Source: Strigops habroptila | Taxonomy: Eukaryota; Chordata; Aves; Psittaciformes; Psittacidae | Assembly: GCF_004027225.2 (NCBI RefSeq) | Contig: NC_044301.2 | Location: 25,484,210-25,548,209, forward strand | Direction of reading: 5' to 3' | DNA length: 64,000 nt | In this document: in pieces, positions 1-64,000 of the stretch | Position numbering within the stretch: position 1 is the first letter of the stretch | Layout of the letters: the number at the start of each line of letters is the position of its first letter | Made by a program: the position numbers and the translations under genes | The notes under the pieces: model-generated | The model's input: only the letters and a program-made list of their open reading frames with translations | Database searches by the model: none | Told to the model about the DNA's origin: nothing

Positions 1-2
1 TG

Positions 3-1101
3 CAGCAATGGAAGCAGAGCAACTGGCAACGCAGAAGTAAACCCATCTGGGCTGCTGCATTGTGGCAAGATATCGCTGCTCGGGTGCAGAACCTGGTGGT
101 GAAGGTACGCCACGTAGATGCTCATGTACCCAAGAGTCGGGCCACTGAGGAACACCAGAATAACCAGCAAGTGGATAAAGCTGCTAAGATTGAAGTGGCT
201 CAGATGGACTTGGATTGGCAACATAAGGGTGAATTATTTTTAGCCTGGTGGGCCCATGACACCTCAGGCCATCAAGGCAGAGATGCAACATATAGATGGT
301 CTTATGATCGAGGGGTGGACTTAATGATGGACACTATTGCCCAGGTTATTCACGAATGTGAAACATGTGCTGCACTTAAGCAAGCCAAGCGGTTAAAGCG
401 TCTGGTATGGAGGACGATGGCTGAAGTACAAGTATGGGGAGGCCTGGCAGACTGATTATATCACACTCCCACTGACCCGCCAAGGCAAGCGCTATGTGCT
501 TACCATGGTGGAAGCAACCACCACATGGCTGGAAACATATGCTGTGTCCCACGCCACTGCCCGGAACACTATCCTGGGCCTTGAGAAACAAGTCTTGTGG
601 CGACATGGCACCCCAGAGAGAATTGAGTCAGACAATGGGACTCATTTCCGGAACAACCTCATAGACACTTGGGCCAAAGAGCATGGCATTGAGTGGGTAT
701 ATCACATCCCCTACCATGCACCAGCCTCTGGGAAAATCAAACGGTACAATGGGCTGTTAAAAACTACACTGAGAGCAATGGGTGGTGGGACTTTCAAACA
801 CTGGGATACACATTTACCAAAAGCCACCTGGTTGGTCAACAGTAGGGGATCTGCCAACAGGGCTGGCCCAGCCCAATCAGAACTTTTATGTACTGTAGAG
901 GGGGATAAAGTTCCTGTGGTGCACATAAAGAATTTGTTGGGGAAGACAGTCTGGGTTATTCCTGCTTCAGGTAAAGGCAAACCCACTCGTGGGGTTGCTT
1001 TTGCTCAGGGACCTGGATATACTTGGTGGGTAATGCGGGAAGATGGGGAAGTCCGATGTGTACCTCAAGGGGATTTGATTTTGGGGGAAAACAGCCAATG
1101 A
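3..1101 (+). pseudogene. ERVL-like pol 3' part: RNase H end and integrase (copy A, broken)
   Basis: Retroviral pol entering from the left edge. One open frame (3-455) holds the C-terminal end of RNase H (HVDAHVPKSRATEEHQ, then the NQQVDKAAK aspartate) and the integrase zinc-binding module (HDTSGHQ...HECETC). A frameshift near 415-440 moves the reading to a second frame that ends at 1101 and holds the integrase core (ESDNGTHF carries the second catalytic Asp) and C-terminal domain. The third catalytic residue, Glu in the usual GKxER motif, reads Lys (GKIKRYNG). Known role of the family: RNA removal and insertion of viral DNA. Inference: inactive fossil. No env follows. Confidence 0.9.
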
Positions 1102-1529
1102 ACTCAATTGTACGCTGTTGCCTGCTCTATAACACTTTTATAGCCCACCAGCTAGATATCTTCAGGTCGCCAGCAATTGACCCTGACTTCCCTCCGATCA
1201 TCACCTCAACAAAGAATGAATTTTGAGAAAACCAGACAAGCTCAGCAGTGACCAGACGAGTTTGGCGGTATCATCAGCAGGCAGCAACCCAACACTACAC
1301 ACCGTCCCTCCTGCCCTGAAAGACTATTACAAGAGATGGAGCCTGACATCATGGACTGGATGAGTTCAGCAATTTTACAGGGATTGGTCCATGGACTAGG
1401 GAATAATATCTTTCTCTGTGTGTGGGTGTGGTTGTATATATATGTGTATATATGGGACAGGGGTGATGGTGTGCTGAGAGATGTGGGATCTGAGCATGAC
1501 GTGAATGGTATGGAATAAGGGGTGGATAC
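1102..1529 (+). repeat. ERVL-like 3' internal region to polypurine tract (copy A)
   Basis: Noncoding tail between the integrase stop and the 3' LTR. It contains a short inverted repeat (TGCCTGCT at about 1118-1126 and AGCAGGCA at about 1277-1284) and a TA/TG-rich patch near 1434-1452. It ends in a purine-rich tract (AATAAGGGGTGGATAC) directly before the LTR, the position of the plus-strand primer. The same tail is seen in reverse at 11317-11564 and 61475-61725. Confidence 0.75.
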
Positions 1530-2098
1530 TGTCCTGGGTTCAGCTATAGCAGTCATTTTTCTCCTTCTTAGTAGCTGGTGCAGTGCTGTGTTTTTTAACT
1601 TTCAGCCTGGGAACAACGCTGATAACACTGATGTTTTTAGTTGTTGCTAAGTAATGTTTACTCTGACCAAGGACTTTCTCAGTCTCATGCTTTGCCAGGG
1701 AGGAGGGGAAGCCGGGAGGAAGCAGAGACAGGACACCTGACCCAAACTAGCCAAAGGGGTATTCCATACCACAGCACGTCATGCCCAGTATATAAACTGG
1801 GGGGAGTTACCCGGAAGGCCCAGATCGCTGCTCAGGTTGGGCTGGGTATCGGTCAGCAGGTGATGAGCAATTGTATTCTCTCCCCTTGTTATTTCCCTTA
1901 TCATTATTATTATTGGGGGTAGCAGTAGTAGTTTTGTATTATACCTTAGTTACTGTAGTGTTCTTATCTCAACCCATGGGATTTACATTCTTTTGATTCT
2001 CCTCCCCATACCTCCAGGAGCAGGGGGGGAAGAAGGGAGGGAGGGAGTGAGCAGATAGATACATGGTTCTGAGTTACTGGCTAGCTTAAAAAATGACA
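1530..2098 (+). repeat. ERVL-like LTR, full length, shared by two tandem copies
   Basis: 569 bp, starts TGTCCTGGGTTCAG and ends TGACA, so it has the TG...CA ends of an LTR. TATA-like TATATAAA lies at 1789-1796. It is preceded by the pol and polypurine tail of copy A and followed after 8 bases by a primer-binding site, so it serves as 3' LTR of the left copy and 5' LTR of the right copy. The same sequence recurs at 9999, 10750 (-), 22593 (-), 42980 (-), 60504 and 60916 (-). Confidence 0.92.
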
Positions 2099-2106
2099 GT
2101 TCTTAT

Positions 2107-2124
2107 TGGTGCCCAACTTGGGGC
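2107..2124 (+). promoter_or_regulatory. Primer-binding site, tRNA-Lys(1,2) type
   Basis: TGGTGCCCAACTTGGGGC lies 8 bases after the LTR. It matches the known tRNA-Lys(1,2) primer site with two differences. The copy at 42954-42971 (-) reads TGGCCCCCAACGTGGGGC, also close to that consensus, so the family used tRNA-Lys. Confidence 0.85.
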
Positions 2125-2219
2125 TCAAAGGGCTGAGATAACGACAGATCTGACCAGAGTGTGTCTAATTGTATTTGTGATAAGCATTCACTGTTTTGGA
2201 TTAATAGTCACTCATCACA

Positions 2220-3596
2220 ATGTTTATTTATTTGCTCTCAGAGTCGTTGCATTTGGTCTTGGAGTTTCTGCACATCATACCTTACTTACAGCCAGTATTT
2301 GCTTTTTTAGTATTTATCAGCTGGGGGGGCCTGGGCTAAGGTCATTGTTTCACTGTACTTCATGGTACTGACTGGTAATACAACAGAATCATTGATCATG
2401 AAACTGGTCTGGCATGCATTCTCAGCATGGTCATCACCTCCATACTTTGGGAGGCATATAATGGAATTTTTTAGCAATTACACATCTTTTTTTTCCTCCT
2501 CGGTGCGTCAACCTATGAAGGAGACATTCCCTCATACCCCCCGCTCCCCCACAAGGCTATTTACAGCAGCATTTGAGAATTCTAAAGGTTTTGGATGGCC
2601 TTTGGATACCCTTGGAACCTGTCTGCTGCTTTTGCTGGGGATCAGCATGTTGCCACACACACAGCGTGTGTTTTACCCATGGCCATCCCACCCTGAGAAC
2701 ACCCTATTTCATCTGATCTTGAAAGTTAAGCAGGGTCGGTCTTGGGTCTTGTCTAGGGTTAGACAACGATATAGGAGGACCACCAAGAGATTTTCCCCGA
2801 TGCTGGACAGTCATGAGTGGCAGGGGGCGTGGGATAGTATGGGCAAGTATCTAGGCCAGTGGGCCCATCCAGTGCTTTGGAACTTCACCCCCGAACAAGT
2901 GCGAAATCTGGAAGAACTAATAAAGCACTTAAATGAGGTGTGCTATCGTTCTGGCAATACCGAAGAGAGAAATGAGCCCTCAGCCTTTGGAGGCGGCTCC
3001 TGGCAGCTGTGAAGGAAAGGTTTCCTTACAAGGATGATGTTATGTGTCACTCAGCCAAGTGGACCGCAATACAGAGAGGCATGCAGTCCCTGAGGGAATC
3101 AGCCATTCTAGAGATGATCTATCGTAGGACGGATGTCGGGAATGCACCCCTAGATCCAGATGAACTCAAATGTACACAACCCATGTGGCAGAAACTTACA
3201 CGGAGTGCACCATCATCATATGCCCACTCATTGGCATCAATGACCTGGAGTGAGGCAGCACCACCAACAGTGGATGAAGTAAGTCATCAACTCCAAGAGT
3301 TCAAAGACAATCTCACCCCTTCCATCATTTCAGCTGTGGAAAAACTCCTGTCCCAAGAGTTCAAACAATTGAGAGATGATGTATCCAATCTATCCAGCTC
3401 CCCAAGTGTACCAACCTGCATCTCAACTATTAACAGAAGGCGCCCTACTGCTTGAGAGAGAAGATATAGGAGGTACACACTATGGGCCACCCTATGGTTT
3501 TCCTTGCGGGATCACGGAGAAGACATGAGAAAGTGGGATGGAAAACCTACCCCAGTTCTGGAGGAACGGGTATGTGAATTGGAGAACAATGGTCAA
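2220..3596 (+). pseudogene. ERVL-like gag with hydrophobic N-terminus (copy B, broken)
   Basis: ATG at 2220 is 95 bases after the primer site, the same spacing as in the copy at 42858 (-). The N-terminus (MFIYLLSES, then a strongly hydrophobic stretch) is cut by one extra G in the G-run at about 2322-2328. The frame resumes at 2362 and runs to 3012, with a second hydrophobic stretch (CLLLLLGISML) and a basic segment RRTTKRF. Another frame, 3009-3455, ends at a TGA where the 40.9-kb copy has CGA; it contains the coiled-coil-like part (EFKDNL, SAVEKL) and STINRRRPTA. The end (MRKWDGKPTPVLEERV) reads up to 3595. No Cys-His box was seen. Role inferred from position between primer site and protease. 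Confidence 0.72.
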
Positions 3597-3886
3597 GGAG
3601 TTACCCGGAAGGCCCAGATCGCTGCTTGGGTCGGGCTGGGTATTGGTCGGCGGCTCGTGAGCAATTGCATTCTCTCCCCTTGTTATTTCCCTTATCATTA
3701 TCATTACTGGTGGTAGCAGTAGTAGTTTTGTATTATACCTTATTTACTGGACTCTTATCTTACCTGGTGGGATTTACATTCTTTCGAATCTCCTCCCCAT
3801 CCCTCCAGGAGCAGGGGGGGAAGAAGAAGGGGAGTGAGCGAGTGGCTGCGTGGTTCTGAGTTACCAGCTGGGCTTAAACCACGACA
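3597..3886 (+). repeat. ERVL-like LTR fragment (3' half)
   Basis: From GGAGTTACCCGGAAGG to ACGACA, this matches the last half of the LTR at 1530-2098. It is joined directly to gag at 3596, so protease, pol, the 3' tail and the LTR 5' half are missing. The junction lies on a few shared bases (GGAG), suggesting a deletion through microhomology. Confidence 0.85.
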
Positions 3887-6800
3887 ACTGTAATCAATTT
3901 GAGGGAATGAACAGATGGCAATACAACCTTCCCACCATTCTTAACTGCAAGTTACTAGGAAAAACAGTATTGACCTGTGGAGTAATCATCTATTATACCA
4001 GATCATGCTTGTGAATCTGTATCTTTCTCAAAATAAATTTTGAAGAGGGCAAGAGCAGGACAGAAAGCAGAACCAAGCAGACATAGCACTATTCTTTCAA
4101 TCTTGAAAGTAATTTTTAAGGAGCGGAATACAAAGAACCAACAACAGGTATTTAAAGGAGCTATCCCACTATTATGAACCACAGTGAAAGAACCATATAG
4201 TGTAAAGAACATACATTTCACTGCAGAGATAAAACTGTTCCGTATGGTTGTTGGTAGGGTTAAGTATCATCTAGGACATAATGAGCACTCTGTTCTTGCT
4301 GAATATCATTTTGTACAGAGTAGCACTGGAAAGAATTTTCCTCATTAATGAACCATGATGGGGAGAAGAATGAAACTTAAGACAGCTCATTTTTCCAGGA
4401 TGATAATGTTCTTCAGTTTTACGTCATTTAAGTTCTATATTAATTATAGAGAAATGGAGGCTTTACAGTCCCCCTGCTCCCTCTCTCATTACATATGTAA
4501 TTGTAAAAGCTACCTTGCTGTAATATAACATTAATCTCTGTACTTCTTATGGGATTGCAGACTTGTAGTAATGGATGACCATGTCTCAGAGCACATTTTC
4601 ACAGTACACTGTAATATTACTGAGTCACGACTTTGGAATGTGAAAGCACAAGTCCAGAATCTTAGCTAGACTACTCCCATAATCTATAAATACATCTGGA
4701 AGATACATGTACCTATTTACAATAGCTACTTACAGCTTTTCTAGATTGAAAAAAAACGCAAAACAAACCAACCAAACAAAAAACCCCCAAACAAAAGTAC
4801 CCCCAAAACCCCAAAATCATACCAGACTGAAAAAGTGTGTCAACCAGCAGCTTTCACTAAAAAGTAGTAAGTAAAAGGAAGCAAGCAAACACTTCATTCC
4901 CAAGTTCTCAGAAGCCTGGACTGGAAGCTATAGAAAAGTCTACGTTCAGAATGACTGCATTTTCTCAACCTACGATTCCTAAATCTTTAACTAAGAACAA
5001 CTCATTTTAATTTTTGGAGAAAGACAAAATAAACACTGGGTCTTTGATTCTTTTATCTGAAGGAAAACTGGGGCCTAACTCTAGTGCAACTGACAGCAAT
5101 TTTTACAAGATGACTACACATAAATATCCAAATAAGAATCGTACAATATAACCAATGCACTGGCATATATACATATGTACACACACAGAGGTACATATAT
5201 TCTCATGCAACTTACATGAACAGGTATTTTGGAAGGGGGGGGGAACAACAAACCTACACGTCAAACTAACCAAACAAAAATTTCATGTCTTATGTATCTA
5301 ATTGCAAATGCATAATCCATATAAGTATGCATAAATCAGTCTCTCACACACACTACTTATACAGAATGTGCAAATCTTCCACACCTCTAAAATGAGAAAA
5401 CAAAATGCAAAACCATACAATCTTACTTCTCGATTCTTACAAAAAAAGATTTACAGTGGGAAATCCTAGTCTTTGGATCAAAACAGTCAAAATCAGCATC
5501 ACATTAGTATCAATGGGATGGCGCTGCTTTGCCAATCTATGTACTTCTCTGTAACTCAAATTATACATGTATACCCTTTACAGAATATTTTCCCTTCATC
5601 CTATCCAACACAAAATGTTGAATTTCACTTACCCTTCAGTGTATCCTCTCTTAGGCCACACTAATGTTAGTTAAGGTTTCACTATCTCTGGATATTCTTT
5701 ACATAACAGGCTTAAAACTACTTGTGGAGGAGTGTCTGTAACAAATAAAGGGTGCCCATGGTCATTCATCTACTGCAAAAGCAAATGTGCTTTGTTGTGG
5801 GACAACAGCCATCTGAGAGCCCTCTAAGTAGTACTTTTGGAATAAGGCTAAAGAAATCCATGGAAAGACATTTACTGCAGACGTATAAGCAGGACACAGG
5901 AATGGCAAACTGATTATTTCTTGCCATCATTCCATAAAACTTCAATATTCATAACCTAGCAGCTATCAGTCTTTAAGGATTAAAACCCACTGATTTCTTT
6001 AGGTTTTTATACTTCCTATCACAGTTCACTTGAGCAAACAAGACAAGAATAACTGTTTGGAAACTGCAACTTTTCTCATTATTTATATGAGAAATTATAT
6101 GTCTGCTTTAGTTTTTAAGTAACACTACAATGCTCTCTTTCCCTAGACATATTGTTTCTTCATATTTTTTAGTTCCGATTTACTTTAATTGTCGCCTTTA
6201 CCACAAGACTTAGAATTAACCGTACAACACATCAACATCCACCTGATGTCAAGAATACAGTCAATAACCATATGTTCCACTTTTAAAACTGAAAGAATTG
6301 TGCACACTTTATAGAATAAGCATGTCTTGCTGGCACCACAACTCTTTGTGAAGAGGTGACAGTCATTTAGCTGTGCTATATGCTAGTAACTGCAATCTGT
6401 TACGAGTGATTAGGTTTTGGACAAAACCTATTCAAAGCAAATCTGTTCTATGTTTAAACAGTCTCGGGATAGACATATGTAGTTTAAAAATTAGCTGAAG
6501 TGATATAAGACACAGCCAAATGCGTTGTGCTCTTCTTCCCCTACAAATATCTCCAAGGAATTTTACAGGTGTAACAGGGCAGATTGCTCTGATCTCTGTA
6601 AAGCAGCTATTTTCACTCAGATTTACAAAGCTGAAATGAACTGCACACTGAAGTGCTTATGTCTTCCCACCGACAACAAAGGTTGTGCAGATGATTAGCT
6701 CAGATGCTGTGAAGACAGTGTTTATACTGTAGTGCACAAAGTTAGACAAGTTGAATACCCCTTGCAGAAGTGTAACCTGTGTGTTTTCCTTGGCCTTTGA

Positions 6801-8284
6801 AAATACTTTGAACTATTATGTTTTGAACTTTCTGCTAGAATACCTGTTTCTTTGTCTTTGTTCTCTTGAAGATACTAGCAGAAGAGGTCACTTGTACTAA
6901 TAAATCCATGCCAGTTTTAAAATTTTAACTATAATTAAACTGTAGAAAAACACTATCATGAACAGAGAAACACCTGAGTATTTAAAGAATGGCTTTATAT
7001 TTACAGAAAGTACTGGTAGCTAAGAATATTCAAAGTTTTCATACAAGGGGACAGCATAAGGCCTCATACAACTCTCTCAGGAAAAGAGAATAGCTGAGTA
7101 CAATCCTTGGAAAAACGCAGACATTGCTACAGCATTTTCTAATAGCAAACAAAAAATATATTGCAGAATGCAATTAGTGCTTTTTACTTGAGTTCCTCAA
7201 CCCCTCATTGTTGCAAGTGCTATGGACTCCTGAATGACTCAAATTTTACAAGTTTATTTCCAATGAAAAACTCTGAGGAAAACAAAATCTATTATGCACA
7301 ATGCAATGAGGTCACAGTAATGCCCAAGGGGAAATGAAACTACTTGTTGCCAATATTTTCCAGAACCACAGAAAACAACCTGTGGCAACAGGACACAGGC
7401 AATACGTTCATTTATTAGGACCCAAATCCCACTATAATTTGTCATAAGTTATTCAGGCAACACCACTGGAACACAAAGACAAGACAATGGGATGACATTT
7501 CTATTTGCAAAATAGGCTGGATGGCTACTTCTACTGAAGTCCTAATGGAACAAAACAGATTCTTCCACGGTCAGTTCTTCCTGTTTTAGTCTCAGTTGTA
7601 CTTCCCTGTAGCATATAGCATCCTTCACATGTATTATATAGGCTACTTGTTAGGGATTGATGAAACCAAAAAAAAAACCCCAAACACTTAAGTGCAGGTT
7701 ATCATTTATTCCTGCTTTACCAATCAAAGTATTAGAGTAGCTTTTTGTAACAGCAGAATTTGAAAAAATAATACAAACACTAAAATATTTCCCTGGTTTG
7801 AAAAATCTGTGCACAAAACACATCTTGTACATACACTTCTGAGATTTCCAATAAATGTCAACATTTTGTTTCAATCGTATGTAGCAGAGGAACGTCAGCA
7901 CAGCTTCATTTTTATGATGGTGAACTTTGTGGGCAGAGTTTGGGGATGGCTATGGCATAAGATGGACAAGCAAAACAGGCATCAATTTCCCATGCAATAC
8001 AGCAGAAAAAGGTCCAACATTCTTTTTAATTTCACACTGATGTAATACACTTAACACCTAACACACTTTTTTCTTCTAAGGTTTCAGCAAATTATATGAA
8101 TCTTAATTCTCTTAAAATAAAAAAATACACAGAAAGTCTACACCACAAGGCTGAAGAGATGAGCTGGAAATCTGTGCTGTATAGCTCCTGAGAGCAACGG
8201 ATGATGCAGAGAAAAAAGAGAGAACATTTAAAAAACTAAGCTACTCATTTGCAGCTGTAAAGTATGACTTAGGCCCACTGTAGG
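3887..8284. other. AT-rich host sequence without a recognisable gene
   Basis: About 4.4 kb with no open frame above 83 codons that looks like protein and no recognised repeat, except an A/C-rich tract near 4748-4815 and a short TA/CA patch near 5165-5200. It could be intron, intergenic DNA or a long 3' UTR on the minus strand. I see no exon that I can support. Confidence 0.6.
4748..4815. repeat. A/C-rich low-complexity tract
   Basis: Runs of A and C with almost no G or T (AAAACAAACCAACC and AAAACCCCAAAA types). A similar tract is at 43687-43800. It is simple sequence with no coding signal. Confidence 0.8.
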
Positions 8285-9828
8285 AGAGGATCAGGTTTAA
8301 GACAATCTTAAAAACCTGAACATGCACAAGTCTATGGGACCTGATGAAATCCATCCACGGGTCCTGAAGGAGCTGGCGAATGAAGTTGCTAAGCCACTGT
8401 CCATCATATTTGAAAAATCATGGCAGTCAGGTAAAGTTCCCAACGACTGGAAAAAGGGTAATATAATCCCCATTTTCAAGAAGGGGAAGGTGGAAGACCC
8501 CAGGAACTACAGACCAGTCAGTCTCACCTCTGTGCCTGGCAAAATCTTGGAGCAGATTCTCCTGGAAAGCATGCTAAGGCACATGAAAAATAACGAGGTG
8601 GTTGGTGACAGCCAACATGGCTTCACTAAGGGGAAATCCTGCCTGACCAATTTGGTGGCCTTCTATGATGGGGCTACAGAACTGATGGACAGCAGCAGAG
8701 CAGTTGACATCATCTACCTGGACTTGTGCTAAGCGTTCGACACTGTCCCACACGACACCCTTGTCTCTAAATTGGAGAGACATCAACTTTATGGATGGAC
8801 CACTCAGTAGATAAAGAACTGGCTGGATGGCTGCACGCAAAGAGTTGTGGTCAACGGCTCAATGTCCAATTGGAAACCAGTAACGAGAGATGCCCCTCAG
8901 GGATCGGTGATGGGACCGGTCCTGTTCAACATCTTTGTCGGTGATGTGGACAGCAGGATGGAGTGCGCCCTCAGCAAGTTTGCTGACAACACCAAGCTGC
9001 GTGGTTCGGTTGATACGCTGGAGGGAAGGGATACCATCCAGAGGGATCTGGACACGCTTGAGACGTGGGCCAATGCCAACCTCATGAAGTTCAACCGAGC
9101 CAAGTGCAAGGTCCTACACTTGGGTTGGGGCAATCCCAGGCACAGCTACAGGTTGGGCAGAGAAGAAATTTGGAGCATCCCTGCAGAGAAGGACTTGGGG
9201 GTGTTGGTTAGTGAGAAACTTAACATGAGCCGGCAGTGTGCGCTTGCAGCCCAGAAAGCCAACCGTATCCTGAGCTGCATCAAAAGAAGCATGACCAGCA
9301 GGTCGAAGGAGGTGATCCTGCCCCTCTACTCTGCTCTCGTGAGACCTCACTTGGAGTACTGTGTACAGTTCTGGTGTCCTCAACATAAAAAGACCAGGGA
9401 GCTGTTGGAGCGAGTCCAGAGGAGAGCCACGAGGATGATAAGGGGGCTGGAGCACCTCCCGTATGAAGACAGGCTGAGAAAGTTGGGGCTGTTCAGCCTG
9501 GAGAAGAGAAAACTGCATGGAGACCTCCTAGCAGCCTTCCAGTATCTGAAGGGGGCCTATAAGGATGCTGGGGAGGGACTCTTCATTAGGGACTGTAGTG
9601 ATAGGACAAAGGGTCACAGGTTCAAACTTAGAAGTGTGAGGGTGGTGAGGCACTGGAACAGGTTGCCCAAGTTGTGAATGCTCCCTCCCTGGCAGTGTTC
9701 AAGGCCAGGTTGGATGTAGTCTGGGGTGACATGGTTTAGTGTGAGGCGTCCCTGCCCAGGGAGGTTGGAACTAGATGATCTTAAGGTCCTTTCCAACCAT
9801 TACTATTCTATGATCCTATGATTCTAAG
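8285..9828 (+). mobile_element. CR1 LINE, 5'-truncated
   Basis: About 1.5 kb of the second open frame and 3' UTR of an avian CR1 non-LTR retrotransposon. It starts inside the reverse transcriptase ([13 protein letters not shown]) and ends in the CR1 3' tail (TTCTATGATCCTATGATTCT at about 9808-9827). No target duplication is expected or seen. CR1 moves by target-primed reverse transcription and is usually 5'-truncated, as here. Confidence 0.95.
8322..9677 (+). pseudogene. CR1 ORF2 reverse transcriptase, broken
   Basis: Frame 8322-8732 carries RT motifs ([38 protein letters not shown]) and stops at a TAA just before the A-motif (AFDTVPHDTL, read after 8732). Frame 8847-9677 resumes with [13 protein letters not shown] and the C-motif, where the expected FADD reads FADN, so a catalytic Asp is lost. 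The C-terminal part ([21 protein letters not shown]) is typical of CR1. Stops plus the changed catalytic residue make it inactive. Confidence 0.93.
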
Positions 9829-9993
9829 ACTTTGGTTTTAAGAATTTAGTCAGGTCAACAATACTGGTAAATTATGTATTTGTTACAAATTGTAATCTAC
9901 ACACCTGTACATACTTAGATCTGAGACCAGTAGGAATTGTTCTCTGCTGATCATGGCTTACGGATGGCATCCATTAGCAACTTAAGCTTTTGA

Positions 9994-10556
9994 AGTTAGG
10001 TCCTGGGTTCAGCAGTAGCAGTCATTTTTCTCCTCCTTAATAGCTGGTGAAAAGCTGTGTTTTTTGACTTTAGCCTGAGAACAGTGCTGATAACACACCG
10101 ATGTTTTTAGTTGTTGCTAAGTAATGCTTACACTGATCAAGGACTTCTTCAGTCTCATGCTCTGCCAGGGAGGAGGAGAAGCCGGAAGGAAGCAGAGACA
10201 GGACACCTGACCCAAACTAGCCAAAGGGGTATTCCACACCATGGCACGTCATGCCCAGGATATAAACTGGGGGCAGTTACCCAGAAGGCCCAGATTGCTG
10301 CTCGGGTTGGGCTGGGTATCGGTCAGCAGGTGGTGAGCAATTATATTCTCTCCTCTTGTTATTTCCCTTATCATTATTATTATTGGTGGTAGCAGTAGTA
10401 GTTTTGTATTATACCTTAGTAACTGGACTGTTCTTATCTCAACCCCTGGGATTTACCTTCTTTTGATTCTCCCCCCCATCCTTCCGGGAGCGGGGGAAGT
10501 GAGCAAGCGGCTGCATGGTTATGAGTTACCGGCTGGGCTTAAACCACGACAAGTTA
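9994..10556 (+). repeat. Solo ERVL-like LTR with 5-bp target duplication
   Basis: LTR 9999-10551 (553 bp), close to the LTR at 1530-2098; the first base has changed (GGTCCTGGG for TGTCCTGGG) and it ends ACGACA. The flanks carry the direct repeat AGTTA at 9994-9998 and 10552-10556. Five-base duplications are usual for ERVL-type integrases. No internal sequence remains, as expected after recombination between the two LTRs of a provirus. Confidence 0.93.
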
Positions 10557-10711
10557 TGAACAATATTTCTGTAGAGTCTTAAAGACCTAATAGTACTCTT
10601 TGATGCCAAAGGATTATTTAATATTTTATAAGGAACATAATACAAATTAAAATAAATAATACCTTTCATGTCTTGAATCACTAAAAGCTACAGGGATTCA
10701 CATGGTCTTTT

Positions 10712-10749
10712 TCATAGAATCATAGAATAGTTAGGGTTGGAAAGGACCT
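10712..10749 (-). mobile_element. CR1 LINE 3' tip (left half of a split copy)
   Basis: Reads CATAGAATCATAGAATAG and GGTTGGAAAGGACCT, the reverse complement of the CR1 3' end. It breaks off at 10749; the next CR1 bases (GACCTTAAGATCATC) appear at 13189. The gap is filled by an ERVL-like insertion, and GACCT is duplicated on both sides. Confidence 0.9.
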
Positions 10750-11316
10750 TGTCGTGGTTTAAGCCCAGCCAGTAACTCAGAACCACGCAGCCGCTCGCTC
10801 ACTCCCCGCCTTCTTCCTCCCCCTGCTCCCAGAGGGATGGGGAGGAGAATCAAAGGAATGTAAATCCCACAGGTTGAGATAAGAACCCTCCAGTAACTAA
10901 GGTATAATACAAAACTACTACTGCTACCATTAATAATGATAATGATAAGGCAAATAACAAGGGGAGAGAATACAATTGCTCACCACCTGCCGACTGATAC
11001 CCAGCCTGACGTAAGCAGTGATCTCGGCCTTCTGGGTAACTCCCCTCAGTTTACATACTGGGCATGATGTGCTGTGGTATGGAATACCCCTTTGGCTAGT
11101 TTGGGTCAGGTGTCCTGTCTCTGCTTCCTCACAGCTTCCCCTCCTCCCTGGCAGAGCATGAGACTGAGAAAGTCCTTGATTGGAGTAAACATTACTTAGC
11201 AACAACTAAAAACATCGGTGTTATCAGCATGGTTCCCAGGCTTAAAGTCAAAAACACAGCACTGCACCAGCTACTAAGAAGGAGAAAAAATTACTGCTGT
11301 AGCTGAACCCAGGACT
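10750..11316 (-). repeat. ERVL-like LTR (3' LTR of copy C)
   Basis: 567 bp, reverse complement of the LTR family. The left end TGTCGTGGTTTAAGCC is the outer 3' end; the inner end reads CCAGGACT, with one changed base. The internal tail follows directly. Confidence 0.92.
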
Positions 11317-11709
11317 GTATCCACCCCTTATTCCATACCATTCACATCATGCTCAGATCCCACATTTTTCAGTATACCATCGCTTTTGCCTCATTCATAT
11401 ATATATACACCCACACACAAAAAGAGAGATATCATTCCTTAGTCCATGGACCAATCCCTATAACGTTGCTGAATTCATCCAGTCCATGATGTCTGGCTCC
11501 ATCTCTTGTAATAGTCTTTCAGGGCAGGAGGGACCGTGTGTAGTGTTGGATTGTTGCCTGCTATATAGCACTTTTATAGCCCACCAGCTACATGGCTTCA
11601 GGTCACCAGCAATTGACCCTGACTTCCCTTGGATAATCACCCCAACAAAGAATGAACTTTGATGAAACAGACGAGCTCAGCAGTGACCAGACGAGTTCGG
11701 CGGTGTCAT
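11317..11709. repeat. ERVL-like 3' internal tail, partly inverted
   Basis: 11317-11564 is the minus-strand tail. From about 11565 (after GTTGCCTGCT) the sequence continues on the opposite strand: 11565-11709 matches about 1125-1275 of copy A in plus orientation. The switch lies at one arm of the short inverted repeat described for copy A. Confidence 0.75.
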
Positions 11710-13126
11710 CCTGATGTTTTCAAGACAGCACTGATGTGATGTGTTTACTTTGCAATTCTTGAAAGGAACATAAGCTTGTTCTTAATGTTCTTTCTTACCT
11801 GATTCTGTATTTTAACTGCATCTTACCTTAGGATCTCATATAATTTAGATTTTTCTGTACTCTTCTGCTTTGCTTGAGTTAAATTCACCATACCCGAGGC
11901 TGAGTAATGCCATGGACAGGGACACGTCACACTAAACCCTGACCACAACAGAGAACTCAGCTACTCCAACTCCCAGCACAGCAGCTACTCAAACCCTGAG
12001 CTCCATGTGTAACCTGGAAGCAAAGATCTGGCTTGACTTGAACGCAAGTTCTTCAAGGAGTAAGTTTAGCTACCTGGTGAGGTGATAGTAGAGATTAGGA
12101 CTGGACATCTACTGTATCTGATTTTTTTAGGTCTTCTAAGGGATTGCTTGTGAACCAAGCAAGCAGAGCAGTTGACTTCTGGCCTCCTGTGCTCAGAATA
12201 GAGGATTAACTCTTCATGTTAGTGTACATGTGAGACTGTGTTTTCCCAGCCTTTCTGGCAAAAATGTTGCCAAATTCTATATCCTCATAAAATGAAAGTC
12301 TCAATCTGTTCATGAATACTTTGTGAGCAACAAAAAGCAGAATTAATCAAGTCAATTACCTGCTTTGTGGTTTTTCACTCGACAGTAGGGAATGTAACAG
12401 CATTTGGCCCTCTAAATTCTGGTAGTAACACAAACTTGATTTTCAGTTCTTTTCAATATGTTCATTTCTTACAACTTCTACTGGAGCATAGGTTTTTCTA
12501 CCTCTGTGGGTTATAAGGTACAAACACTTGGGCAGTGTTTGTGTTGGAAAAAGCAGCCTGACCAGTCAGTCAGAAGTTGTATTTCCCTGCTCCTTCTGAA
12601 TGCAACAAAGCCTGGCTCTGTAGCATGTGTCCTGCCCATAATTCATGCTGAGGTTGTCTGAGCTAAAATGTGATGGTTCTGTTTCAGATACCTTCTATCT
12701 TGGAATAATATGTTGGTATACTGCAAAACTTTTCAGGAAGCTTTTACTCTTTATGTCTGTTTCCCCATGAGATTTTGGATGACAACATATTTCAGCTTTG
12801 GAGATGGACTTAAATCAGTGTAGTTTCATTGATTGCTTTGTTTTTTTGAAAGGATCAGATTTCCATGAAATGTGGTTCAAAACAAATAGCCAGCTTTGCA
12901 TCTACCCTAACTTAACATAGAAAGCCTTGTGGCACTTGATAAAGGAGAACTTGAATAGCCCTGTAAACATTTTGAAAACATAGCTGATGAAAACTAAGCC
13001 ATCACCATCTCTTAAGTAAACTCCAGTTGTCAAAGAATCCTTTTACTCTGTGAATTTTCCCCTTCCATACAAATTGAACCAATTGTGTAACTCTTTTCCA
13101 CCTCAAAACACAGTGATGTGTTTCAA
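11710..13126. other. Non-retroviral segment held between the LTR ends of copy C
   Basis: Mostly AT-rich sequence with no recognised gene. An exception is about 11930-12000, which matches the gag repeat region of the family (GCTACTCCAACTCCCAGCAC, then AGCAGCTACTCAAACCCTGA) in plus orientation, opposite to the LTRs. A short resemblance to the CR1 3' UTR (CAGGGACACGTCACACTAAACC) is seen near 11918. A near-identical direct repeat of about 20 bases lies near both ends (about 11711-11732 and 13114-13136). The longest open frame (12458-12661) is unremarkable. Confidence 0.5.
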
Positions 13127-13188
13127 GACAGCACTGCACCAGCTACTAAGAAGGAGAAAAAATGACTGCTACAGCTGAACCCAGGACA
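13127..13188 (-). repeat. ERVL-like LTR fragment (outer 5' end)
   Basis: ACAGCACTGCACCAGCTACT and onward to GCTGAACCCAGGACA is the first about 60 bases of the LTR in minus orientation. It ends exactly at the GACCT duplication, so it is the outer end of the 5' LTR of copy C. Confidence 0.85.
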
Positions 13189-13477
13189 GACCTTAAGATC
13201 ATCTAGTTCCAACCCCCCTGCCATGGGCAGGGACACCACACACTAAACCATGTCACCCAAGACTCCATCCAACCTTGCCTTGAACACTGCCAGGGATGGA
13301 GCATTCACAACTTCCTTGGGCAACCCATTCCAGTGCCTCACCACCCTCACAGTAAAGTTCTTCCTTATATCTAACCTAAACTTCCCCTGTTTAAGTTTGA
13401 ACCCATTACCCCTTGTCCTATCACTACAGTCCCTAATGAAGAGTCCCTCCCCAGCATCCTTGTAGGCCCCTCTTCTG
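13189..13477 (-). mobile_element. CR1 LINE 3' region (right half of the split copy)
   Basis: Continues the CR1 broken at 10749. The minus-strand frame 13243-13518 includes the CR1 C-terminal peptides [18 protein letters not shown] and [12 protein letters not shown]. It is truncated near 13477, where the match stops. Confidence 0.92.
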
Positions 13478-16400
13478 AAAAGAGACTCTGGGGAGATTAC
13501 ACTTTCCTTGGTTAGCATTGTTGTAGCTGACAGAACGCATAAAAGGCAAACCGCTTTTTCTCCAGCTTTCAGTCTGAGCCAACCAAATGCAGAAATTCTC
13601 AGACTCTTCTAATCTTGAATCCTGGTTTTTGAAGATTACAGAATAATTGTAGCTTTTGAGCACAGAATCGTTTTGTCACATAGTCCATTCTAGTTCACGT
13701 AAACGCTACTGGTGCCCTAAATACCATTAATAAAAAAAATTTGTTCTTTGCATTGTAGACGTCAGCCTGATTAAAAATGATTGCATATTGTTAGCATTAA
13801 TGCACATTTCATTATGAAGAAATGATCCCTGAAGGCACCTTACACTTACCTTCTCATCAAAAAATAATTTATACCTGGAAACGTATTTTTTTCTTCCCTC
13901 TTGAGCTGTTATTATAGACCCCTGCAAGGATTCCTGGGCCCTGCTGCATTAAACACTTGTACAAAAAGACAATCTCTGCACTGAAGAGCTTACAGAATCT
14001 TTCATTTTATTTTTAGACAACAGCACAGAGTGACTCGAAAGCACAAGTAACAAGGTGATTTTGATCATGATAAGCACCATTTAATCACTGTAAAGGCTTT
14101 ATAGATATCACAGCTAATGAGAGTTTCAAAAGGATGGACTTGAGAGGAAGAAAGGTGACCTCAAGGGATATTTAGAGGCAGCTTCTTCTTAATGCAAGGG
14201 AAGGTAAAACAAAAGAGGCTTGTTAGAAAGCTTAAGAAATAAACAACCAAGACACTTTGACTGCTCATTTGTAGTTCAGAATAAAAACTAACAGAAAGTG
14301 AGGCAATAGATAAGGCAGAGCAGACCACAACTGAACAGCTTTGTTTGGAAGTAGCTGTAAAGATCCTGTCACAAGTATACTTAAAGAGGAGTACAGGGAA
14401 ACCATGCAGGGTGGCTAACTCAAGAATCAAGCGAATGACCTTAGCAGCAGAGTTCTGTACTGCTGTTAACTGCAAAAAATTGGATTCAAGGTTCATAGAG
14501 GAGGGTTTTTTTCTCAGCGTGAGGGAGAAGTCCAGGATTTGAAAGCTTTTTTGGTGATTCTGTTTCTGGTTTTGCTCCAGCTCAGTGCAAGATACTGTGA
14601 CAAGCTATTAGAGGCAAGAGCATTTAACATTGCCCAAGAGTTCAATGCTTAAGAAAAACCAAGCATTTATTTCATTAACAGTGGCACTCAAGCTACACCT
14701 ATACTATCCTTCAACCCTGGCTCCTCAGTTCTTATAAAACCCCCTGACTTTAAAAGTCACCTAGAAAATAAAGGTCTATAAAGGTCAGGACCACCCAAGT
14801 ACCAAAAAGATACTTCACATACTGGGACAGAAGAAAAGCCAGAGTTGGACATGCAGTGTAATCTGGCCCAAGTCCACAAATAATACAGACACCTGAGCTG
14901 GCATCAATTGAAGCTAAAGCAGCCATATGGTGTGGCTCAGCCCTGTGTGGACACAATAGGACACAACGAAATTGCATTTCATTAACACAGCACTGGGGGT
15001 AAGCTAACCACCTCTGCCTCCCCCATGTTCTGGTACCTTCCTAACAGTCCACCACATCCACTGCTAGCTCAGTAATTCTGTACCGCACTCCATGGCTCTA
15101 TGTTATGCACCAACAAGCAATCGTGTTCAACAGTAACTGCAGCCATCTGTTTCCCTTTTCCAGACCCCCAATGAAAACATTTCTGACATCAGCACTGTCT
15201 CCATAGCACCTAGAACACTTAAGTGATTTTTTTCTGGTTTTAAAGCAAACCAGAGCAGAAAATTTGACAGATTTAAATGCAAGTTGACATTTAATAATTC
15301 AATAAACTAATCCAAACAGCAAGGAGTAACTGAACTATGTGCAAGTCCATTTTTCATATGTTCACAGAAATTTTGACTCAGCCAGTGTGAACCTCTGCAG
15401 CCACCAGAAAAGATTGTTTTGCTCTTCTTCCTTCCTGCTATATGCATTTTCACACTGACACAGGCACCTCAAGCAGCCCTGTACAGTCAACTAAACCAAG
15501 GAATCGACGCAGCTAAAAACTGTGTGTAGCAGCACTGCTTTACATCATCTTGAAACTGAGCATGCATCTGCATCACCAAAGTACTATATTGTATCACAGC
15601 ATGTCACACCACAGCTGACAACTTTGAAATCTTTATATGACTATTTGCAGATAAACTGGTAAAGAGGGCAAAAAGAGTAGCTAAATGAAACTCGTTATTA
15701 CTTGCAATTCTATCAGTCAGCAGCCTTACTATTCGTACTGTACTGGATCCCTTCCTCTGTCAGAAGTACCTTAAGTTTGATACACCTCCTCTGAAATAAA
15801 GTGCAGCTTTTGCTTCTGTCATTTTTCTTAGATTTCATTCTTTACTGAACTAACAAAAGTTACTTCCTTGCTGCTCAGGTTGATTACATTTTCTCTGGCC
15901 ACCAGTCCTCTGTGGGGCTGTTTTTTCTTCAAAATGGAAATACACCTACTTTGAAGCAGTATTAAATCATTTGATAATATATATGTAATTTTTATGGACT
16001 CTGCCCCCTATTGACAGTTATTATCCCTCTGCTTCCTCTAATCCTTTTAGTTTAGTGTGGAAAATTCAGAACAGCCTCACTGAAGTGTTCCTACAGCAGG
16101 CAGGAGTTTCTCTAACAAAGGTATCCTGTAAGATCCTGTAACAGTCAGTCTCACAAAATTCTACTCACAAGAGAAAGGACATTTTGGAAAGGCACACAAA
16201 GTTAGTTTCTAATATCTTAAATGACAGAAGATGGTTACATTGATTTTATACCTATGCTAGTAAATATTTGTTTTCTGGAGCACAAATAAGTCATTTGATA
16301 CTAAGTATTTGATTTTCAAAACTGAAAGCACATTAAACACTAAAGCAGAAAATACACTTCCATGTTAGATATTTTTAAGTGTAGCTTAGATGTTATTCTC

Positions 16401-18962
16401 ACAAATTAAACAAACATCCTCATACCAAACGGCTTGACCTTGTTTCAGTACAAGTGTTATGCAGTACATAGAACTACAGAAATTGCAGATCTCTGCATCT
16501 GAGAAAAATTCCAGTCTGTAGCCTGGATAAGCAGATGATGGCACAGTAACATTTAGCACTAACACTTCCTGGGGACTCTTTCAAAGTAGCCATTTATGAA
16601 AAATGGCCTTTCAATAGATATCAGTGTAGTAGATAATTTTGTCTTCCTTTTGCCTCATTTAAAATTTTTGCTACACTGCTCTGGGTGTGTACCCTTCATT
16701 ACTAGGCCATTTCTTACCTTCATGCCTCTAATTGAAGAGTAATAATGCCATAATGGGCTCAATATGTCAGCGAGATGCGAGCCGAATCAGATTCACTGCA
16801 TTAGCCTCACCAAATTAAATATTCATTTGCAGAAGGACATACAAGGGATACACATGTAAAACAGAGCTAAGTGATCCCCCCCCAAAAGCATGACAAAGGA
16901 AGCTGAATCTCATTATAAGCACATGATATATTCTTTGTCCAAAATGAGGCTTGTGACTGCTGTGAGATTTCTCTAGCCTTCTGTGATAGGTTTTTGGTTG
17001 GTTGTTTTTTTTTTTAAATTTTGAGCATCTTCAGCCTTTGTCATGAAAAAAGAAAGATTTATAAACATACCCCTTCTCAACCTTATGTATTTATCACTGT
17101 GACAACTGTGTACATAGCATAAAAGACAGAAATATAGTGAACTAATGGTGTGTCTGGAAAAATAGCTTTCCCTGATCTACAGAGTCCATACAGGCTATGC
17201 GTTGCAATTTTAGTGTTCAAGTTCTGCGTTAAATTAAAACAAAACCAAAACCAAGATGAAACCTTAGCAACTGCTACATGAAATTGATATCAACAATTTT
17301 AGAAACTATGTCACTCTGACTTCAAAGCCCATATTACATGGGCTTTTTAGCATGTATGTATATAACACTAGAAGGATAACTGAAACTCCAGAAGTCTGTG
17401 TCCACACTAACGAGAATATTTCTCAAAGCCCAATCAAAATCTTTTACATTAAACTTGCTTGCATTTGACACCAACAAAACAGAATAATGTCCTATCATCA
17501 CAGCTACATTGCAAGTAAAATACTGTCTCCATTCAACCACATAGTCTCTGAAGCAAAACGGAAGGACCTGTACCTGGAGCTCACAGAGTGGTGACAGTGC
17601 TTATGGGCAGTTCTACTCATGCAAGTTCTTTCCATCTGTACAATCACCACACTCTCCTAACTTACTAAGTTTTATAAAGCCTAGAATTTGTTCCAGCTAA
17701 CACTGAAAACAGCATGATGTCCTAAGTTTCCAGTTCAATTTTATGAAAGGTCAGTAAAGCAGTTAACAACAATTCATCTCTTTTCCCTTATCACCTTTAT
17801 TTGAATGTTTCTGAATCTTACTGCTCTGAAAGTTATTGACTTAAATTTAGCCATTTTGAGTTTATTTTCATTTGTTTATGAGGCTTACACAGCTATTCTA
17901 TAAGTGCAACACTAGCATATAGACAGGTATCCCATGCTTCCTATGCAAGAATTAAAGTATTAGAGGCTGCTTAATCTGGATTAAAGTTCATATTTAATCT
18001 GTGCAAGCACAGCACAAAAGTACAATGCATGTAAAAAATACAGCTCTGTTTTGATTTGTTTTGTCTTTTACTTTTTCACTCAAAAGTTCACAGAAAATTA
18101 CTGGTTTGTTTCTTCAGATGCAACAATTAATAATTCATTTCCCCTGGGTTTATGGTGGCATCAAGTGATAGAGATTGTGTATAAGAAGTTTTGTCCAAAG
18201 GCATACTAAATTATTATAAAACGGCCATGTTAGTATCTCCTGCATTTAAAACAGATGATTTACTTTGCCCTTAACAAACCATTTTCTATCAAATAAAGTT
18301 GATCAATATTTGTTTTTCAGCTTCTATGGAAGCAGGACTAGTAAAATTTTCTGAGGAATCTTGCACTACGTTCCCACTTGGCAAAACAGGCACAACATGC
18401 ACAGGTTCTAATCACCAACAAGACATCACAAAGTTTGTGGGACTGCAAACTAAGAAAGAAAAAAAATATACCTAAGATGAAGGAAACTAGCAGCACAGAA
18501 ATTACCACCAAATCTATTTACAAAAACTTTGCATATTCATAATTATAATTTGTGTCCTGATGAGAATATAAGAAATCCTTATACAAAAGTCACATAACTA
18601 TAGTAAGTACTTCTCATAAGTGCAAACTAATGTCCAACCATGTAAAATGTATTTAAATATTCAATATCATAGTGATGTTTAAAGGACCAATGACAAGGCC
18701 AAAACGTTACACAAATGGACAACTAAATTAATTTAAAATTAAATAAACTATTCAAAAACAACTAAAAATCTTCTACAGTGCCTGAATCTGCAATATCATC
18801 ACATAACTAGCCAGAAAGACTACTTGAAAAAAATATTACTACCCTGTAATAGTTCTGCCAGTAAAGAAATGGACAATTGAAACAAGTTTTTTTAATACAA
18901 AACATTAATTTTGTTTGTACTGCAACTATTTTAGTGCAGGACTCAGCACTGCTAATTCAAAC
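13478..18962. other. AT-rich host sequence without a recognisable gene
   Basis: About 5.5 kb with no supported exon, RNA gene or young repeat. The minus frame 14161-14496 has a phrase (LQLTAVQNSAAKVI) that faintly resembles the C-terminal part of LINE reverse transcriptases, too weak to call. Sequence around 16735-16850 has a higher-complexity look than its surroundings and may be a conserved noncoding element. Confidence 0.55.
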
Positions 18963-19306
18963 TGTCCTGGGTTCAGCTATATCAGTTATTTTTCTCCTTC
19001 CTAGCAGCTGGTGCAGTGCTGTGTTTTCGACTTTAGTCTGAGAACAGTGCTGATAACACACCAATGTTTTAGTTGTTGCTAAGTAATGCTTACTCCGATC
19101 AAGGACTTCTTCAGTCTCATGCTCTGCCAGTGAGGAGGGGCACAGGAAGCTGGAAAGAAGCAGAGACAGGACACCTGACCCAAACTAGCCAAATGGGTAT
19201 TCCATACCACAGCACGTCATGCCCAGTATAAAAACTGACGGGAGTTACCTGGAAGGGCCAGATCGCTCCTCAGGTCAGGCTGGGTATCGGTCAGCAAGTG
19301 GTGATC
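18963..19306 (+). repeat. ERVL-like LTR fragment in opposite orientation to its neighbour
   Basis: First about 344 bp of the LTR (TGTCCTGGG onward), cut near GTCAGCAAGTGGTGA and joined to RNase H sequence of a minus-strand copy. A normal provirus would have a minus-strand 3' LTR here. No direct repeat pairs its left flank (TTCAAAC) with the right flank after 23159 (GCTGCAT). Confidence 0.88.
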
Positions 19307-19308
19307 AA

Positions 19309-21445
19309 CAGGTGGTGCCACAATGCAGGAGCCCAGATGGGTTTACCCCTGCGTTGCCAGTTGCTCTGCTTCCATTGGTACAACCACCCCCACAGGGCAT
19401 TAGCCACCATCCATGAGTCAGTATAGAGATCAAGTACTGGCCATTTTTCTCGTTCAGCAATGACCCAGGCCGGCTGGATGGCTTTCACCTCTGCAAAGTG
19501 ACTCAATTCACCCTCTCCTTCAGCAGTTTCTGCACCTTGTCCCAGGAGACTCCACACAGCTGCCTTCCATCTCCAATGCTTTCCCACAATATGGCAGGAC
19601 CCATCAGTAAACAAGGCATATTCCTTTTCACTTTCTGACAGTGCACTATATGGTGGGGCCTCTTCAGCATGCATCACCTCCTCTTCTGGTGACATTCCAA
19701 AATCTTTGCCCTCTGTCCAGTCCATGATGACTTCTAGAATTCCTGGATGACTGGGACTTCCTATTCGAGATTACTGTGTAATTAGTGCAGCCCACTTACT
19801 CCATGTAGCATCGGTCACATGATGTATAGAGGAGACCCTGCCTTTGAACATTCAGTCCAGCACGGGCAATTGGGGTGCCAGGAGAAGCTGTGCTTCAGTT
19901 CCAATCTCTTCTGAAGCAGCTCGAACCCCTTCATAGGCTGCCAGTATCTCTTTTTCAGTGGGAGTATAGCTGGCCTTGGATCCTCTGTAATCCCGACTCC
20001 AAAAGTCTCCCCTGGAGCTTTCTGCCAGAGGCTCCAGGTAGGACCATTCTCCCCAGCTGCGGTGTAAAGCACATTTTTCACATCTGGCCTGGTCTGGACT
20101 GGTCCAAGGGCTACTGCATGAACTATCTCTCATTTAATTTGTTCAAAGGCTTGTTGTTGCTTAGGGCCCCATTTGAAATCATTCTTTTTCCGGGTCACGT
20201 GGTAGAGAGGGCTTACAATCAGACTGTAATTTGGGATGTGCATTCTCCAGAACCCCACAACACCTAAGAAAGCTTGTGTTTCTTTCTTGTTACTTGGTGG
20301 AGACATTGCTGTTATCTTGTTGATCACATCTATGGGGATCTGGCGACGTCCATCTTGCCATTTAATTCCCAAAAATCGAATCTCCTGTGCAGGTCCCTTG
20401 ACCTTACTCCGTTTTCTGGCAAAACCGGCCTTCAGCAGGATTTGGATTACTCTCCTCCCTTTCTCAAAAACTTCTTCCACTGTATCACCCCACACGATGA
20501 TGTCATCAATGTATTGCAGGTGTTCTGGAGCTTGCCCCTGTTCCAGTGCAGTCTGGATCAATCCATGGCAGATGGTAGGGCTGTGTTTCCACCCCTGGGG
20601 CAGTCGGTTCCAAGTGTACAGGATGCCCCTCCAGGTGAAAGCGAACCATGGCCTGCACTCTGCTGCCAAAGGGATTGAGAAAAATGCATTAGCAGTATCA
20701 CTTGTGGCATCCCACTTGGCTGCCTTTGACTCCAGTTCATATTGAAGTTCTAGCACGTCCGGTATGGCAGCACTCAATGGTGGTGTGACTTCATTCAGGC
20801 CATGATAGTCTACTGTTAGTCTCCTCTCTCCATTAGACATTTGCACTGGCCATATGGGGCTATTAAAGGGTGAGCGGGTCCTGCTGATCACTCCTTGGCT
20901 CTCCAGTCTACGGATCAGCTTATGGATGGGAATCAGGGAGTCTCGGTTGGTGCGATATTGCTGCCAGTGCACTGCTGCGGTTGCGATTGGCACTTGTTCT
21001 TCGATCCTCAGCAACCCCACAACAGAAGGATCCTCTGAGAGACCGGGCAAGCTGGACAGCTGCTTCATTTCCTCTTTCTCCAAGGCAGCGATACCAAAAG
21101 CCCATTGGTACCCTTTTGGGTCTTTCAAGTACCCTCTCATGAGACAGTCTACGCCAAGGATGCATGGAGCCCCTGGACCAGTCACAATGGGGTGCTTTTG
21201 CCACTTCCTCCCAGTCAGGCTGATTTCAGCCTCCAGTACAGTTAACTCTTGGGATCCTCCTGTCACTCCAGAAATATCAATGGGTTCCACCCATTGATAC
21301 TTCGTATGCATCAGGGTACTCTGTGCACTGATATCTACTAGAGCCTTATACTTCTGCGGGATTGATGTGCCAGGCCACCTGATCCACACAGTCCAGTAAA
21401 CCCGATTGTCCCCCTCTTCCACCTGGCTGGAGGTAGCGCCCCTCT
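19309..21445 (-). pseudogene. ERVL-like pro-pol: protease, RT, RNase H (copy D, broken)
   Basis: The frame 21422-20130 (430 codons) runs from the protease into RT. The protease triad that is normally DTG or DSG reads DIS (ALVDISAQSTLM). RT motifs: NSPIWPVQMSNGERRLTVDY, TANAFFSIPLA (first Asp), LPQGWKHSP and the intact catalytic YIDD. A frameshift at about 20130 leads to the RT connection region (TPTEKEILAAYEGVRAA), with a stop near 19855. RNase H follows at 19725-19309 (FTDGSCH, YTDSWMVANALWG). The integrase is absent; the sequence is cut at 19309 against an inverted LTR. Confidence 0.9.
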
Positions 21446-22508
21446 AATAGTGATCATAACATTCTCCATTTATGTCTTGTAGAAAGGGATTAGTATTCGT
21501 TATCAAAGGAAGTGGAGTAAAATCAGCTCTTCCACTCCATCTGGGAAACTGCTCACCAGAGACTGGAGCAACAACTTTCTTTAGGAGGATCATCCTTGAA
21601 CTTTATTTCCCTTTTCAATTCTTGCACCCATTTCTCCAGAACTGAGGCAGGTTTTCCATCCCACTTTCTCATGTCTTCTCCATGATCCGGCAGGTAAAAC
21701 CATAGGGTGGCCCGTGGCGTACACCTTCTATATCTTCTCTCTCAGGCAGTAGCATGCCTTCTATTAATAGTGGAGACATGGGTTGGTACATGTGGGGAGC
21801 AGGATAGATTAGATAGATCATCTTTCAATTCTTTGAACTCCTGGGACAGTTTTTCCACAGCTGAAATGATGGAAGGGGTGAGGTTGTCTTCAAACTCTTG
21901 GAGTTGATGACTTACTTCATCCACTGTTGGTGGTGCTGCCTCGCTCCAGGTCACTGATGGCAATGAGTGGGCCTATGATGATGGCGCACTCCGTTAAAGT
22001 TTCTGCCACATGGGTCATGTACGTTCGACTTCATCTGGATCTACAGGTCCATTCCCGACATCCAGCCTATGATAGATTATCTCTAGAATGGTTGATTCCC
22101 TCAGGGACTGGATGCCTCTCTATCGTGGTCCACTTGCCTGAGCAACACACAACATCATCCTTGTAGGGAAACCTTTCCTTCACAGCTGCCAAGAGCCGCC
22201 TCTAAAGGCTGAGGGCTCATTTCTATTTTACAATCGCTTTGTCAATTCCCCCTTCCCCAGCAAGTGATCCCAGCTGCTTGGCTTCCCTACCTTCTAGTTC
22301 CTGACCATCGGCCCCATTGTCCTAACATTAGAGCAACCAGGTGACGATGTGCTCCCCTGGAAGAGGGGTGAACTCTTTTTGCATATTCCGCAGCTCGGTC
22401 GAGGTCCAGGATCTAGAAGTTACCTCTTCCTCTCATTTCTGTAGTAACAATTCTCGTTCAGATGGTGTCCCCTCTAGTGCGCACACCGGGCCTTCCATTT
22501 TCTTCACT
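21446..22508 (-). pseudogene. ERVL-like gag C-terminal part (copy D, broken)
   Basis: Minus-strand homologue of 2950-3596. It includes the frame 21963-21742 (SAVEKLSQEFKELKDDLSN, STINRR) and, in another frame, the MRKWDGKP segment near 21650. The N-terminal half and the leader are missing: at 22508 gag is joined straight to the tRNA-Lys copy. Gag is inferred from position before the protease. No Cys-His box was seen. Confidence 0.7.
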
Positions 22509-22584
22509 TCCTGGCTAGCTCAGTCAGTAGAGCATGAGACTCTTAATCTTAGGGTCGTGGGTTCGTGCCCCATGTTGGGCACCA
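22509..22584 (+). tRNA. Retro-copied full-length tRNA-Lys(CUU) with CCA, contiguous with the retroviral primer site
   Basis: 76 bases that fold as a tRNA: acceptor 1-7/66-72 (1:72 mispaired), D stem GCTC/GAGC, anticodon stem TGAGA/TCTTA with loop CTCTTAA (anticodon CTT at 22542-22544), T stem GTGGG/CCCAT, discriminator A73 and CCA. Bird nuclear tRNA genes do not encode CCA, so this derives from a mature tRNA. The last 18 bases (22567-22584) are the primer-binding site of the minus-strand provirus, 8 bases from its 5' LTR. Against vertebrate tRNA-Lys(CUU) the changes are mostly C-to-T or G-to-A at former CpG sites, plus A58 to T in the T loop (22566). It is a reverse-transcription product, not a tRNA gene. 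Confidence 0.9.
22567..22584 (-). promoter_or_regulatory. Primer-binding site, tRNA-Lys(1,2) type (copy D)
   Basis: Minus-strand reading is TGGTGCCCAACATGGGGC, complementary to the 3' 18 bases of tRNA-Lys. The spacer to the LTR is 8 bases (GTTCTTTT), as in the other copies. Confidence 0.9.
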
Positions 22585-22592
22585 AAAAGAAC

Positions 22593-23159
22593 AGTGGTGG
22601 TTTAAGTCCAGCTAGCAACTCAGAACCACACAGTCGCTCACTCACTCCCCTTCTTCACCCCCCATTCCCAGAGGGATGGAGAGGAGAATCAAAAGAATGT
22701 AAATCCCATGGGTTGAGATAAGAACAGTCCAGTAACTAAGGTATATTACAAAACCACTACTACTACCACCAATATTAATAATGATAAGGGAAATAACAAG
22801 GGGAGAGAATACAATTGCTCACTACCTGCCGACTGATACCCAGCCTGACCCAAGCAGCGATCTGGCCCTTCCAGGTAACTCCCCCCAGTTTATATCCTGG
22901 GCATGATGTGCTGTGGTATGGAATACCCATTTGGCCGGTTTGGGTCAGGTGTCCTGTCTCTGCTTCCTCCCGGCTTATTGTGCCCCTCCTCCCTGGCAGA
23001 GCATGAGACTAAAAAAGTCCTTGGTCGGAGTAAACATTACTTAGCAATAACTAAAAACATTGGTGTGTTATCAGCGTTGTTCTCAGACTAAAGTTGAAAA
23101 CAGCTCTTCACCAGCTACTAAGAAGGAGAAAAATGACTGCTATAGCTGAACCCAGGGCA
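22593..23159 (-). repeat. ERVL-like LTR (5' LTR of copy D)
   Basis: 567 bp, minus orientation, inner end AGTGGTGGTTTAAG and outer end AACCCAGGGCA (family end CCCAGGACA with one change). It sits next to the primer site, so it is the 5' LTR. Confidence 0.92.
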
Positions 23160-24194
23160 GCTGCATATACCATAGAACTCAACCCTGTCTTACTCTGTGC
23201 TGGGTAGCAGCTTTGAGGTACTGAGCTTAGTGGGGGCTGCTGTATAGCTTTTTGGGGGTTTGTATGTGTTATTACCTCCCTCACGGCTTTCTAAGAATGT
23301 CATGCTTAGCAAGAGGGAGTAGATTTTCAACAGATCAGTTCAGTTAGGCACAAAATCAAAAAGGACAAATCTTCACAAGAGCTCAGAACAGACAGTGCTA
23401 AACTCTTTTGAAAATCTTTCCCCAATTATAGATGCCAAGTACTTGGAAACCTGGCTCTGAGGTTTTAAAAATCTGTTTTCATATGCTCAAAACCAACATT
23501 GCAGCCAGTAAAGGTTTTGGAACTCCCGATACTGTATTTTTACCAGAGAAGGAGCAAAGGAAGAGGCAATCTAAAACTGACTGAGTAAATCTACCAAATA
23601 AATCTACTTTAAATGACAAAGCTTACTACTACTACTACATTTACTGGCACTGTCCATGGGCCAGTTTTGGGTTTAGCCCCTCTTATTTATATACTAGCCT
23701 TTCTGAGCCAGAACCAAGTACCTCTTCCTTTTTTCGGTTCCTCACTGATGTCAGCCTACAGTGTTGCTAGTGACAGTAGAGGCAGAACTATGAGCTGGCC
23801 TAAAAGAAAATGCAGCAATCCCTCACACCTTTCTCTTCCTGTAACCAAAACAGGTTGAATCTATGTAAATGAATTGAGTTTACATGACATGGGCAAAAAA
23901 AAAAAAAAAGACAACAATAGAATACTAATCCAACTGATAATTAATATTGCAAAATTGCAATTGCAAAAGAGAACATAGCCTTTGCTATTTAAGTGCACTA
24001 GGATGGTATCACTTAGCTTTAATGCACACTCCAGGAATCACTTCCTAAAAAAAACTTCTGTGCAAAATGATATTGAATTATACATTTTGAAGCTTTCACA
24101 ACTTTGAACTTTAATATGGAATACCAAGGCCAGAATTCTGCCTTCAGCACAATTCTTTGCCCCAACGACATGAGTAAAAGTTGTTTTGTTAATG
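23160..24194. other. Host sequence without a recognisable gene
   Basis: About 1 kb between two proviruses with no supported gene. It contains an (ACT)n-like short run near 23622-23637 and an A-run of about 15 at 23896-23910. Confidence 0.6.
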
Positions 24195-24200
24195 GAGTTT

Positions 24201-24597
24201 TGTGGGGTTGTATTTGGAGGACAGTGGACATGTGATGAGCCAGCCATATGAGGGCCTCTTCTAAGCATGCAGCCGCATACCAAGAAGAAGATAAGAGGAT
24301 GTGAACCAGCCATCAGAGAGCTTCTTCTAAACACATAGCCACATACCAAGAAGAAGATAAGAGGAAGAAAACATCTGCAGTCAGATACATGGGAAGAACA
24401 CCAGGAATTAGGTGATCCAATAAGGACACTTACCGAGCTGCGTGATTGCCTCGTGCAAGAGGGCTTTTACCAATCAAAAGGTGCGTGACCGCATGTAGAG
24501 ATAGAAAACTCTGTATATAAAGGGATCATGGGAACAATAAAGTGGCTTCTGCTTAATTCACATTGGATCGTGTAGGGTCCATTGTCGTCTCTCCTCA
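24201..24597 (+). repeat. ERVK 5' LTR
   Basis: TGTGGGGTTG...CTCCTCA. U3 has two imperfect direct repeats (24234-24297 and 24298-24363) both ending CCAAGAAGAAGATAAGAG, an enhancer-like layout. TATATAA lies at 24514-24520 and AATAAA at 24536-24541, so the start site and poly(A) signal are close together, with R and U5 after them. Confidence 0.93.
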
Positions 24598-24599
24598 GT

Positions 24600-24617
24600 T
24601 GGTGACCCCGACGTGAT
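24600..24617 (+). promoter_or_regulatory. Primer-binding site, tRNA-Trp type
   Basis: TGGTGACCCCGACGTGAT, two bases after the LTR. This is the known tRNA-Trp primer site used by avian alpharetroviruses, and the match is exact. Confidence 0.93.
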
Positions 24618-24776
24618 CGTCATACGATAGTACCGGGAGCAACCCTGAAGGAGAGGACCGGCTGGAGAGCCGAGCCAGCGGGACTGGAGTCGGGACGGAT
24701 CGGAGGACAGTCCGTGAAGAAAAAGAATGTACGTTGCAACGGGACACCCTTGGAGGTGAGCAGCCGGTAATAAGAG

Positions 24777-25433
24777 ATGGGGCAGAGTGTAACAAAGGAA
24801 GAAAGTGCGATTGTGAAACTGCTCCTACATATACTCTCTAAGAGAGGAATTAAACACGATGAGCTTGTGCTCCGAAAATTACTAATATGGTGCCGAGAGA
24901 ACGGGTTCCCCCCAGATCCACAGGCTGCTTTTAAGGTCGAAACTTGGGAAAACGTTGGGGAACGGTTATGGGATGCCGTAAGCGACGGCAACAAAGAAGC
25001 TAAGGGACTAGCAAAAACTTGGAAGCTGATTCTAATGACCCTTCAAGCGATGAGGGCAGTGCGATCAGTTGCTGCTGGAGCTTTTATAGCTTTACAGTCC
25101 CCATCGTCTAAGATCAAAGTTTTCAATCGGCTCCCTGTCCCTTCCCCCGCTGCCCCGTCGGCATCTCTGACAGAGGACGAGGTGGATCCCCGGAAAAATG
25201 AGGGGATGGAAGTGAATGAATCCTGGTCCGTACCGCTGCCTCCCGACCCCTGCGTAGAAAAGCCACCCAGGGGAGAGCCGCCGCCTGTCCCGCCTGACCC
25301 ATCTCACTCCAAGAGCCAGCCATCGCTTTTTCCACCTCTCCCTCCGTCCATGCCTCCCCCACCAACGTCTCTGCGAAAATCATCCATGCTCGAGCCCCAC
25401 AGGGAACCGGACTGGGCGCAGAAACTACTTTGA
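24777..25433 (+). pseudogene. ERVK gag, matrix and proline-rich part only
   Basis: 218 codons starting MGQSVTKEES, a glycine-2 start suited to myristoylation, followed by a helical matrix-like domain (about residues 5-105, with LLHILSKRG, WCRENGFPPDP and TWENVGERLWDA) and a proline-rich stretch (about 120-205). A TGA at 25431-25433 ends it after EPDWAQKLL. No capsid or zinc knuckles follow; the sequence instead passes into a foreign retroviral segment. The matrix domain of class II Gag targets the membrane. Function is lost because the rest of Gag is absent. Confidence 0.85.
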
Positions 25434-25504
25434 AAGTTGGAGGACTTGGAAATTGATAAGATCGCTTGAGAAGAACACAGGGGGGAGGAGGAGGGCGTGA
25501 TAGC

Positions 25505-25588
25505 AAGCTGCGGGAAACTCCAGGGGGTGGGCGGAGGCGAGAGGCGAAGCTGCGGGAAGCTCCAGGGGGTGGGGGGAGGCGAGAGATG
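25505..25588 (+). repeat. Two-copy GC-rich tandem repeat, 42-bp unit
   Basis: AAGCTGCGGGAAACTCCAGG and AAGCTGCGGGAAGCTCCAGG start the two units at 25505 and 25547. It lies between the gag stop and the heterologous LTR, and probably belongs to the 3' region of the foreign retrovirus. Confidence 0.75.
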
Positions 25589-25722
25589 AAACTGCTAAAA
25601 CTGACCGGGACCTGACATGATGATGGAGAGGGATTATTCAGAATGCATTAGTGGGAGGGGGAAAAAAAAAAAAAAAAAAAAATTGCAAAAGAATTTGCAA
25701 AAGGATAGAAAAAAGGGGGATT

Positions 25723-26107
25723 TGAGACAAGGAAGTACAAAATGCAATATAATATTTTGTAATTAAGAAAATTTAGTTCTAAGTAACTTTAAGCTTGGTG
25801 GCTTTGTATATAAAACCAAAACTTTCCAAACCTAAAAAAGGCCCGACCAAAAGAACACAATAAGGGTCCTTGTCTAAGATGAATCGTTGTAGCTGACATA
25901 GTTTTGGAATCTTATGACCTTCGCACAAAATTTATTGTAACCAAAACAGGATTGTAGCTAAGGAGTAGCTGAAACTAAGCAGATGTTCAGGAGGTGATGT
26001 AGCGAAGTCAACTGATAAGTAGAAGGACAAGGAGAAATCACTCATTTATGCCAGCAGTGTTACCGAACTAATTAAGTTGGCAAGTTCTTAATGAGTTCTA
26101 CGAATCA
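25723..26107 (+). repeat. Heterologous LTR inside the ERVK provirus
   Basis: Preceded by a polypurine tract (GAAAAAAGGGGGATT, with a 20-A run further upstream at about 25663-25682), it begins TGAGACAAGG and ends GAATCA, with TATATAAA at 25807-25814. It is unlike the provirus's own LTRs. A primer site for a different tRNA follows three bases later. There is only one copy and no target duplication, so it did not arrive by integration here. Confidence 0.75.
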
Positions 26108-26110
26108 GTT

Positions 26111-26128
26111 TGGCACCCCAGATGGGAC
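26111..26128 (+). promoter_or_regulatory. Second primer-binding site, tRNA-Arg(CCU) type
   Basis: TGGCACCCCAGATGGGAC is complementary to the 3' end of vertebrate tRNA-Arg(CCU) plus CCA. Tryptophan tRNA primes the host provirus, so this site belongs to another retrovirus, probably class I by its tRNA-Arg use. Confidence 0.78.
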
Positions 26129-26798
26129 CCTCTCTGCTCGGCTGCAGAACCCGCTGAGAACAGGGCTCCCTAGGGCCCCCGGGGAATTTTCCCGGAGGGA
26201 CCCCTCGACTCACTCGGATCACTGCAGGAGCAGACAAGGACCATCTTTAAGAAGGTATTCTTTTGTAAATATTGTTTTGTTTTGGTTAACATTCCGTAAG
26301 TCGCAGGAGACGTCCTGCACGGGAGTCTGTTTGAAGTTTGGATTTTGGTGGGTTAACCTTTTGTTTGGAGCCTTCCGTAAATCGTGATATAGAAATCTCG
26401 TAAGTAAAGGCGTATACCCAGCTGCTAACATTCGATTGGTATACATTTGGATTTGTTTCTGTTTGTGACTTGCTGGTATTTGACCTAGTTTTGTGGATTA
26501 TCACGGTAACGATTTTGGTGTTGACGATATAATATGGTTAAGGCTGCACTGTATGTTGTGATTGTGTCATTAATAGTTGTTTGTCTAATTGGATTTTTTT
26601 TGTGTTTTAGGTCTTGTAGTTGTGTGGAGTGTGTTTGTGGGATCCCTTGTGTGTGTGTGTAAAATTAATAATGGGATATCAACAGAGCGAAGTAATGTAT
26701 GCAGATATGTTTTTCATGTTAAGAAACCAGCAGGAGTGGCAGAAGGAATGTGGAATTAAGAGAGCTCTGCCAGATCCCTTAATTTTAGCTTTGGAAAG
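26129..26798 (+). repeat. Heterologous retroviral leader and possible gag start
   Basis: Leader-like sequence after the tRNA-Arg primer site, with a pyrimidine-rich acceptor-like stretch ending TTTTAG near 26609 and a GT-rich run near 26647-26660. The ATG at about 26691 opens MGYQQSEVMYADMFFM, 40-odd residues that could be the start of a Gag with a myristoylation glycine. It runs into a stop at 26812-26814. ERVK RT sequence is recognisable from about 26799, in another frame. Confidence 0.55.
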
Positions 26799-27512
26799 GG
26801 ACAGGAGCAATTAGAGAAAGGTCACATTAAACCGACCACAAGCCCTTGGAATACCCCAATTTTTACAATTCCAAAGAGAAGTGGCAAATGGCGCCTATCG
26901 CATGATCTGAGGAAAATTAATGAGGTCATGGAGGATATGGGGGCGTTACAGCCTGGATTACCCTCCCCAAATATGATTTTGAAGAATTGGGACATTTTAA
27001 TTATCGATTTAAAAGATTGCTTTTTTACCATTCCTCTGCATCCAGAAGATTATCAGAAATTCGCTTTTTCTGTACCAAGCGCAAACAAAAGTGAACCTAT
27101 GAAAAGGTACCACTGGGTAGTGTTACTGCAAGGCATGAAAAATTCACCAACCATGTGCCAGGTTTACGTGGCCTGGGCACTTACTCCGGTACGTGAAGCG
27201 CATCCAGACTTGCTTATTTATCATTACATGGATGACATTTTGATAGCCGGAAAACAGCTGAATGGAGACCAATTGATTGTTGAATTACAAAATGTTTTGC
27301 AGTCAAACAGGCTACAATTGGCCCCTGAAAAAATACAAAAAACAGAAGTATGGAAGTATCTTGGCTGGGAAATCGACAAAGCAGTTGTTCGACCTCAAAA
27401 GGTGGAACTCCGGACAGAGATCCACACCTTGAATGATGTACAAAAATTGTTAGGAGATTTAAACTGGGTGAGGACCTATGTGGTATTACCAATGAGGAGT
27501 GGGCACCTCTGA
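26799..27512 (+). pseudogene. ERVK reverse transcriptase, broken
   Basis: RT from LEKGHIKPTTSPWNTP through [33 protein letters not shown] (first catalytic Asp), [13 protein letters not shown] and the intact YMDD (HYMDDILIAG) to the thumb (NDVQKLLGDLNW). There is a short frameshift after 26928 and another at about 27490. The protease and RT N-terminus are lost to the foreign segment. Inactive, although both RT catalytic motifs survive. Confidence 0.92.
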
Positions 27513-29290
27513 TGAGGTTACTCAGGGGAGGAGGTGGAGCAAACGCACCCCGGATGTTGACAAATGAGGCCAAAGAGGCTTTACAGCAGATTAGCGTAAA
27601 AGTTAATAAAGCCTACACCCATCGCTGGAACCCTGATTATGGGATAGGTTTAGCAATAATCAATAGTGAGCAGCACCATTTTGCTGTAATACTGCAATGG
27701 ATTCCTGGAAGAGATCCTTTGCGGTTATTAGAGTGGGTGTGTTTATCGGCACAGTCAAAGCGGACAGTTACAACACGAATGGAGGTGCTAGCACAATTAA
27801 TCATGAGGGGGTGAAATCGAATTGTTGAAATAGCAGGGAAAGAACCTTTAGTGGCAGAATATTTAGCTTGGGCTTTGTGCCAGTGTATTTTATTGCAAGT
27901 GGTGTTGCTGGATTATTCAGGTGAAGTAAAGGTGCACTATCCACCACACAAGTTTTTTAGTGTACTACATTCCTGTCAAATAGAAGAGCGACCTAGATGC
28001 TCTGCACGTCCGGTAGACGGTGCTACAGTCTTTACGGATGCAGGAGGAAGATCTCAAAAGGCTGCCATCACGTGGCAGGCCAACGGGCAATGGCATGATG
28101 TAGTTTTAACAGACTGTCAAGGCTCCACACAACATTTGGAGTTGCGAGCCGTGGTAGAAGTGTTTGCTCGATGGAAGACAACACCAGTCAGTGTTGTTTG
28201 TGATTCACTGTATGTAGTAGGAGTTGTATCACGTATAGAACGAGCATTGCTGAAAGAGATAAACAATGAGGTATTGTACAAACTATTTCAGAGGTTGTGG
28301 CTATTGCTGTCAGAAAGACAATGTGAATATTTTATCACCCATATTCAGAGTCACAAAGGAATAATCGAAGGCTTAGCAGAAGGCGACCGGAGAGCTGACA
28401 AGCTGGTAGTGCCGCTATGGGCGGCTCCATCAACAGACCGGTTCGCGCAAGCCAGATGGTCTCATGACTTTTTCCACCAGTCAGCCAAAGTACCGCGCCG
28501 CCAATTCGGGCTGTCTGAATCAGATGCCCGGGGCATTGTCCAGTCGTGCCCCAATTGTCAACAGTATACCGGAGGCTTGGCTCCTGGAGTCAATCCTCGT
28601 GGTACTGGACCTTTAGAAATTTGGCAAATGGATGTTACGCATGTCCCAGCATTCGGTAAACAAAAATATGTGCATGTCTGCCTGGATTGTTTTTCTCTTG
28701 CAGTTTGGGCTACAGCTCAGACTGGCGAATCTAGCAAACATGTGCAGCGTCACATGCGTTCGGCTATAGCGGCCCTTGGTGTGCCACGAGAAATCAAAAC
28801 TGACAACAGCCTTGGCTATGTAGCTCATTCCACGCAAGCATTTTTCCAGCTCTGGGGCATTACTCACATGACGGGTACGCCCCATTCACCTACCAGTCAG
28901 GCTATGGTCAAACGTATGAATCAGACATTGAAGCGTTTGCTTCAAAAACAAAAAGGGGGAGAAAGTGCTATATCTCCAACAGATAGATTAAACAAAGTCT
29001 ATATGTGTTAAATTTCTTACGATTGCCGCAAGATAGCTTGGTGCCACCAATGGCAAAACACGAGGCTGGTCTACAAGGAGGGTTGGAAGAAGTTAAGAGC
29101 AGACAATGTAAGGTAATGATTAAAAACGGGATAACAGGGGCCTGGGAAGGACCATTTAAGTGAATCACATGGGGAAGAGGATATGCATGTGTTGTTACGG
29201 ATACAGGAACCAGATGGATACCAGCCAAGTGGGTAAAGCCATGGCAAGAAAAGTTGCATGACCCACCCGAAAACACCCCAGCACCTAAGG
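27513..29290 (+). pseudogene. ERVK RNase H and integrase, broken
   Basis: One frame with a TGA at about 27812, then open 27851-29011. RNase H: VFTDAGGRS, HLELRAVVEV (Glu) and VCDSLYVVG. Integrase: zinc module (SHDFFHQ...CPNCQQ), core Asp in QMDVTHVP, second Asp in IKTDNS, but the third acid is Lys (AMVKRMN, where Glu is expected). A frameshift near 29011 is followed by the C-terminal domain (GAWEGPFK, WIPAKWVKPW in other frames). It could not catalyse integration. Confidence 0.92.
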
Positions 29291-29529
29291 ACTCCGTGCC
29301 ATAACTGTGGAACTTGGGAGCCTTGGAGTTTGTGTGTTTGCAAGTATTGCCGGCTCAGATGGTATTGTCGAAGTTCTAGAGCACACACGGGGTAGAAGGT
29401 TATCAGTCACAATGGTTCAAGGGATACGTGTCAAGTGACACACTGTTTAAGTTAGAGCTCAATATTACTTGTCAACAAGGATACAACTGAGGCCCGATTG
29501 TAATGATCAGGTACAATTTTGGGATGTGC

Positions 29530-30040
29530 CGTCTCGAGTTATCGCCTCCTTGTTTGCACCTGGAGTAGCTGCAGCAAAAGCATTAGGAGACATGACTGAA
29601 TTAGGGTGTTGGGCCGCAAAGTAGATAAATTTAATGTCAGAAGTACTTACGCAAATGCTTAATGATGTAGATAGCACAAGACATGCTGTTTTGCAAAATA
29701 GAGCTGCAATTGATTTTTGCTTTTAGCACAGGGTCATGGGCTTGAGGATTTTGAAGGGATGTGTTGTATGAATCTCTCTGACCATTCGGAGTCAATTCAT
29801 AAAAGTCTCAAGGAGATAAAAGACAACATGAACAAACTAACGGTGGTCAATTCAGGTTTAGATAAGTGGTTAAGGGGTTGGGGCATCATGGGATGGCTTT
29901 TAGATCTTTGTAAACAAGGCATTATAATTTTAAGTATAATTGTGATTGTATTGTTAATCGTTCCCTGTGTCTTAAAGGGAGTGTCTAACATGATTACTAA
30001 TTCCTTGAAGAAAGTTTGGCTGGTTCAAAGAGAAAAAGGG
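29530..30040 (+). pseudogene. ERVK envelope TM subunit remnant
   Basis: Fusion-peptide-like start (FAPGVAAAKALGDM at about 29548-29590), TAG near 29622, heptad region, LQNRAAIDF, then after a frameshift EDFEGMCCMNLSDHSES. The gamma-type CX6CC motif has lost its first Cys (GLEDFEGMCC; the copy at 56.5 kb has GCEDFEGLCC). A membrane span (IIILSIIVIVLLIVPCV at about 29920-29970) and a short tail end at the polypurine tract. Almost all of the surface subunit is missing. Confidence 0.85.
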
Positions 30041-30045
30041 GGAAT

Positions 30046-30442
30046 TGTGGGGTTGTATTTGGAGGACAGTGGCCATGTGATGAGCCAGCCATATGAGGGC
30101 CTCTTCTAAGCATGCAGCCGCATACCAAGAAGAAGATATGAGGATGTGAACCAGCCATCAGAGAGCTTCTTCTAAACACGTAGCCGCATACCAAGAAGAA
30201 GATAAGAGGAAGAAAACATCTGCAGTCGGATACATGGGAAGAACACCAGGAATTAGGTGATCCAATAAGGACACTTACCAAGCTGCGTGATTGCCTCGTG
30301 CAAGAGGGCTTTTACCAATCAAAAGGTGCGTGACCGCATGTAGAGATAGAAAACTCTGTATATAAAGGGATCATGGGAACAATAAAGTGGCTTCTGCTTG
30401 ATTCACATTGGATCGTGTAGGGTCCATTATCGTCTCTCCTCA
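30046..30442 (+). repeat. ERVK 3' LTR
   Basis: 397 bp, about 98% like 24201-24597, preceded by the polypurine tract GAAAAAGGGGGAAT (30032-30045). TATA and AATAAA are conserved. It is followed by the GAGTTT target duplication. Confidence 0.94.
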
Positions 30443-30448
30443 GAGTTT

Positions 30449-33400
30449 CTTTGAGGATATTTGAATTTAGCAGTACAGTAGTTGCTTACACTTTTAGGTA
30501 CAAACGTAAAATGAAAATGACAGCTTTGGCCAATTCATACAGTTATTACACTAGAAAGTCAGCTTCCCTCAGTTCCCTGAACTATCATACAGAAAAAATA
30601 GAATCATCAGACTTTTTTGCATGCTGTGATCAGGGCTGCAAGAAGTCTCCAAGCATCTGTTAAGGAACTCTTGCCTTTAAAATATATACATGACATCCAG
30701 TGTCGAAGTGTTTGGCTTTTTACTGCTAACACCTACCCTGATAATTTAAACATGTTATTTTCTTAACACAAACTCTCTTTATCCCAGTTACAAATATAGA
30801 CCTTTTAAAGAGGCAATGTTAATTCTAGCTTCTCTAAACTTATTGTCTAACAATTCTTATAAGACAACAAAAACATCAGGGACTTAATGTAAAAACCTTC
30901 TAATACTCTAGCGTATAATTACATTATTCATTAGCAAATAACTTCAAGTGGGTGTAATTTAATGTTTCCTTCCTGCCCCTTGAACAAACACAACACAGAA
31001 TAATCAACTTGATCCCAAGCTCCTAAATCCACTGCCTCAATAAAATCTGACACAGAGACTCATGGAAGAGCTCCACCCCAGCCTACCCTCAAGGATCAAG
31101 AGTGCTTACCCAACTTGGAGGTTCACCCATTTACAGGGGGGAGGATGGCAGATAGACTGCCCTTCCTTCATTTTTTCAATAAATTCAGCAGAAAGAAATT
31201 TCCCTGTAAGACCTGCTTGTCATCTGTTGTTTCTTTTGACTAACTCTATGTTTTGTGAAATGGACTGCTCTTTCATGAGGCACACTGCAAATGGGCACAT
31301 CTACCCTGATTCTCACCTCAGACCTCCCCTTCCAACAAAAACAGTAACCAGGTTGCTTTGATCTCAGCTTGGTAGAGTCTGGGTAAGGATCTACATATGG
31401 ACAAAAACCATGAAGCCTTAGTGTTTTAGACAATCCCTCTCTTAAAACATTGTTTATTTAGTAACAAATTATTTAATAACACAATTACTTAATAATGCTA
31501 CTGCTACTGAAAAATCTTGGCTCCATGCTGCCTAGCAGGGTTAATTTCCAACAACTACACCAGAGAAACAGAACTAGGAAAGCTTTACAAACAACAATCC
31601 ACACTCTGAGGAGCAGGGAGACTCTAGAAACACAGCAAGGACAGGCCCCACCCTCCCCCCACTGAACCTCCTCACCCTTCCCAGTCCTCCTCAGCCTCTC
31701 TCTCAGCTTCCCCTACTCCTGCACTTACCCAGGGTTCCCCCCCCCTTTTCTTTTTTTCTCCTTTTTCTTCAAGACTAACAAGATAAGGCCAAGGAAGAGA
31801 TGAAGGAAGAAAGCTTGTTTTGGTTACTGCCTGCAGGCTTTCTTTCCCCGAGGAGATAGCACATTCACTAACTGGACCAACCCCCACCTGCCCTGAAGGA
31901 ACTATAACAACACCTGCAACCTCCAACAGGTGTGGTAGTGGAGAAACTGCTTTCCCACCCCCCTTGCTCTGATTGGCTACTCAGCAGCAGAGGCAGAGAC
32001 ACAGCAGGAAAGCACCAACCAGAGGTGCTGTGTAATGGTTGAGAGCACAAAATGGTGGTTGTTGGCGTGATGAGGTGGTTTGGTGAAAGTTTTCTTATTT
32101 CTGGAAGTGAGAATTGGTGAGGAATGAAATATCAGTTGGTGTTCTCTAGGTGAAGTATGATCTGTATGTTATTTTCCTCAATGTTATATTTGTTTGGAGG
32201 TATCTAATATTAGCTTCAGAAGTGTCATTGCCCTCTCGAGGTATAGCCTTGTTTTACCTTACCTATATCTTTTCAATGCTATGTAACAAACTTCTTAAGA
32301 CCACAGTCATTTTTTAAACCAGGGAAAAAGTGCCTTAACTGACTATGAGGAATAAGTTCTGCTATCTTTATTGATGCTGAACTGGCTGACTGGCTTGCTG
32401 ACTATTAGCCCACTTCTAACATGTCCTAAAATGGGAAGTGACTTGGGTACAAAATCAGAGGATTGAGTATAAGCCTGGCAAAAGTTGACTGCAGTGAGTG
32501 CTGTGTGAGAGAGATGGTAACCTCTGGATGTTGAAGAGCTGTTTGTGTTACCTGTTTGGCCTTCTGGCATTTTTGTTACTTAGTCCCTCCTGGCATATTG
32601 TAGCAGCAACAGCTTTCCTACCCTTTCTCTATTGCTTCACATTGCTGCTGTCTTCTAGCTGAACTGGAATGCAAGAAAAAATTAGGAAAGGGAAACTTGA
32701 AATGGCCTGAAGGAGGGAAATATCACGAAAGGGCACTTTAATTTCTGATATATTTGTATAGATAGATAATAGGGTATGGAGTTTGGGGGATTGATTAGTA
32801 GTAGATTTAGGTAGTCTTGCTGCTGCTGACTTCTGTTTTTTCCTGAACCATAAACATTAATTAGTTTTTGTCAGTTGCACTGGCTTATTTTTGTGGTTCT
32901 GATTATTTTTATACCTGTTATTACATTAGGGGTTTGTTTAAATCTGTTTTATGTACCCAAAAGTCTGGGATGGGTACTTGATAATTATGTTGGCTTTTTG
33001 CATTAACATGTGATCTATAATGTTTTGGAGCCATCCCATACTATTTGCAGGTTGCTTAGCCTGTGTATTAAAAATCTTTTAGCATCTTGGAAACTAATCT
33101 AACTTTCTGAATATCAGAAGGATAATCTTATTCTGTAAGCAATTTGACAGGATTTTTAATATTCTACTTGGCCATGCCACAGCCATATTTCTTCTGCAAT
33201 AGTGATAAAAGTCTCAGCACAGCTTAAAGAATTTTGGAAGAGCTGTCTTCAGCAATAAGCTTTTTTTTTTTTTTCTTGAACCATACAGCTTTTAATACAG
33301 TACATGTTTCATGAAAATGGCATGTACTGAAGCGTGTATCTATGTAGTAATGCAACCCTAAATACATAAGCACCATCACATTCCAACTCAAAGAAGGATG

Positions 33401-36353
33401 TGGTTTTCCTCTTGTTCTTGATGTCTGGCAGTAGTAAGGGGTTGGAAAAGCAGTAAAAGGAAAAAAAAGTAAATTGGCTAATCAGTAGTCAATGTAGAAA
33501 CTATTTTTTATTTAGGTGCCCATTATGGGTATCATTACACTTTTTTTTTTTGTCTTTTTGTCAGAACTATAGTTTCTTGTGATGGTATCAAGCGCTAATA
33601 AAATTTGAGATCAATTCTAATGAGACCTCAGGACACCTCATGAATGCAAAACTGTTCAGTTCTCAAACTTGTTCTTTCTGCAAGCCCCATGCCTCTGTAC
33701 ATTGAAGTTGCTCTATTTTCAAGAACGTTATGGCCAAATTTTCCAGGTGTTCTGTGTTTCGGTTTTTTTAATGTGAAGAGAATTGTGTGGCTTGTACTAG
33801 AAGTATTCAAAAGCATGTGGAAACCTGACTGCAGATATTAAGTGGGTCTCAAGATACAGGTATTGCAGTTGACTGTTACAAATTCCTGGAATCTTACTGG
33901 TAGTAAATCTGTAACTAAGAAATGCAAGCTTTGTGAAAACTATTTTCTTCTTAGTAGATAGACTTAAAAACTGGGGGGAGAGGAGCCACAATTCTTAGCT
34001 TCTGACTTTTTTTTTTTTTTTTTTAGTTGAATACCAAGAGGTAGCTTTTTGCAGATGAATTCTAGGTGGTAGGTTTAACTTTTCAGTGCTTATGTCTATT
34101 GAGCGTTTTCTGTACTCACTTGTGAAATCACTTATGCATTTCTGAACTAATTGTTGTTGTTTTCAGGTGATGCATGACCTTTTAATAATTTCTTATTTTT
34201 TTTTCTGCACTGGTGGTGAACTGTCAGGCTTGGGGCCTTATACGTTGCCTGCAGTTCAGCATATCGTCCACATTTTTACAGAAACTGTTGAAATCGTGTG
34301 ATTCCTTTCACTTATGTGCTTGGCAGCAGTTCCTTCATGGGCATAGCTGTTGTTTTTCCTCTCTACTGAATGTTCTAGCTCTTGCAGTGTCAGTTCCTTC
34401 ATCAGTCATCTGTCTTCCTGGCTCACTCGCTATCTTAACAGCTCTTCTTCTCAGACTAGATGCAAGTCCTAGAGAGTACACCATCAGCTGTTAATTTTTT
34501 ATTCAGAAGCTTTTAAAACAATTGTTGCTGCACACAAATGTCCTATATTTCAATCCTCTCTATTCAGTCCTCATCACTTGCCATTGCTTTCTTCAGCCTC
34601 CTCTTTTTTCTGGGTTCTTTTGCAAATTGTTTGCTTGCCTATCACTTCATTTCTCTCTGAAATTTTTAGAGTAATTTTCTTGAATTTGACAACCTAGCTT
34701 GCTTCTGAATTCTGTGTGGAAAGTCAATGTCTGAATGCAAGGAAAGTCTAATCCAGTTCTGTTGTTTCCCAGTAACTCTATTCTTTAAAATCACTGAATG
34801 AGAGGCATCTAAATACTTTCAAATATTACATAAGTTGGGTAATAACTCCTGAGAAACATAAGATTGATACCTTTTATTAAGAAGGTAGAGAACAACTTCT
34901 TTGTAGCAGTATCGGTATTACAGATAGGATAGATTGTTTTGTAGCTCAGGGGCTGGCATATTCATAAACATCGTAGCCATCTTTTTGATGAAAAGCTCTA
35001 TTTGCTTGCAAGCTAGTCAGGCCTGGATGCAAAATTGCTTTATGAAGCCTCAAGTGTATAGTATCCCCTATTATAGTAGCAGTTTGGTTTATTTTTGTAC
35101 ACTGTACTTGGTTTATAATCTGCATTATAAACCACTACTTGGTGTTAATGTGATTTTCAGGGGTAGAAATTAATCTTTTAATAAAGATAGGAGCATACCA
35201 GACTTTATAACATATGTTGATAAGCCTTTCTTGGACCTTCTGCTCCTTTCCTGGACAAATTCAAATATTGCTTATTGCTAGTGCCAGTTAGTCAGCCAAG
35301 CATCTGTAGCTGGCAGCTGTCCTCATGAAGAAGGCCCCAGGAGATTAAAACTCCTGAGATGCTGATTTTCATGCTGGAGGTTACTGTTTGTCATCTTCTG
35401 AGTGTCTTTCATATATGTTGCTTCTTAATGATAAAGAAAACAGAGCATGCTTAGTAACTAATAATTAGTAAGCTGGATTTTATTTCCCCACTGTACTTAT
35501 GACCTCCAGGGTAAATTTAGACTTGTCACTTAATACTTCCAGTGAGGGACTGTATATGTGAGGAAGGTTTGTTTCCAAATTAAACTGTTGCAACTGAAAC
35601 AGGTCTTCTCCCATTGCGATGCTGCTACTTCGGTAAAGGTGTGTTCATAATAGATTGGTCTGTTCTGGGCTATAAAGTTAAAGCTGTATTACTAGATTGG
35701 TAAACAATTTATGCTAGTATAATAATTTCAGTGGTACAGAAAAGCTTGTAGTCTTACTAAAAGATACACAGTGTCTTTCTGGCATTGCCTAGGCCTTTTT
35801 TGTGCAATCTTTGTGCACAGAAAGTGAAAACAGTCAAGTAAGACAGCAGAAAGGAGGAGAGCGAGAGTGTAAATTGATTTCTCTTCTATTTTACAGCAAG
35901 TCAAGTTCCTGCCCCCAGGATGTGACTTCTAATAGAAAGGCGGCATAGTGCTAGTGTTTGAGGCTGCAAAGTTGACTCCAAAACCCTATTAAGTGAAGTT
36001 TGCAAGCGTAGTCATGACAAGCCTTATGATTACATACGACCATGAGAAGCAGAGGAATTTGAAAAAGTGTCCAGAGGTCTGCAACTGTGGACTAGTAACT
36101 AATAAACTTTTCTCATTAAGTGAAACTGCACATATGTTAAGCTAAAAAGAGCAACTAGTCAAACCCAAGAAAGCTGCGGACAGAAGCTGGTGAGATATAA
36201 TTTATCTTCCCTCATTGTTACTAGGATGTAATCTGTAGCCTCAGCTCAAACTAAGCATTATGCCACTGATATTAAGGAATGTCGTCACTGTTAGGTGAAC
36301 ACACTGCCTATGTTAATTTACTGTGCTGGAAATAGCAAGTAATCTCTCTACAG
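30449..36353. other. Host sequence without a recognisable gene
   Basis: About 5.9 kb, AT-rich, with poly-T runs near 33260-33274 and 34009-34024. A pyrimidine-rich, less AT-rich island at about 31600-32060 contains an inverted CCAAT box (GATTGG at about 31970) and could be a promoter or an unrecognised old LTR. The open frames (for example 34213-34494) are not convincing as genes. Confidence 0.55.
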
Positions 36354-37041
36354 AAGAATCATAGAGTAGTTAGGGTTGGAAAGGACATTAAGATCATCTA
36401 GTTCCAACCCCCCTGCCATAGGCAGGGACACCTTGCACTAAACCATGTGGTCCAAGGCTCTGTCCAACCTGGCCTTGAACACTGCCAGGGATGGAGGATT
36501 CACAACTTCCTTGGGCAACCCATTCCAGTGCCTCACCACCCTCACTGTAAAGAACTTCTTCCTTATATCTAGTCTAAACTTCCCCTGTTTAAGTTTGAAC
36601 CCGTTGCCCTTTGACCTACCACTACAATCCCTGATGAGGAGTCCCTCCCCAGCATCCTTGTAGGCCCCCTTCAGATACTGGAAGGCTGCTATGAGGTCTC
36701 CACGCAGCCTTCTCTTCTCCAGGCTGAACAGCCCCAACTCTCTCAGCCTCTCTTCATACGGGAGGTGCTCGAGCCCTCTTATCATCCTCATGGCCCTCCT
36801 CTGGACTTGCTCCAACAGCTCCATGTCCTTCTTATGTTGAGGACACCAGAACTGTACACAGTACTCCAAGTGAGGTCTCACGAGAGCAGAGTAGAGGGGC
36901 AGGATCACCTCCTTCAACCTGCTGGTCACACTTCTTTTGATGCAGCCCAGGATATGGTTGGCTTTCTGGGCTGCGAGCACACACTGCTGGCTCATGTTCA
37001 GTTTCTCATCAACCAACACCCCCAAGTCCTTCTCCACAGGG
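36354..37041 (-). mobile_element. CR1 LINE, 5'-truncated, with 199-codon C-terminal frame
   Basis: CR1 in minus orientation from its 3' tail (AGAATCATAGAGTAGTTAGG) to the RT C-terminal region. The frame 37037-36438 is open: [46 protein letters not shown] and [13 protein letters not shown]. The catalytic part of RT is not present. The open frame reflects youth of the fragment, not function. Confidence 0.95.
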
Positions 37042-37519
37042 CATAAAACTTTTCACCAGAAAGTGAGTGGAAGTATATTTTAAGAGCATTCAGTCCATGA
37101 TGTCAGGCTTCATCTGTCATAACAGTCTTTCAGGGCAGGAGAGATGGTGTGTAGCGTTGGATTCTTGCCTGCTGATGACACCGCTGAACTTGTCTACTTA
37201 TTGCTGAGCTTGTCTGGTTTCATCGAAGTTCATAGTTTGTTAGGATGACGATCAGAGGGAAGTCGAGTTGAGTTGATGGTGACTGAGGGCAGTTCTGGGA
37301 GATTGCAGCTGCTGCTGCCAGCTTTTCCCATGACTATTCTCTGCTGATGATCATGACAGCACATACCTTTTTTCCAAAGCCTGGAGTGGTGGAGATGGGC
37401 ATCTATCTGATGGGCTATAGAAGTATTATACAGCAGGCAACAGCATACAGTTGAGTTAATTGGCTGTTTTCCCAAAAAATTAAATCCCCTTGAGGTACAC
37501 ACCAGATTTCCCTGTCTTC

Positions 37520-38361
37520 CTACATTACCCACCAAGTATATCCAGGTTCCCGAGTAAAAGCAACCCCACGAGTGGGTTTGCCTTTACCTGAAGCAGGAAT
37601 AACCCAGACTGTCTTCCCTAACAAATTCTTTATGTGCACCACTGGAACTTTATTCCCCTCTACAGTATGTAAAACTTCTGATTGGGCTGGGCCAGCCCTG
37701 TTGGCAGATCTCCTAGTGTTGACCAACCAGGTGGCTTTTAGTAAATGTGCATCCCAGTGTTTGAAAGTCACACCACCCATTGCTCTCAGTGTAGTTTTTA
37801 ACAGCCCATTGGACCATTTGATTTTCCCAGAGGCTGGTGCATGTTAGGGGACGTGATATACCCACTCAATGCCATGCTCTTTGGCCCAAGTGTCTATAAG
37901 GTTGTTCCGGAAATGAGTCCCATTGTCTGACTCAGTTCCTCCTGGGATGCCATGTTTCCCCAAGACTTGTTTCTCAAGGCCCAGGATAGCGTTCTGGGTA
38001 GTGGTGTGGGGCACAGCATATGTTTCCAGCCATCCGGTGGTTGCTTCCACCATGGTAAGCACATAGCGCTTGCCTTGGCGGGTCAGTGGGAGTGTGATAT
38101 AATCAGTCTGCCAGGCCTCCCCATACTTGTACTTCAGCCATCGTCCTCCATACCAGACGCTTTAACCGCTTGGCTTGCTTAAGTGCAGTGTGTTTCACAG
38201 TGGTGAATAACCTGGGCAATAGTGTCCATTGTTAAGTCCACCCCTCGATCACGAGCCCATCTATATGTTGCATCTCTGCCTTGATGGCCTGAGGTGTCAT
38301 GGGCCCACCGGGCTAAAAATAATTCACCCTTATGTTGCCAATCCAAGTCCATCTGAGCCAC
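37520..38361 (-). pseudogene. ERVL-like integrase (copy E, broken)
   Basis: Zinc module at 38361-38179 (HDTSGHQ), where the second Cys position is lost (HHCETH for HECETC). The core (38062-37844) has ESDNGTHFRNN with the second Asp. The third acidic residue is Lys (GKIK), as in copy A. C-terminal domain at 37780-37520 (VVHIKNLLGKTVWVIPA, GYTWWV). At least three frames are needed. Inactive. Confidence 0.9.
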
Positions 38362-40345
38362 TTAAATCTTAGCAGCTTTATCCACTTGCTGGTTGTTCTG
38401 GTGTTCCTCAGTGGCCTGACTCTTGGGTATGTGAGCATCTACGTGGCATACCTTCACCACCAGGTTCTGCACCCAGGCAACGATATCTTGCCACAGTGCA
38501 GCAGCCCAGATGGGTTTACCTCTGCATTGCCAGTTGCTCTGCTTCCATTGCTGCAACCACCCCCACAGGGCATTTGCCACCATCCATGAGTCACTATAGT
38601 GATAAAGTACTGGCCGTTTTTCTCATTCAGCCATGTCCAAGGCCAGCTGGATGGCTTTCACCTCTGAAAAGGGACTCAATTCACTCTCTCCTTCAGCAGT
38701 TTCTGCAACTTGTCCCAGGGGACTCCACACAGCTGCCTTCCATCTCCAATGCTTTCCCACAATACAGCAGGACCCATCAGTAAACAAGGCATATTGCTTC
38801 TCACTCTCTGGCAGTTTGTTATATGGTGGGGCCTCTTCAGCACGCATCACCTCCTCTTCTGGTCATATCCCAAAATCTTTGCCCTCTGGCCAGTCCATGA
38901 TGACTTCCAGAATTCCTGGATGACTGGGACTTCCTATTCGAGCTCGTTGTGTAATTAGTGTGGCCCACATAGTCCATGTAGCATCAGTTGCATGATATGT
39001 AGAGGAGACCCTGCCTTTGAACATCCAGCCCAGCACAGGCAACTGGGGTGCCAGGAGGAGCTGTGCTTCAGTTCCAGTCACTTCTGGAATAGCTCGAACC
39101 CCTTCATAGGCTACCAGTATCTCTTTTTGAGTGAGAATGTAGATGGCCTCCGATTCTCTGTATTCTCAACTCCAAAAGCTGAGGGATTGACTTTGAGTCT
39201 CCCCTGGAGCTTTCTGCCAGAGGCTCCAGGTAGGAACATTATCCCCTGCTGCAGTGTAGAGCACGTTTTTCACATCTGGCCCGGCCCGGACTGGTCCAAG
39301 GGCTACTGCAGGAACTATCTGTCGTTTAATTTGTTCCAAATCGTGTTGTTGCTTAGGGCCCCATTTGAAATCATTCTTCTTCTGGGTCACGTGATAGAGA
39401 GGGCTTACAATCAGACTGTAATTTGGGATGTGCATTCTGCAGAACCTCACAACACCTAAGAAAGCTTGTGTTTCTTTCTTGTTAGTTGGTGGAGACATTG
39501 CTGTTATCTTGTTGATAACATCTGTGGGGATTTGGTGACCTCCATCTTGCCATTTTATTCCCCAAAATTGAATCTCCTGTGCAGGTCCCTTGACCTTACT
39601 CTGTTTTCTGGCAAAACTGGCCTTCAGCAGGATTTGGATTATTTTCCTCCCTTTCTCATAAATTTCTTCCATTGTATCGCCCCCCACGATGATGTCATCA
39701 ATGTATTGCAGGTGTTCTGGAGCTTGTCCCTGTTCCAGTGCAGTCTGGATCAATCCATGGCAGATGGTAGGGCTGTGTTTCCACCCCTGGGGCAGTCAGT
39801 TCCAAGTGTACTGGACGCCCCTCCAAGTAAAAGCAAAATGTGGCCTGCACTCTGCTGTCAAAGGAATTGAGGAAAATGCATTGGCAGTAACAGTTGTGGC
39901 ATCCCACTTGGCTGCCTTTATCTCCAGTTCATATTGAAGTTCTAGCATGCCTAGTACGGCAGCACTCAATGGTGGTGTGACTTCGTTCAGGCCACGATAG
40001 TCTACTGTTAGTCTCCACTCTCCATGAGACTTTGGCACTGGCCATATGGGGTTATTAAAGGGTGAGCGGGTCCTGCTGACCACTCCTTGGCTCTCCAGTC
40101 TACGGATCAGCTTATGGATGGGAATCAGGGAGTCTCAGTTGTTGCGATATTGCCGCCCATGTACTGTTGTGGTCGCAATTGGCACTTGTTGTTCTTCGAC
40201 CTTCAGCAACCCCACAACAGAAGGATCCTCTGAGAGACCAGGCAAGGTGGACAGCTGCTTCATTTCCTCTGTTTCCAAGGCAGCAATATCAAAAGCCCAT
40301 AGGTACGTTTTTGAGTCTCTGAAGTAACTTCTCTTGTGTCAAGGA
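38362..40345 (-). pseudogene. ERVL-like reverse transcriptase and RNase H (copy E, broken)
   Basis: RT pieces at 40083-39796 (SRTRSPFNNPIWPV, ANAFSSIPL, QYTWN) and 39753-39166 (YIDDIIVGGDT, then IKWQDGGHQIPTDVI). Connection region in fragments. RNase H at 38850-38362 (FTDGSCCIVG, VKAIQLALD, NQQVDKAAK). Stops and frameshifts are scattered through it. Confidence 0.9.
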
Positions 40346-40346
40346 T

Positions 40347-40625
40347 TCATGGAGCCCCTGGACCAGTCACAAGAGGGTGCTTTTGCCACTCCTTCGCAGT
40401 CAGGCTGATTTCAGCCTCCAGTACAGACAACTCTTGGGATCCTCCTGTCACTCCAGAAATATAAATGGGTTCCACCCCTTGATACCTTGATGGCATCAGG
40501 GTACACTCTGCACTGATATCTGCTAGAGCCTTATACTTCTGTGGGACTGATGTGCCAGGCCATCTGATCCACACAGTCCAGTAAACCCGATTATCCCTCT
40601 CCTCCACCTGGCTGGAGGCAGGGCC
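40347..40625 (-). pseudogene. ERVL-like protease (copy E, broken)
   Basis: Frame 40607-40347: VYWTVWIRWPGTSVPQKYKA, then ALADISAECTLM, where an aspartic protease would show DTG or DSG. The DIS form is shared with copy D (20.1-21.4 kb). The end, QKHPLVTGPGAP, matches copy D. Retroviral proteases cut Gag and Pol as dimers through this motif, so as written it should be inactive. Confidence 0.82.
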
Positions 40626-42858
40626 CCTCTAATAGTGATCATAAGATTTTCCACTTATGTCTTGTAGAAAGGGATTAGTATTCCTTGTCACAGGAGCTGG
40701 AGTAAAATCAGCTCTTCCACTCCATCTGGGAAACAGCTCACCAGAGACTGGAGCAACAACTTTCTTGGGAGGATCATCCTTGGCAGTTGTTCTCCTCTTC
40801 ATACCCGTTCCTCCAAAACTGAGGTAGGTTTTCCATCCCACTTTCTCATGTCTTCTCCGTGATCCGGCAGGTAAAACCATAGGGTGGCCCGTGGCGTATA
40901 CCTTCTGTATGTTCTCGCTCGAGCAGTAGGGCGCCTTCTGTTAATAGTTGAGATGTGGGTCGGTACACGTGGGGAGCTGCATAGATCGAATAAATCGTCT
41001 CTTAATTGTTTGAACTCCTGGGACAGTTTTTCCACAGCTGAAATGATGGAAGGCGTGAGATTGTCTTTGACCTCTCGGAGTTGACGAGTTATGTCATCCA
41101 CTGTTGGTGGTGCTATGTCATTCTAGGTCATTGATGCCAATGAGTGGGCATATGATGATGGTGCACTCCGTGTAAGTTTCCACGACATGGGTCATGTACA
41201 TTCGACTTCATCTGGATCTAGGGGTGCATTCCCGACATCCGGCCTATGATAGGTTATCTCTAGAATGGCTGATTCCCTCAGGGACTGGATGCCTCTCTCT
41301 ATCGCGGTCCAGTTGGCTGAGCAACTCATAACATTGTCCTTGTAGGGAAACCTTTCCTTCACAGCTGCCAGGAGCCGCCTCCAAAGGCTGAGGGCTCATT
41401 TCTCTTCTGCAATCTCTTTGTCAATTCCTCCTTCCCTAGCAAGTGATCCCAGCTGATTGGCTTCCCTGCTTTCTAATTCATGACTGTCCGCCCCATTGTC
41501 CCAGCATCAGAGCAACCAGGTGACAATGTGCTCCCCTGGAAGACGGGTGAAATCTTTTCGCATATTCCGCAGCTCGGTCGAGGTCCGGGGTCAGGAAGTC
41601 ACCTCTTCTTCTTCCTCTTCCTCTGATTTATGAAGTATTAACTCTTGTTCAGATGCTTTCCCCTGTAGTAAGTGCATTGGGTCTTTACTGCACGGCTTGC
41701 TCTTTGTCCATCTCTTTTGTTTTTCCCCTTGCTTACAGGGGCACCCCATATTGGCACGAATTGGTCATTTGGTTTAGCTGCAGTGTATATCACTGTAGTT
41801 GGAGTGGCCTTAGTGTCTGCCACTAGGGTTGGAGTGGCTGCAGTGTTTATTGTCGGGGTTGGTGCAGCTCTTGTGCTTCTGGGTTGTGTAGCACCAACAC
41901 CTGTGTTGTCTATTGTTGTCAGGGTTTGAGCAGCTGCTGTGCTTTTTACTGGGGTTGGTGTAGCTACTGTGCTTGGAGTTGGAGTAGCTGCATTTTCTGT
42001 TGCTTTGCCATCAGATCTAGAGACATCTTTTTGTCTTTGAAGGTGCTGGATATTGTTGAGCAGGGCTCTGTAGGCCTAGGCCAAGCCCCAGCACGTTGCC
42101 ATGATTTGTCCCTCTCTGGTATAACCAGGATGACAGCACACCTCATTTAAGTGTTTTACTAGGTTTTTCTGGATTTTGCACTTGTTCAGGGGTGAAGTTC
42201 CAAAGCACTGGAGGGGCCCACTGTCCTAGATACTTGCCCATACTATCCCATACACCCTGCCACTCATGACTGTCCAGCCTTGGGAAAAATCTCTTGGTGG
42301 TCCTCCTATATCTTCGTTTAACCCTAGACCAGACTCGAACTCGACACTGCTTAACTTTCAAGATCAGATGAAATAGAGTGTTCCCAGGGTGGGATGGCCA
42401 TGGGTAAAACACACTCTGTATGTGTGACAACATGCTGATCCCCAGCACAATCAGCAGGCAGGTCTCAAGTGTATTCAAAGGCTATCCAAAACCTTTAGAA
42501 TTCTCAAATGCTGTTGTAAATAGCCTGGTGGGGGAGCGGGAGGTGTAAGGGAATGTCTCCTTCTAGGTTGACCCCCCCAAGCAGGAACAAAGGGTATGTA
42601 TTTGCTATAAAATTCCATTATATACCTCCCAAAGTATAGAGGTGATGACCAGGCTGGGACTGCAAGACAGACCAGTTTCATGACCAATGAGTCTATTGTA
42701 TTACAAGTCCTTACCATGAAGTACAGTGAAACAATAACCTTAGCCCAGGCCCCCCAGCTGATAAACACTAAAACAGCAAATAGTGGCTGTAAGTAAGGTA
42801 CAACATGCTGAAACTCTGAGACCAAGCGCAACAACTCTGAGAGCAGATATATCAACAT
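40626..42858 (-). pseudogene. ERVL-like gag with N-terminal membrane-like segment (copy E, broken)
   Basis: Starts at 42858, 95 bases from the primer site. The first frame (127 codons, to 42475) begins MLIYLLSELLRLV and has a long hydrophobic stretch at about residues 20-50 (PLFAVLVFISWGAWAKVIV). The next frame (42478-42143) continues with CLLIVLGISML and the basic RRYRRTTKRFF, HEWQGVWDSMGKYLGQW. A threonine/alanine/proline repeat zone follows at about 42000-41760, then SAVEKLSQEFKQL, STINRRRPTA and MRKWDGKP near 40850. Several frameshifts. Gag identity is inferred from position. Confidence 0.7.
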
Positions 42859-42953
42859 TGTGATGAGTGACTATTAATCTGAAACAATGAATGCTTATCA
42901 CAAGTACAGTTAGACACACTCTGATCAGATCTGTCCTTATCTCAACCTTTCAT

Positions 42954-42971
42954 GCCCCACGTTGGGGGCCA
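42954..42971 (-). promoter_or_regulatory. Primer-binding site, tRNA-Lys(1,2) type (copy E)
   Basis: TGGCCCCCAACGTGGGGC on the minus strand, one base from the tRNA-Lys(1,2) consensus, with an 8-base spacer to the LTR. Confidence 0.92.
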
Positions 42972-42979
42972 CAAAGAAC

Positions 42980-43545
42980 TGTTGTGGTTTGAGCCCAGCT
43001 GGTAACTCAGAACCATGCAGCTCCTCGCTCACTCCCCCCCTTCCTCCTCCCCTCGCTCCCGGAGGGATGGGGAGGAGAATCAAAAGAATTTAACTCCCAT
43101 GGGTTGAGATAAGAACAGTCCAGTAACTAAGGTATAATACAAATCCACTACTGCTTTCACCAATAACAATAATGATAAGGGAAATAACAAGGGGAGAGGA
43201 TGCAATTGCTCACCACCCGCTGACTGATACCCAGCCTGACCCATGTAGTGATCTGGGCCTTCCGGGTAACTCCCCCCAGTTTATATACTTGGCATGATGT
43301 GCTGTGGTATGGAATACCCCTTTGGCTAGTTTGGGTCAGGTGTCCTGCCTCTGCTTCCTCCCAGCTTCCCCTCCTCCCTGGCAGAGCATGAGACTGAGAA
43401 AGTCCTTGGTTGGAGTAAACATTACTTAGCAACAACCTAAAACATTGGTGTTATCAACGTTGTTCCCAGGCTGAAAGTCAAAAACACAGCACTGCACCAG
43501 CTATGAAGAAGGAGAAAAATTACTACTACAGCTCAACCCAGGACA
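42980..43545 (-). repeat. ERVL-like LTR (5' LTR of copy E)
   Basis: 566 bp, minus orientation, from TGTTGTGGTTTGAGCC to CAACCCAGGACA. TATA-like element TATATAAA on the minus strand near 43280-43287. Confidence 0.93.
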
Positions 43546-46500
43546 CTATCTTAAACTGAAGCTAATGGAAATTCTGCCTGTCTCAGAATTTTTAAAGAAT
43601 TTGGTCCTGCATGTTTCACATTGAACTCCAAAGATTCTGTATTTGCAAATTTTGTCAAGTTGTACTGAGGACAAGTAGCAAGAGGTTTAAAAAAAAACCC
43701 CAAAAATCAAAAAACCCAAAATAAACAAACAAAAACACTAAACCAAAACCAAACCAACAAACACAAAAACAGACACAACAAAAAAAACCCACTTTTTTAT
43801 AGCAGCATAAGACAAGTTTCAAAAAAAATGCAAAAAATAAACCTGAAGAATGACAGAAGTTTTGTGCAGTTCTTGTGAACCGGTGCTAGTCCAAGTACAT
43901 CATTTGTGCTAGCTGTAGAATAGCAGGTGAGTGAAGAATACCAACTACATAGTAGTTTTTAACCTGAAACCTAGTAAGCTGGCAGCCAGAGGGAATAATC
44001 TTCACACAGAATAGCACATATGCTGCCCAGGCATCCACTCCCATTGAGGAGACTGGGGTCAGCTCACACACAGAGTGCTTTCTTTCTGTTCTTTAAATAT
44101 ACTTTTTAAACCTCAGACTTGTAGAGCAAGATTCAAGACTGAGAGATTTCTGTCTCCCTTCACTGAGATTTTCTATAATCGTCAAGTTGCTTGCTCCTGC
44201 TTTGGCTTAAGGGGACACTTGCTGCTCACTTCATTAAGGTATGGCACCACTCTGCCTGCTTTTGGAGTAAAAGCTGGGTGACCCTGACAGTGTAGCCATC
44301 AAAGGGCAGTATTTGCATGACTAAGTCAGGAATTGCCAAAAATCTGGTGACTTCCCAGTGGATAAATGCAACCTTATGTGCAGGGCTTGCCCTCTATTCC
44401 ATCTTCTTCCTCTTCTTACCCCCAGCCCAAGCATTAGAAACAAAGTTGAGCAGAACTTAGTCAAGAAGGAAAATGTTGTATTCATTGCATTTCTACGTAG
44501 ATACTGTCCTCAAACTACATGTTTCTTTAACTACTTCTTCAAGACAAAATAAAATGGAAGTGAACACTTCTGCACAAATCTTTGTCAGCATTGTATTGTC
44601 AGCCCAAATTATGGACTGTTCCTTTTTACAACAATGGCACAATCCAACTGTAGTTTAACATTTTCCCAGAATTTACAGTGAGTTTGACCTGTGATACATA
44701 AAAGTACATGATTATATCAATTATGCTTGGAGAGCAGTAACAATTTTCTTCTGTTTACTCTTGAGTGTGGTGGAGAACTGAATACAAATGCTTAAAATCT
44801 ATAGTTAAAGATTCACAAGTTAGGAGCTATACCTTCAAAAAATTACTGAGACTATTACTTGCTACTTGGAGCAAGTCACTGGGGTTGCTCCTTTTAAGTT
44901 AGCAGGCCTTCTCTTGTAGGAGGAAGCCGTTCAGTAACCACTTATTGCATTGTGTGTTTAAATATCTTCTGGAAGGGTAGATTTGGGAGTATCATACTAA
45001 TGATTTAAAGACATTTATGGGGATAAGTAAAATCTAGTTATATTTAATGCCAAGTATTGCTAGAATTCAGGTGGATAACCAGTACTATACAATACATAAA
45101 TTTTATTTTTTCTCCTTTTAGGATTGTAGAAAATACATAGGCCATCTCAACCACAATCCAGGGAACAGAACACCATATTAAAAGAATTTTTTGGTAACAT
45201 AGGGTACTTTGGTGGTTCTTCATAAAGGTGTGTGTCTTGTCACTCTCCCTCATACAGATAGTGGTAAAAAAGCACTAGTCTCTGCTTTTCAATAGCACAC
45301 ATTGATTTTTAACTGTGTTTTTGTACAGATTGTGCTTATAAGGATTTTTTTGATCTTTAAAATAAAAATATCCTTGCTGCATTGCTGTGTAGTGGGATCA
45401 TTACAGTGGCTCTAATTTTAAAAATATTTCCAGGTCAGTGTTTTTTGTGCAAGTCTTTTTGAAAAATAGACTTTTACTTAAGTGTAATGGAAACATTTCC
45501 ATGACTTCAACAGTCTACTATAGAAGTTAAAATAAACATTTCCACAAAGAGATTGCAACTTGAGATTTACTGTGCTGAATGCATGATAACTGGACAGGGA
45601 AAGTTGCAGTGGATCCTACATCAGAAAAATATTGATTGTTTATTGCCTGACCTGACATGTAAGTAGTTAACATAAATGTTCTATTTGCAGTAGCCTTTAG
45701 CATAAACAATGTCAGGGTAACAGAAGTGTCCTTTTAAAAATAGTTTGGGAAGACCAGATTATTGGCTCTATTAAAAACATGCCACACTAGCTTCATTAGC
45801 ACAAAGCAGCTTTGTCCTAACTGACCAGGTAAAAATATGAATGTGGCAGCAGGCATAGAGTCTCAGTTTATGAATTATGGCAATGCAGGGATGTGGTCAG
45901 AGCTTAGCTTTTCTGGTATTTTAGTGGCTTCTCAAGGGCTGTTGCAGGCAGCAGCAACTGAAGATATACAACTGAAATGTCTACAGTGCTCTTCTGGTAT
46001 TAATCTTTTTCATTCCTACTCAAAAATTAGAACCTATTTATGGTTTAACAGTGTCCTTTTAAATTAGAAGCAAACTGCTGCTGTGAGATACTCAGGCTGG
46101 GTTAGGCAGTGTATGCTATGGTTACCATCACTAAACAGAGCTAGGTCAAAATTGTTGACTTGTCACTCTATAGTAATTGTTCTCCGGGAAAAAAATTCAA
46201 TAGCATAGCTTAAATCACGCACAGCTTAAATCACACATAGATGATCACGTGCTCTGAGGCTTCTATGGTGCTGAGACTAAGAGGTAGGGAGGAGCTCTGT
46301 CAGGAAATCTTTTAATTCTACTGGCAGGGGGGAAGCTTGCCTTGCATGCAGTCACGCACAAATTGATTTTAACTTTATAGTAATGCACTATTAACTCAGT
46401 TCCTAAAAGGCTACTTGCGAGAGCCTGATGTTATGCCCCTGCATGTCCAAGGTGCCCATTGGAAGGAGAGATTTTGGATGTGCAATGACTGTGGGATGGT

Positions 46501-47789
46501 ACCCAATCTGTTTGACTACTTCTTTTTATTACAATAAAGCACAAAAACTGTTAAACTGCAGCCTGTATAAGACAAATTTATATCCTGGTAATGTATTGCA
46601 TACATAACTCTTAAAATCATTATACAAAAAGAAGTCAAGTCAATGAAATATGAGCAGTACTAAGCTTCTATCCAGACTGGAGAATCTTTAATAACATGGG
46701 AACTGATGTGACTCCTATCAACTTGCTTTTAAACACCTGCCTTACTGATTCCAGCAATTGCCCTTCTGGCTCTCTTCCTGCTTTAATACATGATATAGCA
46801 ACATAAGGAGTGGGTGATGCCTTATACACAAAGAAATTATTTCTTGATACAGCGCAGAAGTGTTACAAGTCTGCTAAATAGACTGCATTTGGTTTTCTAA
46901 AGAAAGCAAATTTTTAATCTTAGTTTGGTTCTTCAGTTTCTTGTCAAAATCAGTATAGAAGCTGTGCAAGTTCCTGATCTGACTGCAAGTGGTCTCCTAG
47001 GCTAAACTTTTCTTACTGTCTACACCCAAGAAGAGTGCTGAGTTTGTTTTGCCAGCCTCCCCCTTCCCATGCTGCTCTGAGAAATTGTAAGTCAACCTGT
47101 ATTACCAATACAAAAAAAAGGAAGTACAGCTGCAGCCTACTCTAGGGTAAAACACAGTCTTTTGATAGCTAAGGAATGCTTACCAATCCTTTGACAACAA
47201 GCTACTACATATAGAAGCACTTAAGAACGCTTGCTGCTTGATTATGCATGTTTAATACACTTGCTCAATTCCCTGTTCATCACCCAGCACTGAGGGGAAG
47301 CCTGAAGCATCAGGCACAGCAGCACAATGCTGGGCTGTAAATGACTTCATGTAGGATGGAACTTGTCATTTGGCCTTAAACAGTGGAATTTTGTCTTCCC
47401 TTTTGACACCTATTCACAGAAACACTGTGTCTGCTAGTCTATCTGCTTCTGCTGCTTGTCTTGGCTCTCGAGGGTTTGGTGGGGGGTATTAATCCATGCA
47501 GAAATAAGTAAGAAATTACTGCTGTGCAAAATCTATACAAGCACTACAGCTGACGAGGGTACTCGAGGAAACCATTTTGCAGTCTTGACTATAGCACTAC
47601 CTTACCTGCCTGACAAACACTGCCTTTATCTCTTCCACTGCTGAACCACGAGAATAGGAATACGATTCCAAAAGCAAATTAATATATTTAGATGTTTGGG
47701 TTTTTTTCCTACATATAACTAAGCACAGATATTTGCAGTTAACCAGCCATCCTACTCTCTTTCCCACCCCCTGAAAATTGAAATAACGA
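43546..47789. other. AT-rich host sequence without a recognisable gene
   Basis: About 4.2 kb upstream of the CpG island, with an A/C-rich low-complexity tract at about 43687-43800. No supported exon or RNA gene. It might be intron or flank of the gene served by the island. Confidence 0.55.
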
Positions 47790-48600
47790 AACTACTTAAA
47801 AAGCATATGTGCTGCACCGCTTTGTTCATCGCGGTCCACCTCGCGGTGCTCTCTCCCTGCCAGGCAACTCGTGTCTTCATCGGCCTCCGGCGCTCGGCTG
47901 CCAAAAGCCCCTCGAGCCGGGCCCCGCCGGCAGCTCGGAGCCGAGGGGCGGGCGGGGATGCAATGTGGATGGGCGGGGAGGGAAGGGGGGGGCTTTACCT
48001 GCCGCGTTCCCCTGCGAAGCCAGGGGCGCCTGGAGTTGCTGCATCCACGGCAGGGCGGTGCTCAGAGTGTCTGGCGGAGGCGGCTGGGCGTCGGGGCCAT
48101 CGCCGCGCCGTGGAGCGCTGGGAAAGGAGTACCGCCGGAGCCTTCGTCAGCCGGGGGAGACTCAGTACCTGGACGCTGAACAGCTCCACGGAGCGCCACA
48201 GGCGGGGCCGGGGCCGGCGCCGCCGCCGCGCTCTCCGCCCCGCCTCCCTGCGCGGCGCTCCCGCGGTAGGCGGGGACTCGGCCCGCGGGCGGAGGCCGCC
48301 GAGCAGAAAGGGCGGGAGTGACCACAGTTCCCAGCTGTCCCCGCGGCGGGAGCAGATGATTGTGTTTCTAGGGGCAGCCGGGAGCTGTAATCCCGTCGTT
48401 CGTGCAAGCGGCGTTGGGGGCTTGGTTGGGCGGTGCTGTGAGCGGGGCTGACTGCCGGCCTGCCCGGGAGCTCGTGGCCTGGACCTTCTGCCCCGCTGTG
48501 GGCCCGCGCGCGGGCGAACCAACGGTGTTCCGCTCCCTGAGGGCGGCTGGGCTCCTCCTGCCTGGTGCTTGGCGGTGCCCAGGCTGCCCCTCACCGGTAC
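47790..48600. promoter_or_regulatory. CpG island, probable host gene promoter and first exon region
   Basis: The only long GC-rich, CpG-dense block in host sequence: many CCGCC, GCGCG and GGGCGG motifs, including GC boxes near 47945, 47971 and 48311. At 48321-48338 the sequence ACCACAGTTCCCAGCTGT resembles the ZNF143/THAP11 promoter motif (ACTACAATTCCCA type). A donor-like CCG/GTACGT occurs near 48597. Long overlapping frames on both strands are what GC-rich DNA gives by chance and none is recognisable as a protein. Direction of transcription is not clear, and the gene is not identified. Confidence 0.72.
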
Positions 48601-49840
48601 GTTATCAGGGGATCGCTGCGCTCTTTGTGGAGACTGTTCAAAATGTTCTCCTACACTTCTTCCGCAGTGTTAGGGGAGAAAAAGAAAGCGATATTATAGC
48701 TCTTAAGGTCTTTAATAAAGTCCTGAAAGCTGTGCTCCCTCCCACCAAGATTTGGAAGCTAGAAGGTACATGTAAATAGTTAAACAGAGTCAGGGCTCTG
48801 TCTTGCTAATCAAAAGCAAAGCACTACAAAAAATGTAGCAAAAAAATGCTGTAGCCCAATTGCAGCTGGCTTTCAGAAAGGCATCTCTAATACCAGTGTT
48901 TATACAGGGCTCTTCAGATAGTTATGAAGCATTTTATGAAGCAGGGTGTGTTATTTATTAGTTAACTTATGCATGAACTGATGCAGTATTTCCAAACAGT
49001 TTTTCTATTAACTTGCTCATCGAAAGAAAAAATAGCTATTCAGGGTAGTTTTAATTAGAAATTAATTTGCATTTTTGGTAATGACCACAATAGAAGAATC
49101 TTGCAGGAGTTGTTTAAAGAAAAGAGTTAATGAGTCAATTTAGAAGTTTGAGCACTAGCCCATATCTCACCCTGAATTAGGTGCTGTTGGAAGATGCTGA
49201 AGGCTTGCAGATAGAATCCTGTATGTTAGGGTTGCATGTGTGCCCCTGCTACTGCTGCTTTGAAACCCTCATGTCCAACCCTCGCCCTCATCTAGGAGAA
49301 GGTTCTTAACAACTGTACTGCAAGCTAGCAAGCAATATGACAGAAAGCTAGGAGAATTGCATTAAACTAAGCAGTCTCTTTTATTTACACTAGGTTAGCA
49401 AGACCTTCCTTTGGGTTGTCTTCATCCCTGTGTGGTTTATTCTAAACTAGTGATGCAGGCGAAGTTAGATTTACTTGTTCTTTTTTTCAATGGGTAGATA
49501 TTGTAATGATTTCTCATCCCCTTTCAGGTGCTTTCTTGGATAGTTCTTAAATGTAACAGGTGCCCTTGATAGCAACTGGGTCATGCAGCCACACGCTACT
49601 GAGCAAGTTCCCTTCTGCTGCTATCCTAAAGAGGAGAGAATTTGGCACTGACTCTGTTATGTGTTGCATAGTGATTCTTGGATTTAAAGCAGTCAGATTT
49701 GTACTGTAACGGATGCCTGCTCTGATACTACATTATATGCTACCAGCATACTAATTTGATAACAAAGTAAAATCTGTGGAATACATACGGCTGTTTCATA
49801 ATTATTCTAATGTTTGCTACATGATGACTACTAAGTTACT
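48601..49840. other. Host sequence next to the CpG island
   Basis: AT-rich sequence with no supported exon. The short frame ending at 48779 continues from the island but resembles nothing known to me. It ends at a new ERVL-like LTR start at 49841. Confidence 0.5.
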
Positions 49841-50154
49841 TGTCCTGGGATCAGCTGTAACAGTTATTTTTCTTCAATAGAAGTATTGATCATAAAACTG
49901 CTCTGGTATGCATTCTCAGCATTGCCATCACCTCTATGTTTGGGAGCCATGTAATGGGAGTTATTAATAATTATACCTCTTTTTTTTCCCCCCCTCAGAG
50001 GACCAACCTATGGAGGAGACATCCTCCCACACCTTCCGCTCCCCCACCAGGCTGTTTATGTGGAATTTGAGAATTTTAAAGATTTTGAATATCCTTTGAG
50101 TACCCTTGAAACCAACCTTGCTCCTTTTTCTGGAAACCAGCATGCTGCTGCATA
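49841..50154 (+). mobile_element. ERVL-like fragment: LTR start joined to gag (copy F, left part)
   Basis: Only the first about 35 bases of an LTR (TGTCCTGGGATCAGC) remain, joined near 49876 to gag sequence matching about 2385-2650 of copy B (ATTGATCATAAAACTG). The LTR remainder, primer site and gag start are deleted. It stops at a CR1, and gag of the same strand resumes at 59491, so copy F is split by the CR1 and ERVK block. Confidence 0.85.
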
Positions 50155-51199
50155 TAGAATCATAGAATCATAGAATAGTTAGGGTTGGAAAGAACCTTAA
50201 GATCATCTAGTTCCAACCCCCCTGCCATGGGCAGGGACACCTTGCACTAAACCATGTGGCCCAAGGCTCTGTCCAACCTTGCCTTAAACACTGCTTGGAA
50301 CTAGATGATCTTAAGGGGATCATAAAACTTCCTTGTGCAACCTGTTCCAGTGCCTCACCACCCTCACTGTAAACAACTTCTTATATCTAAAGTGAACTGC
50401 CCCTGTTTAAGTTTGAACCCGTTACCCCTTGTCCTACCACTACAGTCCCTAATGAAGAGTCCCTCCCCAGCATCCTTATAGGCCCACTTCAGATACTGGA
50501 AGGCTGCTAGGAGGTCTCCATGCAATCTTTCACATCCCTTCCCAGATTTAATTCTAACTGTGCCTTAGCTTTCCTAACCTGGTCCCTAGCTTCCCGGACA
50601 ACGTTCCTGTATTCTTCCCAGGCCGCCTGTCCTTGCTTCCACCTTCTATAAGCTTCTTTTTTCCCTCGAAGTTTCCTCAGCTGCTCCTTGTCCATCCTTG
50701 GAGGTCTCCTGGCCCTCCTGCCGCACTTCCTTCTAGTCGGGACGCAACACTCTTGAGCTTGGAGCAGGTGATCCTTGAATATCAACCAGCAGTCTTGGCC
50801 CCCCCTGCCCTCTAGGGCTTTATCCCATGGAACCTTACTAAGCAGGTTCCTGAAGAGGCCAAAGTCTGCTGTCTTGAAGTCCAGGGCAGTGAGCTTGCTG
50901 CATGCTCTTCTCACTGTCCTAAGGATCTCGAACTCCACCATCTCACGATCACTACAGCCAAGGCTGCCCTGGAGTGTCACATTTCCAACCAGTCCCTCCC
51001 TGTTGGTGAGCGCAAGGTCAAGCATGGCACCTCTCCTTGTCGGCTCCTCTGTTACTTGCAAGAGGAAGTTGTCTTCCACACAATCGAGGAACCTCCTGGA
51101 TTGCTTTTGCCGGGCCGTACTGTCCCTCCAACAGATGTCAGGATGGTTGAAGTCCCCCATGAGGACAAGGGCCTGCGAGCGTGAGGCTACTCCTATCTT
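50155..51199 (-). mobile_element. CR1 LINE with internal deletion
   Basis: The 3' tail and RT C-terminus (50155-50518) are joined at about 50519 to the endonuclease C-terminal region (to about 51190), so most of the RT is deleted. Inside the 3' part, TGGAACTAGATGATCTTAAG at 50295-50314 is an inverted copy of CTTAAGATCATCTAGTTCCA at about 50197-50216. Confidence 0.88.
50519..51190 (-). pseudogene. CR1 ORF2 endonuclease C-terminus and linker
   Basis: Part of a minus frame (51445-50507). [16 protein letters not shown] is the AP-endonuclease motif of CR1, followed by [34 protein letters not shown] and the basic linker ([18 protein letters not shown]). The N-terminal endonuclease part is missing and the RT domain is deleted. 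Non-functional. Confidence 0.9.
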
Positions 51200-52449
51200 A
51201 CTCTGCCGTAAGACCAAAAACTCAGCCTGCTGCTGCTGCTCCTGCGGTTCTGCCTCCTGATAATTCCTGTGATGACCCAGATGACCCTTTTGACCCAAGG
51301 CTTGTTGATCCGGAAAAGGAGCCTGATTTATACCCCCCAGACCCTCATGATAAATGGGCAGCTGTAAAGGGAGAAGTGAGACGAGCGGGGGATGCAGATG
51401 TATTGCGTGCTTTCCCTGTGGTGTATATGCCTGATCAAGATCCAAGATGGGAAGGTCTCTCGTATGTTCTTATCAAAGATATCAGGCGAACAGTGACAGA
51501 CCATGGACTTGGGGCCCCATATACAACCCTTTTGATACAGTCTCTCTGTGATACTCATGTATTTACCCCAAATGATTTTAAAACGCTGTTTCGTTTGATA
51601 ATGATGGACATGCAATACACTATGTGGGAGTCGAAAATGAGACAGCTTGCAGGCACCCAGGCTACTGAAAACTTAGCGCTGGGGGCGCGTGACCCATTGT
51701 GAGCGGTCACTGCCGATGCATTACTGGGGCAAGCTGATTTTAGCACCAATGCTACGCAAGCTAGGATTTGCCAGGCAGGCTTGCAGCAAGTTAAACAATT
51801 GGCACTTCATGCTTTGAAAACTGTCCCTGAAGCCAGTAAACAGAGACAGCCTTTTGTTCGAATCAAACAAGAAGCAAACAAACCATTTATGAAATTTTTA
51901 GGTTGACTTAATGAGGCTCTGGAAAAACAGATCGCTAATGAGCAAGCACATGAATATATTTTCAAACAACTTGCTATTGAAAATGCTAACCCTGACTGTC
52001 AGAAAGTATTACGACCCTTATGAAATCCTAGCATAGATGATACGTTAAATGCTTGCATGAATATTGGGTCTAGACAACATGATTTGTCTCTGATTGCGGA
52101 AGCATTTGCAGCCTTGTCAGTTAAGTCACAGCAGTGCTTTTTGTGTGGTCAGTACAGCCATCTGAGAAAGGACTGTCCAAAACTAAAAGCAAATAATAGA
52201 GGGGGAACACCTGGAATCTGCCCACACTGTCATAAAGGGCCCCATTTTGCAAATCAATGTCGATCAAAATTTGACCGGAATGGCCAGCCTTTGACCTTAC
52301 CAGGAAACCCCAAGTGGAGCACGGCAAGGGGTCGCGCCATGACAATAAATCACCCCTCCAAATGGCCCCCTCACGGAGCTGCCGCAGTTTGTGCGCCAGC
52401 ACAAGAGGCAGCGCCGGAGTGGACCTGGCCACCTCAGGAGAAACAATAA
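51200..52449 (+). pseudogene. ERVK gag: capsid and nucleocapsid, three in-frame TGA stops
   Basis: A continuous frame from an acidic-proline spacer ([20 protein letters not shown]) through a capsid ([30 protein letters not shown], then QARICQAGLQQVKQLAL) to nucleocapsid with two CCHC knuckles (CFLCGQYSHLRKDC and CPHCHKGPHFANQC). TGA stops at about 51700, 51904 and 52021 break it; at least two sit where Trp would be plausible. The matrix domain is missing. Nucleocapsid knuckles bind and package viral RNA in this family. Confidence 0.9.
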
Positions 52450-53140
52450 TTCAAGACACATCAGTTGTGCTTATTCCAACTGGCACATATGGCCCACTCA
52501 GTCATGCAAAGGCAGCATTGTTAATTGGACGATCCTCTACAACAATAAGAGGCCTTTTTGTGCTGCCAGGGGTCATAGATGCTGATTTTGAGGGAGAAAT
52601 TAAAATAATGGCATGGACTCCAATGCCACCATGTACTATACCAGCATTAAGCCGAATCGCACAATTAATATATTTTTTACCCCAGTCACCGAGTGCCGTC
52701 CAAACTGTGTGGGGTTCAGGATGTTTTGGATCTACGGGGATGCCAGAAATTTATTGGACTCAACAATTAACTATGGATCGACCCCAATTGTCCTGTACTT
52801 TAAAATCAGGAGGGACACAAATTACTTTGCGAGGAATCGTCGATAGTGGAGCAGATGTTAGTCATTTCTGCGCCACAATGGCCCAATCAGTGGCCTTTAA
52901 TGGACGCTCATGCTTCCGTATCGGGAATTGGTGGTCAAACTTCTCCAAACCGGAACAAAGTGCCTGTTGTTATTTTTGGACTGGAAGGAAGATCTGCTTC
53001 GATCAGGCCCTACGTGTTACCCAGATCTCCTACCCTATGGGGCAGAGACTGTCTAAGCCAATGGGGAATGCACTTAAGCACAGATTTTTCCTAGGGGCCG
53101 CTGTTCTGCAGCAGATCCCACCTTTAACCTGGAAATCAGA
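52390..53140 (+). pseudogene. ERVK dUTPase-protease, frameshifted
   Basis: In frame 52314-53288: dUTPase motifs AGVDLATSGET, PTGTYGPL, GVIDADFEGEIKI and RIAQLIYF, which in beta-like retroviruses sit before the protease. The protease follows with intact GIVDSGADVSHF. Near 52870-52890 the true protease reading moves to another frame (VSGIGGQTSPNRNKVPV, LWGRDCLSQWG; 52846-53094). It starts in a frame overlapping the gag end, as expected for -1 frameshift expression. dUTPase removes dUTP; the protease matures Gag and Pol. Confidence 0.88.
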
Positions 53141-53960
53141 TGAGCCCATGTGGGTAGATCAGTGGCCCCTTCCAAAAGAAAAACTGCTGCAATTATACGA
53201 ATTGGTGGATGAACAGCTGAAAGCTGGTCGCATAGTCCCCGCAACCAGCCCATGGAACACACCTGTCTGTGATTTAGAAGAAAAATAATGCTTGGAGGCT
53301 TTTACATGATCTAAGAAAGATAAATGAGGTCATTGAGGATATGGGAGCCTTACAACCTAGGCTCCCCTCGCCAACAATGTTACCACAAACATGGACTCTT
53401 ATAGTCATTGACTTAAAAGACTGTTTTTTCACGATACCTCTTGCTCCACAAGATGTACCATGATTTGCCTTTTCTGTACCTTATATCAATGCCGCAGAGC
53501 TTCATAAAAGATATCATTGGAAAGTGTTGCCGCAAGGCATGAAAAACAGTCCCACACTATGCCAACAATTTATAGCGGCAGTTTTAAGCCTGATATGAGA
53601 GTGTTTTGAGAATGTTTTAATCTACCATTAATGACATCTTAATTGCTGCAGAATCAAAACAGACAGCCCAAAAGGTGAAACAGCAAGTGATCCAAGCAGT
53701 ATCAACGAAAGGGCTCAAAATTGCAGAAGAAAAAATACAAGAAACTCCACCTTGGAAATATTTAGGATGGAAAATATCTGAACAAAACATTCAACCTCAA
53801 AGTATCACCCTACAGACAGAAATAAAGACTCTAAATGATTTGCAAAAGCTTTTAGGAACCATAAACTGTATCCGTCCTCTTTTGGGAATATCTACTGAAG
53901 AACTCCATCCCCTCTTTGAACTATTGAAGGGAGACCTGTGTTTAACGTCTCCTTGAACGC
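53140..53960 (+). pseudogene. ERVK reverse transcriptase, catalytic site deleted
   Basis: Starts QWPLPKEKLLQLYELVDEQL, then frame changes at about 53285. It continues [32 protein letters not shown] (first Asp), [17 protein letters not shown]. The YMDD site is destroyed: the sequence around 53620-53640 reads through TAA into NDIL. Thumb region at 53675-53956 (EKIQETPPWKYLGWKI, NDLQKLLGTIN). Also a TGA in VP-FAFSV. Inactive. Confidence 0.9.
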
Positions 53961-54034
53961 TTACCCCCTCTGCAAAAACTGCCCTTGATAAAGTGATTAC
54001 AAGATTGACTGGTCAAGTCGTTCATCGGTGAAAA

Positions 54035-55640
54035 ATGAACCACCCTATTAGCCTTTTCATTTTTTATTCATCTTTTCAACCCTATGGGCTCTTAGTGCAG
54101 TGGGTTCTGCAAGACATATATCCATTGATTATCCTGGAATTGATATTTTTACCACATAATTTTGGAAAAACAGTTACAACAGCCATCGAAATGATAGCTA
54201 TGGTTATCCAGAAAGGAAGAGAGCGGTTATTGACTCTAGATGGTGTTGAACCTAATATTATCTATCTGCCTCTTGATACAAAACAGCTAACCTTTTTAAC
54301 TCACCAGTCTTTTGTTTTTCAGTGTGCTCTAGCGGATTTTACAGGACAGATTAGTATTCACTTCCCAGGACACAAAATTATGCAATCCCTACACTCTCTT
54401 CCCCTTTTACCTACTTCACAATTAGCTATCACACCAATAGCTGAAGCCCTCACAGTATTAGCTGGTGGGTCTGGCAAAACAGGTCGAGCAGTAATAGTTT
54501 GGAGAGACAGTGAAGAAAACTGGAAAAGTGATATACATATTGTCACAGGATCACCTCAGGTAGTAGAACTCTCTGCTGTAGTCCATGTTTTCAAATTATG
54601 GACTACTCCAATAAATATTATCACAGATTCTGCCTACGTGGCAGGCCTTGTTTCTAGGCTAGAACACGCCTTTTTGAAGGAAGTTTCCAACAGAACCTTA
54701 TTTGCCCTTCTCTGGGAGCTCAAGTGGCTCCCAGATCGATGGGCACACCCATATTTTATACAACACATATGCTCACATACCTCCCTACCCAGACGCATAA
54801 GTGAGGGAAACACACAGGCTGACAGGCTTGCAGGTATTACGGTCTTACCTGACCATTTTGCACAAGCTCGTTTATCCCATGAGTTTTATCATCAAAATGC
54901 AAAAGCTCTGCAATGTACTTTTCAGCTAACTCGGGACCAGGCGAGGCAAATCATACAATTGTGTCCCGATTGTCAACAAGTTTTGCCTGCACTGATGATC
55001 AGAACTAATCCTCGAGGTCTTTTGTCACTTGAAATTTGACAGACAGATGTTACTCATGTACCAGAATTTGGCAAATACAAATATGTCCATGTTTCTATCG
55101 ACACTTTTTCATCTTGTATTTATGCATCGGTACACTCAGGCGAAAAGGCCAAAGATGTCTGTCAACATTTTATTACAGCCTTTTCCACCCTGGGAGTCCC
55201 AAAAACCATAAAAACCGATAATGGCCCAGGCTATATAGCACACAAAACACAGGCATTTTTTCAACAATGGGGAATTCAACATATCACAGGTATTCCACAT
55301 TCTCCCACAGGCCAAGCCATTATTGAATGCACACATAGCACTCTTAAAACCATGTTGCAGAAACAAAAAAGGGGGAGTTTAGGGTTAACCCCACAAGAAC
55401 ATATAGCTAAAGCCTGTTATGTTTTGAATTTTTTAAATCACTGGACGGAGGATGGACCTCCTATACAGCGCCATTTCGGGGGTTCTAAAGATCTTAAACA
55501 GGGAAAAGCTCATGTTAAAGTATGTAACCTCGAAACCCATGAATGGGAAGGCCCATTCCCTTTAATAACCTGGGGATGAGGCTATGCTTGTGTTTCCACA
55601 GATAAAGGACCTTGTTGGGTTCCTGCATGATGGGTCCGTC
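54035..55640 (+). pseudogene. ERVK RNase H and integrase, nearly open
   Basis: Frame 54035-55039 holds an RT connection region, RNase H (ALTVLAGGSGKTGRAV with the first Asp altered, VVELSAVVHV, ITDSAYVAGL, GNTQADRLAG) and the integrase zinc module (SHEFYHQ, CPDCQQ). A TGA at 55037-55039 replaces the Trp expected before QTDVTHVP. After it, all three integrase acids are present (TDVTH, IKTDNGPGY, QAIIECTH). A TGA follows ITWG near 55578, then the C-terminal piece GYACVSTDKGPCWVPA. Confidence 0.9.
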
Positions 55641-56733
55641 CAGCTTTGTCCTCTGCCTCCTTGTCGCAGAAGGACTGACCATGCCATGGATCCCCAACCA
55701 GCCAAAAGAAAATATCTGGGTGACATTGGCTAATGTGACCGGACAGGACACTCTGTGTCTGTCTGTTGCAACGCCTATGAACCCATTTAGCACGTCTGGT
55801 GGGACTGCCATTGGATGATTGGACGTGTCTCATTGATACACCCATCATTGATGTATTCATGAAAGATGGAAAACCTGTGGACACATGGGACGGCTGGATG
55901 CCAAGTCGGCAGTTAGTCTCTCTAGAACCCCAAGAAATTGATTTGTTAGGTTCTGTTAAAATGGATGAATGTTTGTATTTTAATTATACAGGTCAGAATC
56001 AATCATTAATTCAAATTAACTCTTCTTTGTCTGTCTATCGAAATGCCTCTATATGGTGTAATCATATGTCTGTTACCATTTCTCGCTCTTCTAATAGTCC
56101 TATATTGCTTCCCCAAGGCGTCTTTCTAATCTGCGGAGATTGAGCATGGCCTGGCATCCCTTCTCACCTACGAGGAGGCCCTTGTAGTCTAGGCAGATTA
56201 ACAATGTTAACCCCAAATATTTCTATGATACTGAATTATACTAGATTCCACCATCTCTGCAAGTTAAAAAGATCTGCTCATGCTTTTACTTCCAACTGCA
56301 AAGACATGGCTACATTCTGGAGTCCTGCAGAGAGAATCTGTGTCCTTTTTTGCACCAGGAGTAGCCGCTGCACAAGCTCTTGCAACTCTAAACAAATTAG
56401 GATGTTGGCTTGCAAAGCAAACAAAGGCCACATCTAATGCTCTTTCCAGTCTCCTCCTCGATATAGATTCCGTAAGACATGCAACCTTACAAAATTGGGC
56501 TGCCATAGATTTTCTTCTCCTTGCCCATGGTCATGGGTGTGAGGACTTTGAAGGTCTATGTTGCATGAACCTTTCAGACCACTCTGAATCGGTTCACAAA
56601 AGTATACAAACTCTTCAAGAACTTACAGGAAAACTTCAGGTTGAGGATGACTGGCCCCCTTTTTCAGGTTTATTTGCTGGAATAAGAGCATGGGTAAAAA
56701 AATTGATTATGTTAGGAGCTCTTGTTTTGTTAG
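55619..56733 (+). pseudogene. ERVK env, 5' part (surface subunit and TM ectodomain)
   Basis: Signal-like start overlapping the integrase end (SSFVLCLLVAEGLTMPW), then surface-subunit pieces in two frames (WVTLANVTGQDTLCLSV; 55799-56143 with several NxS/T sites). The TM subunit (56280 on) has a fusion-peptide-like FFAPGVAAAQALATL, a heptad region, LQNWAAIDFLLLA and an intact CX6CC (CEDFEGLCC). It is cut at 56733 by the nested provirus. Frameshifts and a large loss in the surface subunit make it inactive. Confidence 0.87.
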
Positions 56734-57103
56734 CGTGGTGTATGAAAGGCACAGACTCAGAGCATCTTCATGCAGCAAATCAATTAATTGCCTATTGCTC
56801 TAGCTTTTATACCATTCTAGCAAAAGATATTTTTAGCCTATTGCTCTACCTTTTATACCAAGCTAGTTTTAGCACATCATCTTTAGTTCCTGGTTTACAG
56901 TTTTGTTTTGTCAACATTCGTCGTCGTTTCACAAACAGTCCCAAAATGACCAGTTCCTTATCTTTCTGTTCTCCTGCTTCTGTCCATCTGGGTTGCTCTG
57001 CTTGATCACACAGTGTACTTTGCTTCTTCTTTAATTCTTTCTTCTCCAGCCAAGCAGTTACTTCTCTTTGGCAACAATCAAATAGTTTCCATCCTCTCCT
57101 ACA
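56734..57103 (-). repeat. Nested ERVK 3' LTR
   Basis: 370 bp. The outer end is CGTGGTGTATG where the partner has TGTGGCGTATG. The poly(A) signal is changed: minus reading CAATTAATTG against CAATAAAGTG in the 5' LTR. Polypurine tract AAGAAGGGGGAGA adjoins at 57104-57116. Confidence 0.92.
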
Positions 57104-57185
57104 TCTCCCCCTTCTTTATTTATCTGCAAAAGGGCAAGGTTCACATATTACTGCATGACCATAACCTGATTCATACTTTGTTTGA

Positions 57186-57470
57186 TCATTGAACACAAGA
57201 AAAAAGACAAGGAAGACATAAGGAAATCATTAATACAGCAATTAGAGCTATTAAAATAAACCCTGTGATATTTTTGACCCATGGTCCAAAATTCCCGAGC
57301 CATGAAAACAGACCAAAAGCATCCCAGCCCTGATTTAGCTGCAAGTCTTTGTTTAAATCTTTCAATTTCTGGATACTCTTATGAATCAATTCTGAGTGGT
57401 CGCTTAAATTCATGTAACGCATTCCATTAAAATCCTCGCACCCATGTTTAAATAACACAGACACAATCAC
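57186..57470 (-). pseudogene. Nested ERVK env TM C-terminal half
   Basis: 94-codon frame: GCEDFNGMRYMNLSDHSEL, heptad-like segment, tryptophan-rich LFSWLGNFGPWVKN and a membrane span (FILIALIAVLMISLCLPCL). The CC of the CX6CC motif reads RY, so the SU-TM disulfide motif is lost. The upstream fusion-peptide region is deleted. Confidence 0.88.
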
Positions 57471-57479
57471 ACTCTTGCT

Positions 57480-57880
57480 CAGCCTCCTCCATGTGTGTGT
57501 ATCTGCTCATTAGTTTTATCATCTATATAATATATAAAAGTGAATTGGTATATTTTAACATACTTATGTGCCAACATTAAAAATAATGTGGCTATTGAAA
57601 ACATTTTTAAATTCTATTTTCATCATATGGAACAATTAATTTTAGTAAGTTTTTAATTATTTTAACACAAAGGTGCATATAAAGATGTGGCATAACTTCC
57701 ATGCTGTTATGGCTGAGTTTTTGGGGTGAACGAAAGAGAGCCTACCAAATGTGCAAGGCCCCCCAACTGCTGAGCTAGCCATTATGATTTAAAAAGTTCG
57801 AGACGAATGTGGCTTTCCATAGTCTATCTTGTGGGGAGTCTTGATCCCGGTTCCCCCTTTCCTTTTTTTTTTTTTTTTTG
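57480..57880. other. Unexplained AT-rich segment inside the nested provirus
   Basis: Sits between the env TM remnant and gag of the nested provirus where pol should be. It contains AT-rich sequence (57500-57690), a more complex part (57700-57850) and a T-run of about 17 near 57869-57885 (an A-run on the minus strand). I do not recognise it; it could be captured cellular sequence. Confidence 0.5.
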
Positions 57881-58629
57881 TTAACGTGTCTTTGAGGGAG
57901 CCTGGTGTGGCCGATAGACAACTGGGCACACCACCACTACTCCCATGTCCCCTCGGTTAAGAGCTTCCTGCCTGCAGTCCTGCCATCGGTCCTCCAAACC
58001 CCACCCCTGCTTCCCTGTAAATGTCTGCACCTCAGCAGGAGGAGAAAACAAGTCCGGCTCCTTCTCCGGATCAACAAAACCAGAATCAAAGGGGTCCATA
58101 GGGTCGTTAGGATCATCAGGGTTATCAGGGTCATCACCCGACTCAGCCGCTCCTGACAGAGGCGCTTGCGCCGCGAGGATCGTCGTGATCAGCGGTGAGG
58201 ACTGCGACGACAAAGGAGGCGCAGACGGGGAGACAGAAGGGGGTACGGGAGGGCAGCTGGTGATGAGGCTTCAGGAGATTTTACCCCCTCACGAGCATCG
58301 GTAGCTTCCTTAGACGTGACAGCATCAGCGGCAGCGCTGGTCTGTACCTGGTGAAGAGTGGCCACGATCTGCCACCAGGTTGCCAAATGCTTCCCTGCTG
58401 TGGGGTCCCTGTTTGAAGCAGCATCATGCAGCCGTTTACCAACAATTTGCCAAGCGGGGATTTGGAAAGTGCCGCCAGCCGGAAAGTCAGGCACTTTATC
58501 ACAGATCCATTCTAACAAAGTCACAAGTTGCGGACCCGATATGGGCCGATGCTGAGCTTCAAGCAGACAGCGCATTACTTCCAGACTGTGCTGCTGATCT
58601 CGGGATAACTTCCCTCCCTCGGTTCCCAA
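57881..58629 (-). pseudogene. Nested ERVK gag, matrix part
   Basis: Start at 58629 with glycine 2 (MGTEGGKLSRDQQ), matrix-like helices (LLEWICDKVPDFPAGG, AWQIVGKRLHDAASN), then after a frame change near 58200 an acidic spacer ([27 protein letters not shown]) closely like the gag of the surrounding ERVK. It stops at about 57881, before the capsid. Confidence 0.88.
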
Positions 58630-58735
58630 CCACTCACCTGCTTAACGGTGATGGGTGCACAATATCAAAGTTCCCGCGGCTCCTGGTTCAGTCAGGCTAC
58701 GCCACCGGTTTGGGCTCTGTGAGCCTCCTATTCAT

Positions 58736-58754
58736 GTCCCAGTTCAGGCAGCCA
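58736..58754 (-). promoter_or_regulatory. Primer-binding site, tRNA-Lys3-like (nested ERVK)
   Basis: Minus reading TGGCTGCCTGAACTGGGAC, two bases from the 5' LTR. It resembles the tRNA-Lys(UUU) site (TGGCGCCCGAACAGGGAC) with one inserted T and two substitutions. Confidence 0.65.
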
Positions 58755-58756
58755 TT

Positions 58757-59126
58757 TGTGGCGTATGAAAGGCACGGACTCAGAGCATCTTCATGCAGCA
58801 AATCACTTTATTGCTTATTGCTCTAGCTTTTATATCATTCTAGCAAAAGATATTTTTAGCCTATTGCTCTACCTTTTATACCAAGCTAGTTTTAGCACAT
58901 CATGTTTAGTTCCTGGTTTACAGTTTTGTTTTGTCAACATTCTTCGTCGTTTCACAAACAGTCCCAAAATAACCAGTTCCTTATCTTTCTGTTCTCCTAC
59001 TCCTGTCCATCTGGGTTGCTCTGCTTAATCACACAGTGTACTTTGCTTCTTCTTTAATTCTTTCTTCTCCAGCCAAGCAGTTACTTCTCTTTGGCAATAA
59101 TCAAATAGTTTCCATCCTCTCCTACA
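58757..59126 (-). repeat. Nested ERVK 5' LTR
   Basis: 370 bp. Minus-strand reading has two TATA-like boxes in a short duplicated module (GGTATAAAAGGTAGAGCAAT and GATATAAAAGCTAGAGCAAT) and an AATAAA signal near 58807-58812. Outer end CTCCTACA is followed by the TGTTAG duplication. Confidence 0.93.
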
Positions 59127-59132
59127 TGTTAG

Positions 59133-59247
59133 TGTTTATTAGCTTGTTAATTTGTATTCCTTGTTTAATGAAACTTATGCAATCTCTTATTGATCGAGCC
59201 CTCAAACAGGTATTGATAGTAGATGTACAAAATAAAAAAGGGGGAGA
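59133..59247 (+). pseudogene. ERVK env, 3' end after the nested insertion
   Basis: Resumes the TM membrane span and tail (VFISLLICIPCLMKLMQSL, RALKQVLIVDVQNKKGG) that was cut at 56733, ending in the polypurine tract AAAAAAGGGGGAGA just before the LTR. Confidence 0.88.
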
Positions 59248-59490
59248 TGTGGGAGGTGAAGGCGACAGGATCTGCATGATGGGCTTGAGCAACACTCTGA
59301 ATGCAAGCTATGAGGCCCTGATACCGGACAAGTCTTGGGCCGATAAGCCAGGATGTTGAAAGACAGGAAAAGCGTGGCATGCCCGGGCATGTTGGGAAAG
59401 TACCGAATGAGGAATAAAAGGGGCTTGATTGTAGTAAAGCTTTGTCTCAGTATCCTCACCGACCTGAGTCCGTGCCTTCAATACGCCACA
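59248..59490 (+). repeat. ERVK 3' LTR (outer copy)
   Basis: 243 bp, TGTGGGAGG...ACGCCACA, with AATAAAAG near 59413. Its last about 30 bases (CTGAGTCCGTGCCTTC) match the 3' end of the nested LTR, so the two families are related although their U3 regions differ. Confidence 0.9.
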
Positions 59491-60503
59491 GAATACCACC
59501 AAGAGATCTTCCCCGAGGCTGGACAGTCATGAGTGGCAGGGTGTGTGGGATAGTATGGGCAAGCTCCTAGGCCAGTGGGTCCCTCCAGTGATTTGGAACT
59601 TAACCCCTGAACTAATGCAAAATCTGGAAAAAATAGCATAACACTTAGACAAGGTGTGCTGTCATCCTGGCAATACCAGAGAGGGACAAATCACTGCAAT
59701 GTACTGGGGCTTGGCCTACACCTACAGAGCCCTGCTCAACACTATCCAGTACCCTCAAGGGGAACAAGATGTCCCTGGATCTGATGGCAAAGCAACAGAC
59801 AATGCGGCTGCTCTGTCCCCAGCAACAAGCACAGCAGCCACTCCAACCCCAGCGAAAGACAGTGCAGCCACTCCAACTCCAGTAGCAGACACTGCAGCTG
59901 AACCAAAGGACTGATCTGTGCCACTATCAGTTGCCCCTATAGGCAAGAGAAAAGCAAACAAAAAGCACAAAAAGCAACTCATGTAGTGAAGGAAGATGAA
60001 GAAGACTCAGTGCCAGAACTAGAGGGGGTGACACCTGAATGAGAGAAATGAGAGGAATTAGTACAAGAAACAGAGGAAGAGGAAGAACAAGAGGTAACTT
60101 CTCGATCCCTGTCCTGGACTGAGCTGTGGAATATGCGAAAAGATGTTGGCCATCTTCCAGGTGAGTACATCATCACCTGGTTGCTCTGCTGCTGGGACAA
60201 TGGGGCCTACAGTCATGAACTAGAAGGTAGGGAAGCCAAGCAGCTGGGATCACTTGCTAGGGAAGGGGGAATTGACAAAGGAATTGTGAAAGAGAAGCAA
60301 GTCCTGAGCCTCTGGAGGCAGCTCTTGGCAGCTGTGAAGGAAGCACATTGGGTCTTCATCTTTCTTCACTGCACAGGTTGCTCTTTGTGCCTCTCATTTG
60401 CTTTTCCCCTTGCTTTTAGGGGCTAAAAAAAAAAAGCGATGGTATATTGAAAAATGTGGAATCTGAGCATGACGTGAATGGTATGGAATAAGGGGGTGGA
60501 TAC
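59491..60503 (+). pseudogene. ERVL-like gag and 3' tail (copy F, right part)
   Basis: Resumes gag after the inserted block (ACCACCAAGAGATCTTCCCC; RTTKRF region of copy B). The frame 59654-59914 has an alanine/threonine/proline repeat (SAATPTPVADTAAEP) with a period near 36 bases. Acidic EEEEQEV-type sequence follows near 60070. At about 60430-60503 gag passes into the 3' tail and polypurine tract (AATAAGGGGGTGGATAC); protease and pol are deleted. Confidence 0.72.
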
Positions 60504-60915
60504 TGTCCTGGGTTCAGCTGTAACAGTTATTTTTCTCCTTCCTAGTAGCTGATCCAGTGCTGTGTTTTCAACTTTAGCCTGAGAACAATGCTGATAACAT
60601 ACCAGTGTTTTAGTTGTTGCTAAGTAATGCTTACCCCGATCAAAGACTTTTCAGCCTCTCGTGGTCTGCCAGTGAGGAGAGGTACAAGAAGCCAGGAGGA
60701 AGCAGAGACAGGACACCTGAACCAGACTAGCCAAAGGGGTATTCCATACCACAGGATGTCATGGCCAGTAAATGAACTGGGCGAGTCAGGCTGGAAGGGC
60801 CAGATCTCTGCGCGAGTCAGGCTGGGTATCGGTTGGCGGGCGGTGGGGAATTGTTTTGTGCTTCACTTGGGTTTATTGCGTTTTTTCCTTTTTAGTTTTA
60901 TATTTTCTCCCCTTG
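60504..60915 (+). repeat. ERVL-like LTR, variant, interrupted
   Basis: 412 bp from TGTCCTGGGTTCAG. The 5' half follows the family, but from about 60770 it diverges (GGCGAGTCAGGCTGG, TTGTGCTTCACTTGGG) and TATATAAA is replaced by GTAAATGAAC. It is cut at TCCCCTTG, where a minus-strand provirus is inserted; the rest should lie beyond the right edge. Confidence 0.88.
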
Positions 60916-61474
60916 TGTCGTGGTTTGAGCCCAGCCGGTAATTCGGAACCACGCAGCCGCTCGCTCACTCCCCCCCTTCTTCCTCCCCCCGCTCCCGGGG
61001 GGATAGGGAGGAGAATCAGAAGAATCCAACTCCCACGGGTTGAGAGTCCAGCAACTAAGGTATAATACAAAACCACTACTGCTATCACCAATGATAATAA
61101 CGATAAGGGAAATAACAAGGGGAGAGGATACAATTGCTCACCACCTGCCGACCAATACCCAGCCCGACCCGAGCAGTGATCTCGGCCTTCCGGGTAACTC
61201 CCCCCGGTTTATATACTGAGCATGACGTGCTGTGGTATGGAATACCCCTTTGGCTAGTTTGGGTCAGGTGTCCTGTCTCTGCTTCCTCCCGGCTTCCCCT
61301 CCTCCCTGGCAGAGCATGAGACTGAGAAAGTCCTTGGTTGGAATAAACATTACTTAGCAACAACTAAAAACATCAGTGTTATCAGCATTGTTCCCAGGCT
61401 GAAAGTTAAAAAACACAGCACTGCACCAGCTACTAAGAAGGAGAAAAATGACTGCTATAGCTGAACCCAGGACA
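60916..61474 (-). repeat. ERVL-like LTR (3' LTR of copy G)
   Basis: 559 bp, minus orientation, TGTCGTGGTTTGAGCC to AACCCAGGACA; the tail and polypurine tract follow directly. Confidence 0.94.
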
Positions 61475-61725
61475 GTATCCACCCCTTATTCCACACCATT
61501 CACGTCATGCTCAGATCCCACATCTCTCAACACATCATCGTCCTTGTCCCATATATAGACATATATATACACCCATACCCAAAGAGAAAGATATTATTCC
61601 CTAGTCCATGGACCAATCCCTATAAAATTGCTGAATTCATCCAGTCCATGATGTCAGGCTCCATCTCTTGTAATAGTATTTCAGGGCAGGAGGGACGGTG
61701 TGTAGTGTTGGATTGTTGCCTGCTG

Positions 61726-64000
61726 GTATAGTCAATCTGCCAGGCCTCCCCATACTTGTACTTCAGCCATCATCCTCCATACCAGAGAGGCTTTAATCAT
61801 TTGGCTTCCTTAATTGCAGCACGTTTCACATTCATGAATAACCTGGGCAATAGTGTCCATTGTTAAGTCCACCCCTCGATCACGAGCCCATCTATATGTT
61901 GCATCTCTGCCTTGATGGCCTGAGGTGTCATGGGCCCACTGGGCTAAAAATAATTCACCCTTATGTTGCCAATCCAAGTCCATCTGAGCCACTTCAATCT
62001 TGGCAGCTTTATCCACTTGCTGGTTGTTCTGGTGTTCCTCAGTGGCCCGACTCTTGGGTACATGAGCATCTACGTGGCGTACCTTCACCATCAGGTTCTG
62101 CACCTGGGCGGCGATATCTTGCCACAATGCAGCAGCCCAGATGGGTTTCCCTCTGCGTTGCCAGTGGCTCTGTTTCCATTGCTGCAACCACCCCCACAGG
62201 GCATTTGCCACCATCCATGAGTCAGTATAGAGATCAAGGACTGGCCATTTTTCTTGTTCAGCAATGTCCAAGGCCAGCTGGATGGCTTTCACCTCTGCAA
62301 ACTGACTCAATTCACCCTCTCCTTCAGCTGTTTCTGCAACTTGTCCCAGGGGACTCCACACAGCTGCCTTCCATTTCTGATGCTTTCCCACAATATGGCA
62401 GGACCCATCAGTAAACAAGGCATATTGCTTTTCACTCTCTGGCAGTTTGTTATATGGTGGGGCCTCTTCAGCATGCATCACCTCCTCTTCTGGTGACATC
62501 CCAAAGTGTTTCCCCTCTGGCCAGTCCATGATGACTTCTAGAATTCCTGGACGACTGGGATTTCCTATTCGAGCTCGTTGTGTAATTAGTGTGGCCCACT
62601 TACTCCATGTAGCATCGGTTGCATGATGTGTAGAGGAGACCCTGCCTTTGAACATCCAGCCCAGCACAGGCAACCGGGGTGCCAGGAGGAGCTGTGCTTC
62701 AGTTCCAATCACTTCTGAGGCAGCTCGAACCCCTTCATAGGCTGCCAGTATCTCTTTTTCAGTGGGAGTATAGCTGGCCTCGGATCCTTTATATCCCCGA
62801 CACCAAAAGCCGAGGGGTCGACCTCGAGTCTCCCCTGGAGCTTTCTGCCAGAGGATCCAGGTAGGACCATTCTCCCAGGCTGCGGTATAGAGCACATTTT
62901 TCACATCTGGCCTGGTCCGGACTGGTCCAAGGGCTACTGCATGAACTATTTCTCGTTTAATTTGTTCAAAGGCTTGTTGTTGCTCAGGGCCCCATTTGAA
63001 ATCATTCTTCTTCCAGGTCACGTGGTAGAGAGGGCTTACAATCAGACTGTAATTTGGGATGTGCATTCTCCAAAACCCCACAAAACATAAGAAAGCTTGT
63101 GTTTCTTTCTTGTTAGTTGGTGGAGACATTGCTGTTATCTTGTTGATCACATCTGTGGGGATCTGGTAACATCCATCTTGCCATTTTATTCCCAAAAATT
63201 GAATCTCCTGTGCAGGTCCCTTGACCTTACTCCGTTTTCTGTCAAAACCGGCCTTCAGCAGAATTGGGATTATCTTCCTCCCTTTCTCAAAAACTTCTTC
63301 CGCTGTATCGCCCCACACGATGATGTCATCAATGTATTGCAGGTGTTCTGGAGCTTGCCCCTGTTCCAGTGCAGTCTGGATCAATCCATGGCAGATGGTA
63401 GGGCTGTGTTTCCACCCCTGGGGCAGTCGGTTCCAAGTGTACTGGACGCCCCTCCAAGTGAAAGCAAACTGTGGCCTGCATTCTGCTGCCAAAGGGATTG
63501 AGAAAAATGCATTGGCAATGTCAATTGTGGCATACCACTTGGCTGCCTTTGACTCCAGTTCATACTGAAGTTCTAACATGTCCGGTACGGCAGCACTCAA
63601 TGGTGGTGTGACTTCGTTCAGGCCACGATAGTCTACTCTTAGTCTCCTCTCTCCATTAGACTTTTGCACTGGCCATATGGGGCTATTAAAGGGTGAGCGG
63701 GTCCTGCTGATCACTCCTTGGCTCTCCAGTCTACGGATCAGCTTATGGTTGGGAATCAAGGAGTCTCAGTTGGTTTCGATATTGCCGCCGGTGCACTGTT
63801 GTGGTCGCAATTGGCACTTGTTGTTCTTCGACTTTCAGCAATCCCACAACAGAAGGATCCTCTGAGAGACCAGGTAAGGTGGACAGCTGCTTAATTTCCT
63901 CTGTCTCCAAGGCAGCGATATCAAAAGCTCATCTATACCCTTTTGGTTCTTTGAATTACCCTCTCCTGAGATAGTCTATGCCAAGGATGCATGGAGCCCC
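61726..64000 (-). pseudogene. ERVL-like pol: intact RT-RNase H frame, integrase core deleted (copy G)
   Basis: The frame 63759-61810 is open for 649 codons. RT: NSPIWPVQKSNGERRLRVDY, TIDIANAFFSIPLA (catalytic Asp), LPQGWKHSP, YIDDIIVWGDT (catalytic pair). Connection: TPTEKEILAAYEGVRAA. RNase H: FTDGSCHIVG, FAEVKAIQLALD, YTDSWMVANALWG and NQQVDKAAK give all four acids. The frame ends with the integrase zinc module (HDTSGHQ...HECETC). A TGA at about 63766 separates it from upstream RT/protease, at a site that is CGA in copy D. Just past the zinc module pol is cut and joined to the 3' tail at 61726. Confidence 0.93.

Follow-up and report, generated by a model that had tools for sequence, protein, structure and literature searches.

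Copies of primer tRNA-Lys(CUU) extending beyond position 58 and joined to diverse sequences in an endogenous retrovirus family of Strigops habroptila point to repeated read-through by reverse transcriptase

Introduction

What becomes of a retroviral plus strand when reverse transcriptase (RT) fails to stop at 1-methyladenosine 58 (m1A58) of its primer tRNA? A stop at m1A58 is held to be necessary for a usable plus-strand end. The question is raised by a provirus of the Strigops habroptila genome, here called E, in which the primer binding site runs on into what appears to be an entire tRNA-Lys(CUU). E lies on the minus strand of the 64,000-nucleotide stretch of DNA that was analysed (the window; contig C25).

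Experimental work on HIV-1 and related viruses provides the background. As described in a review (PMC13191261), RT in vitro can copy a tRNA that lacks modifications all the way to the 5' end, minor stops are known for HIV-1 at tRNA position 37, and a primer over-extension sequence is present in lentiviruses and spumaviruses. According to a second paper (PMC1785368), the HIV-1 provirus is completed less well when extra tRNA sequence has been copied. We examined the structure of E, its relatives throughout the genome and the sequences to which the tRNA copies are joined.

Results

A tRNA-Lys(CUU) copy continuous with a primer binding site

The features of E and of its two siblings with primer sites are listed in Table 1. 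An initial annotation of the window had described 76 bases of tRNA-Lys(CUU) continuous with the primer site and LTR of a minus-strand provirus, and this description was borne out. Both ARAGORN and Rfam accepted the stretch as a tRNA, and 69/76 bases were identical to vertebrate tRNA-Lys(CUU) with CCA added, the reference used here. The same 76-base comparison gave at best 35/76 elsewhere in the window and 34-37 across 20 shuffles. The primer site passes without a break into the tRNA copy on one side and is followed by the spacer and then the LTR on the other, and the window contains no N bases.

The copy differs from the reference at tRNA positions 1, 4, 18, 42, 58, 65 and 73, and the only transversions are at positions 58 and 1. 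The annotation had placed most of the differences other than that at position 58 at former CpG sites; positions 4, 18, 65 and 73 are CpG sites, position 42 is a non-CpG transition and position 1 is the join itself. T58 of E lies within the consensus of the pol III B box.

Table 1. Positions, strands and descriptions of features in the window.
Feature	Position	Strand	Remarks
tRNA-Lys(CUU) copy, E	22509-22584	tRNA sense on +	ARAGORN call tRNA-Lys(ctt); Rfam tRNA 45.5 bits (gathering 29)
Copy of primer tRNA positions 58-1, E	22509..22566	- (tRNA sense on +)	base 22509 ambiguous at join
tRNA 5'-end copy, E	22509..22521	-	11/13 bases match in register viral sequence upstream of the gag-like join (sibling B 41690-41702)
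Over-extension sequence CGAA, found in the ordinary viral leader as well as in the tRNA copy (positions 57-54)	22562..22565	-	
Base after primer site (tRNA position 58), E	22566	-	A on provirus strand (T when read as tRNA)
Primer binding site for tRNA-Lys(CUU), 18 bases, E	22567..22584	-	
Spacer between LTR and primer site, 9 bases, E	22585..22593	-	GTTCTTTT-like; siblings A and B have the same spacer
5' LTR of E	22594..23159	-	alignment to LTR_B 1-565
gag-like remains, RT (Pfam RVT_1), RNase H (Pfam RNase_H), broken, E	19316..22508	-	
Inverted partial LTR (LTR positions 1-340), far end of E	18963..19308	+	
Sibling A, with LTR, ordinary leader and primer site (2107-2124)	1530..2969	+	base after primer site T
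Sibling B, with LTR, ordinary leader (about 1.3 kb) and primer site (42954-42971)	41641..43545	-	base after primer site A

The RT and RNase H matches in E had Pfam values of 4.8e-19 and 2e-8, respectively; Pfam gave no gag match, and the gag-like label is based on position and resemblance. Sibling B retains approximately 1.3 kb between its primer site and the point where E resumes. This sequence is absent from E, which confirms the earlier claim that E had lost its leader. A leader-like stretch at 49875-50147 has no primer site and was excluded. Owing to the inverted partial LTR, E has U3 ends on both sides.

With an LTR, a primer binding site, RT and RNase H the family has the composition of an endogenous retrovirus. 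In the top 120 of 1144 related proteins, every entry assigned to an organism (all but three) came from a bird. A class III (ERVL-like) retrovirus would be expected to have an RT nearest to the spumavirus type; the best solved structures for the RT were Pr125Pol (6.5e-36), a foamy virus protein, and RT p80 (6.9e-36), with about equal values. Private non-CpG changes in E amounted to 18/399 sites in the LTR and 49/1307 in two pol pieces, and a hand count of the tRNA copy gave 2 changes in 63 non-CpG sites. The tRNA part and the remainder of E have thus accumulated changes about equally fast, which indicates that the tRNA part was present in the original provirus.

Other rearranged or composite family sequences were seen in the window. 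Two family LTRs lie tail to tail about 195 bases apart (10000-10553, plus strand, and 10750-11315, minus strand), and the second continues into internal sequence from the 3' end of a copy on the minus strand. At 1-3886 (plus strand) an internal 3' part, an LTR (1530-2098), a primer site, a leader, a gag-like piece and a partial LTR follow one another in series, an order as in a tandem of two proviruses with one common LTR. The leader of B contains a 5S rRNA-like segment (42320-42405, minus strand; 32.5 bits, below the gathering score of 38), which also occurs in ordinary copies elsewhere in the genome (L034, 1250-1368, 67 bits over positions 1-120; L031, 1260-1338, 38.5 bits) and is possibly an older host RNA capture that became fixed in the family. 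Part of the same leader (about 950-1155; window about 41800-42000) recurs as a variable tandem repeat, for example in L030, L036, L048 and L055.

Further copies in the genome

A single whole-genome search (1.149 Gb) gave 40 scored matches out of 1688 candidates, one of them E itself. Of the 39 others 38 were examined; the remaining one (C25:25479365, query 1-139) was left out and is ordinary as judged by its match. tRNA sequence continued past the primer site and the over-extension bases in 25 of the 38 copies, 12 had an ordinary leader and one (L042) was cut inside the primer site. The proportions among the 40 scored matches do not represent a frequency because the query included the tRNA; among the copies found independently of the query, one of the three within the window has the tRNA. 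Two more family leaders in neighbouring DNA (the inverted arm of L048 itself, and L060) were ordinary, and L054 and L059 are weaker primer-site-like matches that stand outside the count. Only L039 among the 39 other scored matches aligned beyond the join of E, by 7 bases, its downstream sequence being antisense 3' internal sequence. Contig C25 (37.4 Mb, about 3% of the genome) held 24 of the 40 scored matches; it is perhaps a retrovirus-rich sex chromosome.

The initial annotation had interpreted E as a product of primer read-through, an interpretation that other genomic copies with tRNA sequence beyond position 58 and different junctions would favour and that the same tRNA-gag junction in all members of a subfamily would contradict. 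The 25 further copies, with many different joins, correspond to the former, and the 26 tRNA-bearing copies including E contain 24 distinct joins.

Other sequence collections gave little. Exact-pattern scans of viral contigs returned a single match, in a GC-rich contig (L001), and blastn of this contig to the window returned none. As a relative, L001 was rejected, its one 17-residue tblastn match (E 0.003) being taken as chance. A protein scan of the viral contigs yielded no confirmed relative and a scan of a collection of genome contigs no match. In phages and plasmids all matches were short and confined to query part 36-107, their targets being tRNA-Lys or unannotated stretches.

End points and neighbours of the tRNA copies

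The tRNA copy reached nt 1 or 2 of the tRNA in 12 of the 26 copies (L035, L039 and L043 being counted here by gapped alignment), ended at nt 5-13 in 10 and stopped earlier in 4, one of which, L070, stops at nt 35, two bases past position 37. E extends to nt 2 or 1. The proposal that RT had copied the tRNA past position 58 and that the end was then joined to gag-like sequence is therefore supported by E and by the many copies that are built likewise with different joins.

The first identifiable neighbour in the 24 joins was viral sequence in the sense orientation in 10, viral sequence in the antisense orientation in 7 and 7SK or 7SL RNA in 2. In the remaining 5 (L016, L020, L024, L027 and L037) the neighbour had no match among the family pieces, the window, the other loci and Rfam. 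Between about 10 and 50 unmatched bases separate the tRNA copy from the first identified sequence in L013, L014, L017, L018, L028 and L043. In L022 a complete 7SK RNA (287 bits, positions 1-331) begins with its first base and abuts the tRNA copy without a gap. In L019 approximately 50 bases of 7SL, starting from nt 1, are followed by gag-like sequence; the match to the SRP model was 34.4 bits (E 1.7e-7), below the gathering score of 70. One join is common to L011, L012 and L023, which lie on three contigs, and this implies that one tRNA-bearing element has multiplied.

Where the tRNA copies were long enough to tell, two tRNA-Lys isodecoders could be distinguished. One comparison assigned L053, L055, L064 and L067 to the second isodecoder and the others to the first, and another assigned L015, L017, L026 and L035 to the second. 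In L015, L017 and L026 both partners of a stem pair agree with the second isodecoder, which is also the best fit for L035, there over fewer bases. L060 matches tRNA-Lys(CUU) in 70/70 bases, with A58.

L065 (C25:5518600-5524900) has a polypurine-tract-like sequence, then an LTR with a tRNA copy and then non-family DNA, which lacks a polypurine-like tract before the next LTR. This is possibly a linear end whose primer tRNA had been copied and joined to host DNA.

Short homologies at the joins

The copy of the tRNA 5' end terminates in GCTAGCCGGGC. The overlap between tRNA copy and acceptor was computed for 10 joins, and at least 5 bases were common to both in two of them (L015, CCGGGC, 6 bases; L026, GACTG, 5 bases), compared to an expected share of 0.5% of random joins. 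The computed overlaps of L036 and L039 were out of register and were left out; read by eye, L039 has CCGGGC in both the tRNA copy and the acceptor. Separately from this run, the tRNA copy of L019 was found to overlap 7SL from its nt 1 by 7 bases (GCCGGGC). Overlaps were low in L010 (3), L011 (2), E (2, strictly counted), L040 (1), L022 (0-1), L021 (0) and L025 (0). The in-register resemblance between the last 13 tRNA bases of E and the acceptor region of sibling B (Table 1) was reached in 0/400,000 random draws, whereas 11/13 was reached anywhere in 17/2000 shuffles of the whole B leader, and sibling C matched the tRNA end at only 6/13 positions by eye.

Target site duplications and forms with inverted LTRs

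Fourteen elements were tested for a 5-bp target duplication, a class III or ERVL-like trait. An exact duplication was found at the expected place in four (L053, L061, L064 and L070) and was absent in 10/14; three of these (L048, L056 and L066) had 4/5 matches by eye and seven, including E, had no duplication. L070 consists of an LTR, 42 bases of primer-tRNA copy (primer site included) and an inverted LTR, with U3 on each side. Given that U3 ends on both sides are flanked by an exact duplication, the rearranged DNA was made before integration, and most simply it arose during reverse transcription. Elements bounded by inverted LTRs with U3 on each side were L063, L056, L048, L070, L069 and E, L070 being the one with the exact duplication.

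The base at position 58

The base that follows the primer site was compared between ordinary and tRNA-bearing copies, leaving out L042, which is cut within the primer site. Read on the provirus strand, it was A in 12/14 ordinary copies (the 12 fetched ones together with A and B). In the tRNA-bearing copies it was T, the faithful copy of A58, in 17/26 (15/24 joins) and A in 9 (9/24 joins); C or G was found in none. The difference in A versus T between the two groups was significant by copies (Fisher's exact test, p = 0.003) and by joins (p = 0.006), kinship among the copies being ignored.

Ordinary leaders mainly continue with ACGAA after the primer site. CGAA, which equals the copy of tRNA positions 57-54, was exact in 10/14 and one base off in 4/14, so that a primer over-extension sequence, that is, viral bases complementary to the tRNA beyond position 59, is present, and it is mismatched at position 58 in 12/14. 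The base of E at this position (22566) is the same as in sibling B, which has no tRNA copy, and it equals the virus's own base, because A is found there in 12/14 ordinary copies.

The initial annotation had taken T58, in the tRNA sense, as m1A58 misread by RT. This cannot be maintained as a diagnosis: the ordinary copies carry the same base, 15/24 joins are faithful, and the diagnostic signature of m1A58 misincorporation, a base unlike both tRNA and virus, was found neither in E nor in the other A-type copies. Late mutation as the sole cause was rejected as a general account, since A recurs in 9/24 joins. A58 in L060 speaks against a T58 tRNA template as the rule.

Discussion

Origin of the tRNA-bearing copies

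We conclude that primer-tRNA read-through very probably occurred repeatedly in this family, followed by aberrant strand transfer, in some cases by microhomology, and by integration of the products. In such a sequence of events the plus-strand strong-stop DNA would pass tRNA position 58 and often run as far as nt 1 or 2; when a covalently attached primer is copied, the product is expected to run off at the mature 5' end and to be continuous with primer site and LTR. A 3' end carrying the tRNA 5'-end copy would misfit the ordinary acceptor and would consequently be extended on another strand. Transfer to shortened viral minus-strand DNA would give the sense joins, transfer to viral plus-strand DNA or genomic RNA the antisense joins, and transfer to strands that had copied 7SK or 7SL to the 5' end of these RNAs the corresponding host RNA joins. 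Short homology may have guided the transfer in some cases, and the product would then have been integrated. The structure of the copies leads us to infer in which order the strands were transferred and that 7SK and 7SL had been packaged.

Alternatively, a single ancestral provirus could have taken up the tRNA once, the present copies being its later deletions, inversions and recombinants, and the join of L011, L012 and L023 does demonstrate that a tRNA-bearing element multiplied. For these three copies a single inherited event holds, and some other tRNA copies could owe their tRNA to an older element that already had it and not to a new read-through. A single event was rejected as a general account and we regard it as improbable, given that the joins fall at many different tRNA and acceptor positions, that two isodecoders are present, that the joined 7SK and 7SL sequences begin with nt 1 and that target duplications flank forms with different joins. 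DNA-level recombination of proviral primer sites with genomic tRNA-Lys genes would have about 22 bases of homology available in the primer site plus CGAA. It was rejected as very improbable on the grounds that none of the tRNA copies examined runs beyond the mature 5' end and that the sequence which follows varies by copy, that duplications enclose rearranged DNA and that the 7SK and 7SL joins start at nt 1. An assembly artefact or a chance tRNA-like sequence deserves practically no weight in view of the 69/76 identity of E compared to at most 37/76 in the shuffles and of the 25 further tRNA-bearing copies on several contigs; an assembly join at 22508/22509, in particular, is unlikely because of these like copies elsewhere.

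Origin of the base at position 58

The A at position 58 of E could have been placed by RT opposite m1A58 or could come from the leader of the family, and the ACGAA leader in turn could be an accident of history or could have become adapted to a misread copy. Insertion of dA by RT during bypass of m1A58 is conceivable and somewhat short of probable. The recurrence of A in nine tRNA joins is in its favour, and with transversions at only 1.2% of sites (20/1706 private non-CpG sites of E) such a recurrence is unlikely to stem from later decay alone. Moreover, where m1A precedes G or A, mismatch profiles contain little C (PMC4787781), which in template terms would leave T and G, and hence dA or dC in the copy. 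Some C would then also be expected, and it was found in 0/24 joins, although the profiles in PMC4787781 were obtained with other enzymes. The faithful T in most joins also argues against this reading, and no misreading is needed where the virus's leader base is already A.

The virus's own leader base could have entered instead if RT paused at m1A58, copied ACGAA from the viral copy of the primer site and returned to the tRNA via CGAA, or if a heteroduplex was repaired. We consider this as likely as the insertion of dA. It is consistent with the match of ordinary ACGAA leaders to tRNA positions 57-54 and not to 58, and with the lack of a third letter at position 58 in the 26 tRNA copies. Against it, RT would have to change template twice in a stretch of five bases, and to do so in each of nine joins; in addition, the bases directly after CGAA in the A-type copies are tRNA-specific. 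A broader idea, rather unlikely in our judgement, is that dA opposite m1A58 is routine in the family, with the ACGAA leader matched to the misread copy, and that, where copying reaches the tRNA 5' end, the GCTAGCCGGGC tail acts as a roaming primer; truncated viral strands and packaged host RNAs would then repeatedly have been turned into new elements able to integrate and, in some cases, to multiply.

Implications and comparison with known systems

On the preferred reading of repeated primer read-through, the family would be a natural germ-line record of repeated failure of the m1A58 stop, in which the consequences, namely the end point, the accepting strand and the ability to integrate, can be read in the copies. 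Read-through would also be a possible source of tRNA-like sequences in bird repeats and a route for the entry of 7SK and 7SL into proviruses, and base 58 across many joins might serve as a gauge of block bypass with or without misreading. Among the titles and abstract openings listed in literature searches, largely of papers outside subscription journals, there was no earlier report of primer-tRNA read-through fixed in genomes.

The closest known counterpart is the full-length plus-strand strong-stop product P1 that HIV-1 makes on unmodified tRNA-Lys3, as described in PMC13191261. In both cases RT proceeds past position 58 to the 5' end and the tRNA copy is continuous with U5 and the primer site. 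The copies that end at nt 1 or 2 (12/26) fit such a product, which in DNA would read alike whether it came from an m1A58-free tRNA or from bypass. P1 is described there as an inactive template, whereas the ends seen here were joined to other acceptors and fixed in the genome in 24 distinct joins. The over-extension sequence of lentiviruses and spumaviruses, in the same account (PMC13191261), resembles the leader of the present family in that bases next to the primer site are complementary to the tRNA T-loop, here CGAA for positions 57-54; the difference is that the base facing m1A58 here is A, mismatched to A58, in 12/14 ordinary copies. Repeats with many tRNA sequences are known from some bird genomes and are similar in content, the highlight that describes them (PMC8044554) giving no primer read-through mechanism. 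Retroviruses are also on record as taking up packaged host RNAs through template switches and patch repair (PMC4997597). That process is alike in that 7SL is found in a recombinant and that microhomologies act as splints, and it differs in that here the donor end is the copied primer tRNA and 7SK is joined from nt 1.
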